From NCBI GenBank assembly GCA_900208305.1, contig OAPG01000008.1, positions 62,001-126,000 of the forward strand: 64,000 nucleotides of DNA, given 5' to 3'. A program made the translations under genes and the position numbers. The notes under the pieces were generated by a model. That model was not told the origin of the DNA and searched no databases. It saw only the letters and a list, made by a program, of their open reading frames with translations. The stretch comes from Melanopsichium pennsylvanicum. Taxonomy: Eukaryota; Basidiomycota; Ustilaginomycetes; Ustilaginales. Of the stretch, positions 1-64,000 are shown piece after piece (within the stretch, counting starts at the first letter, position 1; each line of letters opens with the position of its first letter).

Positions 1-1798
1 AAGCACTCCGAGAGAGGCCTTTCTTGTATCGTCATCGAGGCAATACTGCCTGAAAAATGTTCTGGCCTTGGTCTTTTGCGATTCGCCGTCACCCCCCAAG
101 CCATTGTGCTCCTACATGCAAGCCAGAAAAAGGGTCTGGACTGTAATTGCTTTTCGCCGTATTCAAAACCTATTCTGCTGAGAGAAGGGCTGGAGAGGGC
201 TTTGAAATTTGCAACTCCGCCCTCTCTACACCCTTCACCGTCCAGTATTCAAATTTTTGGCATTTTGAGATCCTTGGCCGTCTCTTTGTGCTTACCTTGC
301 ATCCACAACTAAATTGATCTGCTCTAGACTATCTCAAAAGTATATTGGCACCTTCCCTGGCTCCCTGCCTACAAACAAGATCTTTTGGGATTCTATTTGA
401 CTGCCCATACAACTGCTTGCTGGCCTTGAAACTGTCGAGCAGGCTATCTACAAACTCAAGTAGATAGACCTCGCGATTTTCTAAACTTGATGACCCGAAC
501 TGTGTACAGTAAATTCAAATCGCTGTACATTGCATTACTGTAACTGACAGTGATATACATAAGTTTACTATATAAAAAAGGTCTCGCTTACGCATCTCTA
601 AATTGGATCCTCTTTTCCCAATTACCGCTTGGCATCGGAATTCTACACTTACTTCTTTCGGCGGTCACACTCTCTGTCGCTTGCCGTCTCACAATTACAG
701 TACGGATTTCCGTAACATTCCTTGCCTAGCTTGCCTTTTTTCCTTTTTTTTTAGAGCAGCTGTTTCGCAAAAACAGCCTCCAAATTACCATCCACTCTCG
801 CTCAGTCACAGCACCGAGTTCTGTTTCCGGCGTGTCCCTCTGGTGAATCACTTAATCCTGCCCTGTGTATCACGTTTTGGCGGTCTTCTTTTTTGGCGGG
901 ACTCCGCTTGATCTGTTTGGCGCTGATTTGGGACATATTCAGATGATCTCGGCAAAATCTCTCTCTCTTCGGCTTCCATATCCTTGCACATCGATCGCAC
1001 CACCTCATCCGAACCGCCTAGCTACTACATCATCATCCCCCTCACCAGCGATCATCATCATTCGCACACCCCAGCAGCTGCCTCAAACCTGTTTTTTCAC
1101 CCTTCTTCTCGTTCTCCCTCCATTTCTCGGCCTCTCAGCTCAGCTTTCCTCGGCTGCTATCCTCCGGACCGGTAATCTTCATCTGCCCCATCCACACAAT
1201 CTCGATTGAAACTCTGACGCCCATCTGCAGCACCAATCCCCAACGTTGCGTTCATCCCTCTCAAAGTCAGTCGAATACAGTCCCTGATCATCCTGCTTTC
1301 TGTCCTCTTACCAGAGCTTCATGACCCGATATCCTGTTCCGTGTTCACCATCTTGATACTATCCTTCCATCTCTGTCCGCACCCCTGATCTACTCCACAC
1401 CGCATCAAGTAGGTTTCAACATCACGCATAGTAAACGGCAAAGCAAGCATCGTATCATTCCGCACGCATCGTCGCACTTTTAGCGGCACGCCGCTTCACG
1501 CAGCAACAATAACCACGACACACATTGTGCACCATTGCCAACGCATTCAGCAGGAAATCTTCGATCTGACTCTTCCATCCGTGCCATGCCAACGTTGAGC
1601 GACGCCTTCGGATCCCAACGGCGCCAATAGAACTGTACAAGCATCAAGCACATCGGAACCACCACCTTTCACACTCCAGCAGCGAAGTGATCGACATCAT
1701 CTGTGTCCTAGCTCGCGTTTGTATTTCCTTATCTGTGGCCACTGTCACCTCCATCCATTCGGCGAGAGACCTAGTCATTCGCGGTGCGCTCCGCTTCC
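1..1798. other. Gene-free left edge and leader of the EH/NPF gene
   Basis: No convincing coding region is visible. A TATA-like stretch (TATATAAA) begins at 569, and the DNA from about 960 to 1800 is C/T-rich, as expected of a fungal promoter or long 5' untranslated leader. The short open frames here have no protein-like composition. An upstream non-coding exon of the following gene cannot be excluded. Confidence 0.4.
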
Positions 1799-4765
1799 AT
1801 GCCTGACGGCATGTCGCAACAGCCACATGTACCACCATCAGCCATGGCATTGCCCTCCCGCAACGTTTCTGCTGCTTCCTCCCTGCGCGCCCCTTCCACC
1901 GTTGCGCTTCTCAACGCGCGGCGATCTTACCTCGACGAGTCCGCGCTTTCCCCACAGGAATACATTGTCTACCTCTCGAGCTGTGCATGTATCAAGTCCG
2001 CCCCCAGTGGACAGCCTGGATTGATCGACGAGCAGGATGGTTTGCGCTACTTACGCGAGGAATGCGGCATGTCAATGGCGGACGAGCTAGAGATCCTGCC
2101 TTTGTTCGAAAGGACTCCACTCGGGCTAGGATCAGGCCACTTCTTCGCCATGCTTCGACTCATTTCATGGGCACAGCAGGGCAACGCTGTGAGCAAAGAG
2201 CTTGTCTTCACCCAGACCAAGCCCGCCCGCATCGCACCTCCCAAGAAAGTCACCACGCCGCAAAGCGCATCTGCAGTAACTTTCGGAAATGTGCAACAGC
2301 TCCCCTCCCCGGGACCACGGAGCCGCACTGCTGGTCCAGCATCCATCCTCACTCAGCCCAAAGTCGCACCCCCGAAACCAGAGTCCAGCACGAAACCCAT
2401 CCTCACACCCGTTCGCGAGGAATCTGGTCCCATCTTGAACGATGAGCTCTCTTCACCACAGGCACCGATCAAACCTCCGCCCGCTGTCCCAGCAAAGCCC
2501 CAGATGCCAAAGTTGGTGGCACCCAAACCCAAGGTCGCCAACCCCAACGTTCCGCTGAACTTGGAAGACCTGCAGCGCAAACCAGTACCGCACATACCAA
2601 CCTCTTCCATTGCAAACCCATTCCGAGATGGTCCCACATCAACTACTGGGCAGTACGTGAGCGGATCAGGCTATGCAGTTGCAGTCGGCGCAACCTCAAC
2701 AACGCCTGCCAATATCTCTACTCCGTCGGATGCTCTGCGAGGGTTCGATCCCGCCCCGAACCCTTTCAAACAGTCCAAGCCGAGACTTGTCAAGCCTACG
2801 CCAGTTCGCGCGTCAAGTCCCGCATCAAATCCCTTCAGAAATGGCACTCCTGCAATGGCCGCGCAGAGCCACTTCCCAAAGGTGGTGTTCGATCCAACCG
2901 GCGACGATGCGGCTTCCTCTCAAGCCTCGAGTTCCCGTTCGAGACAACGCCAGGCTGACCGATTGGGTGCGAGCTCACCACCCCTTCCACCGAGGCCGGG
3001 GGACAAGCACCCTCCTCCGCTTCCACCCAGGCATATCTCACCACTCATTCAGGCCGGTTTGAATGCTCGTTCAGAGGTCAAGCGCGCGCAGGAATCGCTA
3101 CCGCCGAAGACCTTTACCGTTTTGCAATCGAGTGCTGCTAGACATGGTGGCCACCCGACTGCCAAACCGAGGTTGCTTAATGGTCAAACCGCGCCGCCCG
3201 AGATCGCTGTGGTGACTGGACACAGCAAGAAACGCTCGGTCTCGGGTGCCAAGTCTTTGCTCGGCGGTTCGAGTGCGCTCGGGTTCAAGGACGATCACTC
3301 GTTGCAGAGGCAGGGTTCGCAACAGTCTGCATCAGACCTTGGCCGTGGAGCCGAAACCGAAGTCGGTACAACTGTCCGCAGGACCTCTGCCCAGCTGCAG
3401 CGCGGCGTTAGCGGAAGTTCCGAAATCGGCGCAGGAGGTTCGATGATTTCCAGCATTCAACGGACCGTTCCGACAGTCGCACCCAAGCCGATCTACGCAA
3501 AGAAGCACAACACCACCACTGAAGAGTCCTTACCCAATGTGAAACTCACTCTGCCTTCGTGGCTTAAGGAGCAAGAAGAACTTCAGAGGGAAGCACTGGC
3601 GAGTGGATCTGAGCCACCTCCTCCACCTCCGATTCAGCCTACGGAAGGCGGTGTACGCGGTAGAACATCACGGACAGTGGTGGAAGAGCTCACCGAAAAT
3701 GCAGAAGCTATGAGCGCTGATAGGGACAGCAACCCTTTCTTCCCCTCTCATCAGCGTCGCGGAGATGACCACGCCGATGAGGCGGTTTTCGATGACAGTC
3801 AGGTGTCTTCCAACCGTCCGCTTGGCCGCAGCAAAACTATCAGTGGCAATCCTCGTCCTCCACCTCCACGACGCCCAGCACACCCGGCCGAACACGACGA
3901 CACTGGCTCCGCTGTTTCGTCATCCCACCTTTACGGCCACAACCTCGACGCAGGCACGTATGCTGGCTTCAAGCCCAACAAGGAACCCAAAAATTCTGGC
4001 GGGCTTCGACTGGTTCCTCCTTCCAGGCAAAAGATGCTCAACTCTGAAGAGCAGGAGGGGATTCGCAAAGTTTCTTCTACCACTCAGCAGGACGAGTCGG
4101 CTATAGCACAAAGTGAGAACAGTTCTGGGAATGGGCCCATGAGTCCTACGACACCCAGTGGCAACTATCCTAGTATGCAGCCGACTGGATTGATGAGGAG
4201 GCAAGGGTCCTTGGGAACTACGATCCGAGAAAAAGTGTCAGACATTCTTCGACTTCAAGATCAGCCGCCCAAGGGACAGCGACAGGTGGATCTTTTGACG
4301 CAAGATATCAACAACTTTGTCCACAAGAACGAATGGCTTTCGCGTAAGATGGATTCATTTGTCAGATCTACCACGGATCGGGAGCGCGGGGAGCATCTGA
4401 TGAGCAATGCTAACGATCAGCAACAGGGGGAAAGGGAGGAAGAAGACGATGATGCCGCACATCCAGATACCGACCATCCACACAACGACGATGGTGGGTC
4501 AGATCTTCGCAGGCATTCAAGTCAGGCAGCAGTTCGTAATGCACATCAGAGAAGTCTGAGTGGAAACGATCGAGATCCTTTTTCCAGTCCACGACCCAAA
4601 CCGCTTTCTCCGCAGCAGCTGAACCATCACACCGAACACAACCCACACTTTAACCAGCCTCCACCTCAGCATCCTTCCACCGCAATCACGTTTGATCCCA
4701 AGACAGGTGTTAGGCGTAGTGGATCGTTGAATCCCAAACGCAGTTCTTCGTACAACTATCCACAC

Positions 4766-4802
<37 letters not shown>

Positions 4803-5104
4803 CGGGTGGAAATGGGTATATCAACAGCAGTGGTGGTAACATGACTGCAGGAGGAGTAGGAGTCGGAAGTGTGGACAAAGGGGCGAGTAGGAGGTGGTCA
4901 TCGTTCCATCAACCACACAATAGTTTTAGTCTGTTGCACAACCATAGCAACAGTTTCTTGAACAACAAGGATGCTTTCAGAGGCGGGGTTGGAATGAGGG
5001 GTAGTGCGATCGTGGATGAAAATGATGAAGACGAAAGAGAGGAGGATGTGAATGGTAATCAAACGGTTCAGAGGAAAGGTCATAGTGGATATGCTCAACT
5101 TTGA
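1799..5104 (+). CDS. EH-domain-like, NPF-motif, proline-rich endocytic adaptor (putative)
   Basis: About 1101 residues in one exon. The frame stays open upstream to a GTG at 1784, but the first ATG is 1799. Residues about 45-130 resemble an EH domain: a helical segment ending in a 'FFAMLRLISWAQQG'-like helix, the usual EH C-terminal helix. The rest is low complexity, with many PPPLPPRP-type proline runs (SH3 ligands) and at least four NPF tripeptides (for example ANPF, PNPF, SNPF), the ligands that EH domains bind. A Gln tract is encoded at about 4766-4803, and the C-terminal third contains a charged helical stretch (about residues 815-870). The family role would be scaffolding at endocytic or actin patches. 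I cannot assign a named orthologue; fungal Irs4/Tax4-like or Pan1-network proteins are possibilities. The function is inferred from motifs only. Confidence 0.75.
4766..4803 (+). repeat. CAG/CAA trinucleotide tract (polyGln)
   Basis: Nearly uninterrupted CAG repeat with one CAA, coding for about 12 glutamines near the C-terminus of the EH/NPF protein. It is a likely length polymorphism. Confidence 0.9.
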
Positions 5105-5256
5105 TATTTGAAATGGAAAGAGCATCTTCTGTACCAGCATCATCCAACCATGAATCATATTGTTGATGCGCAACATTATTTGGAAAAAGCTCATGGCAAC
5201 AGCACAACCAGCTTTAAGAAAGTTAGGCTCTTGATAGTGAGGGAGGTTTCGAGACG

Positions 5257-6264
5257 CTATGAGTTTGATCTAGGCATTGAGTTCAGCCTCAGCAAATGAG
5301 TTTGGTAGAACTTCTGCATGACCCTGCATGAAGTTATCTCATCCCTGTAACCTTTGGCAGAGAGAAGTCATGGAGCTGATGTGAGTTGAGTTTTGCCAAC
5401 TGAGGTGTGTGATGGGCCAGATCTTGTTGTTGTTGTTGCAGCTGTGTCATGTGACTACCTTGTCCATATCAATACCATTCCATTTACATTCAAAATGGAA
5501 GATGGTGCTCTGTCTTTACCAACACACTTCATTACATGCTTGGACAAAGCTTGTCCTAAGCATTCAAGGCTGCAAAGACTTGGAGCACCAGGATATGCCA
5601 ACATCAAGTGGCATCACAACAATACACACTTAAAAGTAGACCAAACAATCTGTATGATGAATGGGCATTACTTGAGGAAAATTGATCACAAGATGTGTCC
5701 AAAATTTTCTTGGAAGTTCAAACTCATGTCCTGAGCAATCTCATTCTCATCATGCTTTTGACACACCATACACAGTGAGCCCAGTTTTGCAATCACCTTT
5801 AACAACTCAAAGCTCAGCTCATCCTCATTCCCATTTTGTCTCCAAAACCTCCCTATTTATCAATGCATTTCCAATCAAATCCCACACTGCTTTGCCTGCC
5901 TTTGTGAAAAGAAATAATAGGGTGTTTTTTGTGTTTCTTTTTTTTTTTTTTTTACATATTTCTCAAAGTTTTTGTTTTACACATATTTCTCAAAGTACAC
6001 AAGTAGTATAACAGTTGAAAGGTGTTGGTTGATGATGAAGATAATGAGAAAAGTTCAATGGCCACAAGGGTATGGGTGAATTTGCAAGAACAATGCATTT
6101 GCAGTAAATGACTGTTTGATTGGTTATCCAGGTGCAAGTAACTGTTAGAAAGCACCAAGGGTTGTATACTGCAGGTGTGCAGGAATGCTGGGTGGCTTGG
6201 TATGGAATAGTTAGTGCTTGTGTGAGAGGTATCTGCAGGATGATGGTGAACAGGATAGTCTACT
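5257..6264. other. CpG-free intergenic tract, left of the solo LTR
   Basis: I read no CG dinucleotide from 5257 to the first bases of the solo LTR, about 1 kb, although the surrounding genes have one every few dozen bases. The tract is rich in TG and CA. Open frames in it (for example 5393-5734) show no recognisable domain. It may be a mutated repeat relic. Confidence 0.6.
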
Positions 6265-6696
6265 TGTTAAGGCCGTAGGGTCTAGGTACCGCAGGGCGGC
6301 TACAGCCGGAGTAGGGTCTACGGGTACGGAGGGGTTGTAGGCGTAGGCAACACAGGCGGTTGGGGTCAGAGCACATTACTGCATTGCTATAGAGCTAACT
6401 AAGTAATACATGCAACAAGGTCCCAAGGCAACCTCATGTCAGGCGGGGGCGGGGTGGTAAGGTCCAAAAGCTATCGGTCACCTCCCACCGCGGCGCTACA
6501 ATGTTAGATTGCCAACGGCCGTATTCTGCTTACAGAGGGGCCAGCCGCGGTTGGACGGTAGGAGGGTTGTGTTAGGCCAACCGCTCCTCTGCGAGGGATC
6601 CGGAGAGGATTGGTCATGGCTCGACCGCAACGGTTGCTCCATTGGGAGGAGGGCCAAGCACCCACTCTTTGGACTATGGTTGGTGGGGCACTAACA
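6265..6696 (-). mobile_element. Decayed solo LTR of the element-C family
   Basis: About 432 bp beginning TGTTAAGG and ending GCACTAACA, which is the reverse complement of the 430-bp LTR of element C (55539-55968). Long blocks match, such as the 'ctatagagctaactaagtaata' neighbourhood and the GC-rich block near 6442. Most differences are CG in the intact LTR changed to TG or CA here. No internal sequence is attached, so it is a solo LTR left by LTR-LTR recombination. The flanking 5-mers (ctact / gcact) match only in part, consistent with age. Confidence 0.85.
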
Positions 6697-7331
6697 GCAC
6701 TGGGCAAGATGTATCAGGCCAAGCACATGCACTGCCAAGGCTTTTGCAACATCATAGCTATATGGGCAGAAACAGCACCAAAAAAAAAACAACTTTATTG
6801 GAGCAACTTGATCCAGCTAGTTGCTAAGTGCAGTTGGTTCTTGGGAATGCAGACTCATTTGACACTCTCAAGTTTGATCAGCAATTTGCAGATTATGTTT
6901 GCAAGTTGAAGAGAACCAAAAAAAATGCCAGGCTTAGCAACAAGCACATGTTTGCACCAAAAGTAGACTCATCCTCCTACAAGAGCCTTGTAAGTTTACT
7001 GTACCACCTCAAACTAATATAGGCAATCTGGTATCTCTTGTCTGACTCTTTGGCCCAATTTCATTCACTATTGATCAGCTTTGTCAGTAGAACATGCATG
7101 TGTCATGACACTGGTCCTCCCTCTGCTGCTGACTCAACAAAACCATGCGCAAATATTGCAACAATGAAACCAAACGAGTTAATTCAAATGTTTGTGTGAA
7201 TGTGTGTCTCTTTTTGTGTGTATTTGTGTCTCTGTTTGTGTGCGTATATAAATCATAGAAAAAAGAGGAAAAAATTGCCATGTTGATTTTGTTCGCAAGG
7301 TATGCGGAAATGCAAGAAGTTGAAGGTTGCA
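6697..7331. other. CpG-poor intergenic tract, right of the solo LTR
   Basis: No CG dinucleotide from 6697 to about 7147, continuing the CpG-depleted character of the left flank. A TG/TTTG-rich stretch lies near 7190-7250. It holds the 3' flank of the INCENP gene. No gene seen. Confidence 0.5.
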
Positions 7332-10300
7332 TCAAAGCTTGCCCCGCGCATCGTCCTTCTTTGCGCCACTTGGATTGGCACTGGAAGACGACGCAGAATT
7401 TGGTGTCATACTGTGGTGCGACATGCTCTGACGCTGAGCCACACTCAACCGAGCCATGACTCCCGGTGGTGGTGGGGGAGGATGACTACCATCTCTCCTA
7501 GCCAATTGCACACCAGCACCTTTGATCCCCATACGTTTGTTGTACCTGTCAATCTCCCACTGCGCCAAACCGTCCGGACCAGACCAGTTGGCAGAAGAAG
7601 TTCTTGGACGACGAATACGGTTCGCCGTCCTCTCCCCCGGCAAGATCTTTTCGAGTTCAACTGGGCCTTGCGGAATACCGAAGATCTCATCGGCGTCAAC
7701 GGTGGATTGGGCGAGCAGGGCGGCATCCAGAGCGTTGCCTTGGGTCCACAAAGGCATAGCTGCGCGCTTTTGGATCGTCTCTTCGTCGTCCGAATCAGAG
7801 TACTCGGATGCGATATCGGGCAGCGCTTCGTCGCCGCCGTCGCATTGTTGAGCTGCATGGTCATCCCACTCGTCGAATCGCCCTCCTGCTGCATTCTGCA
7901 TTTGAAATTGCAGCTGAACAGAACGGTGAAGCTCTTGCTCTCGCATGGCGGCGGCGCTGGCGGCAGCTTGGGCTTGCGCAGCATTGGTTGCGGCTTGTTG
8001 CTGTTGCATCTGGAGCTGTTTCTGCTTTTGCAATTGCAGCTGCAGTTGCTGCTGCTTGGCCTGCTGAAATGGATTCGATGACGAGAAGTTTGCATTGGCC
8101 ATCGTCTTGGCAGTTGGCTGAGGTGCCTTGGTAGCAGCGGCCATCATCGAAGCTGTGGTCGCGCCGTTCCCAGCCACAGCACCAGCGCCTGGAATGCGCG
8201 GAGCGGCTCCAAACCCAGCAGCGGCAGCAGCACCCGACTTCATGGCCAGCTTAATCTGCTGCGGCGCTGGCTGTGCACTGGCTTGTGGCTGAGCTCGTTG
8301 CTGCTGCTGCTGCTGCTGCTGTTGTTGTTGTTGAGTGGGAGCCTGGGACGGAGGAGGACCAGCTCGAAGCGATGATTGGCTGACGGTACGCACCATCTTG
8401 GGAGCCGCGATTTGCGAAGCAACCGCTGCAGGACCTGGACGAGTTCCAGCTTGCTGAACTTGCTGCTTGGCTTGTGCCTGCAAGCTTGCTGCTCCACCAT
8501 CCTTGTCGTTGGTAACGCGTTGCTTCTTGTTGGTCTCATCAGGTTGCTGCTGCTGCGCGGAGGCCTGCATGTAGCGACTTTTGACACCAGCATAGCTGCC
8601 GTTGAGAGCGCTGGAAGGGCGAGTAGGGGGACCGCTGCTGATACTGCTGACTGCGCTGGTCCTCGAGCTGCCCGAGGCACTGTGAGCGCTGCCAGAGGTG
8701 GCAGAGCTGCCAACAACAATATTGCCAAGAAGAGCAGCTGGAATGGCCGCAGGTGCTCCGACCGAGAGAGCAATGCTGGCGTCTTCCGCACCGGATCGAC
8801 CAGCGCGATCCTGCTCGCGGGCTCGCTTCCGATTCTCCTTCTCGATCTCTTCCTCAGCCACGGCCTTGGCACGCTCCTCCTTCTTAGCCAAGAGCATTCG
8901 TCGGCGCTCCTCCTTCTCCTTTGCCTTGCGCTCTTCCTCCTCCACTTGCTTCTTGCGCAGCATCTCGGCACGTGCAATGCTGCTGAGCTTACCGTTGGTG
9001 GTGGCGGAAGCAGCAGCACTGGAAGGTGTCGAGCTGGCCTGCGGCGCCTTGGAAGCGGGAGGTGGGCTGGCAAACAGAGCACCAGGAATGACAGACGTCG
9101 GTAGTACAGGCTTGGCTTCAGCCGCAGCTGCGTTGGCAGTGGTATTAGGAATACCATTGGGGCGTGGCTGGAATGTGTTGGACGCCGAGATCTTGGTCTG
9201 TGCCACCGATGTAGACGAGTTGGTGTTAGTAGAAGCGTGCAGACCGAGAAAGCCCTTGAGCTTCTCTCCGAAACCCCAGCCTCTGGAAGGAGACGCAGAT
9301 GGTGCGGGCACACCCGGTGGCTGTGCTGCTCGTGAATTTGCTTGAGCCTTGGATTTGGAGGGTGATGCAGCATTGGCGGCGGCTCGAAGGGCGCTTGCTT
9401 TGGTGGGCGAAGTTGGGCCAGCTTTGGCCAGCGTCTTGGCCACGACCTTTTTAGGCGAGAGAGAGGAGGCTTTGCTGGTGCTAGATGCCTTGGAGGCGGC
9501 GACTGGCGCAGGAGCAGGGGCAACCACGGCTGCAGGTGCGTGTGCCTTCGCCTTTCTGGCGGGCTCGTGAGCAGTGGCGATTGCAATGATGTTGGAGGCA
9601 GCCTCTTTGGGCGGTACCACCGCAGCAGGGACCGAAGGTGTCTCGACTGGATCAGGTGAATTCTCTCTAGAGCGAGCATCAAAGAACTGGCTGTCGGCGT
9701 CTGCCTTGGTCGTGGAAGCTGAAGAGACGACGCGCTGACCAGTAGCTGCTTCTTTTGCGATGAGCTCGGCCTTTTCCTCGATCGGCGTTTGGGGTAACGA
9801 CTTTTCGGCCTCGCGAGGAGCCGACTGCTGCAGATGAAGCGGCTGAGCAAATGGCAGGCGACTGCTCTGCCAACTCTTGGGAGGCGAGTGAAGGGGTGTG
9901 GTGGTACCGCCGGCGGCACTCGACAACGTAGGCAGCTTAGTGCTCTGCTTGGAGCTTCCAAACAACGCGGCGAGACTTCGTGGCTGTGTCGTTGGGCTGC
10001 GCGGTGGCTGCATGCCGTTTGGAGCAGCGACCTTGCTCGATTCGAACAGCGAGACGGCCTCCTTGACTTTGGGGCCCGGCGACGAAGAACGGATAGCATC
10101 CTGCTTGTGCTGCTCGGCCAGCTTACGTGGGGACTTGCGCACACTGCCGGTCCGAGGTGGCAGCCTGACAGGTGAAGTTGCAGCAGCGCGAGAGGGAGAA
10201 CGGACGGGCGAGCGTGGGATAGCGGAAGCCTTGACGGTAGATTCGCCGCTCCTGTTAGCCGGTGCAATCTTTTCTGTCGAGTCGGAACCAGATTCTGACC

Positions 10301-12298
10301 ACCGCGTAGAATCATCGGATGATGCCGGAGCCTTGAGCGCTTCTGCTGTAGATTTTAGGATCAAGGGAGGCTCTGCAGCCTTGGCGGGAAGCGGAGCCTG
10401 AATTCCCTCATCGACAGCCGGAGATGCAAGCAAGGACAGTGACTGCGAAGCTGAGCTCAAGCTAGCACCGCTACCAGTGCTCCGAGCAACATGAGCAAGG
10501 TTGTTGCGGAACTGTTCGAGCTTGGATGCGGGACCTACTGCTGCGGTCTTCTTGGCAGGTGGACCGGGTGCCGACGATTGGGACTTTGCGGCCAGCATCG
10601 CGGCACCTAGCTTTGATATTTTGTTTGGCGGAGCAGCTGAGCCCAGACCCGCCTCACTCGCAACTGGCAGCGCCTCATCACTCTTGCGTTTCTTGGAGCC
10701 AGCGTCGCTGCTTAAGCACAAGGTAGCCGTCTTTGATGTAGTGTCGCCGGCATTGGCGCGCGTGTTTGCCTGCGTATTGGCGGCCGAGTTTTTGTACATG
10801 GCGGCAAAAGCGGCACCAGCAACAAGACCGGCTTCATCTGCGTCCGAGTCGGACTCGGACCCGTTGTCACTTTGGAGCGCCTCGTGATCTGCGATCTGCT
10901 TGCGAAGACTCTTGTTGAGGAAGCTCGATCGGAAGCCAGGTCCGGCCGGAGTTGAGGCAGGATGGATTGTGGTGGTGACGTTGCTGGGCCTTGCATTGTG
11001 CGCAGCAGCTGGCAAGCTCTTCTTGGCTCTGTAAGAGGCGAGCGTGCGTTTGACTGGCTTTTCAGCGTTGCCGTCTTTCTGCTTACTGAGAATGGCAGAA
11101 GCGGCCTGACGGGCACTTTCGAGCTTAGGGTCGACCAGACTGCCAGAGATGGTGTTGTCAGAGGATCGGAAGGTGTCGTTCGTGTCCGGCTGGAAGGAGA
11201 CAATGGTGTTGTCACTACGAGAGCTCTGCGATACGACGGTGCTTGTTACAGTTGGCTCGGCATGCTTTTCGTGTGCGGCGACAGGAGCAGCTGAGATTGG
11301 CTCTGCGTCCGACTCGCCGTCCGAATCGACCTCGTCTGAATCAATACTTGAGATTGCATCGAGCTGCACCCCGATGATGGACTCTTCATGTTTTTCTGCA
11401 GCTTTCAGCCTGGGTGGAGAAGCGTGGGCTGGCGGAGTGGAAGCTCTTGGTATGGTCTCGTCCGGCGATCTTTCGACATGCAGAGATGCATCGATGACTA
11501 TGCTGTCGTCTTCCGTTGCGGTGTCTTTGCGACGAGCCTTCTTAGCGCTGGCTGTTGCTGGCTGTGCTGGTGGATGCATTCCCCTCCTTTGTGCATTGAA
11601 TTCGCCGAGAACTTTGCGATCGGGTCTGGCGAGTGGAGATGATGGTTGCTCGTCCACTGCTTGGATGGTTTTTGCTTTCGCCTTGCCTTTGGCTTTTTGT
11701 GGTTCTGTAGTCGAAGCTGTGCGCGCTCGCGAAGTATGTGATGGAATAGGAGCATTCTCTTTGTCGAACACATCGGCGGGATCGATGGAAGGATCGCTGA
11801 GGAAGTTGAGCGCGCCACGAGTACGGCCTGCCGCAGCGTCTCGAGCGCGCGTGCGAGTGCGGGTTGGCGATTTGAGCAGTTCGCCGGCGAGCTTGGATGG
11901 AGATGCAACGGTGCGTGATGTGGTACTGTGACGTTGGTGAAGCGGACAGAATTTCAATTTGGGGGAGTGCGCAATCGTGGTTGAAAAGGTCAGCAAACGT
12001 CGTGTTCAAAGCAAGGTGGTTTCACAAACGAGTGGATTGGAGAAAAACCTTACGCATATTTGAGGAAGATGTCACTAGCCAATGCGAGGCTGTCCGAGAT
12101 GAAATCGAAGCCCTGGTCCTGCAGATTCTTGGAAAAGAGAGACATGTCACAGCATCTGCGCATGTTGTTGACATGAGCGAGAAGATGCATTTCGGGAGTC
12201 ATGGGCGAAGCGCTGCTGCTGCTGCTATTGGATGGCGACCCGCTCCCTGAGGTTTGCAAAGCTGGAAGACGGCGCGAAGCCGTTCGAGCGGTAGGCAT
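7332..12298 (-). CDS. INCENP: Inner centromere protein INCENP/Sli15 (chromosomal passenger complex scaffold)
   Basis: Two exons: 12298-12054 and 11925-7332. The 128-bp intron has a GTAAGG donor, a GCTGAC branch site and a CACAG acceptor; joining keeps frame and gives about 1612 residues. The diagnostic part is the C-terminal IN-box (about residues 1448-1560): an LPDIxSEYSDSDDE block, a DxDEIFG block, and an RTSSANWSGPDGL block with the Ser-Ser that Aurora kinase phosphorylates. A basic/acidic helical segment (about 1064-1120, K/E/R-rich) matches the single-helix region of INCENP. The middle is Ala/Ser-rich with Gln tracts. The short first exon likely holds the Survivin/Borealin-binding helix. 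A TTCTAG acceptor-like site just upstream (about 12406) suggests a further 5' exon, so the exact start is uncertain. It is longer than yeast Sli15 (about 700). Confidence 0.9.
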
Positions 12299-13031
12299 AG
12301 CTGCTGATTGCTGCTGAGGGCAAAGTTGGCGAAGTGTATCTGAATTCGAGTAAATGCTGCTGGTGAGATTCGCTGCCGAATGATGCTCGGCCAGATGATC
12401 CAACGACTAGAATGGACTGTGTTAGTACTCCAACGGCGGATGGTATGACGATGAAATCGGATGAGACTGAGCAATGCTGGGAGCGGGATTGAAGAGGCCT
12501 GTATGTATGTCGAGGATGCTGTTCGCCTGCCGGTCAGAGTGCACAGGACGCGTGATGGAAGCGTGATGACTGATGGCGGATCTAAACAGGAAGTGAGTTT
12601 AGCTTTATTGTCATTGGAACGAGCTGACGAGGCGACAAAGGTTGGGTGACCCGACGAGTGCTGGATGTGATCTTGAGGAGGAAGAGTAGGAAGAGGAGGA
12701 AGATGGTCGTGAATGGTCGTGGATGGAAGTCACAAGCTATTTTACAGAATCTCAACTGGCTCGGTGCTCCGGAATAGCAAAGGCTACCAAATGTCAAAAA
12801 GTGGCTGGCTCAGAGCTGAAACAAACACAGCCGAATTTATTGAATGCAATTTGTGCTTGAATGCGTTTGACTGAATAGCGCTGCAGCTCTTCTCTCCTTT
12901 TTCCCCCCTTTTGTGATCCCAACTGGTAAATTTACTGTACTGCTGTACTTTTGCGTGTGAACTCTTCTCGCAACTTATGCGCCACTTTCGTATTTCTTGT
13001 GATACGAATGTTGTATGCGAAGACTTTCAGC

Positions 13032-13070
<39 letters not shown>

Positions 13071-13360
13071 TTGTGTCCAGAAAGCGCATCAGGTTGGCAA
13101 GCCGAGGTTCCCATGGCGCCATGTCCCAGCAAATCTGCACGAAATAGCGCGCTGCAGATGGCTTCGCGCTTCAACCCTGCACGTGATTTCGAGCTACAAT
13201 TTTTTTGACCTAACGCACGACCGTCGATCTTACATTTTAGAAGAAAAACTCATTTTGACGACAGAATGCCGATCTCTTGCCTATCGTATCAAGCGGACAC
13301 ACACATTTTTATCAAGCACGTTTGAGAATGGCTTTGGATGTGTAGCTTAGAATCACATTG
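12299..13360. other. Intergenic region upstream of INCENP
   Basis: Holds the presumed INCENP promoter and the 3' flank of the TTL-family gene. It includes a possible 5' INCENP exon boundary near 12406, a perfect GTAAATTTAC palindrome at 12926-12935 and a TG microsatellite. No protein-like open frame was found. Confidence 0.5.
13035..13068. repeat. (TG)17 microsatellite
   Basis: Uninterrupted TG dinucleotide repeat in the intergenic region between INCENP and the TTL-family gene. Confidence 0.95.
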
Positions 13361-14920
13361 TTAAAAGCCGCGTCCGAGCTCCTCCCTGAAGCACAACGTT
13401 GTTCCGTCTCTGGATTCACCCACCTTCCAAGTTACATCTTTGTCTCCAGATCCAGCATCTGCATGGTAAGGCAGCACAGCAATCTCACATACCCTCTCGA
13501 ACAGTCGATCGATGACTGCACTCAATCTCGCACCCGTCTGTGCAAAATCGGGTTGAGCATTCACCTCCAGCAACCACACCTTGAGTTCCTTGTTTTCTCC
13601 TTTCCCTGCGTCCACATTATCATCGTAACCAACCAACAGATCGACGCCGAACACTTCGAAAGCATTGGGCCACATTTGCCAATGAATGCTGCCTGCTTTG
13701 GCTGCCGCTTCAAACGATGCTCCAATCACCTCGGCTGCTTTACGACGCACCTCTTCGATCATCTGCTGCGAAAGCTGCTGCGACGAGTCTTGTATCGTTG
13801 TGCTTGTGTTGGCAGTGTAGAATGGCGAACCGACGAGGTCAGTCCAGAGAAAAACATTCTCTTCCTTGGGTCGCGCATCATTGCCCACTGCGAGCGAGCC
13901 GTCTTGTTGAAGGCATGTGTTTGTAAGGTGGCAACGTAGGTCGCGCACAGTCGCCTCGGTGGGCGATTGGTACGCGAGAGGCGCAAAAAGCGTTAGCATG
14001 TCGTCATGAAGATAGACGGCCAATCCAGCTACACAGAGTACGTACGCGCGCAGATGAAACTTGCGGGCGCCACAAGAAGCCTCGTCACCGATGTGGAGCT
14101 TGTGTGAGGTTAGTGTTGCTAGCGAGCCATCAGCTGGGCTGACAGGATCGACAAGCAGAGGAGATTGAATGTATTCCTGAATCACAAAGTGTCGTAATTG
14201 GCTCGCCATCACCGAAGTATCCTTGCCCACGTAAGCAGCATGGTCTCTGTCTGCACCAGCCTCTGCCTCTTCGTGCTCGTCCTCGCCATCGGATTCGGGC
14301 TCAAACTCCTCGAATATCGTCTGAAGCTGGTCTAGCGTGCTGAACATCCGGATACCGTTTCCTCTGTCTGCCATGCCAGGCTTGAGGATGAACCATTTTA
14401 CGTCATCTTGCCTGTCATCGTCCAAAGCGCCTTGATTGGCTTCCAACAGCTCAGCCAGGTCGTAGAGGTCATCCATGAGAAGTTCATCCAGCTCATCAGC
14501 AAATTGGATCTCGAGATGCCATGTTCTTGGCGTACAAGTGCGGAAACGGTCTGCAGCAGGGCCGGGCGGGAGCTTGACCGCATAGGTGTTGAGAGCATTT
14601 GCTAGATAGTGCTTGCGAATAAGCGCTTTACGGATGATGTAGCTTGAGCATTGAGGTAGCTTGCCTCTGAAGGATGAAGAAGGACCCGGAAGCAGATTTT
14701 CGAAAGGAAGAAGATCGTAATCTACCAAGTAGAGATCTCTTCCAGACGGTGCGGCAAAGGACTCGTCAGCATGTTGAGCGTTGTGTCTACCTAACGCACA
14801 ATGAGCACCATCGCCAACTTGGATGTCCCAACCATGAGGAGCAATAACTTTGAGCGTTGCTCGAACAGCAGCAGCTTGGGTATACTCTGCACCCGGGAAG
14901 GAGACAAAGGCCGTCTTCAT
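13361..14920 (-). CDS. PBY1: Tubulin-tyrosine ligase family protein (Pby1 TTL-like)
   Basis: A single-exon 519-residue protein starting at the ATG at 14920. It carries the ATP-grasp signature of the TTL family: a KPGMxDRGNGIR nucleotide-binding block at about residue 173, an 'FVIQEYI' strand at about 250, 'KFHLRAYVL' at about 287, 'HLTNTCLQ' at about 333 and the metal-binding 'WLLEVNAQPDF' block at about 447. Family members ligate amino acids to tubulin or other proteins. Yeast Pby1 is a P-body-associated member with an extra N-terminal SurE-like domain, which is absent here, so this is a TTL-only form. An acidic insert lies at about residues 212-235. Family assignment is firm; orthology to Pby1 and the substrate are inferred. 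Confidence 0.85.
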   Translation of the reverse strand: MKTAFVSFPGAEYTQAAAVRATLKVIAPHGWDIQVGDGAHCALGRHNAQHADESFAAPSGRDLYLVDYDLLPFENLLPGPSSSFRGKLPQCSSYIIRKALIRKHYLANALNTYAVKLPPGPAADRFRTCTPRTWHLEIQFADELDELLMDDLYDLAELLEANQGALDDDRQDDVKWFILKPGMADRGNGIRMFSTLDQLQTIFEEFEPESDGEDEHEEAEAGADRDHAAYVGKDTSVMASQLRHFVIQEYIQSPLLVDPVSPADGSLATLTSHKLHIGDEASCGARKFHLRAYVLCVAGLAVYLHDDMLTLFAPLAYQSPTEATVRDLRCHLTNTCLQQDGSLAVGNDARPKEENVFLWTDLVGSPFYTANTSTTIQDSSQQLSQQMIEEVRRKAAEVIGASFEAAAKAGSIHWQMWPNAFEVFGVDLLVGYDDNVDAGKGENKELKVWLLEVNAQPDFAQTGARLSAVIDRLFERVCEIAVLPYHADAGSGDKDVTWKVGESRDGTTLCFREELGRGF

Positions 14921-15489
14921 ATTGAATCAGGAAGCGTTCGAGATGAAGGACGTCTAAACGGAAAGCTTTGGAAATAAAGAAAAAATCAAAAAAATAAAAT
15001 GAAATAAAAATGAAATGTTGAAAACAAGACACAAAAAAAAAGAAAATTGACCGAGAAAATCAGCGAGTTGAAGATCTGAGATTCGATTTTTGTTGAATCG
15101 GGGTATGACTGAGGAAGCGCATGTCGCTCGTCATTCACATTGTCGGCTTCGCGAAAATTCGGCGCGTTCTTCTGGCGACTTCCCGAAACTGTCAGTCACC
15201 AAATCGTGGATGCGCTCGCTCTACTGTAAATTTACGGTACTCGGCCCATTCTTCGGATGTCGCCCTCTTCCTGCTGTGTGCTGCGCTGTCTTTTCTGTGC
15301 GGCGGGAGCGGTAGAGAGATTCAAGGCGTGAATCAGACGTGCATGAGCCATGCTTACACCCCCGCCCAGCCTCCCGTTCTGGCCAACCAGACCCTGACCA
15401 TCTTATATGGATGCTACAACTTCATTTACAATCAACGACCAGCTTTCCTCCTAGCTAAGATATAATGTCAGCAAGCTTCAACGCCAACA
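14921..15489. promoter_or_regulatory. Divergent promoter, TTL-family gene / unknown acidic protein
   Basis: A 569-bp region between two divergently transcribed genes. It is A-rich next to the TTL gene start (about 14970-15060) and has a perfect GTAAATTTAC palindrome at 15226-15235 near the centre. No open frame of substance. Confidence 0.5.
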
Positions 15490-16950
15490 ATGAGCTTTCT
15501 CTTCACCACCATCAACATTGAGGAGCTTCCTCCTCATCATACCGCCCTTGATTCTATCCAATCTCTCCTACCCTCATCCATCGAAGAAGATCAAGACGAT
15601 CCGCGATCCCTTCTCTACCTCTTCGACGACAATGACTTTGAACGAGCCGCCGCCTTTCTCGCCTTGGATAAGGCTCGTCAGCAGGCTCACGCTGCAGCCG
15701 AGGCCGTAGCAGTAGCAGATATGCGCCAACAGAGCATCAGTGCTCTCGCAAGTCGCCTCAGACAGCTACTCGACGAGGATGACGAGCTTGTAGACATGCT
15801 CGGTAGGAGAATTCTCGCCACTCGGGGTTATCAGATAAACGATTTGTGGCAGCCTCATTGCCACTACCACAGACATGATCCTCAACACTACCAATATGAT
15901 CCACATCGAGGTAATGGCTATCAGCAGGCTCCAGCCTCTCGAACACCTGACCACGAGTACACCACGATCCGTCAGACTCGATTCCCCGATGTACATGCCG
16001 CATGGGACGGGTTTGCAGACCAAGAAAGAAGCCTTTCTGACTACGATAGGGCAAGTCCTTCTATCCACACAGCTCCTGTCCTCCTTCACGGCCACGCACA
16101 TCGTCAGCCCAGCACCACACAGCGCACTGCTATCGCATCTCATTCAGCTGCTGCGAGACCATCGCGATCTTCAACCGGAGCAGCTACTCAGGCTCGAATT
16201 GCCATTCATCCACTCACGGGAGTACCCATGCTGCTCGTGAAACGAGATTCGGAGGTAGACGAAGGCACCTCGGGTCACGACGTACCAGCCATGTCTCAGG
16301 GCCATGAATCGGACGACGATGATGATGTTGATGCGGATGTGGACGAATGGGCAATCCACGATGAATCTGATTTGGACTGGCTCGGTCGCGAGCTATTGCA
16401 TCGCCAAAGCGGAGATCCTGTCTGGATTCTTGGTACCAACCAAGACGTCGTATCCAAGCCTGATCCCATTCCAAAGATCCCGCAAGCTTCCAATCAGAGT
16501 ATGCCAGTCAGTGCACCTTCTTCTGCAGCCCAACAGCGCGCTCAGAAGCGCATCGTTCCAGCTACTCCCACTTTGCCCGTGCATGTGGAAGAAGCAGACA
16601 GCGATCACGAGCTAGCCAGCGTTGCAGGTGGTCTCAATCCTTGCACAGGCGAGACTGGCGCTAACTTGAGCAGTGCCTCTCGACGTGTTGCTGCAGCACT
16701 GGCGCAAGCCGCGCTCGTCACTCCTGAACCTGCACAGCAAGCTGGCAGTATAAGAGATAAGCCCAGAAGACAACAGAGAGCTGCTACAGTCATGTCCGAG
16801 TCCGAAGAGGAGCAGCTCGAGACGGTCGGAAGGCCAGTGGAAAGCGACCATGAAAGCAGAGCGGAAGGAGGGGATGTGAGCAGTTTGAATGATCGGCCTA
16901 GGAAGACGGTCAAGGTTGTGGATCTGCGCGAAGGATCAGGATTTGGCTGA
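15490..16950 (+). CDS. Unknown protein with acidic C-terminal half
   Basis: A 486-residue single-exon frame from the ATG at 15490. I do not recognise a family. Residues about 45-110 are predicted helical (Ala/Leu/Arg/Gln-rich, 'FERAAAFLALDKARQQ' type). A His/Tyr/Gln-rich linker follows (about 118-140), then a 'HPLTGVPMLLVKRD' strand-like block at about 238, an Asp-rich run (DDDDDVDADVDE) at about 275, a lone 'DLDWLGRELL' helix, and an Ser/Ala-rich tail ending in a basic 'RPRKTVKVVDLR' motif. The coding pattern, strong start context and position between two real genes support a true gene. It is divergent from the TTL-family gene and convergent with YAR1 (161 bp between stops). Confidence 0.75.
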   Translation: MSFLFTTINIEELPPHHTALDSIQSLLPSSIEEDQDDPRSLLYLFDDNDFERAAAFLALDKARQQAHAAAEAVAVADMRQQSISALASRLRQLLDEDDELVDMLGRRILATRGYQINDLWQPHCHYHRHDPQHYQYDPHRGNGYQQAPASRTPDHEYTTIRQTRFPDVHAAWDGFADQERSLSDYDRASPSIHTAPVLLHGHAHRQPSTTQRTAIASHSAAARPSRSSTGAATQARIAIHPLTGVPMLLVKRDSEVDEGTSGHDVPAMSQGHESDDDDDVDADVDEWAIHDESDLDWLGRELLHRQSGDPVWILGTNQDVVSKPDPIPKIPQASNQSMPVSAPSSAAQQRAQKRIVPATPTLPVHVEEADSDHELASVAGGLNPCTGETGANLSSASRRVAAALAQAALVTPEPAQQAGSIRDKPRRQQRAATVMSESEEEQLETVGRPVESDHESRAEGGDVSSLNDRPRKTVKVVDLREGSGFG

Positions 16951-17111
16951 AAGGAGCAGATAAACAACGATTGTGCATTTGGTGAGAAACCGACTCGAAA
17001 TCGAAAGCGATTGTTCCAATGGTGTACATTTGCAAGACAAAGCTGTTATTTCCCGAGCGCGAGAGCGTTGTCACAGGGTGTGCGGTGATCGATAGAAAAG
17101 AGAGACATTAT

Positions 17112-18080
17112 TTATTCTTCTGATGGTGTGCCTTCGCTTCCTGTCAGATGGTATGAAACGAAGTGGGGAGACAGGACAGATGTCAGCAGAGCCGTCCTCG
17201 CTGATTGCTTCTTTGTTCCTCTTGCTTATGTGAAACTCACCTTCGCCATCATCCGCAACGTCGTCGTCGTTGGCGATATCGCTTGCGTTGACGCTGGTCT
17301 CTGCTTGAGCTCTTTTGAGTCTGGCAACCAATTCTTGACCGAGTTGAGAGCGAGATTTGGTGCCGTATGAAAGGAGGTCGGCTGGTAAATCACCATCTTT
17401 GTTTGGGATGGTCGGATCTGCACCTGCTTCCAGCAGCTCGTTGACTATGCGGCACAGCCCCATTCACGGTAGAGCAAATAATTTGTCAAGTCGGTTTACT
17501 GCTTTTCACTCGCTCTGATCAAAATATGGATCGAAAAGGGGGCACATGCCGGAACTTACCGATCCAATTTCGAATCTCTTCCACCTCGGTTGCAGCTGAG
17601 CCGTCTGGAATGTCGACATTGACCGCTGCATGCAAAGGAGTGTCTGCGTTGGTCCGGTCTTGAAAATCGACATCGATTTCGAGGTTGAGGATTTCAGGTA
17701 GGACTTGTGTGGATTGAGACGATGCGGCATAGTGCAACGCGTTGCGACCTACACCATCGCTATGATTAGCATCAAAGGCACCGGAAGAGACGATCTCTTG
17801 GAGAAGTTCCAAATCGTCTGTTCTGGCTGCGTGGAGCAATCGCTTATCTGGGGCATAGGAAGAAGCCAAATTTATATACGAGCAAGATGAGATTTGGTCA
17901 GAGAATGAGCGATCCTTACTGTGTGAGATAAGCCAAATAGTTCAAAGGCGAGTAGGAATGAACAAGACAAGATCAAGATCAAGATCAAGATCAAGATCAA
18001 GGAAGAAGGAAGAGAAAATACTTACTCTGGACATCAATTTGATGCACAGCGTCGTCGTGCTGTTGTTCTTGATCCGCCAT
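17112..18080 (-). CDS. YAR1: Yar1-type ankyrin-repeat protein
   Basis: Four exons: 18080-18026, 17847-17560, 17444-17241 and 17140-17112. All introns are GT..AG (donors GTAAG, GTAAGT, GTGAGT). The joined frame is 192 codons including stop, giving 191 residues, close to yeast Yar1 (200). Ankyrin repeats are visible: 'KRLLHAARTDDLELLQEI', 'GRNALHYAAS', 'TPLHAAV' and 'LLEAGADPTIPNKDGD'. The tail is acidic. In yeast, Yar1 is a chaperone that keeps ribosomal protein Rps3 (uS3) soluble and escorts it to the pre-40S particle. The gene is divergent from UTP22, another 40S biogenesis gene. The third junction falls inside an ankyrin helix and restores the repeat consensus, which supports the model. Confidence 0.85.
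17968..18000. repeat. (ATCAAG)n hexamer repeat in YAR1 intron 1
   Basis: About five tandem copies of ATCAAG inside the first intron of the ankyrin gene, directly downstream of the donor in the transcript direction. No coding role. Confidence 0.85.
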
Positions 18081-18480
18081 GATGTGTGCGTACGAGACGA
18101 TGTGTGGTGAGTGAAGAGCTACAAGGTGGTCAAAGCGATGAAATGGCGGTGAAAAGAAAGGTGACAGGCCTTTATCGTGTTTGAGAAGAAGAGTCGTGCT
18201 CCAAGACAACCAGAGTCGAACACAGGGACCTACAGCAGAGGGTGTAGCCCAAGAGCGTAGCAGCATTTCGAGTGTGAGCGTGAGAGTGAGTGTTGGACTG
18301 TGCTTCTCTTCTATCTCCCGATCTTACCTGCTATGCTCACCGATCAGGCAGGTCAATGTTTCGGAAAGCGGAGACATTTCTCTGAGCATTTTTACCTGGG
18401 TGGAAATGTCACTTATTCTCTTCTTTCTCTTCTCTTTTTCTGGAAGCGAAAAGTTTTGGAAGAAATGTTCTCCACACACA

Positions 18481-18518
<38 letters not shown>

Positions 18519-18602
18519 TCTCGCTCTTCATCCTCGAACTTCTGTACTACATACAACATCCTCCCTACTTAGCTTGTTCGCAGACTGAGCTGCAATAGTG
18601 TC
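18081..18602. promoter_or_regulatory. Shared divergent promoter of YAR1 and UTP22
   Basis: A 522-bp region separating two small-subunit biogenesis genes. A GCGATGA sequence at 18135-18141 matches the core of the fungal PAC element (consensus GCGATGAGMT). A (CT)15 tract at 18483-18512 lies 90 bp before the UTP22 start. The regulatory role is inferred. Confidence 0.5.
18483..18512. repeat. (CT)15 microsatellite
   Basis: Pure CT repeat in the UTP22 upstream region, within a wider pyrimidine-rich leader. Confidence 0.95.
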
Positions 18603-21600
18603 ATGACAGGTGTAAAGAGGAAGGCCGAGGCTCCTACCTCCACGTCTTCATCCTCTAAACACACTAACAGCCCAGCCTCATCATCACGCATACCAAAGCA
18701 AACCGCAGTCTATATGAACGACACGGACAACAATGACGATTTCGATGATGCAGAAAACCTGCTAGATTCTGCATTAAATGGCACCGGTTCCGCTGCATTG
18801 CCTGATGATGATGAGAACGATGACGATGGCGACGATGATGACGACGATGGCGACGACGATGATGACGATGGCGACGACGATGACGACGATGAAGATGAAG
18901 ATGAAGAGGAGGACGAAGACGTCGACGAGTCAGATGGAGCATCACAAGACGAGATTGAGCTCGCCTCAGAAAAAGATGAGACCGAAAGCGACGATGACGA
19001 GGAAGAAGAGGAATACGATCAGACTGGGCGAGACAAAATGGCAATCATGTCTGATGAAGACATGGATGGCGGATTTCAAGACCTCGAAGCTGCCTCCGAT
19101 AACGATAACGACGATGCTGCATTTATCTCCGACAACACGACCGCCTCTCCATCTCGCAAGCCAACCAAGAGCGCTCTCTACGCAATCCCCACCCTCGCCG
19201 AAGTTCAAGGCCTCAAGGAGACCGGCGAATTGTTCAAGGACAATGTCTTCAAGCTCAAAGTAGACGAAATGCTCCCCGAAGTTCGACCCCCTTACAAGAA
19301 AGCTTCTGCTCTCGAGCTCGTGCTTCGTCGCCTTCATCAATTGTTTGAGTCACTTTCGCCCATCACGCCTCTACCAGTGGCTGAAGCGATCAAGGGCTTT
19401 CAGAAGCACACAAAGCGTTCTCGGGTTCGCATCCCTTTCCCCGACCCAGCACCCAAGCCGGACGCAAACTACAAACTTGGCTTCGAAAAGCCTTTCGCCA
19501 TGCACTTGGTCGGAAGCTGGCCGCTCAAATCTACAGCAAAGCGCCCCGAAGGCACAGACATCGACATTGCAGCCATCATGCCCAGCAATCTGTTCCAGCA
19601 GAAGGACTATGTCAATTTTAGATACTTTCACAAAAAGGCCTTCTACTTAGCTGCGCTCGCTCATGCCATCCACACTGCGGAGGACGAGCACGAGATGCAC
19701 CTCGGCGTCACCACTTCATTTGCGCTTGTGGATGCAGATCCAAGACGACCCATTCTAGTGTTGAGGCCAATCCACGATAAGAGCGAGACGGATTTCTCCA
19801 AGCTGAAATGCACCATTCGTATTCATCCCTCGGTTGAAGCGGATACATTCAAGCCCATTCACCTCGGTCCTCTCCGCAGCAATGTCCGCGTAGCTTCTAC
19901 TGTAGAGGCCGTGCCTCCTACCGATGCCACCTCTGCCACACCTCGGTACAATGCCGCCATTCTAGCCGACACCCTTCATCTTTCTCACCTGGTCTACCTG
20001 CACACCGTCTCTCAAGCCTGCCCTGCTTTTGCCGATGCGTGTCTGTTGCTCAAAACATGGGCCTTCCAACGTGGGTTTGGCTCGGGCGCACGCTCAAAAT
20101 ATGTCGATCAAGACCGTCGTCGATTGGTCGCTGGAACTGCCTCTCTTCGTTTCATCCTAACCATGATCCTCGCACACCTGCTTCAGGGCGAGGAGAAGAA
20201 ACCCGGTTGGAAGCGCGATACCACCAACGCTGGACGTTCTAAGCTCGCCAACAGCTTCTCGAGCTATCAGCTTTTCCGCGGTGTCATGGACTGGTTGGCC
20301 AAGCACGATTTCAAAGCGAACCCGGTTTTCATGAAGTCTATGCCCGAAGCTGGTCTGGCTTCGCGGTCGGATAAGGTTCCACGTCAAGATTTCAGCAAAG
20401 CCTTCGATAGGGTCATGGTGGATCCCAGTGGAACACTTAACTTGTTCGCCTTTGTTCCAACCGGCTCGGTGGATCTGCTGCAGCACGAAGCGCGAAGGAC
20501 ATTCGAGATGCTCAACGACCCCACGTCGGATCATTTCGACGCGCTCTTTCTTCAGGACCGTACGGCTGCCCCGTTCACCTTTGACGAAGTGGCTCGAATC
20601 GACCTTCCCCTCTCCTCGAGCGCCAAGTCGCACAGGAAAGGAACAGAGGTTGGCGTGTTCACATCAACCCCCATCCAACGAGCCGATTTCGGCACGTCGT
20701 TCCAGGCAGCCATGATCCAAGTCTCGGCCACCGCGACGCGCGCTCTGAAGGGGCGAACAAAGCTCGTAGCCCTCCTCCATCCCGCTGCAGGTGGTCTTGC
20801 TGGAACTTGGCGACTGGATGGTTCTCGCCCTGCTGCTCTGAGCGATGCAGAGATTGGTCTGGTCCTCGACAACGAGCAGGCGTGGAGGATGGTAGAGCAC
20901 GGTCCTTCTTCGCAGGATGCTGAGAAAGCTGAAGCTTTCCGCGCATTCTGGGGCAAGTTGTCTGAATTGCGTCGATTCAAGGACGGCCGAGTCCTCGAGA
21001 GTGTCGTGTGGCCTGTCACGACTCAGGCTTCGCGCTGGGCTATCCCAAGGAGGATCCTCGCGTATGCGCTGTACCGACACCATGCGATTCACGAATCGCA
21101 GATCTCATTCGTTTCACCGCACTTTGATTCGCTTCTAGAGATCGATGCCACTCTCTCGCGCACAGCTCACCTGGTGAGCACCGAGGAGAAAGGTTTTACC
21201 CTGGTTCAAAGCGCTTTCGACCAGCTGTCCAAGGATCTGCGTGCACTCGAGTCGCTTCCGCTTTCCATCATTGCCATATCTCCTGCCTCGCCCGGTCTGC
21301 GTGGAACGTCCACGTTTGTCCCGGCTCCTATCAATCTCGAACTCCTCGGAACCAGGATTCCCGACGCAGCGTCCTACCTCCCTGTTCACGACATTATCAT
21401 CACTTTCGAAGGCAGTGGCAAGTGGCCGAACGAGCTCTCGGCGATTCAAGCTATGAAGGCGGCGTTCTTGGAACGAATCTGCGCCGAGATTAGCAACAAA
21501 CTGTCTGGGACCACTGCACGAGTTGTATTTGACCCCGATGCTAGGAGCAAGATGGAAGATCAGTGTTCGCTTGAGCTCATCCTCGCCAGCGGGTTTGCGT

Positions 21601-22742
21601 TCAGGGCGAGGGTGATGCACAACCGGGAGAAAGTACTGCTAGAAAGGATCTTGGCAGATCGCTTCGAAAGCCCAGCAGCAAAACGTCGAGCTCGCAAAAT
21701 TCTGCACGAGTGGCAGAGCCGATTTGAAACACTTGCTTTGCACCATTCTTACATTGGCTCGATGGGTCATCGTTTCGCATCGTTCTCTAGCGCTGTGAGG
21801 CTGACCAAACGTTGGCTTTCTTCCCAGATGCTCTCATCGCCTGCCATTCCAGAGGAACTCATCGAGCTAGTCTGCGCTGCAGCGTATCTGAGCCCTGAAG
21901 AAGGTGCACCTGCATCTGCGGTTGCAGGTTTGCTCCGCATCCTGCGTTTGCTCGCCAATTGGAGATGGAAAGAGGAGCCCCTCATGGTGTCCATTCAAGC
22001 TGTGATCGATTCTGCCGACGCTAAGGACATCTACATTTTCCCTGCAGACAAGAGGACCGAGGTGGAGAACCACTTCAACGCTGCACGCGGCAGTGATCCT
22101 GGTATGACTCACAGAGCGTGGTTCGTCGCCACCGAGACCGATCTGGAGGGGATGGCCTTCGGTCGAAAAGGCCCTGTGGGCGGTATCGCGGATGGAGTCA
22201 AGAAACTCGCTAAAGCTGCCGTGAGCGTATTGGAGGAAGCCACGAATCTTGGCTCGGACGAGGTATTGGCATTGTTTACACCATCTTTGGAGCACTACGA
22301 CTTTGTGATACACCTCAAACCGCAGGTTCTCTCGCGCTATGCCGAGAACGTACATGCAGACCTCCAGGTTTGGGGCGGCAAAAAGACAAAGTATGCCAAT
22401 GAAGCTCTTGCTGCTGCTGCTGCACCAGTTGCAACAGCTCTCGGTAGCGAGCCCAAACCAGGATTCGATCCGGCCGAGGCCTTCCTCGGCCTGCTCAGAG
22501 GCTTGTACAGCGACTCATTCAGGCTGTACCACGACAAGCATGGCGGTACTGTGATTGGCGGGCTGTTCAATCCCAGCTTGGACAGGGAGAGGTCTTTCAA
22601 GGTGGGACTGGGATTCAACTCGAATCCTGAAGAGGAGAAGGGCAAGCACCCGCAAGTGAGGTTGAACAGGATCGCGGTCATGGCCGAGATCGAGAGGTTG
22701 GGAGAGGGACTGGTGGAGAAGGTGGAGCTCAGGAATGCCTAG
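18603..22742 (+). CDS. UTP22: Utp22/Nrap, SSU processome U3 snoRNP component
   Basis: A single-exon 1379-residue protein from the ATG at 18603. The N-terminus is disordered, with a long Asp/Glu run at about residues 70-150, typical of nucleolar proteins. The Nrap domains follow: a nucleotidyltransferase-like fold with 'HLVGSWPLKSTAKRPEGTDI' at about residue 300, then 'CLLLKTWAFQRGFG' and 'YLPVHDIIITFEGSGKWP' blocks, and a C-terminal Nrap segment ending near 'GGLFNPSLDRERSFKVGLGF'. Yeast Utp22 (1237 aa) works with Rrp7 in the UTP-C module during 18S rRNA maturation; the transferase fold is degenerate and structural in the family. It is divergent from YAR1. Start and length are well supported. 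Confidence 0.93.
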   Translation: MTGVKRKAEAPTSTSSSSKHTNSPASSSRIPKQTAVYMNDTDNNDDFDDAENLLDSALNGTGSAALPDDDENDDDGDDDDDDGDDDDDDGDDDDDDEDEDEEEDEDVDESDGASQDEIELASEKDETESDDDEEEEEYDQTGRDKMAIMSDEDMDGGFQDLEAASDNDNDDAAFISDNTTASPSRKPTKSALYAIPTLAEVQGLKETGELFKDNVFKLKVDEMLPEVRPPYKKASALELVLRRLHQLFESLSPITPLPVAEAIKGFQKHTKRSRVRIPFPDPAPKPDANYKLGFEKPFAMHLVGSWPLKSTAKRPEGTDIDIAAIMPSNLFQQKDYVNFRYFHKKAFYLAALAHAIHTAEDEHEMHLGVTTSFALVDADPRRPILVLRPIHDKSETDFSKLKCTIRIHPSVEADTFKPIHLGPLRSNVRVASTVEAVPPTDATSATPRYNAAILADTLHLSHLVYLHTVSQACPAFADACLLLKTWAFQRGFGSGARSKYVDQDRRRLVAGTASLRFILTMILAHLLQGEEKKPGWKRDTTNAGRSKLANSFSSYQLFRGVMDWLAKHDFKANPVFMKSMPEAGLASRSDKVPRQDFSKAFDRVMVDPSGTLNLFAFVPTGSVDLLQHEARRTFEMLNDPTSDHFDALFLQDRTAAPFTFDEVARIDLPLSSSAKSHRKGTEVGVFTSTPIQRADFGTSFQAAMIQVSATATRALKGRTKLVALLHPAAGGLAGTWRLDGSRPAALSDAEIGLVLDNEQAWRMVEHGPSSQDAEKAEAFRAFWGKLSELRRFKDGRVLESVVWPVTTQASRWAIPRRILAYALYRHHAIHESQISFVSPHFDSLLEIDATLSRTAHLVSTEEKGFTLVQSAFDQLSKDLRALESLPLSIIAISPASPGLRGTSTFVPAPINLELLGTRIPDAASYLPVHDIIITFEGSGKWPNELSAIQAMKAAFLERICAEISNKLSGTTARVVFDPDARSKMEDQCSLELILASGFAFRARVMHNREKVLLERILADRFESPAAKRRARKILHEWQSRFETLALHHSYIGSMGHRFASFSSAVRLTKRWLSSQMLSSPAIPEELIELVCAAAYLSPEEGAPASAVAGLLRILRLLANWRWKEEPLMVSIQAVIDSADAKDIYIFPADKRTEVENHFNAARGSDPGMTHRAWFVATETDLEGMAFGRKGPVGGIADGVKKLAKAAVSVLEEATNLGSDEVLALFTPSLEHYDFVIHLKPQVLSRYAENVHADLQVWGGKKTKYANEALAAAAAPVATALGSEPKPGFDPAEAFLGLLRGLYSDSFRLYHDKHGGTVIGGLFNPSLDRERSFKVGLGFNSNPEEEKGKHPQVRLNRIAVMAEIERLGEGLVEKVELRNA

Positions 22743-23149
22743 AGTTGTCACACATTGTAACACTAATTAATGCAAGTATTACTCTCATGTTGTGTCTGCT
22801 GGGAATGTGAATCTTTCTTGAATCCTCATGCCAGAGATGAGCTCGAGCCAATCAGCCTTGGGAGTGTCTAAGAACTCCCAGACATGCTGAAGAGGGGTAT
22901 CAGGAGGGTTTCTATGGTCATTGGCACCCAAATCCACAAGCGCATGAGGTCCAACAGATCGCTGCGCTGGCGCGTCCGCCTAAAAACCTCCACCCCACAA
23001 AACACTTGACCCTGCCTGGCACGCACAGACGTATTTTCCCCTCATCCTTTTCCTCCCCAAACCATCGAGGTTCCCATCTAGCCATCCTCCAGCATAGCCT
23101 CTCGACTCACCCACTTTTTTTTGCCATCTCTCACGACCGAGTCCCACAC
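22743..23149. other. Intergenic region UTP22-PI31, with an orphan exon-like segment
   Basis: A 407-bp gap. On the minus strand, 22979-22785 is an open 64-codon run preceded by an acceptor-like GTTTTTAG. It reads with protein-like composition (for example 'HVWEFLDTPKADWLELISG') and ends in TGA. No partner exon was found. It may be a gene relic or the last exon of an unannotated transcript overlapping the PI31 promoter. Confidence 0.35.
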
Positions 23150-24367
23150 ATGATGATCGACCTGCTCGACCCCTCCGCTCTACTCTCTGTCCTTCCCACG
23201 CTGCTTCCCGCTTCTTCATCCGAACCTCAACTACGCAATCCATCCGATGCCCTCGCTGCTTTAATCCATACCATCCTCACCCGCCTCGATTTTCGTCTCG
23301 TTGGGCTGAGCGAAGATGACAGACTTCCGACTTCTTCCGATGTTCCCACCTCCTTACCAAACGAAGCCAACAAACTCCCATCTCAATGGAACCACAAAGG
23401 GCCAGACCACTATGCATTTCGATACAAACAAAACCAAAGCTCGCTCGACTACCTTGTCAAACTGGTCAAACTCGGCAGCAGAAGCATCGTCCATGGTATA
23501 GCTCTACAAGGCTCGAAAACGAGCACCATGGAGGTTCAACTGGGTGATTTCTTCAGTACTTCTTATTGGCCGTTCCCCAACAAGGATGCGGAACCGTTGG
23601 TGAATGGGTATATTGGTTCTTCGAGAGTCAAGGATCTGGTGATTGCGTTCAAGGTGCAGGTGTTGCAACAGCTCGTTCCAGGACTGCGCAAGGACGGGTA
23701 TACGGAAGAAGAATCCGCCGCGTCCAATACTGGGTCTGGGTCTGGTTCTTCGACACAATCAATCAGAAACTCACAATCCAATCCGCCTCCTCTTCCACCG
23801 TTTGCGGGAGATGAAGATGACCCGTCATTGCCGACCGCCCAAGCCCCTTATCGTAATCCGCTGATCATTGGAGATAGGGACTTGGATCCTTTGGGAGGAT
23901 CGCCGCTTCGTCTACCCCCTCGCTTCGGAGGTGGAAGCGGCGGAACCAGTGCTCCCCCTCCCCTCTTCCCAGGTGCTGGAGGAGATACGGGTGGTGGTAT
24001 GTTTGTCGGTCCGAATCATCCCATATTCCGCGATCGCTTCCCGCAGCAAGGTGGGCAGGGCTTGCCTCAAGGAGCAGTACCACCGGGTGCGAGGTTCGAT
24101 CCGATTTACCCAGCCGGTGCAGCCCCAGGACAAGGACCAGGAGGAGGTGTAGGTAGGTTCGATCCGTTCAATCCTGATCCAGATGTAGGGGGTGCCAGGC
24201 CGCAGAACATTGGCGGTGAGCCGGATTGGGACGAACTCGCCCCGCCCAGAGGTGAGAATTCGTTTGCAAATAGGGGTGGTAGAGGCGGTGGCGGTGGCTT
24301 TGGCGGGTTCGGCGGTGCAAGGGGTAGAGGTAGCGGTGGTCCGGATACTGGTGGATGGTATTCGTAG
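23150..24367 (+). CDS. PI31-type proteasome regulator (PSMF1/Fub1 family)
   Basis: About 405 residues from the ATG at 23150 (a second ATG at 23153 is equally usable); the frame opens further upstream only through a TTG. The N-terminal part (about 1-170) matches the PI31 N-terminal fold, with 'DHYAFRYKQNQSSLDYLVKL', 'LQGSKTSTMEVQLGDFF' and 'YIGSSRVKDLVIAFKVQVL' strands and helices. The C-terminal part has the PI31 proline/glycine-rich regulator region, with 'DRDLDPLGG' and 'GGGMFVGPNHPIF' signatures. The tail is Gly/Arg-rich and ends in GGWYS. Family members bind the 20S proteasome core through this flexible tail. It is convergent with SEC26. Confidence 0.85.
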   Translation: MMIDLLDPSALLSVLPTLLPASSSEPQLRNPSDALAALIHTILTRLDFRLVGLSEDDRLPTSSDVPTSLPNEANKLPSQWNHKGPDHYAFRYKQNQSSLDYLVKLVKLGSRSIVHGIALQGSKTSTMEVQLGDFFSTSYWPFPNKDAEPLVNGYIGSSRVKDLVIAFKVQVLQQLVPGLRKDGYTEEESAASNTGSGSGSSTQSIRNSQSNPPPLPPFAGDEDDPSLPTAQAPYRNPLIIGDRDLDPLGGSPLRLPPRFGGGSGGTSAPPPLFPGAGGDTGGGMFVGPNHPIFRDRFPQQGGQGLPQGAVPPGARFDPIYPAGAAPGQGPGGGVGRFDPFNPDPDVGGARPQNIGGEPDWDELAPPRGENSFANRGGRGGGGGFGGFGGARGRGSGGPDTGGWYS

Positions 24368-24804
24368 TTCCCCCTCGTGCTCATTGGTACTCTTCAACAA
24401 AAGAATGAGACTCTGGCTTTTGGGTGTACTGCAAACTACACCACCTTCTCAAAGCGTTTCGATCCCACTTCCTTTCGTTCATTCAGTCAAATCGTTTGTT
24501 TCAGACGCTCCGGATCTAGGTGGAACCACAACAGTCATATTTGTCACAAGTGTCGAAAATTTCCGATCGCAATGATATGTCCAATCGCACCCTCTTTTGT
24601 CACTAAGACACAATCGAGCTCAGACCGCACACCTTTGTTGGAACGTGACCCGTTGATGGCACAAGAGTGTGCCGCAAAGATGGGACAGAGAGTTTAAAAA
24701 AAAAGTGACGAAGGTTGCATGGTTTCGGGAAAGAAAAAGACATGAATCGAGACAATGAACATGTGCGTCTTGCTTTGAAGTTTTCCAAAGATAGCATCCC
24801 CGGT
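24368..24804. other. Convergent 3' intergenic region, PI31 / SEC26
   Basis: A 437-bp gap between the stops of two convergent genes. It presumably holds both 3' ends. An A9 run lies near 24697. No gene seen. Confidence 0.5.
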
Positions 24805-27800
24805 CTAGTCCTTATTGGCGTTCTTCTGAGCAAGAGTGATCTTGTCGCCCAAACTGAGAGCAATTCCCTGGGTCTTTGATCGGATCCTGACATGTCCCTG
24901 AATCGTCTTTCCATCTGGCAACAACTCGATACTCAAATTGGCTAGAGCATCTTCGCCGAACAACGACCTTGCGTACATGTTTGCGCTTAGGAATCCACAT
25001 TCACCTGCCAAACTTGCTTCGGGAGTCAAACACGACATGTTGGTCGAATTCATAATGTGCGCCAGATACTCCCGGAGATCGGTGATCGAGGTGGAGACGT
25101 TGACCTTGTTCTCCCATTCGAATTCGGTCCACATGGCGCGGAATGCTGATTCGTTGCAGTAGGCTGGATGGATGTAATCCATAATGTCGATATGGATGTC
25201 GTTGAGTACAACGCACTTGCTATCGCCAGCGGATTGCGTACCCGTTCCTGCAGCGCCTTCGTAGATAATATTGCCGAAGATGACTCCAGTCTCGGTGCTC
25301 GACACTTTGATCGTCGCCTTGATGGACTGGTAGCTGTAAGGAGCAAGCGTATAGTTGCTCGGACGCTCGACCAATTTGAGATCGCCAAGCGTGGCGAATT
25401 CGATACTCAGGTTTTGGAGCGTTTCGGCGGTCTGGTTGACAACGAGCACGTCGAGCAGGATATCGAACTGGTGTACGTTCACATACGCCTCGGCGTAGAC
25501 GGGATCCGAGAACCCGGTAAGCTGGACGACGCGGGCGAGTTTGGAGATAAAGTCGTCTTTCGCCGCTTCAGCAGTCCCAGTGGCTTGCGTGAGCTCCTTC
25601 TCATATTCCTCAGCCGCACCATCCGCAGCCTTCTTGCTGAACTGTCGGAAGGACAAGAGGTCATCGGGCTGGATCTTGACGACTTTGGTTTCCTTGGCCA
25701 GCTTTTCTGCCGCCTTGGCCTGCTCATGCTCGATCATCTTGGTATACGCCGCCTTGGTATCGTGCAAGTACACTTCCTTGGCCTCTTGGCTTTCGGGTTG
25801 AGAGTTTTCGACGGAGGAAGCCAGGGTTTCGACGCAGGCCATGATGCGTTCGGTGGAATCCTCATCGATGGGAGATGCCGAAAATTTGCTCTGCCCAACG
25901 CGAACAATTGAGATCATGATGAGCATGCTTTCGGCGCGAAGACTGTTCTTGGCAGCGGCGTCGGAAGAAAGCTCACCGAAGCGGAGCACGAGCTTTGTGA
26001 GTGTGGAGGCGAGGACCGTGCCCGTGTAGAAATCGCCAAGGAGAAGGAGGGAGCGAAGAGGGGGCTTGGATGCATTCTTGACGGCCTCAAGGCGAGCGAC
26101 TTGATTGGCTTCTGAGCTGAAAGCGGTTTCTGTGGCGTAGGTTCCATCAGCACGTACTCGATTCGCGGCCGAAGACTTTGGCTTAGAAGCACCGCCAAGT
26201 GCGGACGAAGAGCTTGTTGGATCAGACTCCTCCTCAGCGCCAACATCAGCTTCAGCCGTAGACGATTCAAGCAAATTCTCCTCCGCCGCAAGGATGGGCA
26301 CCTCTCCGACCACTTTTCGGATCTGCTGCATCGCCTCCTTGATATCTTCAATACTGGCACAGTACTCTCCCACGATCCAGAGGGCGCCGCGGAAGACCTT
26401 GCCACTTTTGATCTCGGTAAATGTCTTGAGCAGCTTGTCGACGATGCTCGAACGAAGGTTGGGGAACTTTTCCACGACTTCGCGCACGAAAGCGATGACG
26501 TCTACGGCGGAAGGATTGCTCGAGTCACCCAGGAACTCCATAAGGACATGTACAACGTTAGAGGCGACCTCGGAGAATTTGATGGCGCACGTGTGAATGG
26601 ACTGGATGAGCAGCTGGCGGTACTCGAGGTTCTTGTCCTGCGACTGAGACGAGTCGACCGTCTTCATGAGCTCCTTCTTGAGCAGCAGCACAACTTCCTC
26701 AATGTTGCGACTGGAGACCATTTCAAGCGCGATGCGCAGGGCCTTGCGTCGCACGTCCATGTCGGGGCTGCTGAGGACGCGGAGGAGGTCCATGACAAGA
26801 GGATCGATGACGTGCTCGTGCTTGGTTCGAAGCGCATCGAGTCGGTCGAGAACAATGAGCTTGACGTTGTTGTCGCTCTCCTTGACGATGAGCTCGATAA
26901 GTGCGCTGGCGGTGGCCTTGACGGCAGCGGCATTCTGAGTCAAAGTGGTGAGGGTGGTGGCAGCCTCGTATTTGACCGAGTGGCTCGGGGCGGCGAGCAG
27001 CTCTGAGACGGAGCGAATGTAGCGAGGACGGTTAGGCGACTCGCCACGGCAGTTCTTGCGGATGAGCTCGATGATGGCGAGCTGCATCAGCTCGTCCTGC
27101 GATGCGACCTGGTCGCCAAGACCAAGGAAATATTGTACGGCGCGCTCAGGGGCAGTGTGGCAAAGGAGGACGAAAGCGTTACGCTTGCAGGTAGTGTCGG
27201 CCTCAGCGGCGAGGAAGGTCTCCATGAGTTCGGGTGCATCCACGATGAGGTTCTCATTCTGCTGATATATCGAGTAGACGCAAAACACGGCGTTCTTGCG
27301 GACATAGCTGTGACGGTGCTCGAGACACTGGCGAATGGTGGGAATCAAGGGTTCGAGAAGCTCGGGTTCTTTGACTTTTTGCAGGAAGCGTAATGTAGAG
27401 CCTCGGATGTATTCGTTGGGGTGTTGCAAATCGTTTCGGATGGCGTTGCTGCAAACAGGCAAGGGAATGTAGATTGGTCAATTCGACTGTTACGTGTAGA
27501 GTACGATGCGTTGACTTCGGCCTGAAAATTGGTTGTTGAGCCGAATAGAAAACTTACCAAACAAGGATCATCTCTTGCTTGAGATTTCCCTTCTCGTCAA
27601 GCTTGGGGCAGACCTCCCAGTAAAAGTGAAGCATCTTCTTCAACTGCTTATTGCGACTGGGCAAAACATATTGGATGATGGGCATTAGGAGTGTAGGTTG
27701 TGGCGAGCCATTGAGAGTGGAAACGATGATGCGTCGGAGGGTTTCGAGCTTGACCTCATCGGAGCCGCGCTGAAGATTGTTTCGCAAGTCCTGAGTAGAA

Positions 27801-27868
27801 AGTTCGATACCGTCGCTGCTGGGATCGGGAGCAACGACGGTATATGCGATGACCTCGGAGGACATCAT
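24805..27868 (-). CDS. SEC26: Coatomer subunit beta (Sec26/COPB1)
   Basis: Two exons: 27868-27558 and 27448-24805. The intron has a GTAAGT donor and a TTTGCAG acceptor; joining creates the conserved 'MILVCNAIRNDLQHPNEYI' block. Total 984 residues (yeast 973). The N-terminal two thirds is an adaptin-type HEAT solenoid ('RGSTLRFLQKV', 'RKNAVFCVYSIYQ', 'RRKALRIALEM'). The C-terminal third is the beta-COP appendage ('GVIFGNIIYEG', 'NDIHIDIMDYIHPA'). It forms the F-subcomplex of COPI and mediates retrograde Golgi-to-ER transport and Arf1 binding. Two adjacent ATG codons at 27868 and 27865 could both start. Confidence 0.95.
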
Positions 27869-28787
27869 TGTGGCGAGAGACTGGATCCACAATCTGAGGG
27901 ACAAACGTGTCGATTGTCGGTTTTGGTTCGAGGTCCAGTTGGGCTGGTGCAGAAAGTAGCGTGCCCAACCGCTGCGTATGCCGTGATGAGAGAGTGCAGT
28001 CTCAACGTATGTGTGAGTGAGAGTGCGTTCAGCTCTATGCAAAATGCTGGAGATATCAAGGGCGAAAGCGAGGATGGCGAGTAACGTGTTGAGATTGTGA
28101 GAGATGTGATACCGACGAGAAGAGACTATGCACTCACTGATGATTGACGTGTTGAACTTTGGCTGGCTGGCTGGCTGGCTGGCTGGCCCGCTGTTGAATT
28201 TGGTTGGTTCTGCGTGGCAGAAGAGCAAGACAGCCAATCTTCCAGCTCAACACTCACACTCTGCCTCTTGAACATTTGAATTACAGTAGCGCAGCTCAAA
28301 AGCACGCCGCTCAGATCACTCTCGTGTGTACTCGTTGCTGCACACTCCGCGTCCTCTTTCTCTTCTGGTTTTGCTGCGACTTTCAAGCGCGTCGATTTTG
28401 AACTCTTCGATTTGCTGCTCTCACCTCGATTTCGATTCGAAATGTGCTTTTGGCGTGGCCGAAATTTGTATTTCCACCCTTCACTCGCACGGCACATTAC
28501 AAGCTGGCGTTCGAAGGCTCGGCTGCCATCCCGCCATAGCGACAGTGCCATAACTTAGGCCTCGTTCGCCTTCGTGTGGTGTCATAGCTTCGCAGCTAAT
28601 CTTTGATCCGCACAGTCTATCACTTCAATCACACCAGTCCCGCATCATCACTGTCACAGCACTGCAATGTAAATCACCAATCACTATATCGCTCTCAAAG
28701 TGCGAAAGTATTTGGATCGTATTCTTGTGATCTGAGCTCGATCGACACAGATCAAGGCAGTGCGGTGTACGATTGCGTGACGATGCA
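27869..28787. other. Intergenic region SEC26-ECO1, with GGCT repeat
   Basis: 919 bp holding the SEC26 promoter/leader and the ECO1 3' flank. A GGCT tetranucleotide array (about six copies) spans about 28161-28187. No gene seen. Confidence 0.5.
28161..28187. repeat. (GGCT)n tetranucleotide array
   Basis: About six tandem GGCT units upstream of SEC26. Confidence 0.9.
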
Positions 28788-29885
28788 TCATAACCCTTCG
28801 AAAACAACCAATCTATCCTTGGAGTCCGCCTTATCCTTCCTGATCCAAGCTTCAGCGAGCTTCCTTCCCGCCTCCGTGGGCTGGCTGAACGCTACAGCCC
28901 TTGCTCTGCTTCCATACATCTTCTTCAACCCTTTCAGGTCGAACCCGTATACGCTGTTGTTTGCCGCAGCATCCACTAGCGCCGTAGCGAGACCTGAGCG
29001 ACGCCAAGCTGGGATCGTGTGAATTCGAAAGATGCCCACCGGTGGTGTGCTGGAGGAGGGTAGAGGGGTTGACACGACGATGGCGTCTCCTGCATCGTTC
29101 CACACCGCACTAGCGGCGTCTTTGTAGCTTGGTCCTTCGGTGATGAGATCGGGGACAGTTTTGTTTTCCTTGTCGTTGTTGGAAGGTAAAACCTCTCTTG
29201 CTTGGCCTGGCGGAAGACGGCCGGCAACGGCAGCACCAGCCGCCCTACCTCCGCACACAGCAACCAACACTTTACATCCCTCAATGTCGCCCACATCCAC
29301 CTTTGCCGCCCCGAGTGCCTCATCCACTGTATCCAACAGCTCAGAAATCTTTCGCATCGCCACATTATCTTTGAGACTCGCCATATCGTAACACTTAATC
29401 ACCACACTTTCTGACACGCCGCCTTCCCCTGCACTGCTGGCGGTGTTGCTCGACTTACCCTTCAGCACCGCCTTCCCCTTTGCCGTGCGTCGCGCGACTG
29501 TGAGGGAATCGACAATCTCGCCGTGCGCAATGAGCGCCTTGGCGCTCCAATCCAATCCCCGAACACTCCTCTCGTGATGTCGAGAGTGCAAAGCGGTGTC
29601 TTCCGCCGACGACTTGTCGTATTGCATGTCGCACTCAACGCACCGTACGCGGATGCGCTGGCCCAGATCCAGGATGAGCTGTTCCGGTTCTTTGGCGGTC
29701 GACCACAATGCCGTCTTGTGCTGTGCTTTGCGTGATGCAGCCTTGCTAGCATGGCGAAAAGTGGGAAATAGTGGTGCGTGGGTAGAAGAGGACAGAATCG
29801 GGCTGCTCAACGCTTTGTCCTCGTCAAAGTCCTGATCGGTAGAGTATGAGGAGGAAACGGGTGCGGGTGAGAGGTCTTCTGTCAT
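28788..29885 (-). CDS. ECO1: Eco1/Ctf7 cohesin acetyltransferase
   Basis: 365 residues from the ATG at 29885. A C2H2-type finger occupies residues 82-104 (C82, C85, H100, H104), the hallmark of Eco1/ESCO proteins. The C-terminal GNAT domain shows the acetyl-CoA loop 'IPAWRRSGLATAL' (about 295-307) followed by the family block 'AVAFSQPTEAGRKLAEAW'. Family members acetylate two lysines in the Smc3 head during S phase to establish cohesion. The frame continues open a few codons upstream to an acceptor-like TTACGCAG at about 29910 with a GCTGAC branch site, so a short 5' exon, possibly with a PCNA-binding motif, may be missing. It lies 187 bp downstream of MSH6 on the same strand. Confidence 0.88.
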   Translation of the reverse strand: MTEDLSPAPVSSSYSTDQDFDEDKALSSPILSSSTHAPLFPTFRHASKAASRKAQHKTALWSTAKEPEQLILDLGQRIRVRCVECDMQYDKSSAEDTALHSRHHERSVRGLDWSAKALIAHGEIVDSLTVARRTAKGKAVLKGKSSNTASSAGEGGVSESVVIKCYDMASLKDNVAMRKISELLDTVDEALGAAKVDVGDIEGCKVLVAVCGGRAAGAAVAGRLPPGQAREVLPSNNDKENKTVPDLITEGPSYKDAASAVWNDAGDAIVVSTPLPSSSTPPVGIFRIHTIPAWRRSGLATALVDAAANNSVYGFDLKGLKKMYGSRARAVAFSQPTEAGRKLAEAWIRKDKADSKDRLVVFEGL

Positions 29886-30072
29886 GGCTCGTCTAGAGCG
29901 ACCTGCGTAAGTCGTCAGCTTTCTGGCTGCTGTTAGAAGTGGTTCCGCTGGCTCAGCTCCAACGTCATCGCTGTCGCCAGGCGCAGCTATTCTTCATAAG
30001 ATGCAGAGACGCGCGGGCACATAATAAGACGTCAGAAGAGTGAATTTGGACTCGGGCATTGACACGTGAGCA

Positions 30073-33000
30073 CTACGTACAGGTCGTGGTTGGGGAAGGG
30101 CTAACGAGTGACTTGGCGTTGCCTCTGTTGGCCAGAGCAGCTACCTGAGAGCGAATGATGTCGAGCTGAGAAAGCGTGGTGAGTGCCTTTGCTTCGGTAT
30201 CCTTATCGCTACTACACGGACCGTCTTCGCTGGCCAGCTTGAAGAGGTGAACAAAATCGCTCAGCAACGCAAGAGGGATTGCGCTCTTGTTCTTCTCGGC
30301 TTGAGATGCTTTGGTCGCTTCCCCAAACTGGTGAGAGACTGTCGCTGCACGATCGCAGATCTCGTGAGGCACTCCGGCGAGGGCGGCGACTTGGGTGCCG
30401 TAAGAAGACTCGGCGATGCCGTCCACCAGACGATAACTGTACATGTCAAAAGGTAGAAGGCGAAGTGAGAATGTCAGTAGGAGATTCCAAAGAAGAGAGG
30501 GTGATGATATAGAGCCACTCACGTAAAGATCACCTCGCGCTTCGCGTCATCGACCAGCACCTGCATGTGCTTGTTGCTGACTCTCGAGTATGACTCGAAG
30601 TCATAGGCCAGATTGGTATAGTGCGTCAAGAAGAAGGTTAAGCATCTAGTCCTGCTGACGAGGTGATGGACCACCGCAAACGCAATCGCCTGTCCATCAA
30701 AAGTGCTCGTACCCCTGCCCAGCTCGTCCATGATCACCAACGACCGCGGTGTACACTCATTGATGATGCGCGAAGCCTCGAGCATCTCGACCATGAAGGT
30801 GCTATTGTTCCGGAAGATTTGGTCGTTGGCGCCCATTCGCGAGGCGATCCTGTCCACCGGCGAGATTCGCGCCTTTCTAGCTGGTACTCGACAGCCCAGC
30901 TGCGCAAGAATCACAGCGGTAGCGCTGGTACGTGCGGTTGTACTCTTACCCGCCATGTTACCACCTGTCAAGATGACCACCTCGTCGTTCTTTCCACCAA
31001 GTCGAATGTCGTTGGGGATGAAGTCGACGTTTTCGCCGGCAATGCAGGGGTGTCGGAGCTCCTCGAATTCGAGCAGGGCTGTCTCGTGATCCACCAGCTC
31101 GGGTCGGCACGAAGGCTCGCCGATCGCATACGAAGCCTTTGCCAGAGAGAGCAAGCAGTCGATCTCGGCAACGGTCTTGACCGCTTGAAGGAAGACATGG
31201 CTCTGTTCGGAGAAGTCGGCGAAGAGGCTCTGGTGGAATTGCTTCAGAGCGGCAAGACGAGTCTCGCGTGCCTCCTTGATGTCTTGGACCAGATCGCGGA
31301 CCTCGGGCGAGTACCAGCGGTTGCGATCCTTGGTAGCGCTCAGTTTGGTCCAGTTGGCTGGTACTTTGGTTGAGACGGGAACCTCAATCTGAAAGATGTC
31401 CTTGGTGCCGAGATGCTTCCATGCACACTTTGCAGCAGTGAGCTTGAGCTGCTTGCGGTACGAGTCGATCTCGCTCTCGAGTTGCGCTTCGATTTTAGCG
31501 ATGGCAGCCTCTGCACGGTCGAAAGGTTCAAAAGCATCCTCGATCGGAGTAAACGATCCATCCTCAGTCATCCTGAAGCTGGATTGGAGCTCACGAGCGA
31601 TCGTAGAGACCGGCGGGATCGACTCCAGAAGATCGTCCATCACCTTGGTCTCGAAACCCTCGCACTGGGATCGAAGTTCTCGCACCACCTTCTCGAACTT
31701 GGTCAGCGATGTGAGAACTGCAGTGAAGTCACGAGGACGGCATTTACCGGCTCGAACTCGAGGAACGATACGCTCAATGTCTGGCAACGCTTTGCCAAAG
31801 GTCTCGAACTCGTCGCCAAAGCAGGGGAACTTGAGCAGATCCTCGACTGCATCTTGACGAGCTCGAACAGCATCAGCGGTCGCCAGAGGCGCTACAAGCC
31901 AGATCTTGAAGAGTCGCTTGCCGAAGGGCGTCACGCAGCGGTTGAGTAGGCGATGAAGCGTGCCTTGGTCGGTACCTTCATCGTTCTGCAGTACATTGAG
32001 ATGAGTGAGCGATTGCGCGTCGAGCACGAGACATCTGTCCTGGCGCAGTGGGTCAAATATGTTAAAGTTGCGGCTCGAGCAGAGGTCGCGGTCGAGGTTG
32101 AGCTGGGCCAAATAGCAGAGCATACCGCCCAGTGCAGACATGGCACAGGGTCGATCGACCATGGAAGCAATGCCATCTGGAAGGAGCGATGGGTCGACAG
32201 GATCTAGCGATTCGATCTTTGCTTCAGCGTCAACCTCCGGATTGAATAGCGCGTTGAGCTTGCGCAAAGTGGTGTCTGGCTCGAAAAACTCGATGACGGG
32301 CTTGAGCATGGTGATCTGAGCCATGGTGGGTACAGTGCTGCGCAAGACTCGAAGTGTAGGTGCGGTGAGTCCTGCCTTTTCGTGCAGGACCTCCTTGAGT
32401 CGCAGCGATCGAAGTAGCGTTTCAAGTCGGGTGCGCGACTCGTCGTCTTCAAACTCGGTCAAGTTGAACTCGGCAGTGGCAGCATCGAGCGTGCACACGC
32501 CAAAGACGGGACCATTGCGGCCGGCCGTGGCTGATTCCTTGATCGAGACACAGTAGCTGTTCAGATCATCGGGCAACGATGAGGCGTCGACGATGGTCCC
32601 ACTGGTCAAGACGTGTCGGAGCTCGCGGTTGACGATCTCGGACCCACCACCGCGCGAGCGTTCCCCTACACGCATGCCTTTGGCCACAGCCGTCTCTGTC
32701 TGGTCCACGCGACCGACCTTGTAGCCCAAAGCAAGGAACTTGGCCGCAAAGATGTCGAAGGATGCTTCGGGAACACCGACCATCTTCATCTTGACGCGGT
32801 CGGTGAGCTTGAGGTCGAATTCGCGATGACCAATGAGGGCATCTTCTTCGTAGAGCTCGTAAAATTTGCCCTTTTGGAAGAAGAGCACCGTATCCCAGTG
32901 GTTTTGCTTGATCTCCCAGAATTGCTTTTCAAACGGTGTAAAGTCTTTCCAGGCCGATTTGGGGATGAAGACGGAGCGTGAATCGTACTCGGCATCGCCA

Positions 33001-34094
33001 GGACGCTTGCCGTCCTTGTCGCGCAGATCGACCAAGAAGCTGTAAGCCTGCTCGTTCTCAGCCTTCTTGCGCTTCTCTTCGATGACGCGTCGCTCGGCTT
33101 TGGTGAGGTGCGACAGAGATGCGGGAGAGGGTCCGCTGCGAGCGGCACCATTGCTGGCACCAGTTGCGAGAAAAGAGCTGGGTGATGACGATCCTGAAGC
33201 GCCACTGCCCAGTTTGAAGGAGCTGAGGGCAGGGTTGGAGCCTGCTGCGCGGGACGAAGAGGCTAGGGCAGACGAAGAATCACGTGCGTTCTTCTTCGCA
33301 ACATTTTTGCTGCGTTTCGATGGCTTGCGGAACGCGTCGTCGTCGCTGTCTTCCTCAACTGCAGCCGACCAGTCGCTCTCGTCGGAAGCGTTGCCTGCGT
33401 CCAAAGGGAGCATCTCTTTGTCATCATCGTGATCGTGCGGGGCAGTATAGTCGTCTTCTTCCTTTGTCTTGCGCGCACGTTTGGCAGATCCGCGCTTTTG
33501 ATCCTTGGAGAAGATCGGCATCTCGTCTTCGCTGTCGCTGTCGACGGCTGCGACACCTTCAGAGTCAGATTCTGCGTATGTTACGGGCCGCTTGGCCGCT
33601 ACTCGACGACGAAAGAGAGGCTGTTCAATTTCTTCTTGGTGGTCGTCGACATCCATACGCTCAACGTCGCTGCTCGGAGGCGGTGTGAGGTCCTCAGAGT
33701 CTGATGCTTTGGTGTATTTCGGAGCGGGAGTTGCTTGTGTGACTACTTGAAGACTCTCGGTGGAAAGAGAACTGGAACGGTGATATGTAGGGGAAGAGGA
33801 TGGCGGTCGTTTCGCGTCACTGCCGGTAGCGGCGTTCTGGCGCGTGCTAGATCTGGACTCGCTCGGTGGAGGCGTGTCGAGAGGTTGTGCTTTAGATGCC
33901 GCCTTGTCTGTCTTGAGCGATGGCGACGCAGCTTTGGAGTCGCCCTTCTGCTCAGCTTTGCGGATGGTTGGCTGAGGAGCAGCCTTTTGCTGGGTTGGTG
34001 ACGATTTGCTCGAGGAGGCTTGCCCTGCTGGAACCTTGGAGAAGAAGCCCAGCAGCGAAGACTGCTTCGTGCTAGTGCTTGCTTTGCCAGCCAT
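30073..34094 (-). CDS. MSH6: DNA mismatch repair protein Msh6
   Basis: Two exons: 34094-30523 and 30436-30073. The intron has a GTGAGT donor and a TGTACAG acceptor; joining restores 'VIFTYRLVDGIAESSYG'. Total 1311 residues (human 1360, yeast 1242). The N-terminus has a PCNA-binding PIP box, QSSLLGFF at residues 11-18, followed by a long acidic/Ser-rich tether. The mismatch-reading motif GKFYELYE (Phe-x-Glu) is at about residue 409. The ATPase has Walker A 'GGNMAGKSTT' at about 1045, the 'ELGRGTSTFDG' Walker B/signature block and the 'THYTNLA' motif. The C-terminal helix-turn-helix region is in exon 2. With Msh2 it forms MutSalpha, which recognises base mismatches and small loops. Confidence 0.95.
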
Positions 34095-35144
34095 ATTGAG
34101 CGTGACAGATCGGAGCGTCTCCTGTAGGACTTTTCCGGATCGTGGGAAAGTTTCGGCCTGTACCGTCTAGGCGTAATCGACCTGCGAGTTCGGGCGTGTC
34201 GAGAGTATGATGGCGATGCGACTGGTGGGTATTTTGGAGACAGAACGATGCGGCGAAATGAGAAAGCTATAAGCGATAAGCAATAAGACGGGAAAAGGAC
34301 CGGATACGAAGATAGAATAGGCGGGAAGTTGGTAGATGGCGAATGGGGGTCAGGAGGCTAGAAAGGATGTTCTCCTGGTCTTGTTTGAGCTAAGTCCACA
34401 AGCCAACTTTTTTTCGCACCACAGCTCACGGCTTCAGACTTTTTAGGACTCAGCCCTCGCGTCTTCGTCTGCCACCGTGCACAGGTGTTGCTCTCTCCGC
34501 GTCGCGCGACGCGAACCTCCTTCATTTTCACGGCGACAGAAGTTGCCACGAAACTCAAGATTATGGAAAAATAATATCCTGTCTGGACTCAATCGCGCGA
34601 GACAAAAAAAAACCTGAATGTATGTAAACGCAAAACTAAGTGGATTGCGGGCAAAGACCCGTGAGGTCCTCAAAGCTCGACAAAGGTGCTCCCGGCCCGC
34701 CGTAAGAGGGGGCTGGTTGAGCGCAGAGACAAGCGGCAAGGGAGGGTGTACAGGGAGGGAAAAAGACTCGACGAACCTGGCAGCTGGTAGCGTAGCGTGC
34801 CCAGCTAATGGTGAGGAGATGTGGAGAGAAGAAAGGGGAGAGAAGAGGGAGAAGCGCAGCGACTGAGTGGATTGCGGCAAGATAAATTGTTCGTTGAGTC
34901 CAGCCCAGACGCGCACGCCCTGTAAACGATCACGTGATGCATAAAATTAAAGTAAAGTTAAAAAATGAGTTTGCCGTCTTTGACGTGGCTGTCAAGAACG
35001 TACACCATGCATGGTCTGTCCACCCAAGTTGAGGTCGGTGGGCGGACAACGCACACGCTCGACCGTTCCGAGAAATCAACGATTACGAGGGTGTCGACAA
35101 GAGAACCTGTCCACCGTCAAATGGTCGCTTGGCTGAGTTCAAAT
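34095..35144. other. Intergenic region upstream of MSH6
   Basis: About 1.05 kb with no convincing coding region. It contains a 14-bp perfect palindrome of CG-rich sequence at 34499-34512 and A/T-rich stretches near 34560 and 34940. It is presumably the MSH6 promoter and the MER3 3' end. Confidence 0.5.
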
Positions 35145-38100
35145 TCACTGTGTGGCATCTGAGCCATCAAGCCAAGAGGGGGCACCTAGTCTCTTCAAGA
35201 AGCGATTTTGTGCAGGTCTCTGCACCGAAGGAGCTGAAGGCCTTCCATGGAGTCCGAGAGGTTCAGCAGGCAGCGAAGAGCTTGCACCTGAAGCACTGTT
35301 TGGACGAATCAATCGGGCTCCTGCACTTGCGCCTAAGCTGGAGCTAGCTCGGCTTAATAATTCTATCGAGCTCCGTGCGGGACGCGATGGACTTGCGACG
35401 TTGTTGCTGTCACCGGTCCGAGCTTCCCTAGCACTTGCGAGCTCATCTTGACGACGTATCGGCATGACAAGAGGCTCTGAGCTACCAGCAATACGATCTG
35501 CTTCGGCTGCAAGCCGATCGAGCTTGCTGAGGAGATCTCGTGGGGCGTCTGGATCATCCTCCAACTCAAGATCCAGCGGTGCTTTCCTCTTCTGCGCGCT
35601 TCCCGGAGGGTTCGCCGGCGCAATTAGGAGCTCTCGGTAGCATGTAGCAGTGCTCTGTGGGCCACTGTTGAGCGAGCGCTTCTGAAATCGGAACTGTCTT
35701 GGCTTGTCTGTTGTCTCTTGATCCCTTGCTCGTTGGCAACACGCGTGCTTACATTCGTTGTTACACTTGTGCTTGCATCTAGCTCGTCAGTCATGAAAGG
35801 CAGGTCATGATGATGGAGTGTCAGTTTTGTTGTTCTTCTCTTCTTCCAATGCTTCTATAAGCTTGCGGGCAGCACTTATGCTGACCTTTTGGTGTAAGAT
35901 TCGTCTTCCATGTCTTGTTCGTCTCGTACCAGCATCGTCCTCACCTCCACCCCGGAATCGTGATGCGTTGACCGCTGTGATGTCCCTGCACTCGCACTTG
36001 CGCTCACATCAGCGGCACACTCGCTCGTATCTTCGCGGTCTCGCTCTGCTCGAGCGATCCGAGTTCTGTGAGACCCATTCGCCATGTCGACAGGCTGCAA
36101 GTTCGCTTGCATCATCGTGCCTGCAATCTCGTCGATTGCAGAGTAGGTCACCACGCGCTTGCGGAGGTCTTCAACATGAAGATGCAGCGTGAAACATTTC
36201 TCACGATCGAATCGCCAGATGGGCATACGACGGAAGTCGACATATTCTCCAGTGGAGGTCAGCGTTAGAATGCATACACTCAACGCCATCTTGGACGTAT
36301 TGCTCTTCAACATGCACGTCGCGCGATTCTCGATGCGAACGGTCACATCAAGAACCAGTTTGAAACTGTTGGGGGTCGTGCTAGAGGCACTGGACGACGC
36401 ATCACCCCAGCGCGCGGGCTCACATGGATAGGTCAAGGTCGAAGGCGCCGAGGAACGCTGCATGACCTCTAGACCGATTCGCGGTACGGACTGCGCGGCT
36501 GCCACCACTTTGCTCCCAAAGGGTGGGTTGCGGTTCAGGATCATCTCGATTCTGTGAGGTGTGGTGTTTGCCAACCCTGACCACGTGGTGATCCCGGCAT
36601 TAGTCAAGGCTTTGATGGAACGCTCACCGATACTATCGATTTGTCGGAGCATTGCGGGCGAGCCCTCCCATGCTCCAGCAGCGATCGACCGCGCAAGGTC
36701 CAGCGCTGCTTTACATGCCTTGCCATCTCTACGGTAGATTGTGATGTCTACGGCGGCTTTTGCGATTCGGACGGCGTGTGGAATAATCCTCTTGACGTCC
36801 AAGTAGGGATTCGCCTCGCCTGCTGCTGGCTTGGACACCTGCATCATATTGATCGCCGACAGGTGAGCTTGCAACAGCAGCGACACCTTGTCCGCTACCC
36901 GAACAATCTGGCGTGGAGGATAGCGGATCTCGGCGTGGGTCCGAAGGCCGTTGAGGAAGCCTTTCTCGCCTTGCCTCATCCTTTGGTCTCCAAACTCTTC
37001 GGCCTCGGCGATGGCTTCGAGGATAGCCCTGGTGTTGGCGCCTTCCGGGATCCCCATCAGCGCGAGCATAGATTTGTGCCGAATGAAGAAGCGCGACATG
37101 ATTTCGCCATATTCGGTGGGCGTGATCTCCGCCGACTCTTCGGCGCAGGATATGAGCGAGGCTTTTTGGAGCGCATCGAGCGTCTTGGTGCATAGATGCT
37201 TCAGTATGTCCTCGAAGGAATCGAGCCCGATCCCTTCTTCCTGGCTGAGATAGTAAGTAGGGTTCTTCTGCAGTCGTATCCACATGAAACTTTCACGGAT
37301 CCATGCTTCGATCTGCGCTTTCGTCGTCCTCGCGAGCAAGCCAATTTCGGCGTTGACGTGCTCGATCAGGTTGGGAGCCAAGCTGGACTCGATGTCCCGG
37401 CTTCCACTGACTAGATCGCGGTAGTGAGCCTGGACAGTATCCTCGCACATGATGACTGCGACACCACTGCGGTCGAATTGGGGTCTGCCAGCGCGACCCA
37501 TCATTTGGATGAGGTCCAGATCAGACATTTCGCACCACTGTCCTTCATACTGCTTCGTTCCTCGGATGATCACGCAGTAAGCGGGAAGATTTATCCCTGT
37601 TGCCAGCGTGGTAGTGCAACACAGCACAGCAATCTTTTCTGCGAGGAACGCTTGCTCCACATTGCGGCGATCGTTTTGAGACAAGCCGGCGTGATGAAAA
37701 GCGATACCGCACGACGAGAGGCTCTGCAGATCTTCGTCGTCAAAATTCACGCCCTCGAGACAACGTTGACCTGACAGCAGGCTGCTCCGACCTTGTCCCG
37801 AAGCCTTACACGCTTGGGCAACGGTGCTGGCTGCCTGGACAGTAGATCGTCGGGTGGCGCAGAAGATCAAGCAGGGTCGACCTGCGGCGTGCGTCTCGAC
37901 CAGTTCGAGAAGCTTTCGGTTGAGGTATGCTTGGAAGGCGAATTCGTCCTTAGCCTTTGGGTATCCGTAGACGTGCTTTTGAAGCGGACAAGGACGATAT
38001 GCATCGCCGAACTGGAAGATCTCTGCGGTTGCCTTGGCTGACTTTGGTGCACCTGCTGTCAGGAGGCTCGGATTTGGCCCAATCCATTTTCCGACATCCT

Positions 38101-39401
38101 CGAGGTTCGGCACAGTGGCCGAGACAGCAACGAAACGTACGTTTCGGCCTCTATTCTTCGTCCTTGTCACCACGACCTCCAGACGAGCTCCTCGCTGTGG
38201 CTCATTGAGAATGTGCACCTCGTCGATGAGCATCAGACGTATAGTGGAGAGGATGCCCGATTGCTCTTCCCATTTGCGCGTCAGACTGTCCCACTTCTCG
38301 GGGGTGGTGACGATCAAGCGGCTCTTGCGAGCGACATGAAGACCATACACAGAATCACCTGTGAGCTCTGTGACGCCGCAGCCGACAGATCCAAAGCGGA
38401 TGGACCAATCGCGCGTTCGCTCCGAACAGAGTGCTTTGGTCGGAGCCAGGTAGACTGCTCTCGCGCTTTCAGGTTCCTTGGCGAGCATACGCAGGAGAGC
38501 AAGCTCGAACACCACCGTCTTTCCAGATCCAGTCGGCGCAGAGAGCACGACATTCTCCCCTGATTCGAAGACCTAACACCAGATCAGCGATTACAAAGCA
38601 AGCTCAAGAATCACGCTCAGCAATCTGCACTACCAAGGTATTCTCTCTCGACACGTTGGCTGCGAAAACCAATTATCACGCCCTTCGAATATCGCCCCAA
38701 TGCGTTCTGTGGATCAGGATATCAGATGGTTTCCGCTTACCTTTGGATAGCAGATCGATTGGACAGCATTGAAAACAGGAAATGTGAAAAGGGGTCGATA
38801 CAGCGCCGCTGTTGCAGCAGGTAAGGAGTTGCATGACGAAGCGAATCTTGTGAGAAGGTCAGCCGCGTGCTCAAGCGCTGAGTTGGATGAAAAAGACAGT
38901 TCACTCACGCAAGGCTGAAACTTGCTTGAGGCGCACCTTTCGTCCGGGCTCCGGCTCGACAAAAATGTCGCCCTGCTGCTGTGTACGCAAGGTGGCCTGG
39001 TGAAATTGCCTTTGACCTTCGTGCCTCGTGAGTCCTGGCTGGTTCTCTGCATCGCACATGGCATCAAGCCCTGTTGGGCTAGGATGAGATGCCTGTGAAG
39101 CCAACGGCACGCGAGGAGATGGAGCTACCAGCCCATTGGCTTCCGCTCGCTCAAAGTCAAAGTGACGGGCCAAGTCAGCGACATCAAGCAGTGGCGCTGC
39201 TTGCTGCATAGAAGCAGAGCGAGAGATCGGCAGTGTATTTGGATTCCATGCCATCTCAGCTGAATATGTGAAGGCATCCTGGTCATTGTACTCAACGGGA
39301 TCAACATCGCTGTAGGTGACGGTCTCGATGACACCGTCGGAGCCGCCAGTAGTGAGACCGTAATCCTGCGCTAGATCGTCGAAGGAGTATGCGTCGGCCA
39401 T
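35145..39401 (-). CDS. MER3: Mer3/HFM1 meiotic crossover DNA helicase
   Basis: Four exons inferred: about 39401-38905, 38846-38741, 38572-35886 and 35778-35145, total about 1307 residues, all in frame. Exon 2 supplies 'FPVFNAVQSICYPK' (the Q-motif region). Exon 3 starts 'VFESGENVVLSAPTGSGKT' (Walker A) and carries a DEVH box, 'VSATVPN', 'MMGRAGRPQFD' (motif VI), a winged helix and a Sec63 domain. Exon 4 begins with the Cys/His knuckle 'CKHKCNNECKHACC', a known C-terminal feature of HFM1/Mer3. The intron 1 donor (GTGAAC) and intron 3 donor (GTCAGC) are weak, so those junctions are less certain. Mer3 is a ZMM-group 3'-to-5' helicase that stabilises Holliday-junction precursors for interfering crossovers. 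It is divergent from nothing close; MSH6 lies downstream on the same strand. Confidence 0.9.
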
Positions 39402-42397
39402 ACTGACTCTTGCTCTATCGACTAGCTCTAGATTATTAGCCCTGCGATGGTTCCGAGAGCAGGATCAGTTCGCTGTCCCTGTTGGTGTTGGTAGAGGGCA
39501 AAGACGTCGACCTTTGCCACCGCCACTCGCGCAGGCTGTTGAAATGTCAATTTGATAATGCGACGCAGAGCCTGTGCGAATACAGCTCAGCCAATTTCCG
39601 CTTCACAGCACTGCTTTGAAAGGCGGCCTGAGCAATGTTGCCTCTCCAGGCATGTACTGAATCGGTGGCAGACGTGGCCACCCAGCTACTCAGCCCCGCC
39701 TAGCTTGTCGGTGCTTCCGACCGTCTCTGGTTTCAGGCGTGAGTATGAGGCTACAGCCATACAACTGTAGATTTCCCATGCGATACTTTGCTTCACGCTC
39801 GCATCGGCGGCTTCCGATGTTCTTTCTGTGTATAATCACCTCGCGGTGTCAGAAGAGCGACCACGTAATTTGCGTATCCACAATAGCTTTGAGCAGAGGG
39901 TATGAGACTATCTCTTACGACTGAGGGAAGGTGGTGATCTGAGCCTGGCTGGAGGCTCTTCGATGTCGACATTCGTCGTCGCCACTGCGTAAAAGAGTGT
40001 TGCTGCTTATCCTGCTCAGCCAAAGCTGGGCTTCATCTCTCAAGGGCTCTACCTCAGAATCGAAGTTGTCAGCCGTCGAATAGCATCGCAGGCCAGGTCA
40101 TCTCAAACATTTGTGCGGCACAGCTTCAACGCATTGTGCGTTCGAATCGTCGGTCGTTCGTGATGCAGTGTAGAAAGATGACAGGATCGAGATAGGGGGT
40201 GGAGATTTGAGCAGCCTACTTTACGCGAGTCTCACGAAGGGGGCGTTCTAACGCGTGCCAAATTATTGATATTTTTTATTTTGAGGAGGGGAAAAAATGG
40301 GGATTAAAACGTGGCGAGGCGAATTCGTACAAGTGATGACTGAAACCTCGCAGCTGGCCGGCATGTATTTCCAGATTTGCATGGCTCGCCGACCAGGCTG
40401 GTTTCGTCGAGAGAAGCGACATGTCTGTGACTGCTGCAACACGTTCATGTTCGAGGCTTTCATCATGGATCTGTGGCATATCGAGAGTCGATGCACACGT
40501 CCACCGAGTTCTTCGGCTCGTATCCGTCTGAGGAGAAAATGACACGCGAAAACGAAGACCGCATCGGATTTCCGGCGTTCCTGTAGGGCTACGTGTCACC
40601 ATTTTTGGCAGCTACGAAAATGAATCGACTCTCAGTACAAGCTTGAACACATCAGAGCGAATCAGTGATTCCACAGCTGCAACCCCTTCCCGCAACATGT
40701 CGGCAGCAAATAATATCGTGCGAGCCGGAATCGGTGCGATTTAATTGCACAGCCATTTTGGTCAATATCGATTTCCCGTTCGTCTCCTGCTTCGTCCGTT
40801 TCGCTTTTTCGAGGCATGTGTCACTTGTGCTGCTTTGGATGACATTGCCTTCTCCTTTAGGTGTCTGCTCTTTTACGCCCATGAAGATCCCGAACGAAAG
40901 AAAGGGTTCGCGTTGATGGAGGAGAGTGTAACGAATGGCACCTTCTCGGTAAGCAGCGACAGGCACAATCTCTTCGTTCGCATCACAGGTCGGGTGAGGT
41001 TGTGGCTGCGAAACGAGTCTGGATATTCAGGGTCTTGGTCACGCTACGTGTAACTTACACGACAAAATGCCCGTGCTTCTGTGCGTGGGCGCTAATGGTG
41101 TTTCCACATGAACGCTCACTGACCTCCCTTGACCCCTAGCTGGTTGGCAAGATCAGATTTGTCGCGACTGGCACGCCAGCAGCAGGCTTTCGCCTAACAT
41201 GTCTGTAAACCCTATTTTTCCTTTATCATACTTGCCCTTTTGATTCGGGCTCAAAAGGGCCTGTTAGCCGGGTTACAAGACGTTTATTTTTTTTGGTGAC
41301 CCTGTAGGTCGCAGTCAAAGATAGAGATTCTGTAAATTTACGTAGTTACCGTAAGGTAGTGCTCGTGGTCTCGTTTCGCTTCGCGTTGAGCATGATTGTG
41401 TCGCCTGCCTTTGCTGCTGCTTTCAATTTTTGAGAGCCTGGTCTCTCAGCGTGAGCTTAAGCTGCAGCGTCCGTTTTGTTGATTTAGAGCTGCAGCTCGT
41501 GTCTCATACAGCCTATGCTTGACTTGAACTGCTGCTGTAAGGCAATTCTCCCTTCTTTTCGGTTGGCTGTCACCTTTGCTTGCTTGTTCATTCGTCGTTC
41601 AACAGGGTCGTGGTGGTCGTTGTTGGTCCACGCGGCTTCATCCTCCCTTTGGTCGCTTCATCCACTCCACCACGCTGTTTCCCCTTTCCTCGGCTTAGTG
41701 TAGGTCAATTCGGCGTCTCTCTGGTTCTAAGCTCATCAGTGCTGCGTTGTCCAACACTGACCATCTGAGGGACTTTCCAACGTCAGCTGGTCGCCGGAAT
41801 CGCCGCCGTCGCCTCTCACGACCCACTACTAGTCGACGCATCGTGATTCTGTTGTCGCAATCGCCCAAGCGGTCTGTCGCAGACTCTTTACCGCGTTCGA
41901 CTTGCCCTTTTTTTCCGAAGACACTCTACACGACACTAATCTTTTCACGGAACGCCTTCCATACGCAACCTCATAGGGACGCCCCTTGAATACATTCGAT
42001 CCTCTGCGTTGGATGCAGCGACCTTTTGGTAAGCCAGCGCACACATCCCAACGTGCTGCGTGAGCTGTCGATCGGCCTATCACCGACCGCTCGAGTTTCC
42101 TTCGTCAATTCGTCTTGTCGCAGTCGATGAACTTCGTCATGCTACGATAATCGACTGTCTCTCATTACAGCACCTTCGACCACAACCTCTTGAGCAGCGG
42201 GCCTGTCGCACCGAATTTCTGGGAGCGTCCCAGCCCTTCAACGATCGAAATTTGTGTTACATTCGTCCAACCCTGGAAGCCCATGACCGACAGCTGAATC
42301 CGCAAAGCACAACTTCCATCTTCAGTACGATCGGATCGAATCTTGCCACCTTCACGGCCCAAAACTGGGAAAAGCGTACCGTCATCCTTGTCCCGCC
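39402..42397. other. 3-kb gene-free region upstream of the kinase
   Basis: No open frame with protein-like composition or plausible splice structure was found on either strand. It presumably contains the MER3 promoter on the left and a long kinase promoter/leader on the right (C/T-rich from about 41500). A perfect GTAAATTTAC palindrome lies at 41332-41341. Confidence 0.45.
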
Positions 42398-45300
42398 ATG
42401 TTCTCTCGTTTCACTCATTCCGATGCCAAGAGCCTGAGCGGATCACGGTCCAAGTCCGACACCCGCGAATTGTCAGAGGCAACGAGCTCGGCTGCTTCAC
42501 CGAACAGTACAGCTTTACCCGTCCACATCCAGTCACGGGATGTACCGAGGATCACAACCACAAACGGAACGCCACTAGCGACGTCCTCGTCCTCCGTCTC
42601 TCTTGGTGCCACCCCAGTCGCCGATCGACCCCAATTTTTTCATCAGAACACCGTTGTACCATCCTCGTCTGCCACGTTGACATCACCGCCCTTACTTCCT
42701 CGAATCGCACCAGCCGAACCCGTTGATGTCTCAAACAGCAGTTTCTCCGTCGCCTCCCTCGACAGCTTCGGTGCCATTTCCGTGGCAGGCTCGACTACGG
42801 CCGCAGAGCATGGTAGTCACAATGGATCCCGCTACGGCATGAGCCCACCCCGATCGACTCTGGTCGCCTCGAGAGGCGAGCTTTCCTCCGCCTCGATACG
42901 AAGTCAGAGGAACTGGGATCAGTTTGAAGGCAAACCCGTCTCACCTCTTCCGAGTCCTGCAGTCCAGCATGAGCAAGCCCAAGACATGTTCGACGTGCCT
43001 TTAGACTCCTCTTCTCGCCTTACTCGCGACACCAGCCAGATGACGCCTGCCACCCGTCCTGCTGCTGCCAGAACCACGTCCGACGAGTCTTTGCCGAGCA
43101 CAAAAGAGGGCATAATAATGTCATCACCCAAGACCGCAACTATCCACGAGCCTGGCAGTCGCAACTGGTTGTTCTTCAATTCAGCCCCATCTGCACCCAT
43201 AGCTCGCGCTCCAAGCGTAAAGACATCGGGCCTCTCCAGACACGTTGAGCATCACGCTGGTAGCGACAACTTGGATCCGTCCACACCGCTCAGTGCGACC
43301 GCTCCAAAGAGCGCCGCCAGCGCCAACAGCCTGGGTCATGGCTTCGGTCCACGAGTCACCTCTGCAGATCTCTCCAGCAGAATACGCCTACCTTCGAGAT
43401 TACCCACCCTACCCTCAGAAGCAGGAAGCGTCCCAGGTCCAGGTACCACCAACGTAAGAGCAGCATCAGCGATCTACTCGCAACCGCAGCATCTCGGTTT
43501 CCCACGCCATGCGCGCATCAGCAGTGGCGAGTCGGCCATGTCGATGGATGCTGCTCTGTACTCGCCGCTCTCTGCTGTCGACCCCCATCATGGAGGGGAT
43601 CTCTTCAACCTCAACTCCACTTCACAGCTCTCGCTATCAGGTATCTCGGATGCACCAAGTGCTACTCTCGAAGGATTGCCACCAAACGTGGTATGGGTAC
43701 CGGACAGCCCGCACAGGATTCGAAGTAGAAGCCAGCTGCTGCTGGATGACGACCGTAGCGCCCAGTCTTCGCCCCAGTCCGCCGTTCCTGGAAGGGTGGA
43801 GCAAAGAACCTGGAGAGATGCCGGCGATGTTTCTACCGACTCCACCACTGCTATCACGCTAAATGTTGCGCAACGAGCAAGCCCAGCACCAACACGATCA
43901 GAGCACTACCCTGCAGCACACACACCGGCATCAATACCTGTCACAAACGGTACGGAAGAGTCACGCAACACGGTCCAGGAGGAACCAAAGAGCCTCGGCG
44001 ATCGAAGGCGTCGTCAGGGACCATCAGAATCCGCCACCGGAAGCAGCCTCTCGCCCGCTATGTCTGGTCGCGACAGACTAGCCCAGCCTGCGATCGTGGA
44101 ATCGCGAGAAGAGGAAGAGGATGGGGATCGAATTGGGCCGTATCGCATCGAAAAGACACTCGGCATGGGTGCTTTCAGCCGGGTTGCGCTAGGCCGCTTG
44201 ATACGCACTCCCTCAGGCACTGCAGGCTCGACGTTCCGGCCTGATCGGCTCATTTCCTCTCTGCCCGCACTAAGACAGCGAGCGCTGCAACAGCATCGCT
44301 CAGGCTCCGAAGAAGCACCGACCCACGACGAGTTGGTCGCACTGAAAATGCTCGATCGGGAACCGTGCAACAACAACGAGCGTCTCAAAGTCAGTTGGGT
44401 ACGAGAGGTTGAAGTCCTCAAACACATTTCTCACCCCAACCTCGTTCGCTTCATCACCTCCTTCTCGACCCCACTCCATCACACCCTCGTTCTCGAACAA
44501 GTCGCAGGTGGCGAACTTTTCGAATCCCTCATGTCCAACTTTGAACAATTCGCTCAGCGCGAGTGGCTCGTTCGCGTCATTTTCACCGAGCTTGCCAACG
44601 CCATTGGTTGGATGCATCACATCAATCTCGTCCACCGTGACATCAAACTGGAGAATATCCTCATGACTGTCGACCTGTTCAAAGCAGTCGCTGCAACTGA
44701 GCCGTTGCGGCCTCACCATTTGCCAAAAGGACCTTTGATCAAGCTGACAGATTTCGGACTGTCGAGGTTCATCGACCCAAGCAACCCGTTGTTAGAGACC
44801 AGGTGTGGATCAGAAGAATACGCAGCGCCAGAATTGATCATAGGCAAGAAGTACGACGGACGAAAGACGGATGCATGGGCGTTGGGAGTGGTGCTGTACG
44901 CGTTGATCACCGGCAGCTTGCCTTTCATGGAGGACGTGAGCGTTGGTGTGGATGGGGCGAGGGAAGGACATGGCGAGAATAGGGATTCAAAGCAGAGAAA
45001 GAGGCATTTGTTGCGGATTGCCAAGGGCGATCTCAGGTGGCCGTCGCCGGCTAATGATGCTTGCGCCGACCTGCCCGATTCAGCGGTATGCCCGACGAAC
45101 ATGAGGCTGGTCACGCCGGTAGCAAAGACGATGGTCGCGAGGTTACTGCGACGCGACTCGACCAAGAGGGCGACTCCGTGGGAGACGTGGGATGAAGAAT
45201 GGCTTTTGGGCGGCAGTTTTGGATATTCAACCCTTGCTTCGATGCAGGCAGACAATAATGCCCTGCCATCGCACCAGGTGCCGAATGAGTTATCTGCTGG

Positions 45301-45415
45301 AGGTGAGAGGCTTGCGTTGCATCCTGACCCGCGTTCCCAGCAAGGACAGAACTGGCTCGAGACAAATGCAGCTGTACGACAGGATGATGTTGCTCAGGTT
45401 GCTCGCGACGATTGA
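42398..45415 (+). CDS. Fungal Ser/Thr protein kinase with long disordered N-terminus
   Basis: 1005 residues from the ATG at 42398, single exon. The first about 570 residues are Ser/Pro/Thr-rich and likely disordered. The kinase domain spans about 577-950: glycine loop LGMGAFSRV (about 589), 'LVALKML' lysine, 'HRDIKLEN' catalytic loop (about 746), DFG (about 785) and an activation segment with 'RCGSEEYAAPEL' (about 805-815), then 'DAWALGVVLYALITGSLPF'. All catalytic residues are present. A Ser/Arg-rich insert separates the N-lobe strands and another lies in the C-lobe. The RCGSEEYAAPE-type segment places it in the fungal CAMK-like group that includes yeast Prr1-type kinases; the exact orthologue and pathway are not assignable from sequence alone. 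Confidence 0.88.
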   Translation: MFSRFTHSDAKSLSGSRSKSDTRELSEATSSAASPNSTALPVHIQSRDVPRITTTNGTPLATSSSSVSLGATPVADRPQFFHQNTVVPSSSATLTSPPLLPRIAPAEPVDVSNSSFSVASLDSFGAISVAGSTTAAEHGSHNGSRYGMSPPRSTLVASRGELSSASIRSQRNWDQFEGKPVSPLPSPAVQHEQAQDMFDVPLDSSSRLTRDTSQMTPATRPAAARTTSDESLPSTKEGIIMSSPKTATIHEPGSRNWLFFNSAPSAPIARAPSVKTSGLSRHVEHHAGSDNLDPSTPLSATAPKSAASANSLGHGFGPRVTSADLSSRIRLPSRLPTLPSEAGSVPGPGTTNVRAASAIYSQPQHLGFPRHARISSGESAMSMDAALYSPLSAVDPHHGGDLFNLNSTSQLSLSGISDAPSATLEGLPPNVVWVPDSPHRIRSRSQLLLDDDRSAQSSPQSAVPGRVEQRTWRDAGDVSTDSTTAITLNVAQRASPAPTRSEHYPAAHTPASIPVTNGTEESRNTVQEEPKSLGDRRRRQGPSESATGSSLSPAMSGRDRLAQPAIVESREEEEDGDRIGPYRIEKTLGMGAFSRVALGRLIRTPSGTAGSTFRPDRLISSLPALRQRALQQHRSGSEEAPTHDELVALKMLDREPCNNNERLKVSWVREVEVLKHISHPNLVRFITSFSTPLHHTLVLEQVAGGELFESLMSNFEQFAQREWLVRVIFTELANAIGWMHHINLVHRDIKLENILMTVDLFKAVAATEPLRPHHLPKGPLIKLTDFGLSRFIDPSNPLLETRCGSEEYAAPELIIGKKYDGRKTDAWALGVVLYALITGSLPFMEDVSVGVDGAREGHGENRDSKQRKRHLLRIAKGDLRWPSPANDACADLPDSAVCPTNMRLVTPVAKTMVARLLRRDSTKRATPWETWDEEWLLGGSFGYSTLASMQADNNALPSHQVPNELSAGGERLALHPDPRSQQGQNWLETNAAVRQDDVAQVARDD

Positions 45416-45955
45416 GTTCTGCCATCTTCACAGGCTCGCTTGTCAGCAGGCACCGGTTGTCAGGTCTATCATCGCAATGTTGGTTCATCAACAGACTTGC
45501 TTAGAATCAGGAGCATGCAATCTTATCTTCTATCTGCGTACTTATAATCTCATCCATGTTCTCTGAAAAACTATCTCTCCCAGATGATCAATATCTTCCA
45601 CAAATTATCTTTGTCAGTGAAGTGCACAAAGATTGATTGGTTAACATTGCTTTTTTTTCAGGATGGACTAAAGGCAAATAGATTCCAGGAGTATATAGCA
45701 CTTTACACAACAGCTTGTTGGGGGGGGGGGGGGGGTAGGACCCCACCTTGGCACACCCAATGAAGGCCCAGTGAAGGGAGGAGCCATTGCCAATTGCACC
45801 CAGCACCTCCACATCTCCTGCACCACCTGCGCAACCTGCAGGAATACCGTGGCGCCCACGTGACCTGCATGGCCAGTGCCGCAGCCCTCCTTCCTTCCCC
45901 CCTACCTCATGTCACGGGAGTGGGTCCCAAGGAAGAGGTCTGCGCAGACCAGAGA
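45416..45955. other. Junction between gene block and transposon nest
   Basis: A 540-bp stretch without a gene. It contains a run of 16 G (45720-45735) and a TTTTTTTT run near 45652. It may include a relic of another repeat. The left boundary of element B falls at its end. Confidence 0.4.
45720..45735. repeat. Poly-G homopolymer (16 bp)
   Basis: Sixteen consecutive G, an outlier for this window. Length is prone to sequencing error. Confidence 0.85.
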
Positions 45956-46921
45956 TGTTGAATCGGCTGAGATCCGGTGGGAGAGCATGTCTCGACGGAT
46001 CTCAGGGAGATCTGGTGGATATTGGTGGGCTCATGGGATTTAAGGTTAGCGCAGGACCGAGAAGTTGAATCGGACGAAATCCGGTGAGAGAGCAGGTCTC
46101 AACGGATCTCACGGAAATTCGGCGAGTGGCAGTGACTTGCCGGATATCGAAGGTATCGATGGCAAGGGGAGCATCTGCGATGGCGGCAACCAACGCCACG
46201 CCGGAACGACACGTGGGCCAATCGACGCCCAGGGGGCAACGGAGAGGGAGCACGCGGGCGTGCTCGGAAGCACCCTGCCGAAGGACTAGGGGGCGGTCTT
46301 ATCGTGCGGGGGGTCCAAGCTCGACGCACGCAGGTCGTACAGTACCGATGGACCTCGCACACGATACATATATATAAATACTCTGTTCCCCGCTATCGGA
46401 TGAGCGGAAGCTCATCCACTCTATCTTATATCTCAGTCACACATAGTTATCAGTACGTCGTACTTACCATACTCTTCACACGTCGCACATCGCAATACCA
46501 TTTATTGCGATCCATATAGTCTGTGTCCCCGTCGGTGAACGGAGAACAACGTATAGATGTCGTCGACACCACAATCGACGCTGTAGCACCTCAACTACAG
46601 GCGGAACCTCAACCGCGGGCCTGGCACCACAACCAGTCCCTCATAACTCCACCGGCGACGACGGCTGAGGTCTAACCCAGCCATCAGCAGTATCCCGTCG
46701 ACGTCGTGACACTCGCGTCGACCGAATACCCAGTCCGAGCTTGCCGCGTTACCTCTGTACGGAGTGTCACCAGCGGTCAGCCGATATCTGTCGAGAGATC
46801 GCCACTCGCGGGATTCTCTTCGATATCCGTTGAGGCCAAGCTTAACCGCCGGAACTCACCGAAATCCGGCGAGTCGCGCATTCTCACGGGAATTCGGATC
46901 TCTGGCACGCGACCGCTGACA
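45956..46921 (+). mobile_element. Putative 5' LTR of element B (Ty3/gypsy host element)
   Basis: The right end is set by comparison with element A: both have '..TGACA' followed by TTAGAGTGGATCGT(A/T)CAAG just before gag. The left end (TGTTG at 45956) is a guess from LTR end rules (TG...CA) and expected length (966 bp; A's LTRs are 1041 and 1103 bp). A strong TATA box, TATATATAAATA, lies at 46369-46380, and the following 150 bp are similar to the transcribed region of A's LTR (shared 'TCATCCACTCTA' block). The 3' partner is beyond the window, so a target duplication cannot be tested. Confidence 0.6.
46369..46380 (+). promoter_or_regulatory. TATA box of element B LTR
   Basis: TATATATAAATA inside the putative LTR, at the position homologous to the TATATA of element A's LTR. 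It is the likely start of element transcription. Confidence 0.6.
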
Positions 46922-47071
46922 TTAGAGTGGATCGTACAAGCGACGCCCCAAGTTCACCAAGATGGCCGACTCTGCACTACATGACAGACTCGACCGCCTC
47001 ATTGCCCTCCTTGAGCAGCAGCAGGTAGACAATGCCGCCCTCAAGGCTCGGCTTGACCAACAGGAGACTCC

Positions 47072-48174
47072 TGTCAGGGGGCGTTGTGCCAAACTCAAGC
47101 TTCGCGCCGAGATCCGCTGAAACCGTCTGTTTTAGCGTGTTTGAGATTGAGACCTGATAAGCAGACCGGTTCTATTGTGTTTTGCTATGAGACCTGCTGC
47201 GCAACTCTTGAGCTGACTGACCACTGTGAACACTCCGTTCAGAGGTAATGCGGCTCGTCTGTGTGTTGTAAGACCTTCACGATGCACAAGTGCTCTTGAT
47301 GCAAGTGTTGGTCACCGTCAGGGACTGCTTTGGATGGTCTTGAAGCTGTCGTGATAATGAATTGGCTACGGTGGAGGTTCCGTGACCGCGGTTGAGGTTC
47401 CGCCTACAGTTGAGGTGCTGTAGTGTCAGTGATGGTGCTGACAATCGTCGATGAAGCTTGTCTCCTTATACTGAGGAGAACACAGACACTGGATAGCTGC
47501 AATACCGTATGATTGCAGCTGCTGACGAGAACTATATACTGAGTAACTGATAACGACTTGTAAAGTAAAGACTGGGTTAATATAAAGTAGAGTGGATGAG
47601 TCCCGCTCCTCCACGACTGTAAAGACTGTGTTCTTATATACCTATGGCCCTCCAGGGGCTCCCCTTTGTCCGCTATGACCCTGGTACACCAGAGTATCAA
47701 TGGCCACCAGAGTTTCGACGTGTCCGCGAGCTTGGGCCCCGTGCTAGTCAATGCCGACTGTCATCAACTATGACAACCACGAGCTTGGGCCCTGTGTTAA
47801 ACAATGCCGACTGCCCTCAACTATGACAACCACGAGCTTGGGCCCCGTGTTAAACAATACCAACTGCCAGCAACCATGTCGCCCTTGAGCTTGGGCCCCG
47901 TGCTAACCAGTGCTGGCTGTCAGCAACCATGACACACACAGCGGACGGTAGCTTGGGCCCCGTGCTAACCAGTGCTGGCTGTCAGCAACCATGACACACA
48001 CAGCGGACGGTCCTACATCATGTTGCACCCTTCCATCAGGCCTCCTGTACCAGACGGAGGCTGTCAGAGGGCGTTGCACTGATATCGGGTGAAACCACGT
48101 GTTCTAGCGGATGTCAACCTGAAACCCGATAGAACACAGTGTTTCACCGGGTTTGAAATCCACCTCCGGTAACA
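47072..48174 (-). repeat. 3' LTR of element A
   Basis: 1103 bp. It contains a tandem array of about 53-62-bp units, each starting near GAGCTTGGGCCC, with five copies (about 47722-48012). The matching LTR has four copies. Confidence 0.93.
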
Positions 48175-48639
48175 CTACCCCCCTTCCAAGAACCGAGCTC
48201 CTGCGAGGTAATGAAGTCCGGCGGCGCAGAGAACTTAGCTCCTACCAGCCCTTATCCTCGGTGTACAACTCTTCTTTTGCAATGGTCTTCATCATCTATT
48301 CCTATATCACCACGATCCTCCTGTGCAATCTTAATGCAACAGACTCGCCTGTATCATGTTGTAATTGCAATGTCTTGTTCCTTCTTACCATGTTTGTGTT
48401 GAAAAGCCTGTGACGTCGCCAACCGTTGCCTTCCACTTTCAGCCCCGGTGTATGAGATCCGATAGAATTACCACTTTAAGCGGGTTTCAACTGAGATCGG
48501 CTGCAGAGGGTTGTTTTATCGGATTTCAACTGAATTCGGATAAAACAGCGCGTTTTACCGGGTCTGAGATTCAAACCTAGCTTTCGCGATGCTTTGTCCC
48601 AAGGCAATCCGGGGCGGTTTTATGGTACTTCTACGCCGT

Positions 48640-48775
48640 CCCCCCCTCCAATCGCTCATACTCCTGGATGAGTTGGGGGGCGTTGACCGCCTCTGCTGGT
48701 TCCCATGAAGCTGCTTCCTCGGGATACCCTTTCCACTGGACCAAGTATTCCACTGGTTGGTATCGTCGTCCTTAA
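48640..48775 (-). pseudogene. Chromodomain remnant of element A
   Basis: In a frame different from the upstream RT/RNase H frame, the minus strand encodes 'VEYLVQWKGYPEEAASWEP' followed by 'LIQEYERL', the core of a chromodomain. It shows that the parent of A was a chromovirus and that an internal deletion removed the integrase and shifted the frame. Confidence 0.8.
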
Positions 48776-51100
48776 CCGGGTCTCAAGTTGAGATCCGGTG
48801 GTTGTACCATGTTTTATCCGATTTCGCGTCAAAATCGGGTAAGCTACCACGCTTTCATGCTGATTTGGATTTCCTTCCGGCGATTCAAACACGCTTGCCG
48901 GCAGCAGCTGCCGCATGTTGTGCTCTTTCTCCATTCCTGCCGGTTGCATGTCCGATCGCCGAGTGAGTGCATCAGGCTCTCCACCTTTGTTGCCAGGCCT
49001 GTAATGTAGCACAAAGTCGTAGTCGGCGAGCACTACCGCCCAGCAAGCTTGTCGCCCGTTTATACGCCTCTGTGACTTGAAGTATTTGAGGGCTTCATGA
49101 TCCGTGTAGATGACCAGCTGACTTGGCAATCCTGCCAGCATATGTCGCCATTGCTGCAGGCACGCCACGACGGCGAGGAGTTCCTTATCATGGATCTCAT
49201 AGTTCCTTTCGGCTGGTTGCATCTTTCTTGAGTAATAGGCCACAGGGTGCCAACGTTTCTTGTGCTCCTGCTTCAAGACTCCTGCTATGGCAAAATCGCT
49301 AGCGTCAGTCTCTAGGCGAGTCGGCAGATGGTAATCGAAATGCTTGAGTACTCCGGCCGTTGTGAAGGCCTCAATGAGCTTGTGGAAAGCGTGTTGGGCA
49401 TCCTCTGACAGCTCAAACTTCTTGAACCTCTCCGTCGGCTTGACCAACGAGGTGAGAGGCCTTGCAATTCGTGCAGAATGAGCAATGAACCTCCTATAGA
49501 AGTTGGCAAACCCTAGGAATCGCTGGATATTGTGTATAGAGGCTGGCATCGGCCACTCCTGAATGGTTTGTACCTTCTCGGGGTCCATTTCAATCCCTCC
49601 TGGCTTAATGATGTACCCCAGGAACTCGACCTGATCTGTATGGAAAGTGCATTTTGAGAGCTTGGCAAAGAGCCGGTTGGCTCGAAGCCTCTCCAAGACC
49701 TCCCGGACGTGATCGATGTGCTCCTCCTCATTGTTGCTGAAGATGAGGAAGTCATCCAGATATACGACAACAAACACGCCAATGATGTCTCTATAGATAC
49801 TGTTGATCAGAGACTGGAAATGCGATGGTGCGTTGGCCAACCCGAACGGCATCACCAAGTACTTGTACAATCCGAGCTGAGTACCAAAAGCTGTTTTCCA
49901 TTCATCGCCGTCTGCGATGCGAACCAGGTTATATGCAGCCTTAAGGTCCAGCTTAGTATATACCTTTGCATTACGAAGTAAGAATAGTTGCTCCTCAATG
50001 AGGGGCAGCGGCGCTCTATTCTTAATTGTGATCTCATTGAGACCACGGTAGTCGACGCAGAGACATAGGCTCCCGTCCTTCTTGGGCACAAACAGGACTG
50101 GCGAGCGTGCAGGGCTCTTCGACGGTCGAATGAATCCCTTTGCGAGGTTCTCGTCAAGGTACTTGCGCAGTTCCTCCATCTCCTTAGGACCCTTCAGATA
50201 GAGCGGGCCTTGAGGAGGTTTTGCTCCCAATTCGAGCTCTATCTTGAGGTCGTGTTCGGTCCGGTGGGGTAGCTTGTCTGCTTCGACCTCGTTAAAGACC
50301 TCGGCAAGGTCCTGGTAAGGCTCCGGTACCTGCTCCGGGGGCTTGTCCTTCTCAACTTCCATGTCAACCCCTTTGTCTGCCCCGGTAGGGACAAACCCAA
50401 AGGCTGGCAACGACGTTGCCGGAACGTCGAGAAGCATGAACCCAATGGGTCCATCTTCAACGGCAGCCCTTAGAAGCTGCTTGGCCGATACAAACTCGTG
50501 ACCGTGGAGTTTGAAGTCCAGAACCGGCACCCTGTTCTGGCGGGTTTTGGTTGAAATCCGCTGAACTGACCCGTCCTGTCGGGTCTCGTTTGAAATCCGA
50601 TAAAACGCGTTGTTTAATCGGGTTTTGTGTGGGGCCCCGGTTTGTGGAGTAAATTCGCAGGGTTTGGCGTTCGTTGTCATCCCAAACTCCACTCAACCTT
50701 CCTCCCAATTGATTGAGGGTCGGAGCTTACGCAACTGATCATAGCCTATGATAAGGTCGTAATCCGCCGCCTCGGCGACCGCTACTTCCACCTGTCCCAG
50801 TGAATAGTGGTCGATACTTACCTGTACAACGGCGGTATGGTCTATGTACATCTTGTGACCCGTTACGCCGTGAATCGATCTTGTTTTTGTAGGTTTTGTG
50901 GTTATCTTGTGGTCCGAAACAAATGCTTGTGAAAGTATAGACAAGCCAGCACCGGTATCCGCGAGTATGCGAGCTCCATGGCCCTCAACGGTGCCCTTGA
51001 GTTCGAGTACCGAGGAACCCGATGTGGCTGTGAAACAGAATTGGCAGTCTTGAGCAATGCATTGCGATGGCATAGGTGGTTGTAGGGCAAGACACGCCAT
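48656..51100 (-). pseudogene. Pol of element A (protease, RT, RNase H; integrase lost)
   Basis: It starts at an ATG at 51100 that overlaps the gag stop (TGATG). The protease has ADTGAGLSIL. An in-frame TGA at 50695-50693 splits the frame just after protease; the equivalent region of element B has no stop. The RT is well preserved, with 'LFVPKKDGSL', 'MPFGLANAPSHFQ' and catalytic YLDD. RNase H has 'TDASDFAIAGVL', 'YEIHDKELLAVV' and 'YTDHEALKYF'. Beyond 'RPGNKGGEPDALTRR' the homology ends; a short unrelated tail leads into the out-of-frame chromodomain remnant. It is not functional as it stands. Confidence 0.88.
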
Positions 51101-52578
51101 CAGTGTGCTGCCCCACGCTCGTTTCCCTGCCTGTCGTCAGGATCTCCTTCGGGGTTACTCGTGCCTTCGTCGTCATAGACTGCGGCTTCTAGGTCCAGCT
51201 GGGGCTCGCCCTCGTAATTGGCCTCCTCAGGTTCCTGCTGTATATCCTCCCTGCCTTCCTCATCTGCGATGACAATGTTCGCTCCCACACGGGGTCCTGA
51301 TGGCCTGACGACCGCATGAGTTGTCTTTTGAGGACAGTTGTTGGACCAGTGGCCTGGCTTCTTGCAGATGTAGCAAGTGTCACTCCCCACGGTTGTGGGT
51401 CCAGCTCGAGCAGGGGTGCGTGGAGCCAGGTGGGGAGGCGGCGCCCGATTGGCAATTGGTATACCCTGAGGGGTATAGCTGGCCCTTGGAGCTTGCTGGG
51501 CTGGCTTGGGCGTGGCCTGGAGTCCTCCAACGGGTCTGTTAACGGCCATCGGTGGGCCAGATGGCATGTACGCCGGCCTGGACGACTCCGTTGGTGGAAT
51601 CGAGTGCCATCGTTGGGCTTGCTGGTTTACCACCCGCTGCCGGTCGATGGCTTCAACCTCGGCGTACCACTCCCAAAGCGATGGGGGTGGGCTTTGCTCG
51701 AACTTCTCCTGCAGGCTGCGAGAGAGTCCCGAGCGGAAGTAGTACTTTGCGAGCTCCTGGTCGCCAATGTTGGCTCGGCCTTCAAGGTCCCTAAACCGTT
51801 CAAGGTACCTGGTGGCCGTGCCGGGACAGTCATCCTGCATACGCAGCTTCTGAAGCTCCGTGATGGCCTCAAGCCTCAGGTCTCGCTGTCCATATTGTTC
51901 CTTGAGTCTCTGTGTGAACATATTCCAGTCGTTGAAGAGGATGCCTTGCTGTTGGCGGTCGGCCCTTAGCTTAGACTTCCACCATTCTCGAGCACTGCCC
52001 TCGAGGAACTGACTGGTGTAAGCGACCATCTTACCATGGTCCCGGATACCCTTCATCCTGAACCACCACTCAGCCTCGATGAAGAACATGTCCATATCCT
52101 TGAGGTCCATCTTCGGGAACGGGGTCTTGAGTTCCGTTGGCCACTTGGCCTCCTTGTCGTCTTTCGACTGCGGGGCTGACTCTCCAGGCGGCCTACTTAC
52201 CACTGCTTCGGTGGCCAATCCTAAGGCCGGGGGGAGTTCCGTGGGCGCAACCTGTCGTCTAGCCCCGGTTGGGGTAGAGTAGAGCTCGTACAAGCGAGCT
52301 CTGTTGCCCTTGTCGTCGTCTGGCCGGTTTCGGGCCGTAGGCGTCGGTGTCTCCGGCTCTGGGCGGTATGATACCTCCAGGCGGACGAGCACACGTTCCA
52401 CCAACGACTGGAGTCTGTCGATGCTCTGGTCCGTCCTCTTTTGTTGGGCTTCAACTTCCTCGATGTGATTCTTGAAGTCTTTCATCTTTGTCAGTAATTG
52501 ACCCGTGGTGTCATAGAGCGTCTGGAACAGGGGTCGTCCCGTCTGCTCTGGAGTCCGGGGTTGGGATTCGTCTGTCAT
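51100..52578 (-). CDS. Gag of element A
   Basis: 492 residues from the ATG at 52578 (the frame opens upstream into the LTR). The capsid region resembles that of element B ('EGSAREWWKSKLR', 'LKEQYGQRDLRLEA', 'YFRSGLSRSLQEKFE'). The nucleocapsid carries one CCHC knuckle, CYICKKPGHWSNNC. A coiled-coil-like N-terminal segment covers about residues 15-65. The stop codon TGA overlaps the pol ATG as TGATG. It is open throughout and may still be expressed. Confidence 0.88.
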   Translation of the reverse strand: MTDESQPRTPEQTGRPLFQTLYDTTGQLLTKMKDFKNHIEEVEAQQKRTDQSIDRLQSLVERVLVRLEVSYRPEPETPTPTARNRPDDDKGNRARLYELYSTPTGARRQVAPTELPPALGLATEAVVSRPPGESAPQSKDDKEAKWPTELKTPFPKMDLKDMDMFFIEAEWWFRMKGIRDHGKMVAYTSQFLEGSAREWWKSKLRADRQQQGILFNDWNMFTQRLKEQYGQRDLRLEAITELQKLRMQDDCPGTATRYLERFRDLEGRANIGDQELAKYYFRSGLSRSLQEKFEQSPPPSLWEWYAEVEAIDRQRVVNQQAQRWHSIPPTESSRPAYMPSGPPMAVNRPVGGLQATPKPAQQAPRASYTPQGIPIANRAPPPHLAPRTPARAGPTTVGSDTCYICKKPGHWSNNCPQKTTHAVVRPSGPRVGANIVIADEEGREDIQQEPEEANYEGEPQLDLEAAVYDDEGTSNPEGDPDDRQGNERGAAH

Positions 52579-52614
52579 ATTGGCGAGGGGCACTACTTGA
52601 ACGATCCACTCTAA

Positions 52615-53655
52615 TGTCAGGGGGCGTTGTGCCAAACTCAAGCTTCGCGCCGAGATCCGCTGAAACCGTCTGTTTTAGCGTGTTTGAGATTGAGACCTGA
52701 TAAGCAGGCCGGTTCTATTGTGTTTTGCTATGAGACCTGCTGCGCAACTCTTGAGCTGACTGACCACTGTGAACACTCCGTTCAGAGGTAATGCGGCTCG
52801 TCTGTGTGTTGTAAGACCTTCACGATGCACGAGTGCTCTTGATGCAAGTGTTGGTCACCGTCAGGGACTGCTTCGGATGGTCTTGAAGCTGTCGTGATAA
52901 TGAATTGGCTACGGTGGAGGTTCCGTGACCGCGGTTGAGGTTCCGCCTACAGTTGAGGTGCTGTAGTGTCAGTGATGGTGCTGACAATCGTCGATGAAGC
53001 TTGTCTCCTTATACTGAGGAGAACACAGACACTGGATAGCTGCAATACCGTATGATTGCAGCTGCTGACGAGAACTATATACTGAGTAACTGATAACGAC
53101 TTGTAAAGTAAAGACTGGGTTAATATAAAGTAGAGTGGATGAGTCCCGCTCCTCCACGACTGTAAAGACTGTGTTCTTATATACCTATGGCCCTCCAGGG
53201 GCTCCCCTTTGTCCGCTATGACCCTGGTACACCAGAGTATCAATGGCCACCAGAGTTTCGACGTGTCCGCGAGCTTGGGCCCCGTGCTAGTCAATGCCAA
53301 CTGTCATCAACTATGACAACCACGAGCTTGGGCCCTGTGTTAAACAATGCCGACTGCCCTCAACTATGACAACCACGAGCTTGGGCCCCGTGTTAAACAA
53401 TACCAACTGCCAGCAACCATGTCGCCCTTGAGCTTGGGCCCCGTGCTAACCAGTGCTGGCTGTCAGCAACCATGACACACACAGCGGACGGTCCTACATC
53501 ATGTTGCACCCTTCCATCAGGCCTCCTGTACCAGACGGAGGCTGTCAGAGGGCGTTGCACTGATATCGGGTGAAACCACGTGTTCTAGCGGATGTCAACC
53601 TGAAACCCAATAGAACACAGTGTTTCACCGGGTTTGAAATCCACCTCCGGTAACA
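52615..53655 (-). repeat. 5' LTR of element A
   Basis: 1041 bp, four copies of the GAGCTTGGGCCC-type tandem unit. Followed on the element's own strand by TTAGAGTGGATCG, the presumed primer-binding region shared with element B. Confidence 0.93.
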
Positions 53656-55538
53656 ACTCCCTCCCCTGGTCAACGAGCTAGGGAGCATGATCTAAGCTCC
53701 CCGACCCGTCGAGCCTCGCAGCAGGCGGATGAGTCCTACCTCGGTGGTCTCGAGACACCCACTCCTGCGACTAGACCACACCCTCGGTCCGTCACCTTCG
53801 ACATTCTCGACCGACGAGCGTACACCGACCAAGAAAAGTACGCTACGCCTACTGGACCTCGGTATGTCAAACCGGTGACCCCGGGGGCATGGACCGGCAC
53901 TGGCAGTGAACAGGACACTCAGCCCCACGCGGCCCTCAAGACTCCATTCCCCAAGCTCGACACTCGCGATATTGATATCTTCATTCTCGAGGCCGACGCT
54001 TGGTTCAAGGCTAATGGTGTGTACGACCATACTTCGATGATCCTACACACGGCAGCTCAGCTCGAGGGCACCGCTCGAGAGTGGTGGAAGGGTAAGCTCC
54101 GCGTCGACCGGCATCGTCAAGGGATGCTCTTCCATGATTGGAGCCACTTCACCACTCGACTCAGGGAGCTGTACAATCAGCGCAGCGACAGGGTTGATGC
54201 CTACAACAAACTCCTAGCGTTGAGGCTTATTACCGACACACCAGGAGCAGCAACGCGACATGTCGAGCAATTCCGAGACCTGGCAGCTCAGTGCCACATG
54301 GAGGACCCTGAGTTCGTCATCGACCTCTTCCAAGGGAGCCTTACTCGCTCACTTCAGGAGAAGTTCGAGCGTAACCCACCTGAAGACCAGTGGGCCTGGT
54401 ACCGGGAGGTCGAGGACATTGATCGCCAGCGTATGCGGCATCAGCAGAATGCTGTCCGCTTCGCCTCAACCCCAGCAATCAGGACTGCTCATACCGAACC
54501 GGGCATTCCCCAGAGAACTGGCTCTCGACCGTTGCCCCCTCATCTGGCACAGAAGCTGCCGGTACGGGAAGCACCACCGAGACCTCGCGACGATCGAAGG
54601 GTCGTCCCCGGCCCGACGACATTTAACAGCGACGCTTGTAGGGTCTGCGGCAAGACCGGGCATTGGCAGCGGAACTGTCCAGACGCCAAGCCAACGGTTT
54701 ACCCGGCTAGACCATCAGGACCACAGATGCGAGCGCACGTGGTGTTGGAGTCGGAGAAACCACAGGACGGCTCACCAGAGGAAGGAGACGGAGCTGAAGA
54801 CCATTGCAAAGACGATGGCGGTCTTGAAGACCACTTTGACCCCAACCTCTTCGCCGACGATCACGACGCAGGCGAGCCCTACCACAAGGACGAGGGAAAC
54901 GACCTTGGAGCGATGCAATGATGGCATGCATCGCTCTAAGACCGCCTTCGCCATCACCTTGTATATGTCAAGATTGTTCATTATGTTTCTCTGCAGCTTC
55001 CGGTGCCTCAGTACTCGAGCTAGCAGGTACGGTCAACCACCATCCTGCTAGCATTCTCGCCGACACCGGCGCTGCATTGTCTATAGTTTCAGCTCCGTTT
55101 GTTCGCAAGTACTCGATAACCACAAAACCCATAAAAAACAGAACTGTACACGGAGTGACCGGACATTCCCTCACGATCACGAGCGCTGCTGACGTCAACG
55201 TAGTCATAGGAGGACAACACCTAGGGATGCTCAAGGTCGCCGTCGCTGACGCTAGCGACTACAATTTCATCCTGGGGTACGATGAACTACGACACCTACA
55301 GCCAAGGGTCCATTGGGATACTGGACAGCTCGATTTCGGAAAAACCAACGAGATCCGGTCAGACGCGGTCGTTCAAGGGATTTCACCGAAATCCGCCGAG
55401 ACCGGCCGATCTGCCGAATCTCGAGCAAACTTAGTAGTACATGGCTACGAGTTCGTCGACGCCAACGAGCTCGTTCAGGCGGCACTACGGGATGGCCCCA
55501 TAGGGGTCATGCTAATCAGCGCTCCTCCGACGTCGCTC

Positions 55539-55968
55539 TGTTAGTGCCTACCAACCGGAGTCCAAAGAGGGGGTGCTCGGCCCCCCTCCCGATTGAGCAA
55601 TTGTCGTGATCGGGCCCCAACCGACCCTCTCCGGACCCCTCGCAGCGGAGCGGTCGGCCTGACACGATCCTCCTACCGCCCAACCGCGGCTGGCTCCTCC
55701 GTACGTAGGATACGACCGTCGGCAACCTAACATTGTAACGCCGCGGTGGGAAGTGACCGATAGTTCCTGTACCTTACCACCCCGCCCCCGCCTGACATGA
55801 GGTTGCCTCCGGACCTCGTCGCATGTATTACTTAGTTAGCTCTATAGCAACGCAGTAGTGTGCTCTGACCCCCGACCGCCTGTGTCGCCCCGCCTACGAC
55901 CTCTCCGTACCCGTAGCCTCCATCCCGGCTGTAGCCGCCCGCGGTATCTAGACCCTACAGCCTTAACA
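55539..55968 (+). repeat. 5' LTR of element C
   Basis: 430 bp, TGTTAGTGCC to GCCTTAACA, the same length as the 3' copy. Confidence 0.95.
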
Positions 55969-56007
55969 TTACATGCGACCTCCCCACGGGACGACGTCGT
56001 AACCAAG

Positions 56008-57243
56008 ATGAGTACACGCTCCAACCGACAAAACCAAACGGACGCCTCCCCCCAAGCGGAGGGAGACGCTCCCACCATCTCCCCCAGCGGAGACGAGCCC
56101 GCCAGCGTTGTTGCACCCTCGGGCGAACCGCCCGCCGCCCTGACCACCTTGGTCCAAGGGCAAGTGGATATCCTGGCGCTTCTGCGTGAAACCTCTGAAC
56201 AACAGCGGCGCATTACCGCTCTGCTAGAGGCCGCCTTCTTCCCCAGGGAGGATCAACCTAGACCGGAGTCTTCTCAGCACTACCAAGGAGCAACCGCTGC
56301 CCAGGTCCCCCCGCCAACCGTAGCCCCCGTCTACGTGGAGGCCGCGCCCCGCGAGCCAGAGATTCGACTCCAGGCTCCGGAATGGGACGGCAGCCAAGAC
56401 AAACTGGAGGACTTCTTGGATCAATGCGAACTCAACTTCGAGGCTAATCCCTCCAAGTTTCCGACGGATGCCCGTCGCATCATGTTTGCCATCGGCAACA
56501 TGACGGGCAAACCACGAACCCGCATTCGCAATGTGCGACAACAGGAGGGGGAGGATCCGCCCTGGATGAGCTCCTGGAGGGCCTTTTGCGCCGACCTCCG
56601 TCGCGTCCATGGCGATCCCGACCCCAGCTACACCGCACGCCTCCAACTGAATGCCCTCTGCCAGAAGGGATCAGTATTGGAGCACGCGGCGGAGTTCATG
56701 TCGCTGACGGCCAAATCGCACCTGACCGACCAGCAGCAGGCGTTGATGCTGTTCGAACAAAGCCTCCGGCCGCGCCTACGGGAAAAGCTCACCCACGTGC
56801 CGATGACCGACATCCGTGACTTCATCAACGCCGCCATTGTCACGGAGCGCCGGATGCAGGTGATACAGGAGGCCACGACAAGACCCGCGGAGTCACAGCT
56901 GCAACACCGACCGCCCCTCCCAGCCGTGACGGCCAAACGAGAGCCCCCGGAGGGACCCCGCAAAATGGAACGACCTCCACTACCGGCCAAGGACCCTACG
57001 CGTGATGCGGCGGAACGCCTCCGCCAGCACCGACGGACCAACGGGCAGTGCTTCGGCTGCGGTGGCAGCGACCATTTGGCCCGTGACTGCCCGAAGGCGC
57101 CCCAAACACAAACTCTCCGGGCACATGCTATTTCATTTGACAACAATTCTGGGACTATACTCGTCAACCCCATGGATGACGGGTCAGCCTCCAACCCCGA
57201 CAGTGACCTATTGGATTCGGAGGATCCCCCGGAGGGAAACTAA
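56008..57243 (+). CDS. Gag of element C
   Basis: 411 residues from the ATG at 56008, 39 nt after the LTR. The N-terminus has an acidic/Pro-rich stretch. The capsid region includes 'EWDGSQDKLEDFLDQCELNF' and 'MLFEQSLRPRLREKL' helices typical of Ty3/gypsy Gag. The nucleocapsid has one CCHC knuckle, CFGCGGSDHLARDC, close to the C-terminus. The last sense codons form a slippery heptamer directly before the TAA, which gives access to the protease frame. Confidence 0.88.
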   Translation: MSTRSNRQNQTDASPQAEGDAPTISPSGDEPASVVAPSGEPPAALTTLVQGQVDILALLRETSEQQRRITALLEAAFFPREDQPRPESSQHYQGATAAQVPPPTVAPVYVEAAPREPEIRLQAPEWDGSQDKLEDFLDQCELNFEANPSKFPTDARRIMFAIGNMTGKPRTRIRNVRQQEGEDPPWMSSWRAFCADLRRVHGDPDPSYTARLQLNALCQKGSVLEHAAEFMSLTAKSHLTDQQQALMLFEQSLRPRLREKLTHVPMTDIRDFINAAIVTERRMQVIQEATTRPAESQLQHRPPLPAVTAKREPPEGPRKMERPPLPAKDPTRDAAERLRQHRRTNGQCFGCGGSDHLARDCPKAPQTQTLRAHAISFDNNSGTILVNPMDDGSASNPDSDLLDSEDPPEGN

Positions 57244-57482
57244 GGGTCGATGGGTTCCTTCGGTCCGAACCCATCGACAACCTAAGCCAGCTCCGGGTGC
57301 TCGCCGCAGCATTCTGGGCAGCCCACCGGACCGACACTCCCGTCGTGGAGCAAGAGGGATCCGTTCTCCGGATCCATCGACACCCTACCTTACCAACCTA
57401 CGAATGCTTGGTAAGCGTCGGCGACACGCAAGGCCTTGCCTTGCTCGATACCGGCGCCACCGACTCTTCATCACCCCCATGA
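57207..57482 (+). pseudogene. Protease of element C, truncated
   Basis: The -1 frame relative to gag encodes 'GLALLDTGATDS' (catalytic motif at 57447-57461), then stops at a TGA at 57480-57482. The expected 40-60 residues between the DTG motif and the 'FITPMTSHDVLLGMDW' C-terminal block are missing, and that block continues in another frame. A deletion of a length not divisible by three explains both facts. Confidence 0.8.
57234..57278 (+). promoter_or_regulatory. -1 ribosomal frameshift signal (gag to pol) of element C
   Basis: A slippery heptamer GGGAAAC (57234-57240) lies in the correct phase (G GGA AAC), immediately before the gag TAA. After a 5-nt spacer comes a perfect 12-bp hairpin: arms 57246-57257 and 57267-57278, with a 9-nt loop. 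Slipping back one base continues into the protease frame, which is open from 57207. Confidence 0.85.
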
Positions 57483-60400
57483 CCTCCCACGACGTGCTGT
57501 TGGGGATGGATTGGATCGAGGCCGCCAGGCCGGAGCCAAACTATACCCTCCGTACGTGGGACCTCCGGGTCCCCCACACCGTCACGGTGCCCTCCAACCC
57601 CAAAATCGAAAAGAACGAACTCCACAACTTGGTCGGCCGGCGACAGCTGGTCTCCACTGAGGAGGACCTGCTGGTCCTCCCAGAACCGGAAGAGGAGCTA
57701 CTGCCCCTCCGAGCTTCCGCGACCAACCTCGCCGTCCTACCGCCAGAGTACCGCAAGTACGCCGACGTCTTCAACGCCGAGAGGGCCGACCAATTGCCTC
57801 CCCACCGCCCACACGACCACGAGATCAACCTGGAGGCTGGCAAAACCCCTCCCTACGGCGCACTCTACTCCCTGTCGCACCGCGAACAAGAGGAGCTCCG
57901 GAACTACCTCCGGAAGATGCAGGCCATTGGCTTCATCCGACCGTCGAGTAGCCAAGCTGCCGCGCCCCTCCTTTTTGTACCAAAGAAGGACGGTTGCCTC
58001 CGGCCGTGTGTGGACTACCGCGCCCTCAACGCCATCACCGTCAAGGATCGCTACCCGATCCCCCTCATCTCCGAACACCTTGATCGGCTGGCGACGGCCA
58101 AGATCTTCACTAAATTCGACCTGAAGGGTGCCTACAACCTCCTCCGGATCGCCCCTGGCCACGAATGGAAGACCGCATTCCGCACGCGCTACGGCAGCTA
58201 CGGATACCTCGTCATGCCGTTCGGCCTCTGCAACGCTCCGGCGACCTTCCAACGGCTCATGAACCACGTGCTGTCGGATCTCTTAGACGTGTCCGTCATC
58301 GTATATCTGGACAACATCCTAGTCTTCTCCGACAACGAGGCCGACCACCACCACCACGTCCGCCAAGTGTTGGATCGACTACGGAAGCATCAGCTGTATT
58401 GCGCTCCGGACAAATGCAAATTCCACACCGACTCCGTCGAGTTCCTCGGCTACCTCGTCAGTCCCGACGGCCTCTCCATGGACCCGACCAAGGTCAACAC
58501 AGTCTTGGAGTGGCCGCCACCACAGTCGATCCGACAGATCCAAGTCTTCCTCGGATTTGCCAACTTCTACCGTCGCTTCATCCGCCACTATTCTCGTGTA
58601 GCGGCCCCCCTCACCGACCTCCTGAAAGGAGGAGCCTCCGGAAAGGTAGATCTGCCCCCGGAAGCAACGGCAGCCTTCAACCGGCTGAAAGAAGCGTTCA
58701 CCTCTGCCCCTATCCTCCGGCACTTCTCTCCAACGCTCTACACCGTCGTCAAAACAGACGCGAGCGATGCTGTGGTAGCCGCCGTGCTGTTGCAGTGGCA
58801 CCCACAGCCGGGCGCCGACGCGAGCGCCGAGCCCAACAGCCGCTCGCATACCCTCCATCCTGTGGCATACTGGTCGCGAAAGATGATCCTGGCGGAGCGT
58901 AACTACGAAATCCACGACAAGGAACTCCTGGCTATCGTAGACGCCTGCGGCGCTTGGAGACACTACCTCCATGGCCTCACCCGACCGTTCCTCATTTACA
59001 CCGACCACCAGGCGCTCCAGTATTTTCAGACAAAGCGACAACTCAACCGTTGCCAAGCCCGCTGGCAAGCCGACCTGGCTGAGTTCGACTTTGTCCTCCA
59101 CTACCGTCCGGGTAAGGAGGCCGTCCGCCCCGACGCTCTGAGTCGCCGGCACGACTTGTTCCCCGACGGACCGTCGCGCCCAGACCCCGCCATCCAAGCC
59201 ACTCTCCTCCCTGCAAACTTGTTTGCAAGGGCAGCCGGCGTACACTCCTTGGACCCCCTGCCTACGGAGTGGATCGAAACCCTCCGGAAAGCGGCCAACC
59301 TCCCCCCAAACGTTGCCGTCCGCAATGGTGTCCCGTACACCACAGAGGGTCACGTCTACCTGCCACCCCAATTACGGGACAAGGCACTCCACCTACTGCA
59401 CGACCACCCTACGGCGGGACATCCTGGCCGCAAGACGACCCTCCATCTCATGCGTCAACGTTTTTACTGGCCAACCATGGTGCAGGACACCAACAGCTAT
59501 GTCGCCTCTTGCGCGGCCTGCCGAAGGGCTAAACACCCCCATCACAAACCCCACGGCTACCTTCTCCCGTCGGTCCCTCCCGATCGGCCGTGGTCCACTA
59601 TTACCATGGACCACATCACTGACCTCCCGCCCTCCCTTGCCAACGGCACCACCTACAACTCCATTCTTGTAGTCGTCGACCGCCTCACCAAGTTTGTGGT
59701 CTTCATTCCTGCAAACAAAACCGATACGGCGGAGACTTTGGCGTACCAGCTCCACCGCTACGTCTTTTCATACTTTGGCCTCCCGGACACCATTGTATCT
59801 GACCGAGGAACCACGTTTGTAGCTTCCGTTTGGACGGAACTCCTCCGGGCCCTCCGGATTAAAGGGTCTTACTCGTCGGCCTACCACCCTCAAACAAATG
59901 GCCAGACCGAGCGAGCCAATCAGACGCTGGAGTTGTTCCTCCGCTTCTATACGGCCTACGACCACAGCGACTGGGCAACCCTCCTGCCGACAGCCCAGCT
60001 CGCGCTGAACCAAAGACCGTTGGCGACCACAACCATCGCCCCGGCTATAGCTTGCTTCACATTTGCACCTCGGGCACACCCCTCCATCCCCCCGGCCACC
60101 TCCAACGTTCCGTCGGCGGATAAAGTGCGGGTGTGCCAGGACGCCATCGCCAAAGCCAACCTTGCCGTCGCGAAGTGGTTTAACCGTTGCAGGAGCGACG
60201 TCTCGTTCCGCCGGGGGGACCTGGTGCTCCTCCGTACCAAGCACCTCCGCAGCGACCGACCCTCCCACAAGCTCTCCAACCCCCTCGCCGGCCCGTTCAA
60301 AGTCGACGAGGTGATTAGCGACCGAGCCTACCGACTCCTCCTGCCTCCGTCGTGGAAGGTCCACCCCGTCTTTCACGTACAGATGCTGGAGCCATACCCC

Positions 60401-60640
60401 GACGGAGTCAGGGAGTCCAGCGACGCCCCCCAACCAACTACTCTGGAGGACGACTACGCCGATTTCGAAGTCGAGGGCGTATTGGACTCCCGCCGCCGCG
60501 CCGGACGCCTACAGTACAAGGTCTCCTGGGTAGGGTACCCCCCAAGCTGGGTCCCGGCGGAAGACGTGGACCGCGCCCCGGATCTGGTCGCTGCGTACCA
60601 CGCCGCGAACCCGACCAAGCCGGCTCCTACCCGGCGTTAG
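57464..60640 (+). CDS. Pol of element C: RT, RNase H, integrase, chromodomain
   Basis: Open to the stop at 60640; the frame is also open upstream to 57002, but that part is a shadow of gag and protease. Domains in order: RT with 'LFVPKKDGCL', 'MPFGLCNAPATFQ' and YLDN (58304-58315) where most relatives have YLDD; RNase H with 'KTDASDAVVAAVL', 'YEIHDKELLAIV' and 'YTDHQALQYF'; integrase with an H-H-C-C zinc motif ('HPTAGHPGRKT' to 'CAACRRAK') and a D,D-35-E core (35 residues between the second Asp in 'VSDRG' and Glu in 'QTERAN'); and a C-terminal chromodomain ('LQYKVSWVGYPPSWVPAED'). It lacks its protease and a proper start, so it depends on the broken upstream frame. Confidence 0.88.
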   Translation, partial: LFITPMTSHDVLLGMDWIEAARPEPNYTLRTWDLRVPHTVTVPSNPKIEKNELHNLVGRRQLVSTEEDLLVLPEPEEELLPLRASATNLAVLPPEYRKYADVFNAERADQLPPHRPHDHEINLEAGKTPPYGALYSLSHREQEELRNYLRKMQAIGFIRPSSSQAAAPLLFVPKKDGCLRPCVDYRALNAITVKDRYPIPLISEHLDRLATAKIFTKFDLKGAYNLLRIAPGHEWKTAFRTRYGSYGYLVMPFGLCNAPATFQRLMNHVLSDLLDVSVIVYLDNILVFSDNEADHHHHVRQVLDRLRKHQLYCAPDKCKFHTDSVEFLGYLVSPDGLSMDPTKVNTVLEWPPPQSIRQIQVFLGFANFYRRFIRHYSRVAAPLTDLLKGGASGKVDLPPEATAAFNRLKEAFTSAPILRHFSPTLYTVVKTDASDAVVAAVLLQWHPQPGADASAEPNSRSHTLHPVAYWSRKMILAERNYEIHDKELLAIVDACGAWRHYLHGLTRPFLIYTDHQALQYFQTKRQLNRCQARWQADLAEFDFVLHYRPGKEAVRPDALSRRHDLFPDGPSRPDPAIQATLLPANLFARAAGVHSLDPLPTEWIETLRKAANLPPNVAVRNGVPYTTEGHVYLPPQLRDKALHLLHDHPTAGHPGRKTTLHLMRQRFYWPTMVQDTNSYVASCAACRRAKHPHHKPHGYLLPSVPPDRPWSTITMDHITDLPPSLANGTTYNSILVVVDRLTKFVVFIPANKTDTAETLAYQLHRYVFSYFGLPDTIVSDRGTTFVASVWTELLRALRIKGSYSSAYHPQTNGQTERANQTLELFLRFYTAYDHSDWATLLPTAQLALNQRPLATTTIAPAIACFTFAPRAHPSIPPATSNVPSADKVRVCQDAIAKANLAVAKWFNRCRSDVSFRRGDLVLLRTKHLRSDRPSHKLSNPLAGPFKVDEVISDRAYRLLLPPSWKVHPVFHVQMLEPYPDGVRESSDAPQPTTLEDDYADFEVEGVLDSRRRAGRLQYKVSWVGYPPSWVPAEDVDRAPDLVAAYHAANPTKPAPTRR

Positions 60641-60822
60641 GCACGGATACGAGCGACGGTCGCCGTCGGGAGACCCCCCGCCGGAGCCAAAACCCCTCCG
60701 GTCCCCGACCTCTGGGGTAGGAGACCCGGTTGGGCTCCCCTCACCCCCACTCCCACACACGGACACACACACACGCAAGCAACAGAAAAGAAAACAAGTG
60801 CATTCGAGGAGGGGCCCCGGGG
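60641..60822. other. Short gap between pol and the antisense gene of element C
   Basis: The two genes converge: the pol stop is at 60640 and the antisense stop codon is at 60823-60825. A CA-rich run (about 60755-60780) lies between, probably within both 3' untranslated regions. Confidence 0.5.
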
Positions 60823-62278
60823 CTAGTCCCTCAGGAAGCCCTCCAACCACGCCCAGACCACGTCCACCTGCTGTCGCGTGTTCTGCGACAGTTGCTGGAT
60901 CTCGCTGATCCGGCGGAGCTCTCGCTCGCCGCCGGTCCTCAGCGACTCTGTCAGCAACAGCGCAGCCACGTCGGCCAGCCCCTGTTGAAATAACTCAGTC
61001 CCCTCCTGCACCCCGTGGAAGAGGGACTCGGCATGCCTTACGGCCGCACCCAGGTCCCCCAGGCCCGTAGCGGACTCCCCCGGCTGGCCTTGGGCCCGCG
61101 CCCGAGTGCGACGCCGCTCTCGGGCAGCCTCGGCTGGACGGTCGGGGCGAGACCTAGCTTGCTTGCGAGCCGCCTCCCGCTCCCGACCCACCGCGCCCAC
61201 CCGAGCCACCTCCTCCCTCAGTTCCTCCTCCTCCTCCGGGATCTCGCCAAGTGTCCTCAGCGACAACCTGACGTTGGGGTGGGGGCGGCGACGCCGACCG
61301 ACCCCTCCGGACCTCCACCTCTCAAGCAAGCACGCGTAAACCCTCATTTGGAGGGGACCTTGGGCGCCGCCAAGTGGTGGGACTGTCGAGGAAAACAAAA
61401 GGAGGAACAAGAGTCAGCCGACCACCCAGGACATCGCGACAGACGCCCGACGGAAATACTTACCGCGCATATCCGCGTCGCAGGGTTGCCCGTGCTGCCC
61501 CTGACACCGACGGCAGCGGAGATCGCCTCCCGCCCGCTCACAGGCAACGCCGGCGCATACGCAGGCGTAGCAATCACCCCACGTCTTGGCCCATAGCGGG
61601 GCAAGATCTGTCGCAGCAGCGACGGAAACACAAACGTCAGTAGCGATCCCAATCAACACAGCAATGGAACAAATACTTACCATCACCAACGAGTTCCGGA
61701 GTGATCTCGATGGGAACCAAAGGACGCAACCACGGCATCGAATTCCGGGGCGCCAGGACAAGGGAAGTGTTGGTCGATGCAGAGGAAGGAATGGCCGACG
61801 GATCGGCAGACTGTTGACGCACGGCGCGCTCGCAACGGCCCGAGTTGGCCCCCCGGGAAAGGTGAGCACGCGGAGAACGGCGCACCCCCCGGATGGGACC
61901 AGCGGAGGTCTCTGACGGCCGATCTGTCGTAATCGAAACAAGGGGGAGGGAACAAATGTCAGTAACCCATTCCACGGCACCGACCGGTGGTTGTCAGACC
62001 CTCTGGGCCCCCCATCCGCAACCGAATCACGACGGAACCACGATCGACTCACCTCCGGAAGCGGGTAACGTTGTTGTTGTTGTTGGTGCTGTTGTTGTTG
62101 TTGCTGCTGCCGCTGTTGCCGACGCTGCCGCCGTCGCGGACGTAGGCGATGGAGGGGGAACGGTACTGACACCGGCCGACGGGTTGTCGGCCGGGGAATC
62201 CATGGAAGCGTCTGCTGGTGGCGACGACATTGCGAAAAAAAGACAATCCAAGGAAGCGTCTGCTGGTGGCGACGACAT
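60823..62278 (-). CDS. Antisense accessory gene of element C: Cys-rich, coiled-coil protein (unknown function)
   Basis: Four exons: 62278-62053, 61923-61681, 61607-61464 and 61382-60823. All three introns are phase 1, with donors GTGAGT, GTAAGT, GTAAGT, CTGAC branch sites and CGACAG acceptors. The joined length is 1173 nt, 390 residues, with no internal stop. Exon 1 codes for a Ser/Pro/Thr/Ala-rich segment, exon 2 for a basic region, exon 3 for a compact Cys cluster (CYACVCAG, GVAC, 'CRRCQGQHGQPC') that could bind zinc, and exon 4 for a charged helix (E/R-rich) ending in a Gln-containing helix likely to coil. A TATA-like TATAA on the minus strand (about 62346-62342) sits about 65 bp upstream of the chosen ATG; in-frame ATGs at 62338 and 62230 are alternatives. 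The family is not recognised; a DNA- or RNA-binding regulator is only a guess. Confidence 0.8.
62183..62278 (-). repeat. 48-bp tandem repeat at the start of the antisense gene
   Basis: Two near-identical units, each starting at an ATG (62278 and 62230) and coding for MSSPPADAS. The second runs on into exon 1. The unit length is a multiple of three, so frame is kept. Confidence 0.75.
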
Positions 62279-62579
62279 TGCAAAAAAAGAATGGGGAAGA
62301 ATGGGGGAAATCGAGAAGGAAGACCCGTCGAACCCCATCCTTATATCCTTCCTCAATAGCTACGCACGAGCAATGGCGCACAGTCAATTCTGCCGGTCCA
62401 AGGCATTGTGGGTGGTATTGCCTCATTGCTGCGCATCCGCGATTAAATTGCCGAGACGAGCGTCGCAACTTGTACAGAGAGGCGCCCCTGGCGCGGATTA
62501 AGGTTGAGGGAGTACGACCCCCCTCGCCCTCCTGTCCTATCAGCCGCCTGGGGACCAGTCGGCCTGAACCGGGGGGTAA

Positions 62580-63009
62580 TGTTAGTGCCTACCAACCGGA
62601 GTCCAAAGACGGGGTGCTTGGCCCCCCTCCCGATTGAGCGATCGTTGTGATTGGGCCCCAACCGACCCTCTCCGGACCCCTCGCAGCGGAGCGGTCGGCC
62701 TGACACGATCCTCCTACCGCCCAACCGCGGCTGGCTCCTCCGTACGTAGGATACGACCGTCGGTAACCTAACATTGTAACGCCGCGGTGGGAAGTGACCG
62801 ATAGTTCCTGTACCTTACCACCCCGCCCCCGCCTGACATGAGGTTGCCTCCGGACCTCGTCGCATGTATTACTTAGTTAGCTCTATAGCAACGCAGTAGT
62901 GTGCTCTGACCCCCGACCGCCTGTGTCGCCCCGCCTACGACCTCTCCGTACCCGTAGCCTCCATCCCGGCTGTAGCCGCCCGCGGTATCTAGACCCTACA
63001 GCCTTAACA
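62580..63009 (+). repeat. 3' LTR of element C
   Basis: 430 bp, preceded by the polypurine tract and followed by the target duplication CGCTC. Confidence 0.95.
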
Positions 63010-64000
63010 CGCTCCCGTCGTTTGGCTTTGTCCCCACGGGAGGCGACAAAGGCATAGAGATGGAAACGACACTAGAAGAGCCTCCCACTGCCGTCGAAAT
63101 CCCAGCCCCGTACTACCCCCTCAAGGATGTATTCGACGAGGTCGAAGCGGACAAGCTTCCCCCTCACACAAAGCACGACTTGCACATCGAGCTACTACCC
63201 AGTTCGACGCCACCCCAAGGTCCGCTATATCTCAAGGGACCTAAGGAGATGGCCGAGCTGAGGAAGTACCTCAAAGAGAATCTCGAGAAGGGATTCATTT
63301 GGCCCTCAAAGAGCCCGGCGCGATCCCCCGTCCTCTTCGTGCCTAAGAAGGACGGCGGCCTGCGACTCTGCGTAGACTACCGCGGTCTCAACGAGGTCAC
63401 GGTTAAGAACCGAGCACCACTGCCCTTAATCAAGGAGCAGCTGTTCCTCCTACGAAAAGCGAAGATCTATACCAAGCTGGACCTAAAGGCAGCTTACAAC
63501 TTGGTTAGGATCGCCGACGGGGACGAATGGAAAACCGCGTTTGGAACTCAACTCGGACTGTATGAGTATCTGGTCATGCCATTCGGGTTGGCAAATGCGC
63601 CCGCGCACTTCCAATCGCTCATCAACACCATCTACCGCGACATCATTGGCGTATACGTGGTAGTATACCTTGACGACTTCCTGATCTTCAGCGACAACGA
63701 GAAGGAACACATCGAGCATGTCAGGACGGTGCTCAGTAGGCTCAAGGTATGGCGGTTATTCACCAAACTCTCGAAGTGCGTGTTCCATACCGATACTGTT
63801 GAGTTCCTCGGCTACATCATCAAGCCGTCAGGTATCGAGATGGACCCCAACAAGATCAGGACTATCAAGGAATGGCCGATGCCGGAGTCTATACACGACA
63901 TCCAACGCTTCCTCGGGTTCGCCAACTTCTATCGCAGATTCATCTCTGACTTTGCACGTATAGCGAGACCGCTCACTTCCCTCGTTAAGCCCACAGAGCG

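What the first reader, a model, noticed from the sequence alone, without database searches (positions are those of the whole stretch)
60823..62278. Four-exon antisense gene carried inside an LTR retrotransposon
Retrotransposon genomes are copied through spliced-competent RNA, so introns survive only if they lie opposite to the element transcript. Here three introns with consensus GT..AG ends and CTGAC branch sites, all phase 1, join into one open 390-codon frame on the strand opposite to pol, between pol and the 3' LTR. Chance is unlikely to give three in-phase introns and a clean frame. The product has a Cys cluster and a charged helical C-terminus. It could regulate, silence or target the element, or interfere with host silencing. 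Antisense ORFs are known in some plant Ty3/gypsy elements; a spliced one in a smut chromovirus is, as far as I know, not described.
Basis: partly seen in the sequence, partly recalled or inferred. Interest (0 to 1): 0.88.

Follow-up and report, generated by a model that had tools for sequence, protein, structure and literature searches.

The report
Spliced antisense genes in smut retrotransposons
A mobile genetic element in a plant-infecting smut fungus carries, on the strand opposite to its own genes, a multi-exon gene that stays intact across dozens of copies; other element families in the same genome carry similar antisense genes, and one subfamily that lost its gene is present in many nearly identical copies.

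Summary
A four-exon gene (62278-60823, minus) lies between pol and 3' LTR of a complete Ty3/gypsy chromovirus (LTRs 55539-55968, 62580-63009), probably of Melanopsichium pennsylvanicum. Of 36 aligned copies, 32 keep start, spliced frame and all splice sites; 8 of 9 exon gap patterns are multiples of three, 0 of 4 intron patterns. Older changes in exons 3+4 show purifying selection (corrected omega 0.51, pol 0.45); exons 1-2 do not. A TATA box 67 nt before the ATG is unchanged in 35 of 35 copies holding it. Exon 3 has Zn2Cys6-like Cys spacing but no Pfam match. New here: two further chromovirus families carry antisense spliced genes at the same place with a similar Cys plan (homologous to each other, not provably to this one); 74 of 95 pol ends surveyed have an antisense gene. 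A gene-deleted derivative exists in at least 20 near-identical copies. Best reading: an element-encoded accessory gene, product probably a nuclear regulator. Gene and selection are well supported; expression, function and common ancestry are not shown. Antisense genes are known in plant elements and in fungal Boty (brtn): a new, multi-intron variant.

The parts
55539..55968 (+). 5' LTR (430 bp); 7 mismatches to the 3' LTR; TSD CGCTC at 55534-55538 and 63010-63014
55969..55980 (+). Putative primer-binding site; complementary over 10 nt to GTCGCATGTA at 55818 inside the LTR (self-priming type, inferred)
56008..57243 (+). gag (Ty3_capsid and zf-CCHC just under, Retrotrans_gag just over the Pfam cut-offs)
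57470..60640 (+). pol: RT, RNaseH, integrase, SH3, chromodomain; the protease stretch just upstream is frame-broken in this copy
62341..62345 (-). Putative TATA box of the antisense gene (GATATAAGGAT in 35 of 35 copies that hold the stretch), 67 nt before ATG 62278, outside the LTR
62053..62278 (-). Antisense exon 1 (ATG 62278, alternative ATG 62230); Ala/Thr/Pro-rich, most divergent exon
61924..62052 (-). Intron 1, 129 nt, GTGAGT..ACAG, branch TACTGAC
61681..61923 (-). Antisense exon 2
61608..61680 (-). Intron 2, 73 nt, GTAAGT..ACAG, branch TACTGAC
61464..61607 (-). Antisense exon 3 (144 nt, phase 1 at both ends)
61480..61572 (-). Cys cluster C-x2-C-x6-C-x8-C-x2-C-x7-C plus a seventh Cys; all seven invariant in 34 of 34 in-frame copies
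61383..61463 (-). Intron 3, 81 nt, GTAAGT..ACAG, branch GGCTGAC
60823..61382 (-). Antisense exon 4 with stop; Arg/Glu-rich, two long C-terminal helices predicted
62565..62579 (+). Purine-rich tract before the 3' LTR
62580..63009 (+). 3' LTR
53875..55533 (+). gag and protease part of the family 2 element that hosts the insertion; its pol frame resumes at 63060 and its own antisense spliced gene lies past the window (C8:128578-129724)
47072..53667 (-). Family 4 element (gene-deleted derivative of family 3); the gene-less junction stretch is 48091-48511

Best explanation
It is an accessory gene of a chromovirus family, read antisense to gag-pol from its own TATA promoter between gene and 3' LTR, spliced through three introns and translated to a 374-390 aa protein with a zinc-cluster-like Cys motif and a charged helical C-terminus. 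Shown by sequence: gene structure, conservation in copies, selection on exons 3-4, constant position. Inferred: since the introns lie on the opposite strand, the genomic RNA carries them uncut and each new copy keeps the gene. Most likely function (inferred): a nuclear protein that binds nucleic acid or chromatin and regulates element transcription or copy number, probably able to act in trans.
For: 32 of 36 copies intact; splice, branch and stop sites conserved; distinct gap patterns of families 1 and 2 pooled: 9 of 10 in exons but 2 of 12 in introns are multiples of three, Fisher P 0.002; exons 3+4 internal-branch corrected omega 0.51, P 0.004, pol-tail control 0.45, exon 4 in shifted frames 0.77 and 1.80; TATA 35/35; the six-frame search of the genome gave matches that, where looked at, were element copies or fragments, no divergent stand-alone gene; Cys spacing in 67 of 200,000 permutations; family 2 antisense gene, omega 0.37 and 0.49 in the spliced frame against 0.99-3.03 in shifted frames; families 2 and 3 homologous (39% over 188 aa, E 3e-35) with the intron in the same codon and phase; TATA-like site 66-67 nt before the ATG in the nine family 2 loci where both were placed; 74 of 95 pol ends have an antisense gene within 3.5 kb, against 7 of 95 with one on the same strand. 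For trans action: no constraint on terminal branches of this gene while pol is constrained there, and spread of a gene-less derivative.
Against: No transcript data. Exon 1 and exon 2 show no significant constraint (internal omega 1.83 and 0.71) and exons 3+4 give 1.34 on terminal branches. The family 2 gene is constrained on terminal branches too (0.49), which does not fit a general trans reading. No Pfam, PDB-sequence or significant fold match; the Cys part is modelled with low confidence. A Zn2Cys6 signature that I recall fails. At least 20 copies of a gene-less derivative exist, so the gene is not needed in cis there. Nuclear location and nucleic-acid binding are untested.
Confidence: 0.5

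Rival explanations
1. The antisense transcript itself is the functional product: it pairs with genomic RNA, feeds host RNAi or blocks sense transcription, and the protein is incidental.
For: The genome encodes a Piwi/Argonaute match at one place and RdRP matches at three loci, so dsRNA could be processed; antisense RNAs with regulatory roles are reviewed in PMC10186651 (passages).
Against: Frame-keeping gaps and frame-specific purifying selection in exons speak for a protein; conserved splicing is not needed for pairing.
Confidence: 0.13
2. The protein is an anti-silencing factor that protects the element against host silencing.
For: The host has RNAi genes; exon 1 is the most divergent exon (mean pairwise 0.049 against 0.020 in exon 4) with internal omega 1.83, as conflict would give, though exon 1 is also low in complexity.
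Against: No match to any known family; the gene-less derivative spread, unless protected by other copies.
Confidence: 0.16
3. The protein helps a step of the replication cycle, such as nuclear import, packaging or integration-site choice.
For: Present downstream of pol in 36 family 1 loci and at the same place in families 2 and 3; charged helical C-terminus.
Against: The gene-less derivative has open 1291-codon pol frames at several loci and at least 20 copies.
Confidence: 0.15
4. A captured host gene that hitchhikes without benefit to the element.
For: The introns are short GT-AG introns with CTGAC sites, as a host gene could have; host introns were not compared.
Against: No divergent stand-alone copy seen; intact in 32 of 36 copies with selection; homologous gene shared by families 2 and 3.
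Confidence: 0.04
5. Chance open frames in GC-rich DNA.
For: Several other long frames overlap the region.
Confidence: 0.02

Closest known systems
brtn, antisense gene of Boty retrotransposons of Botrytis cinerea (Zhao et al. 2011, Virology 417:248; paper not held, known here from passages of PMC7264820, PMC8365987, PMC4227169)
   Same: Fungal Ty3/gypsy element with gag, pol and chromodomain, and an additional antisense gene between pol and 3' LTR.
   Different: Ascomycete host; sequence, introns and motifs of brtn could not be compared here.
Plant antisense aORFs: maize Grande gene23, rice RIRE2, Retand TRP28 (PMC7264820 section 5 and passages; PMC11963269 passages and abstract)
   Same: [quoted passage not shown] gene23 product nuclear with its own promoter; TRP28 predicted to bind DNA.
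   Different: No TRP28 or other Pfam domain here; three introns here, while the word intron occurs in neither paper; Retand is not a chromovirus.
HTLV-1 HBZ and APH proteins (review PMC10186651, passages)
   Same: Spliced antisense gene near the 3' end of an LTR element; HBZ is nuclear and lowers 5' LTR expression. This is what the gene may work like.
   Different: HBZ has a bZIP domain and is expressed from the 3' LTR; here no bZIP match and a TATA outside the LTR. No relatedness claimed.
Fungal Zn(II)2Cys6 cluster (PF00172)
   Same: Six Cys with C-x2-C-x6-C-xn-C-x2-C-x7-C spacing.
   Different: No Pfam match for this gene and the recalled signature fails; not filed as a member.

Membership tests
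Ty3/gypsy chromovirus | Two LTRs with target-site duplication | tested here: met
Ty3/gypsy chromovirus | RT-RNaseH-integrase order with C-terminal chromodomain | tested here: met
   PF00078, PF17917, PF17921, PF00665, PF24626, PF00385 over their cut-offs
Antisense aORF between pol and 3' LTR (aORF-3R) | Antisense, between pol and 3' LTR | tested here: met
Antisense aORF between pol and 3' LTR (aORF-3R) | In most copies, conserved like other element proteins | tested here: met
   selection seen in exons 3-4 only
Antisense aORF between pol and 3' LTR (aORF-3R) | Transcribed | not testable with these tools
   no RNA data held
brtn (Boty) | Sequence homology to BRTN | not testable with these tools
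   paper not held; sequence not at hand
Retand TRP28 (PF04195) | TRP28 domain | tested here: not met
   no Pfam family matched
HTLV HBZ-like | bZIP domain | tested here: not met
   no Pfam family matched
HTLV HBZ-like | Promoter in the 3' LTR | tested here: inconclusive
   conserved TATA outside the LTR; no start-site data
Fungal Zn2Cys6 cluster | Cys spacing | tested here: met
Fungal Zn2Cys6 cluster | PF00172 score over cut-off | tested here: not met
   no match; family 2 protein only E 7.6, 7.2 bits against 21
Fungal Zn2Cys6 cluster | Flanking-residue signature (recalled from memory) | tested here: not met
Antisense gene of families 2 and 3 of this genome | Sequence homology to them | tested here: inconclusive
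   hhalign probabilities 0.05 and 0.27 out of 100; local score reached by 230 (family 2) and 88 (family 3) of 2000 shuffles

The most novel reading that the evidence does not exclude
Smut chromoviruses share an ancient antisense, spliced zinc-cluster gene that acts as a self-made brake on the element; families keep it under selection, and a lineage that lost it by one deletion escaped the brake and spread to at least 20 near-identical copies. Exon 3, a symmetric exon that four published gene models skip, could be a cassette that yields an isoform without the cluster.
Probability: 0.2. Interest if true: 0.86.

Novelty: new variant of a known kind. Interest (0 to 1): 0.72.

Why it matters
The function of antisense genes in LTR retrotransposons is called unknown in the plant review of which I read passages (PMC7264820). 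This genome offers gene-bearing families with measurable selection, conserved splicing and a putative promoter, and a natural gene-deleted derivative in at least 20 copies, so the question whether such genes help, restrain or protect the element becomes directly testable. Multi-intron antisense genes are also easily mis-annotated: four of the seven published protein models found join exon 2 to exon 4 and lose the Cys exon.

Tried and rejected
Chance ORF, unspliced and sense alternatives: rejected by copy comparison. Simple omega without a mutation spectrum: changes are mostly G>A and C>T, so it was replaced by a spectrum-aware null with shifted-frame and pol controls. Zn2Cys6 membership: not accepted. 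Homology of this gene to those of families 2 and 3: not shown. Relatives outside the genome: two protein searches, each scoring only the candidates sharing most words (7990 and 7989), found the same 7 proteins, all M. pennsylvanicum; viral contigs gave none for exon 4 or for pol. Foldseek on the exon-4 model: no match below E 0.001, best hits helical proteins of other kinds. Captured host gene: no stand-alone copy seen.

Full report
WHERE IT IS. The window is C8:62001-126000 of a 21.1 Mb, 61-contig genome. The seven proteins found for the predicted product are all M. pennsylvanicum (MEPE_ numbers), and their longest-contig lengths (679549, 556139, 734847, 2613576, 923001, 892127, 1717409) equal those of contigs of this genome, so the organism is very probably that smut; this is an inference. 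The element is complete at its ends: LTRs of 430 bp at 55539-55968 and 62580-63009 with 7 mismatches, TSD CGCTC, a primer site matched over 10 nt inside the LTR, and a purine-rich tract; gag and pol with chromodomain by Pfam. The protease stretch upstream of the pol frame is frame-broken in this copy; longer published gag-pol models of the family exist.

THE GENE. On the minus strand, exons 62278-62053, 61923-61681, 61607-61464 and 61382-60823 join to 390 codons (374 from the second ATG at 62230), with introns of 129, 73 and 81 nt, all phase 1. The first ATG lies in a short tandem duplication and is absent from 13 of 36 aligned copies (L044 among them was extracted without that part).

COPIES. 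A DNA search gave 44 matches (only the best candidates are scored). I fetched 37 near-full places and five further stretches with partial copies; 36 were aligned (L045, truncated, and the five partial loci were left out). Donors are GT in 35/36, 36/36, 36/36; acceptors AG in 36/36 each; branch CTGAC in 36/36 each; stop TAG in 36/36. 32 of 36 keep start, frame and all GT..AG; the four that fail are L024 (donor of intron 1), L027 (5-nt deletion), L033 (internal stop) and L034 (start). Distinct gap patterns: exons 5, 21, 24, 27, 9, 15, 6, 18, 9 nt; introns 1, 1, 1, 1 nt. Not all copies are independent insertions: the copies at C3:180022 and C3:496311 (L031, L034) each lie 9632 bp from an SNase-domain match of equal score, which points to a segmental duplication, and L013/L014, L025/L028 and L043/L044 are close pairs on the tree.

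SELECTION. With a null that keeps mutation type and CpG context, exons 3+4 show on internal branches S31 N37 (expected 20.4 and 45.7 plus 1.8 stops), corrected omega 0.51, P 0.004; exon 4 in frames +1 and +2 gives 0.77 and 1.80; the pol tail of 32 copies gives 0.45, P 0.003, and shifted pol frames 1.70 and 1.40 (four of the 36 loci were not in the pol set, three of them printed as too short). These are several tests on one data set. Against: exon 1 internal 1.83, exon 2 0.71 (not significant), and on terminal branches exons 3+4 give 1.34 while pol gives 0.56. I read the last contrast as weaker constraint on single copies, as a product working in trans would have; but it may simply mean that the gene matters less, and the family 2 gene (below) is constrained on terminal branches too.

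PROMOTER. GATATAAGGAT, with TATAA at 62345 on the minus strand, is in 35 of 35 copies that hold the stretch, 67 nt before ATG 62278; the block 62361-62440 is among the least variable of the region (0.4% non-majority bases). This is a consensus match, not evidence of transcription.

PRODUCT. No Pfam or PDB sequence match. Exon 3 holds C-x2-C-x6-C-x8-C-x2-C-x7-C, seven Cys in all, invariant in 34 of 34 in-frame copies (L027 and L033 dropped). Permuting its 47 residues gives this spacing in 67 of 200,000, but a stricter Zn2Cys6 signature that I recall fails. Exon 4 is rich in Arg and Glu (31 K+R, 27 D+E of 186); its model has two long C-terminal helices (block pLDDT about 73-81, overall 57). The Cys part is modelled poorly. 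Of the seven published models, P0001-P0004 join exon 2 to exon 4 and so lose the cluster, P0005 and P0007 keep exon 3, and P0006 is built differently.

OTHER FAMILIES. The element sits inside another chromovirus (family 2; pol 44% identical over 1040 aa). Downstream of that pol, antisense, is a second spliced gene: ATG at L051:4724, an intron GTAAGT..CTGAC..CCCAG inside the Cys cluster, stop at L051:3578, product 356 aa with C-x2-C-x6-C-x20-C-x2-C-x7-C. It has many copies. In 13 copies (12 fetched plus L051) the exons vary in length by one 21-nt pattern and the intron by eight patterns (18, 1, 1, 6, 4, 5, 1, 2); 9 of 13 are open; omega is 0.37 (internal) and 0.49 (tips), P below 0.0005, with shifted frames at 0.99-3.03. 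A third family carries a homologue, 39% identical over 188 aa (E 3e-35), with the intron in the same Pro codon and phase. Of its six fetched loci, L052 and L053 have an open two-exon model with the whole cluster, L055 an open model with one cluster Cys replaced, L054 and L056 models cut short by stops, and L057 gave no model across the cluster. A TTAAATA motif is in 12 of 12 fetched family 2 loci and by eye in L051, 66-67 nt before the ATG in the nine loci whose modelled start is the usual ATG. The gene evolves faster than pol: 39% against 73% pol identity between family 2 and P0023, whose pol end matches the family 4 type at 99%. Whether the gene of this finding is homologous is undecided: hhalign is not significant, yet position, orientation, splicing and the plan W..C-x2-C-x6-C..C-x2-C-x7-C agree.

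SURVEY. Of 95 pol ends (SH3_Tf2-1), 74 have one of these antisense genes within 3.5 kb downstream on the opposite strand (family 1 36, family 2 34, family 3 4); 21 have none detected. As a control, 7 of 95 have one on the same strand within that distance, from neighbouring copies (gene places copied by hand, one exon per copy: 39, 43 and 8 places, which score only the best candidates). Of the gene-less loci I looked at four: L070-L072 are of one kind, L073 is a different, distant pol. L070-L072 match family 3 locus L057 on both sides of a gap of about 808 bp, with about 20 bp shared at the junction; the gap takes the gene except its very ends. Twenty places span this junction at 99-100% identity, against six right-hand and six left-hand pieces of gene-bearing family 3 at 96-97% (40 of 83 candidates scored). 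One gene-less copy is in this window (47072-53667). So in that lineage the gene is not needed in cis, and its loss coincides with near-identical, hence probably recent, copies; the three junctions read are the same, so this looks like one event and the link may be coincidence.

MECHANISM. Shown: structure, conservation, selection, position, recurrence. Inferred: transcription from the antisense TATA, splicing, translation, nuclear action, regulation. Some antisense accessory proteins of plant elements and of HTLV are nuclear or predicted to bind DNA, and HBZ regulates LTR transcription (PMC7264820, PMC11963269, PMC10186651; passages), which makes regulation the first guess. The host has Argonaute and RdRP genes, so a link to RNA silencing (trigger or counter-defence) stays open.

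NOVELTY. [quoted passage not shown] A survey of LTR retrotransposons in fungi has no occurrence of the words antisense or intron (PMC3248453), and a smut retrotransposon paper none of antisense (PMC9603552). In the listings of searches of an open-access library I saw no description of multi-intron antisense genes in a smut or other basidiomycete element; most listed papers were not opened, and the brtn paper is not held, so its intron content is unknown to me.

Noticed in passing
window 46001-63009 and L051:1-5838: Triple nest: a family 2 chromovirus (window 46001-46921 matches L051:4918-5838 at 99.8%, its two LTRs) holds a family 4 element (47072-53667, minus) and the family 1 element of the finding (55539-63009).
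   Followed up: partly
L048 (C3:505000-509500): Published model MEPE_01710 (P0007) fuses exons of the antisense gene to a Tudor/SNase-domain gene part; an SNase match of equal score lies at C3:189654, so the locus looks like a partial duplicate next to an element fragment.
   Followed up: partly
C3:180022-190484 and C3:496311-506263: Element copy and SNase match are 9632 bp apart in both places, which points to a segmental duplication.
   Followed up: no
window 55818 and 55969-55980: An LTR stretch complementary to the primer site over 10 nt suggests Tf1-like self-priming (the Tf1 comparison is recalled).
   Followed up: no
exon 3, 61464-61607: All introns are phase 1, so exon 3 (48 codons, the Cys cluster) can be skipped without losing the frame, as four published models do.
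   Followed up: no
pol relatives P0012 and P0013: Unnamed ENA proteins 70-72% identical to this pol; their contigs could not be opened to look for the antisense gene.
   Followed up: no
family 1 copies, pol tail: Terminal changes are mostly G>A (81) and C>T (59) of 190.
   Followed up: no
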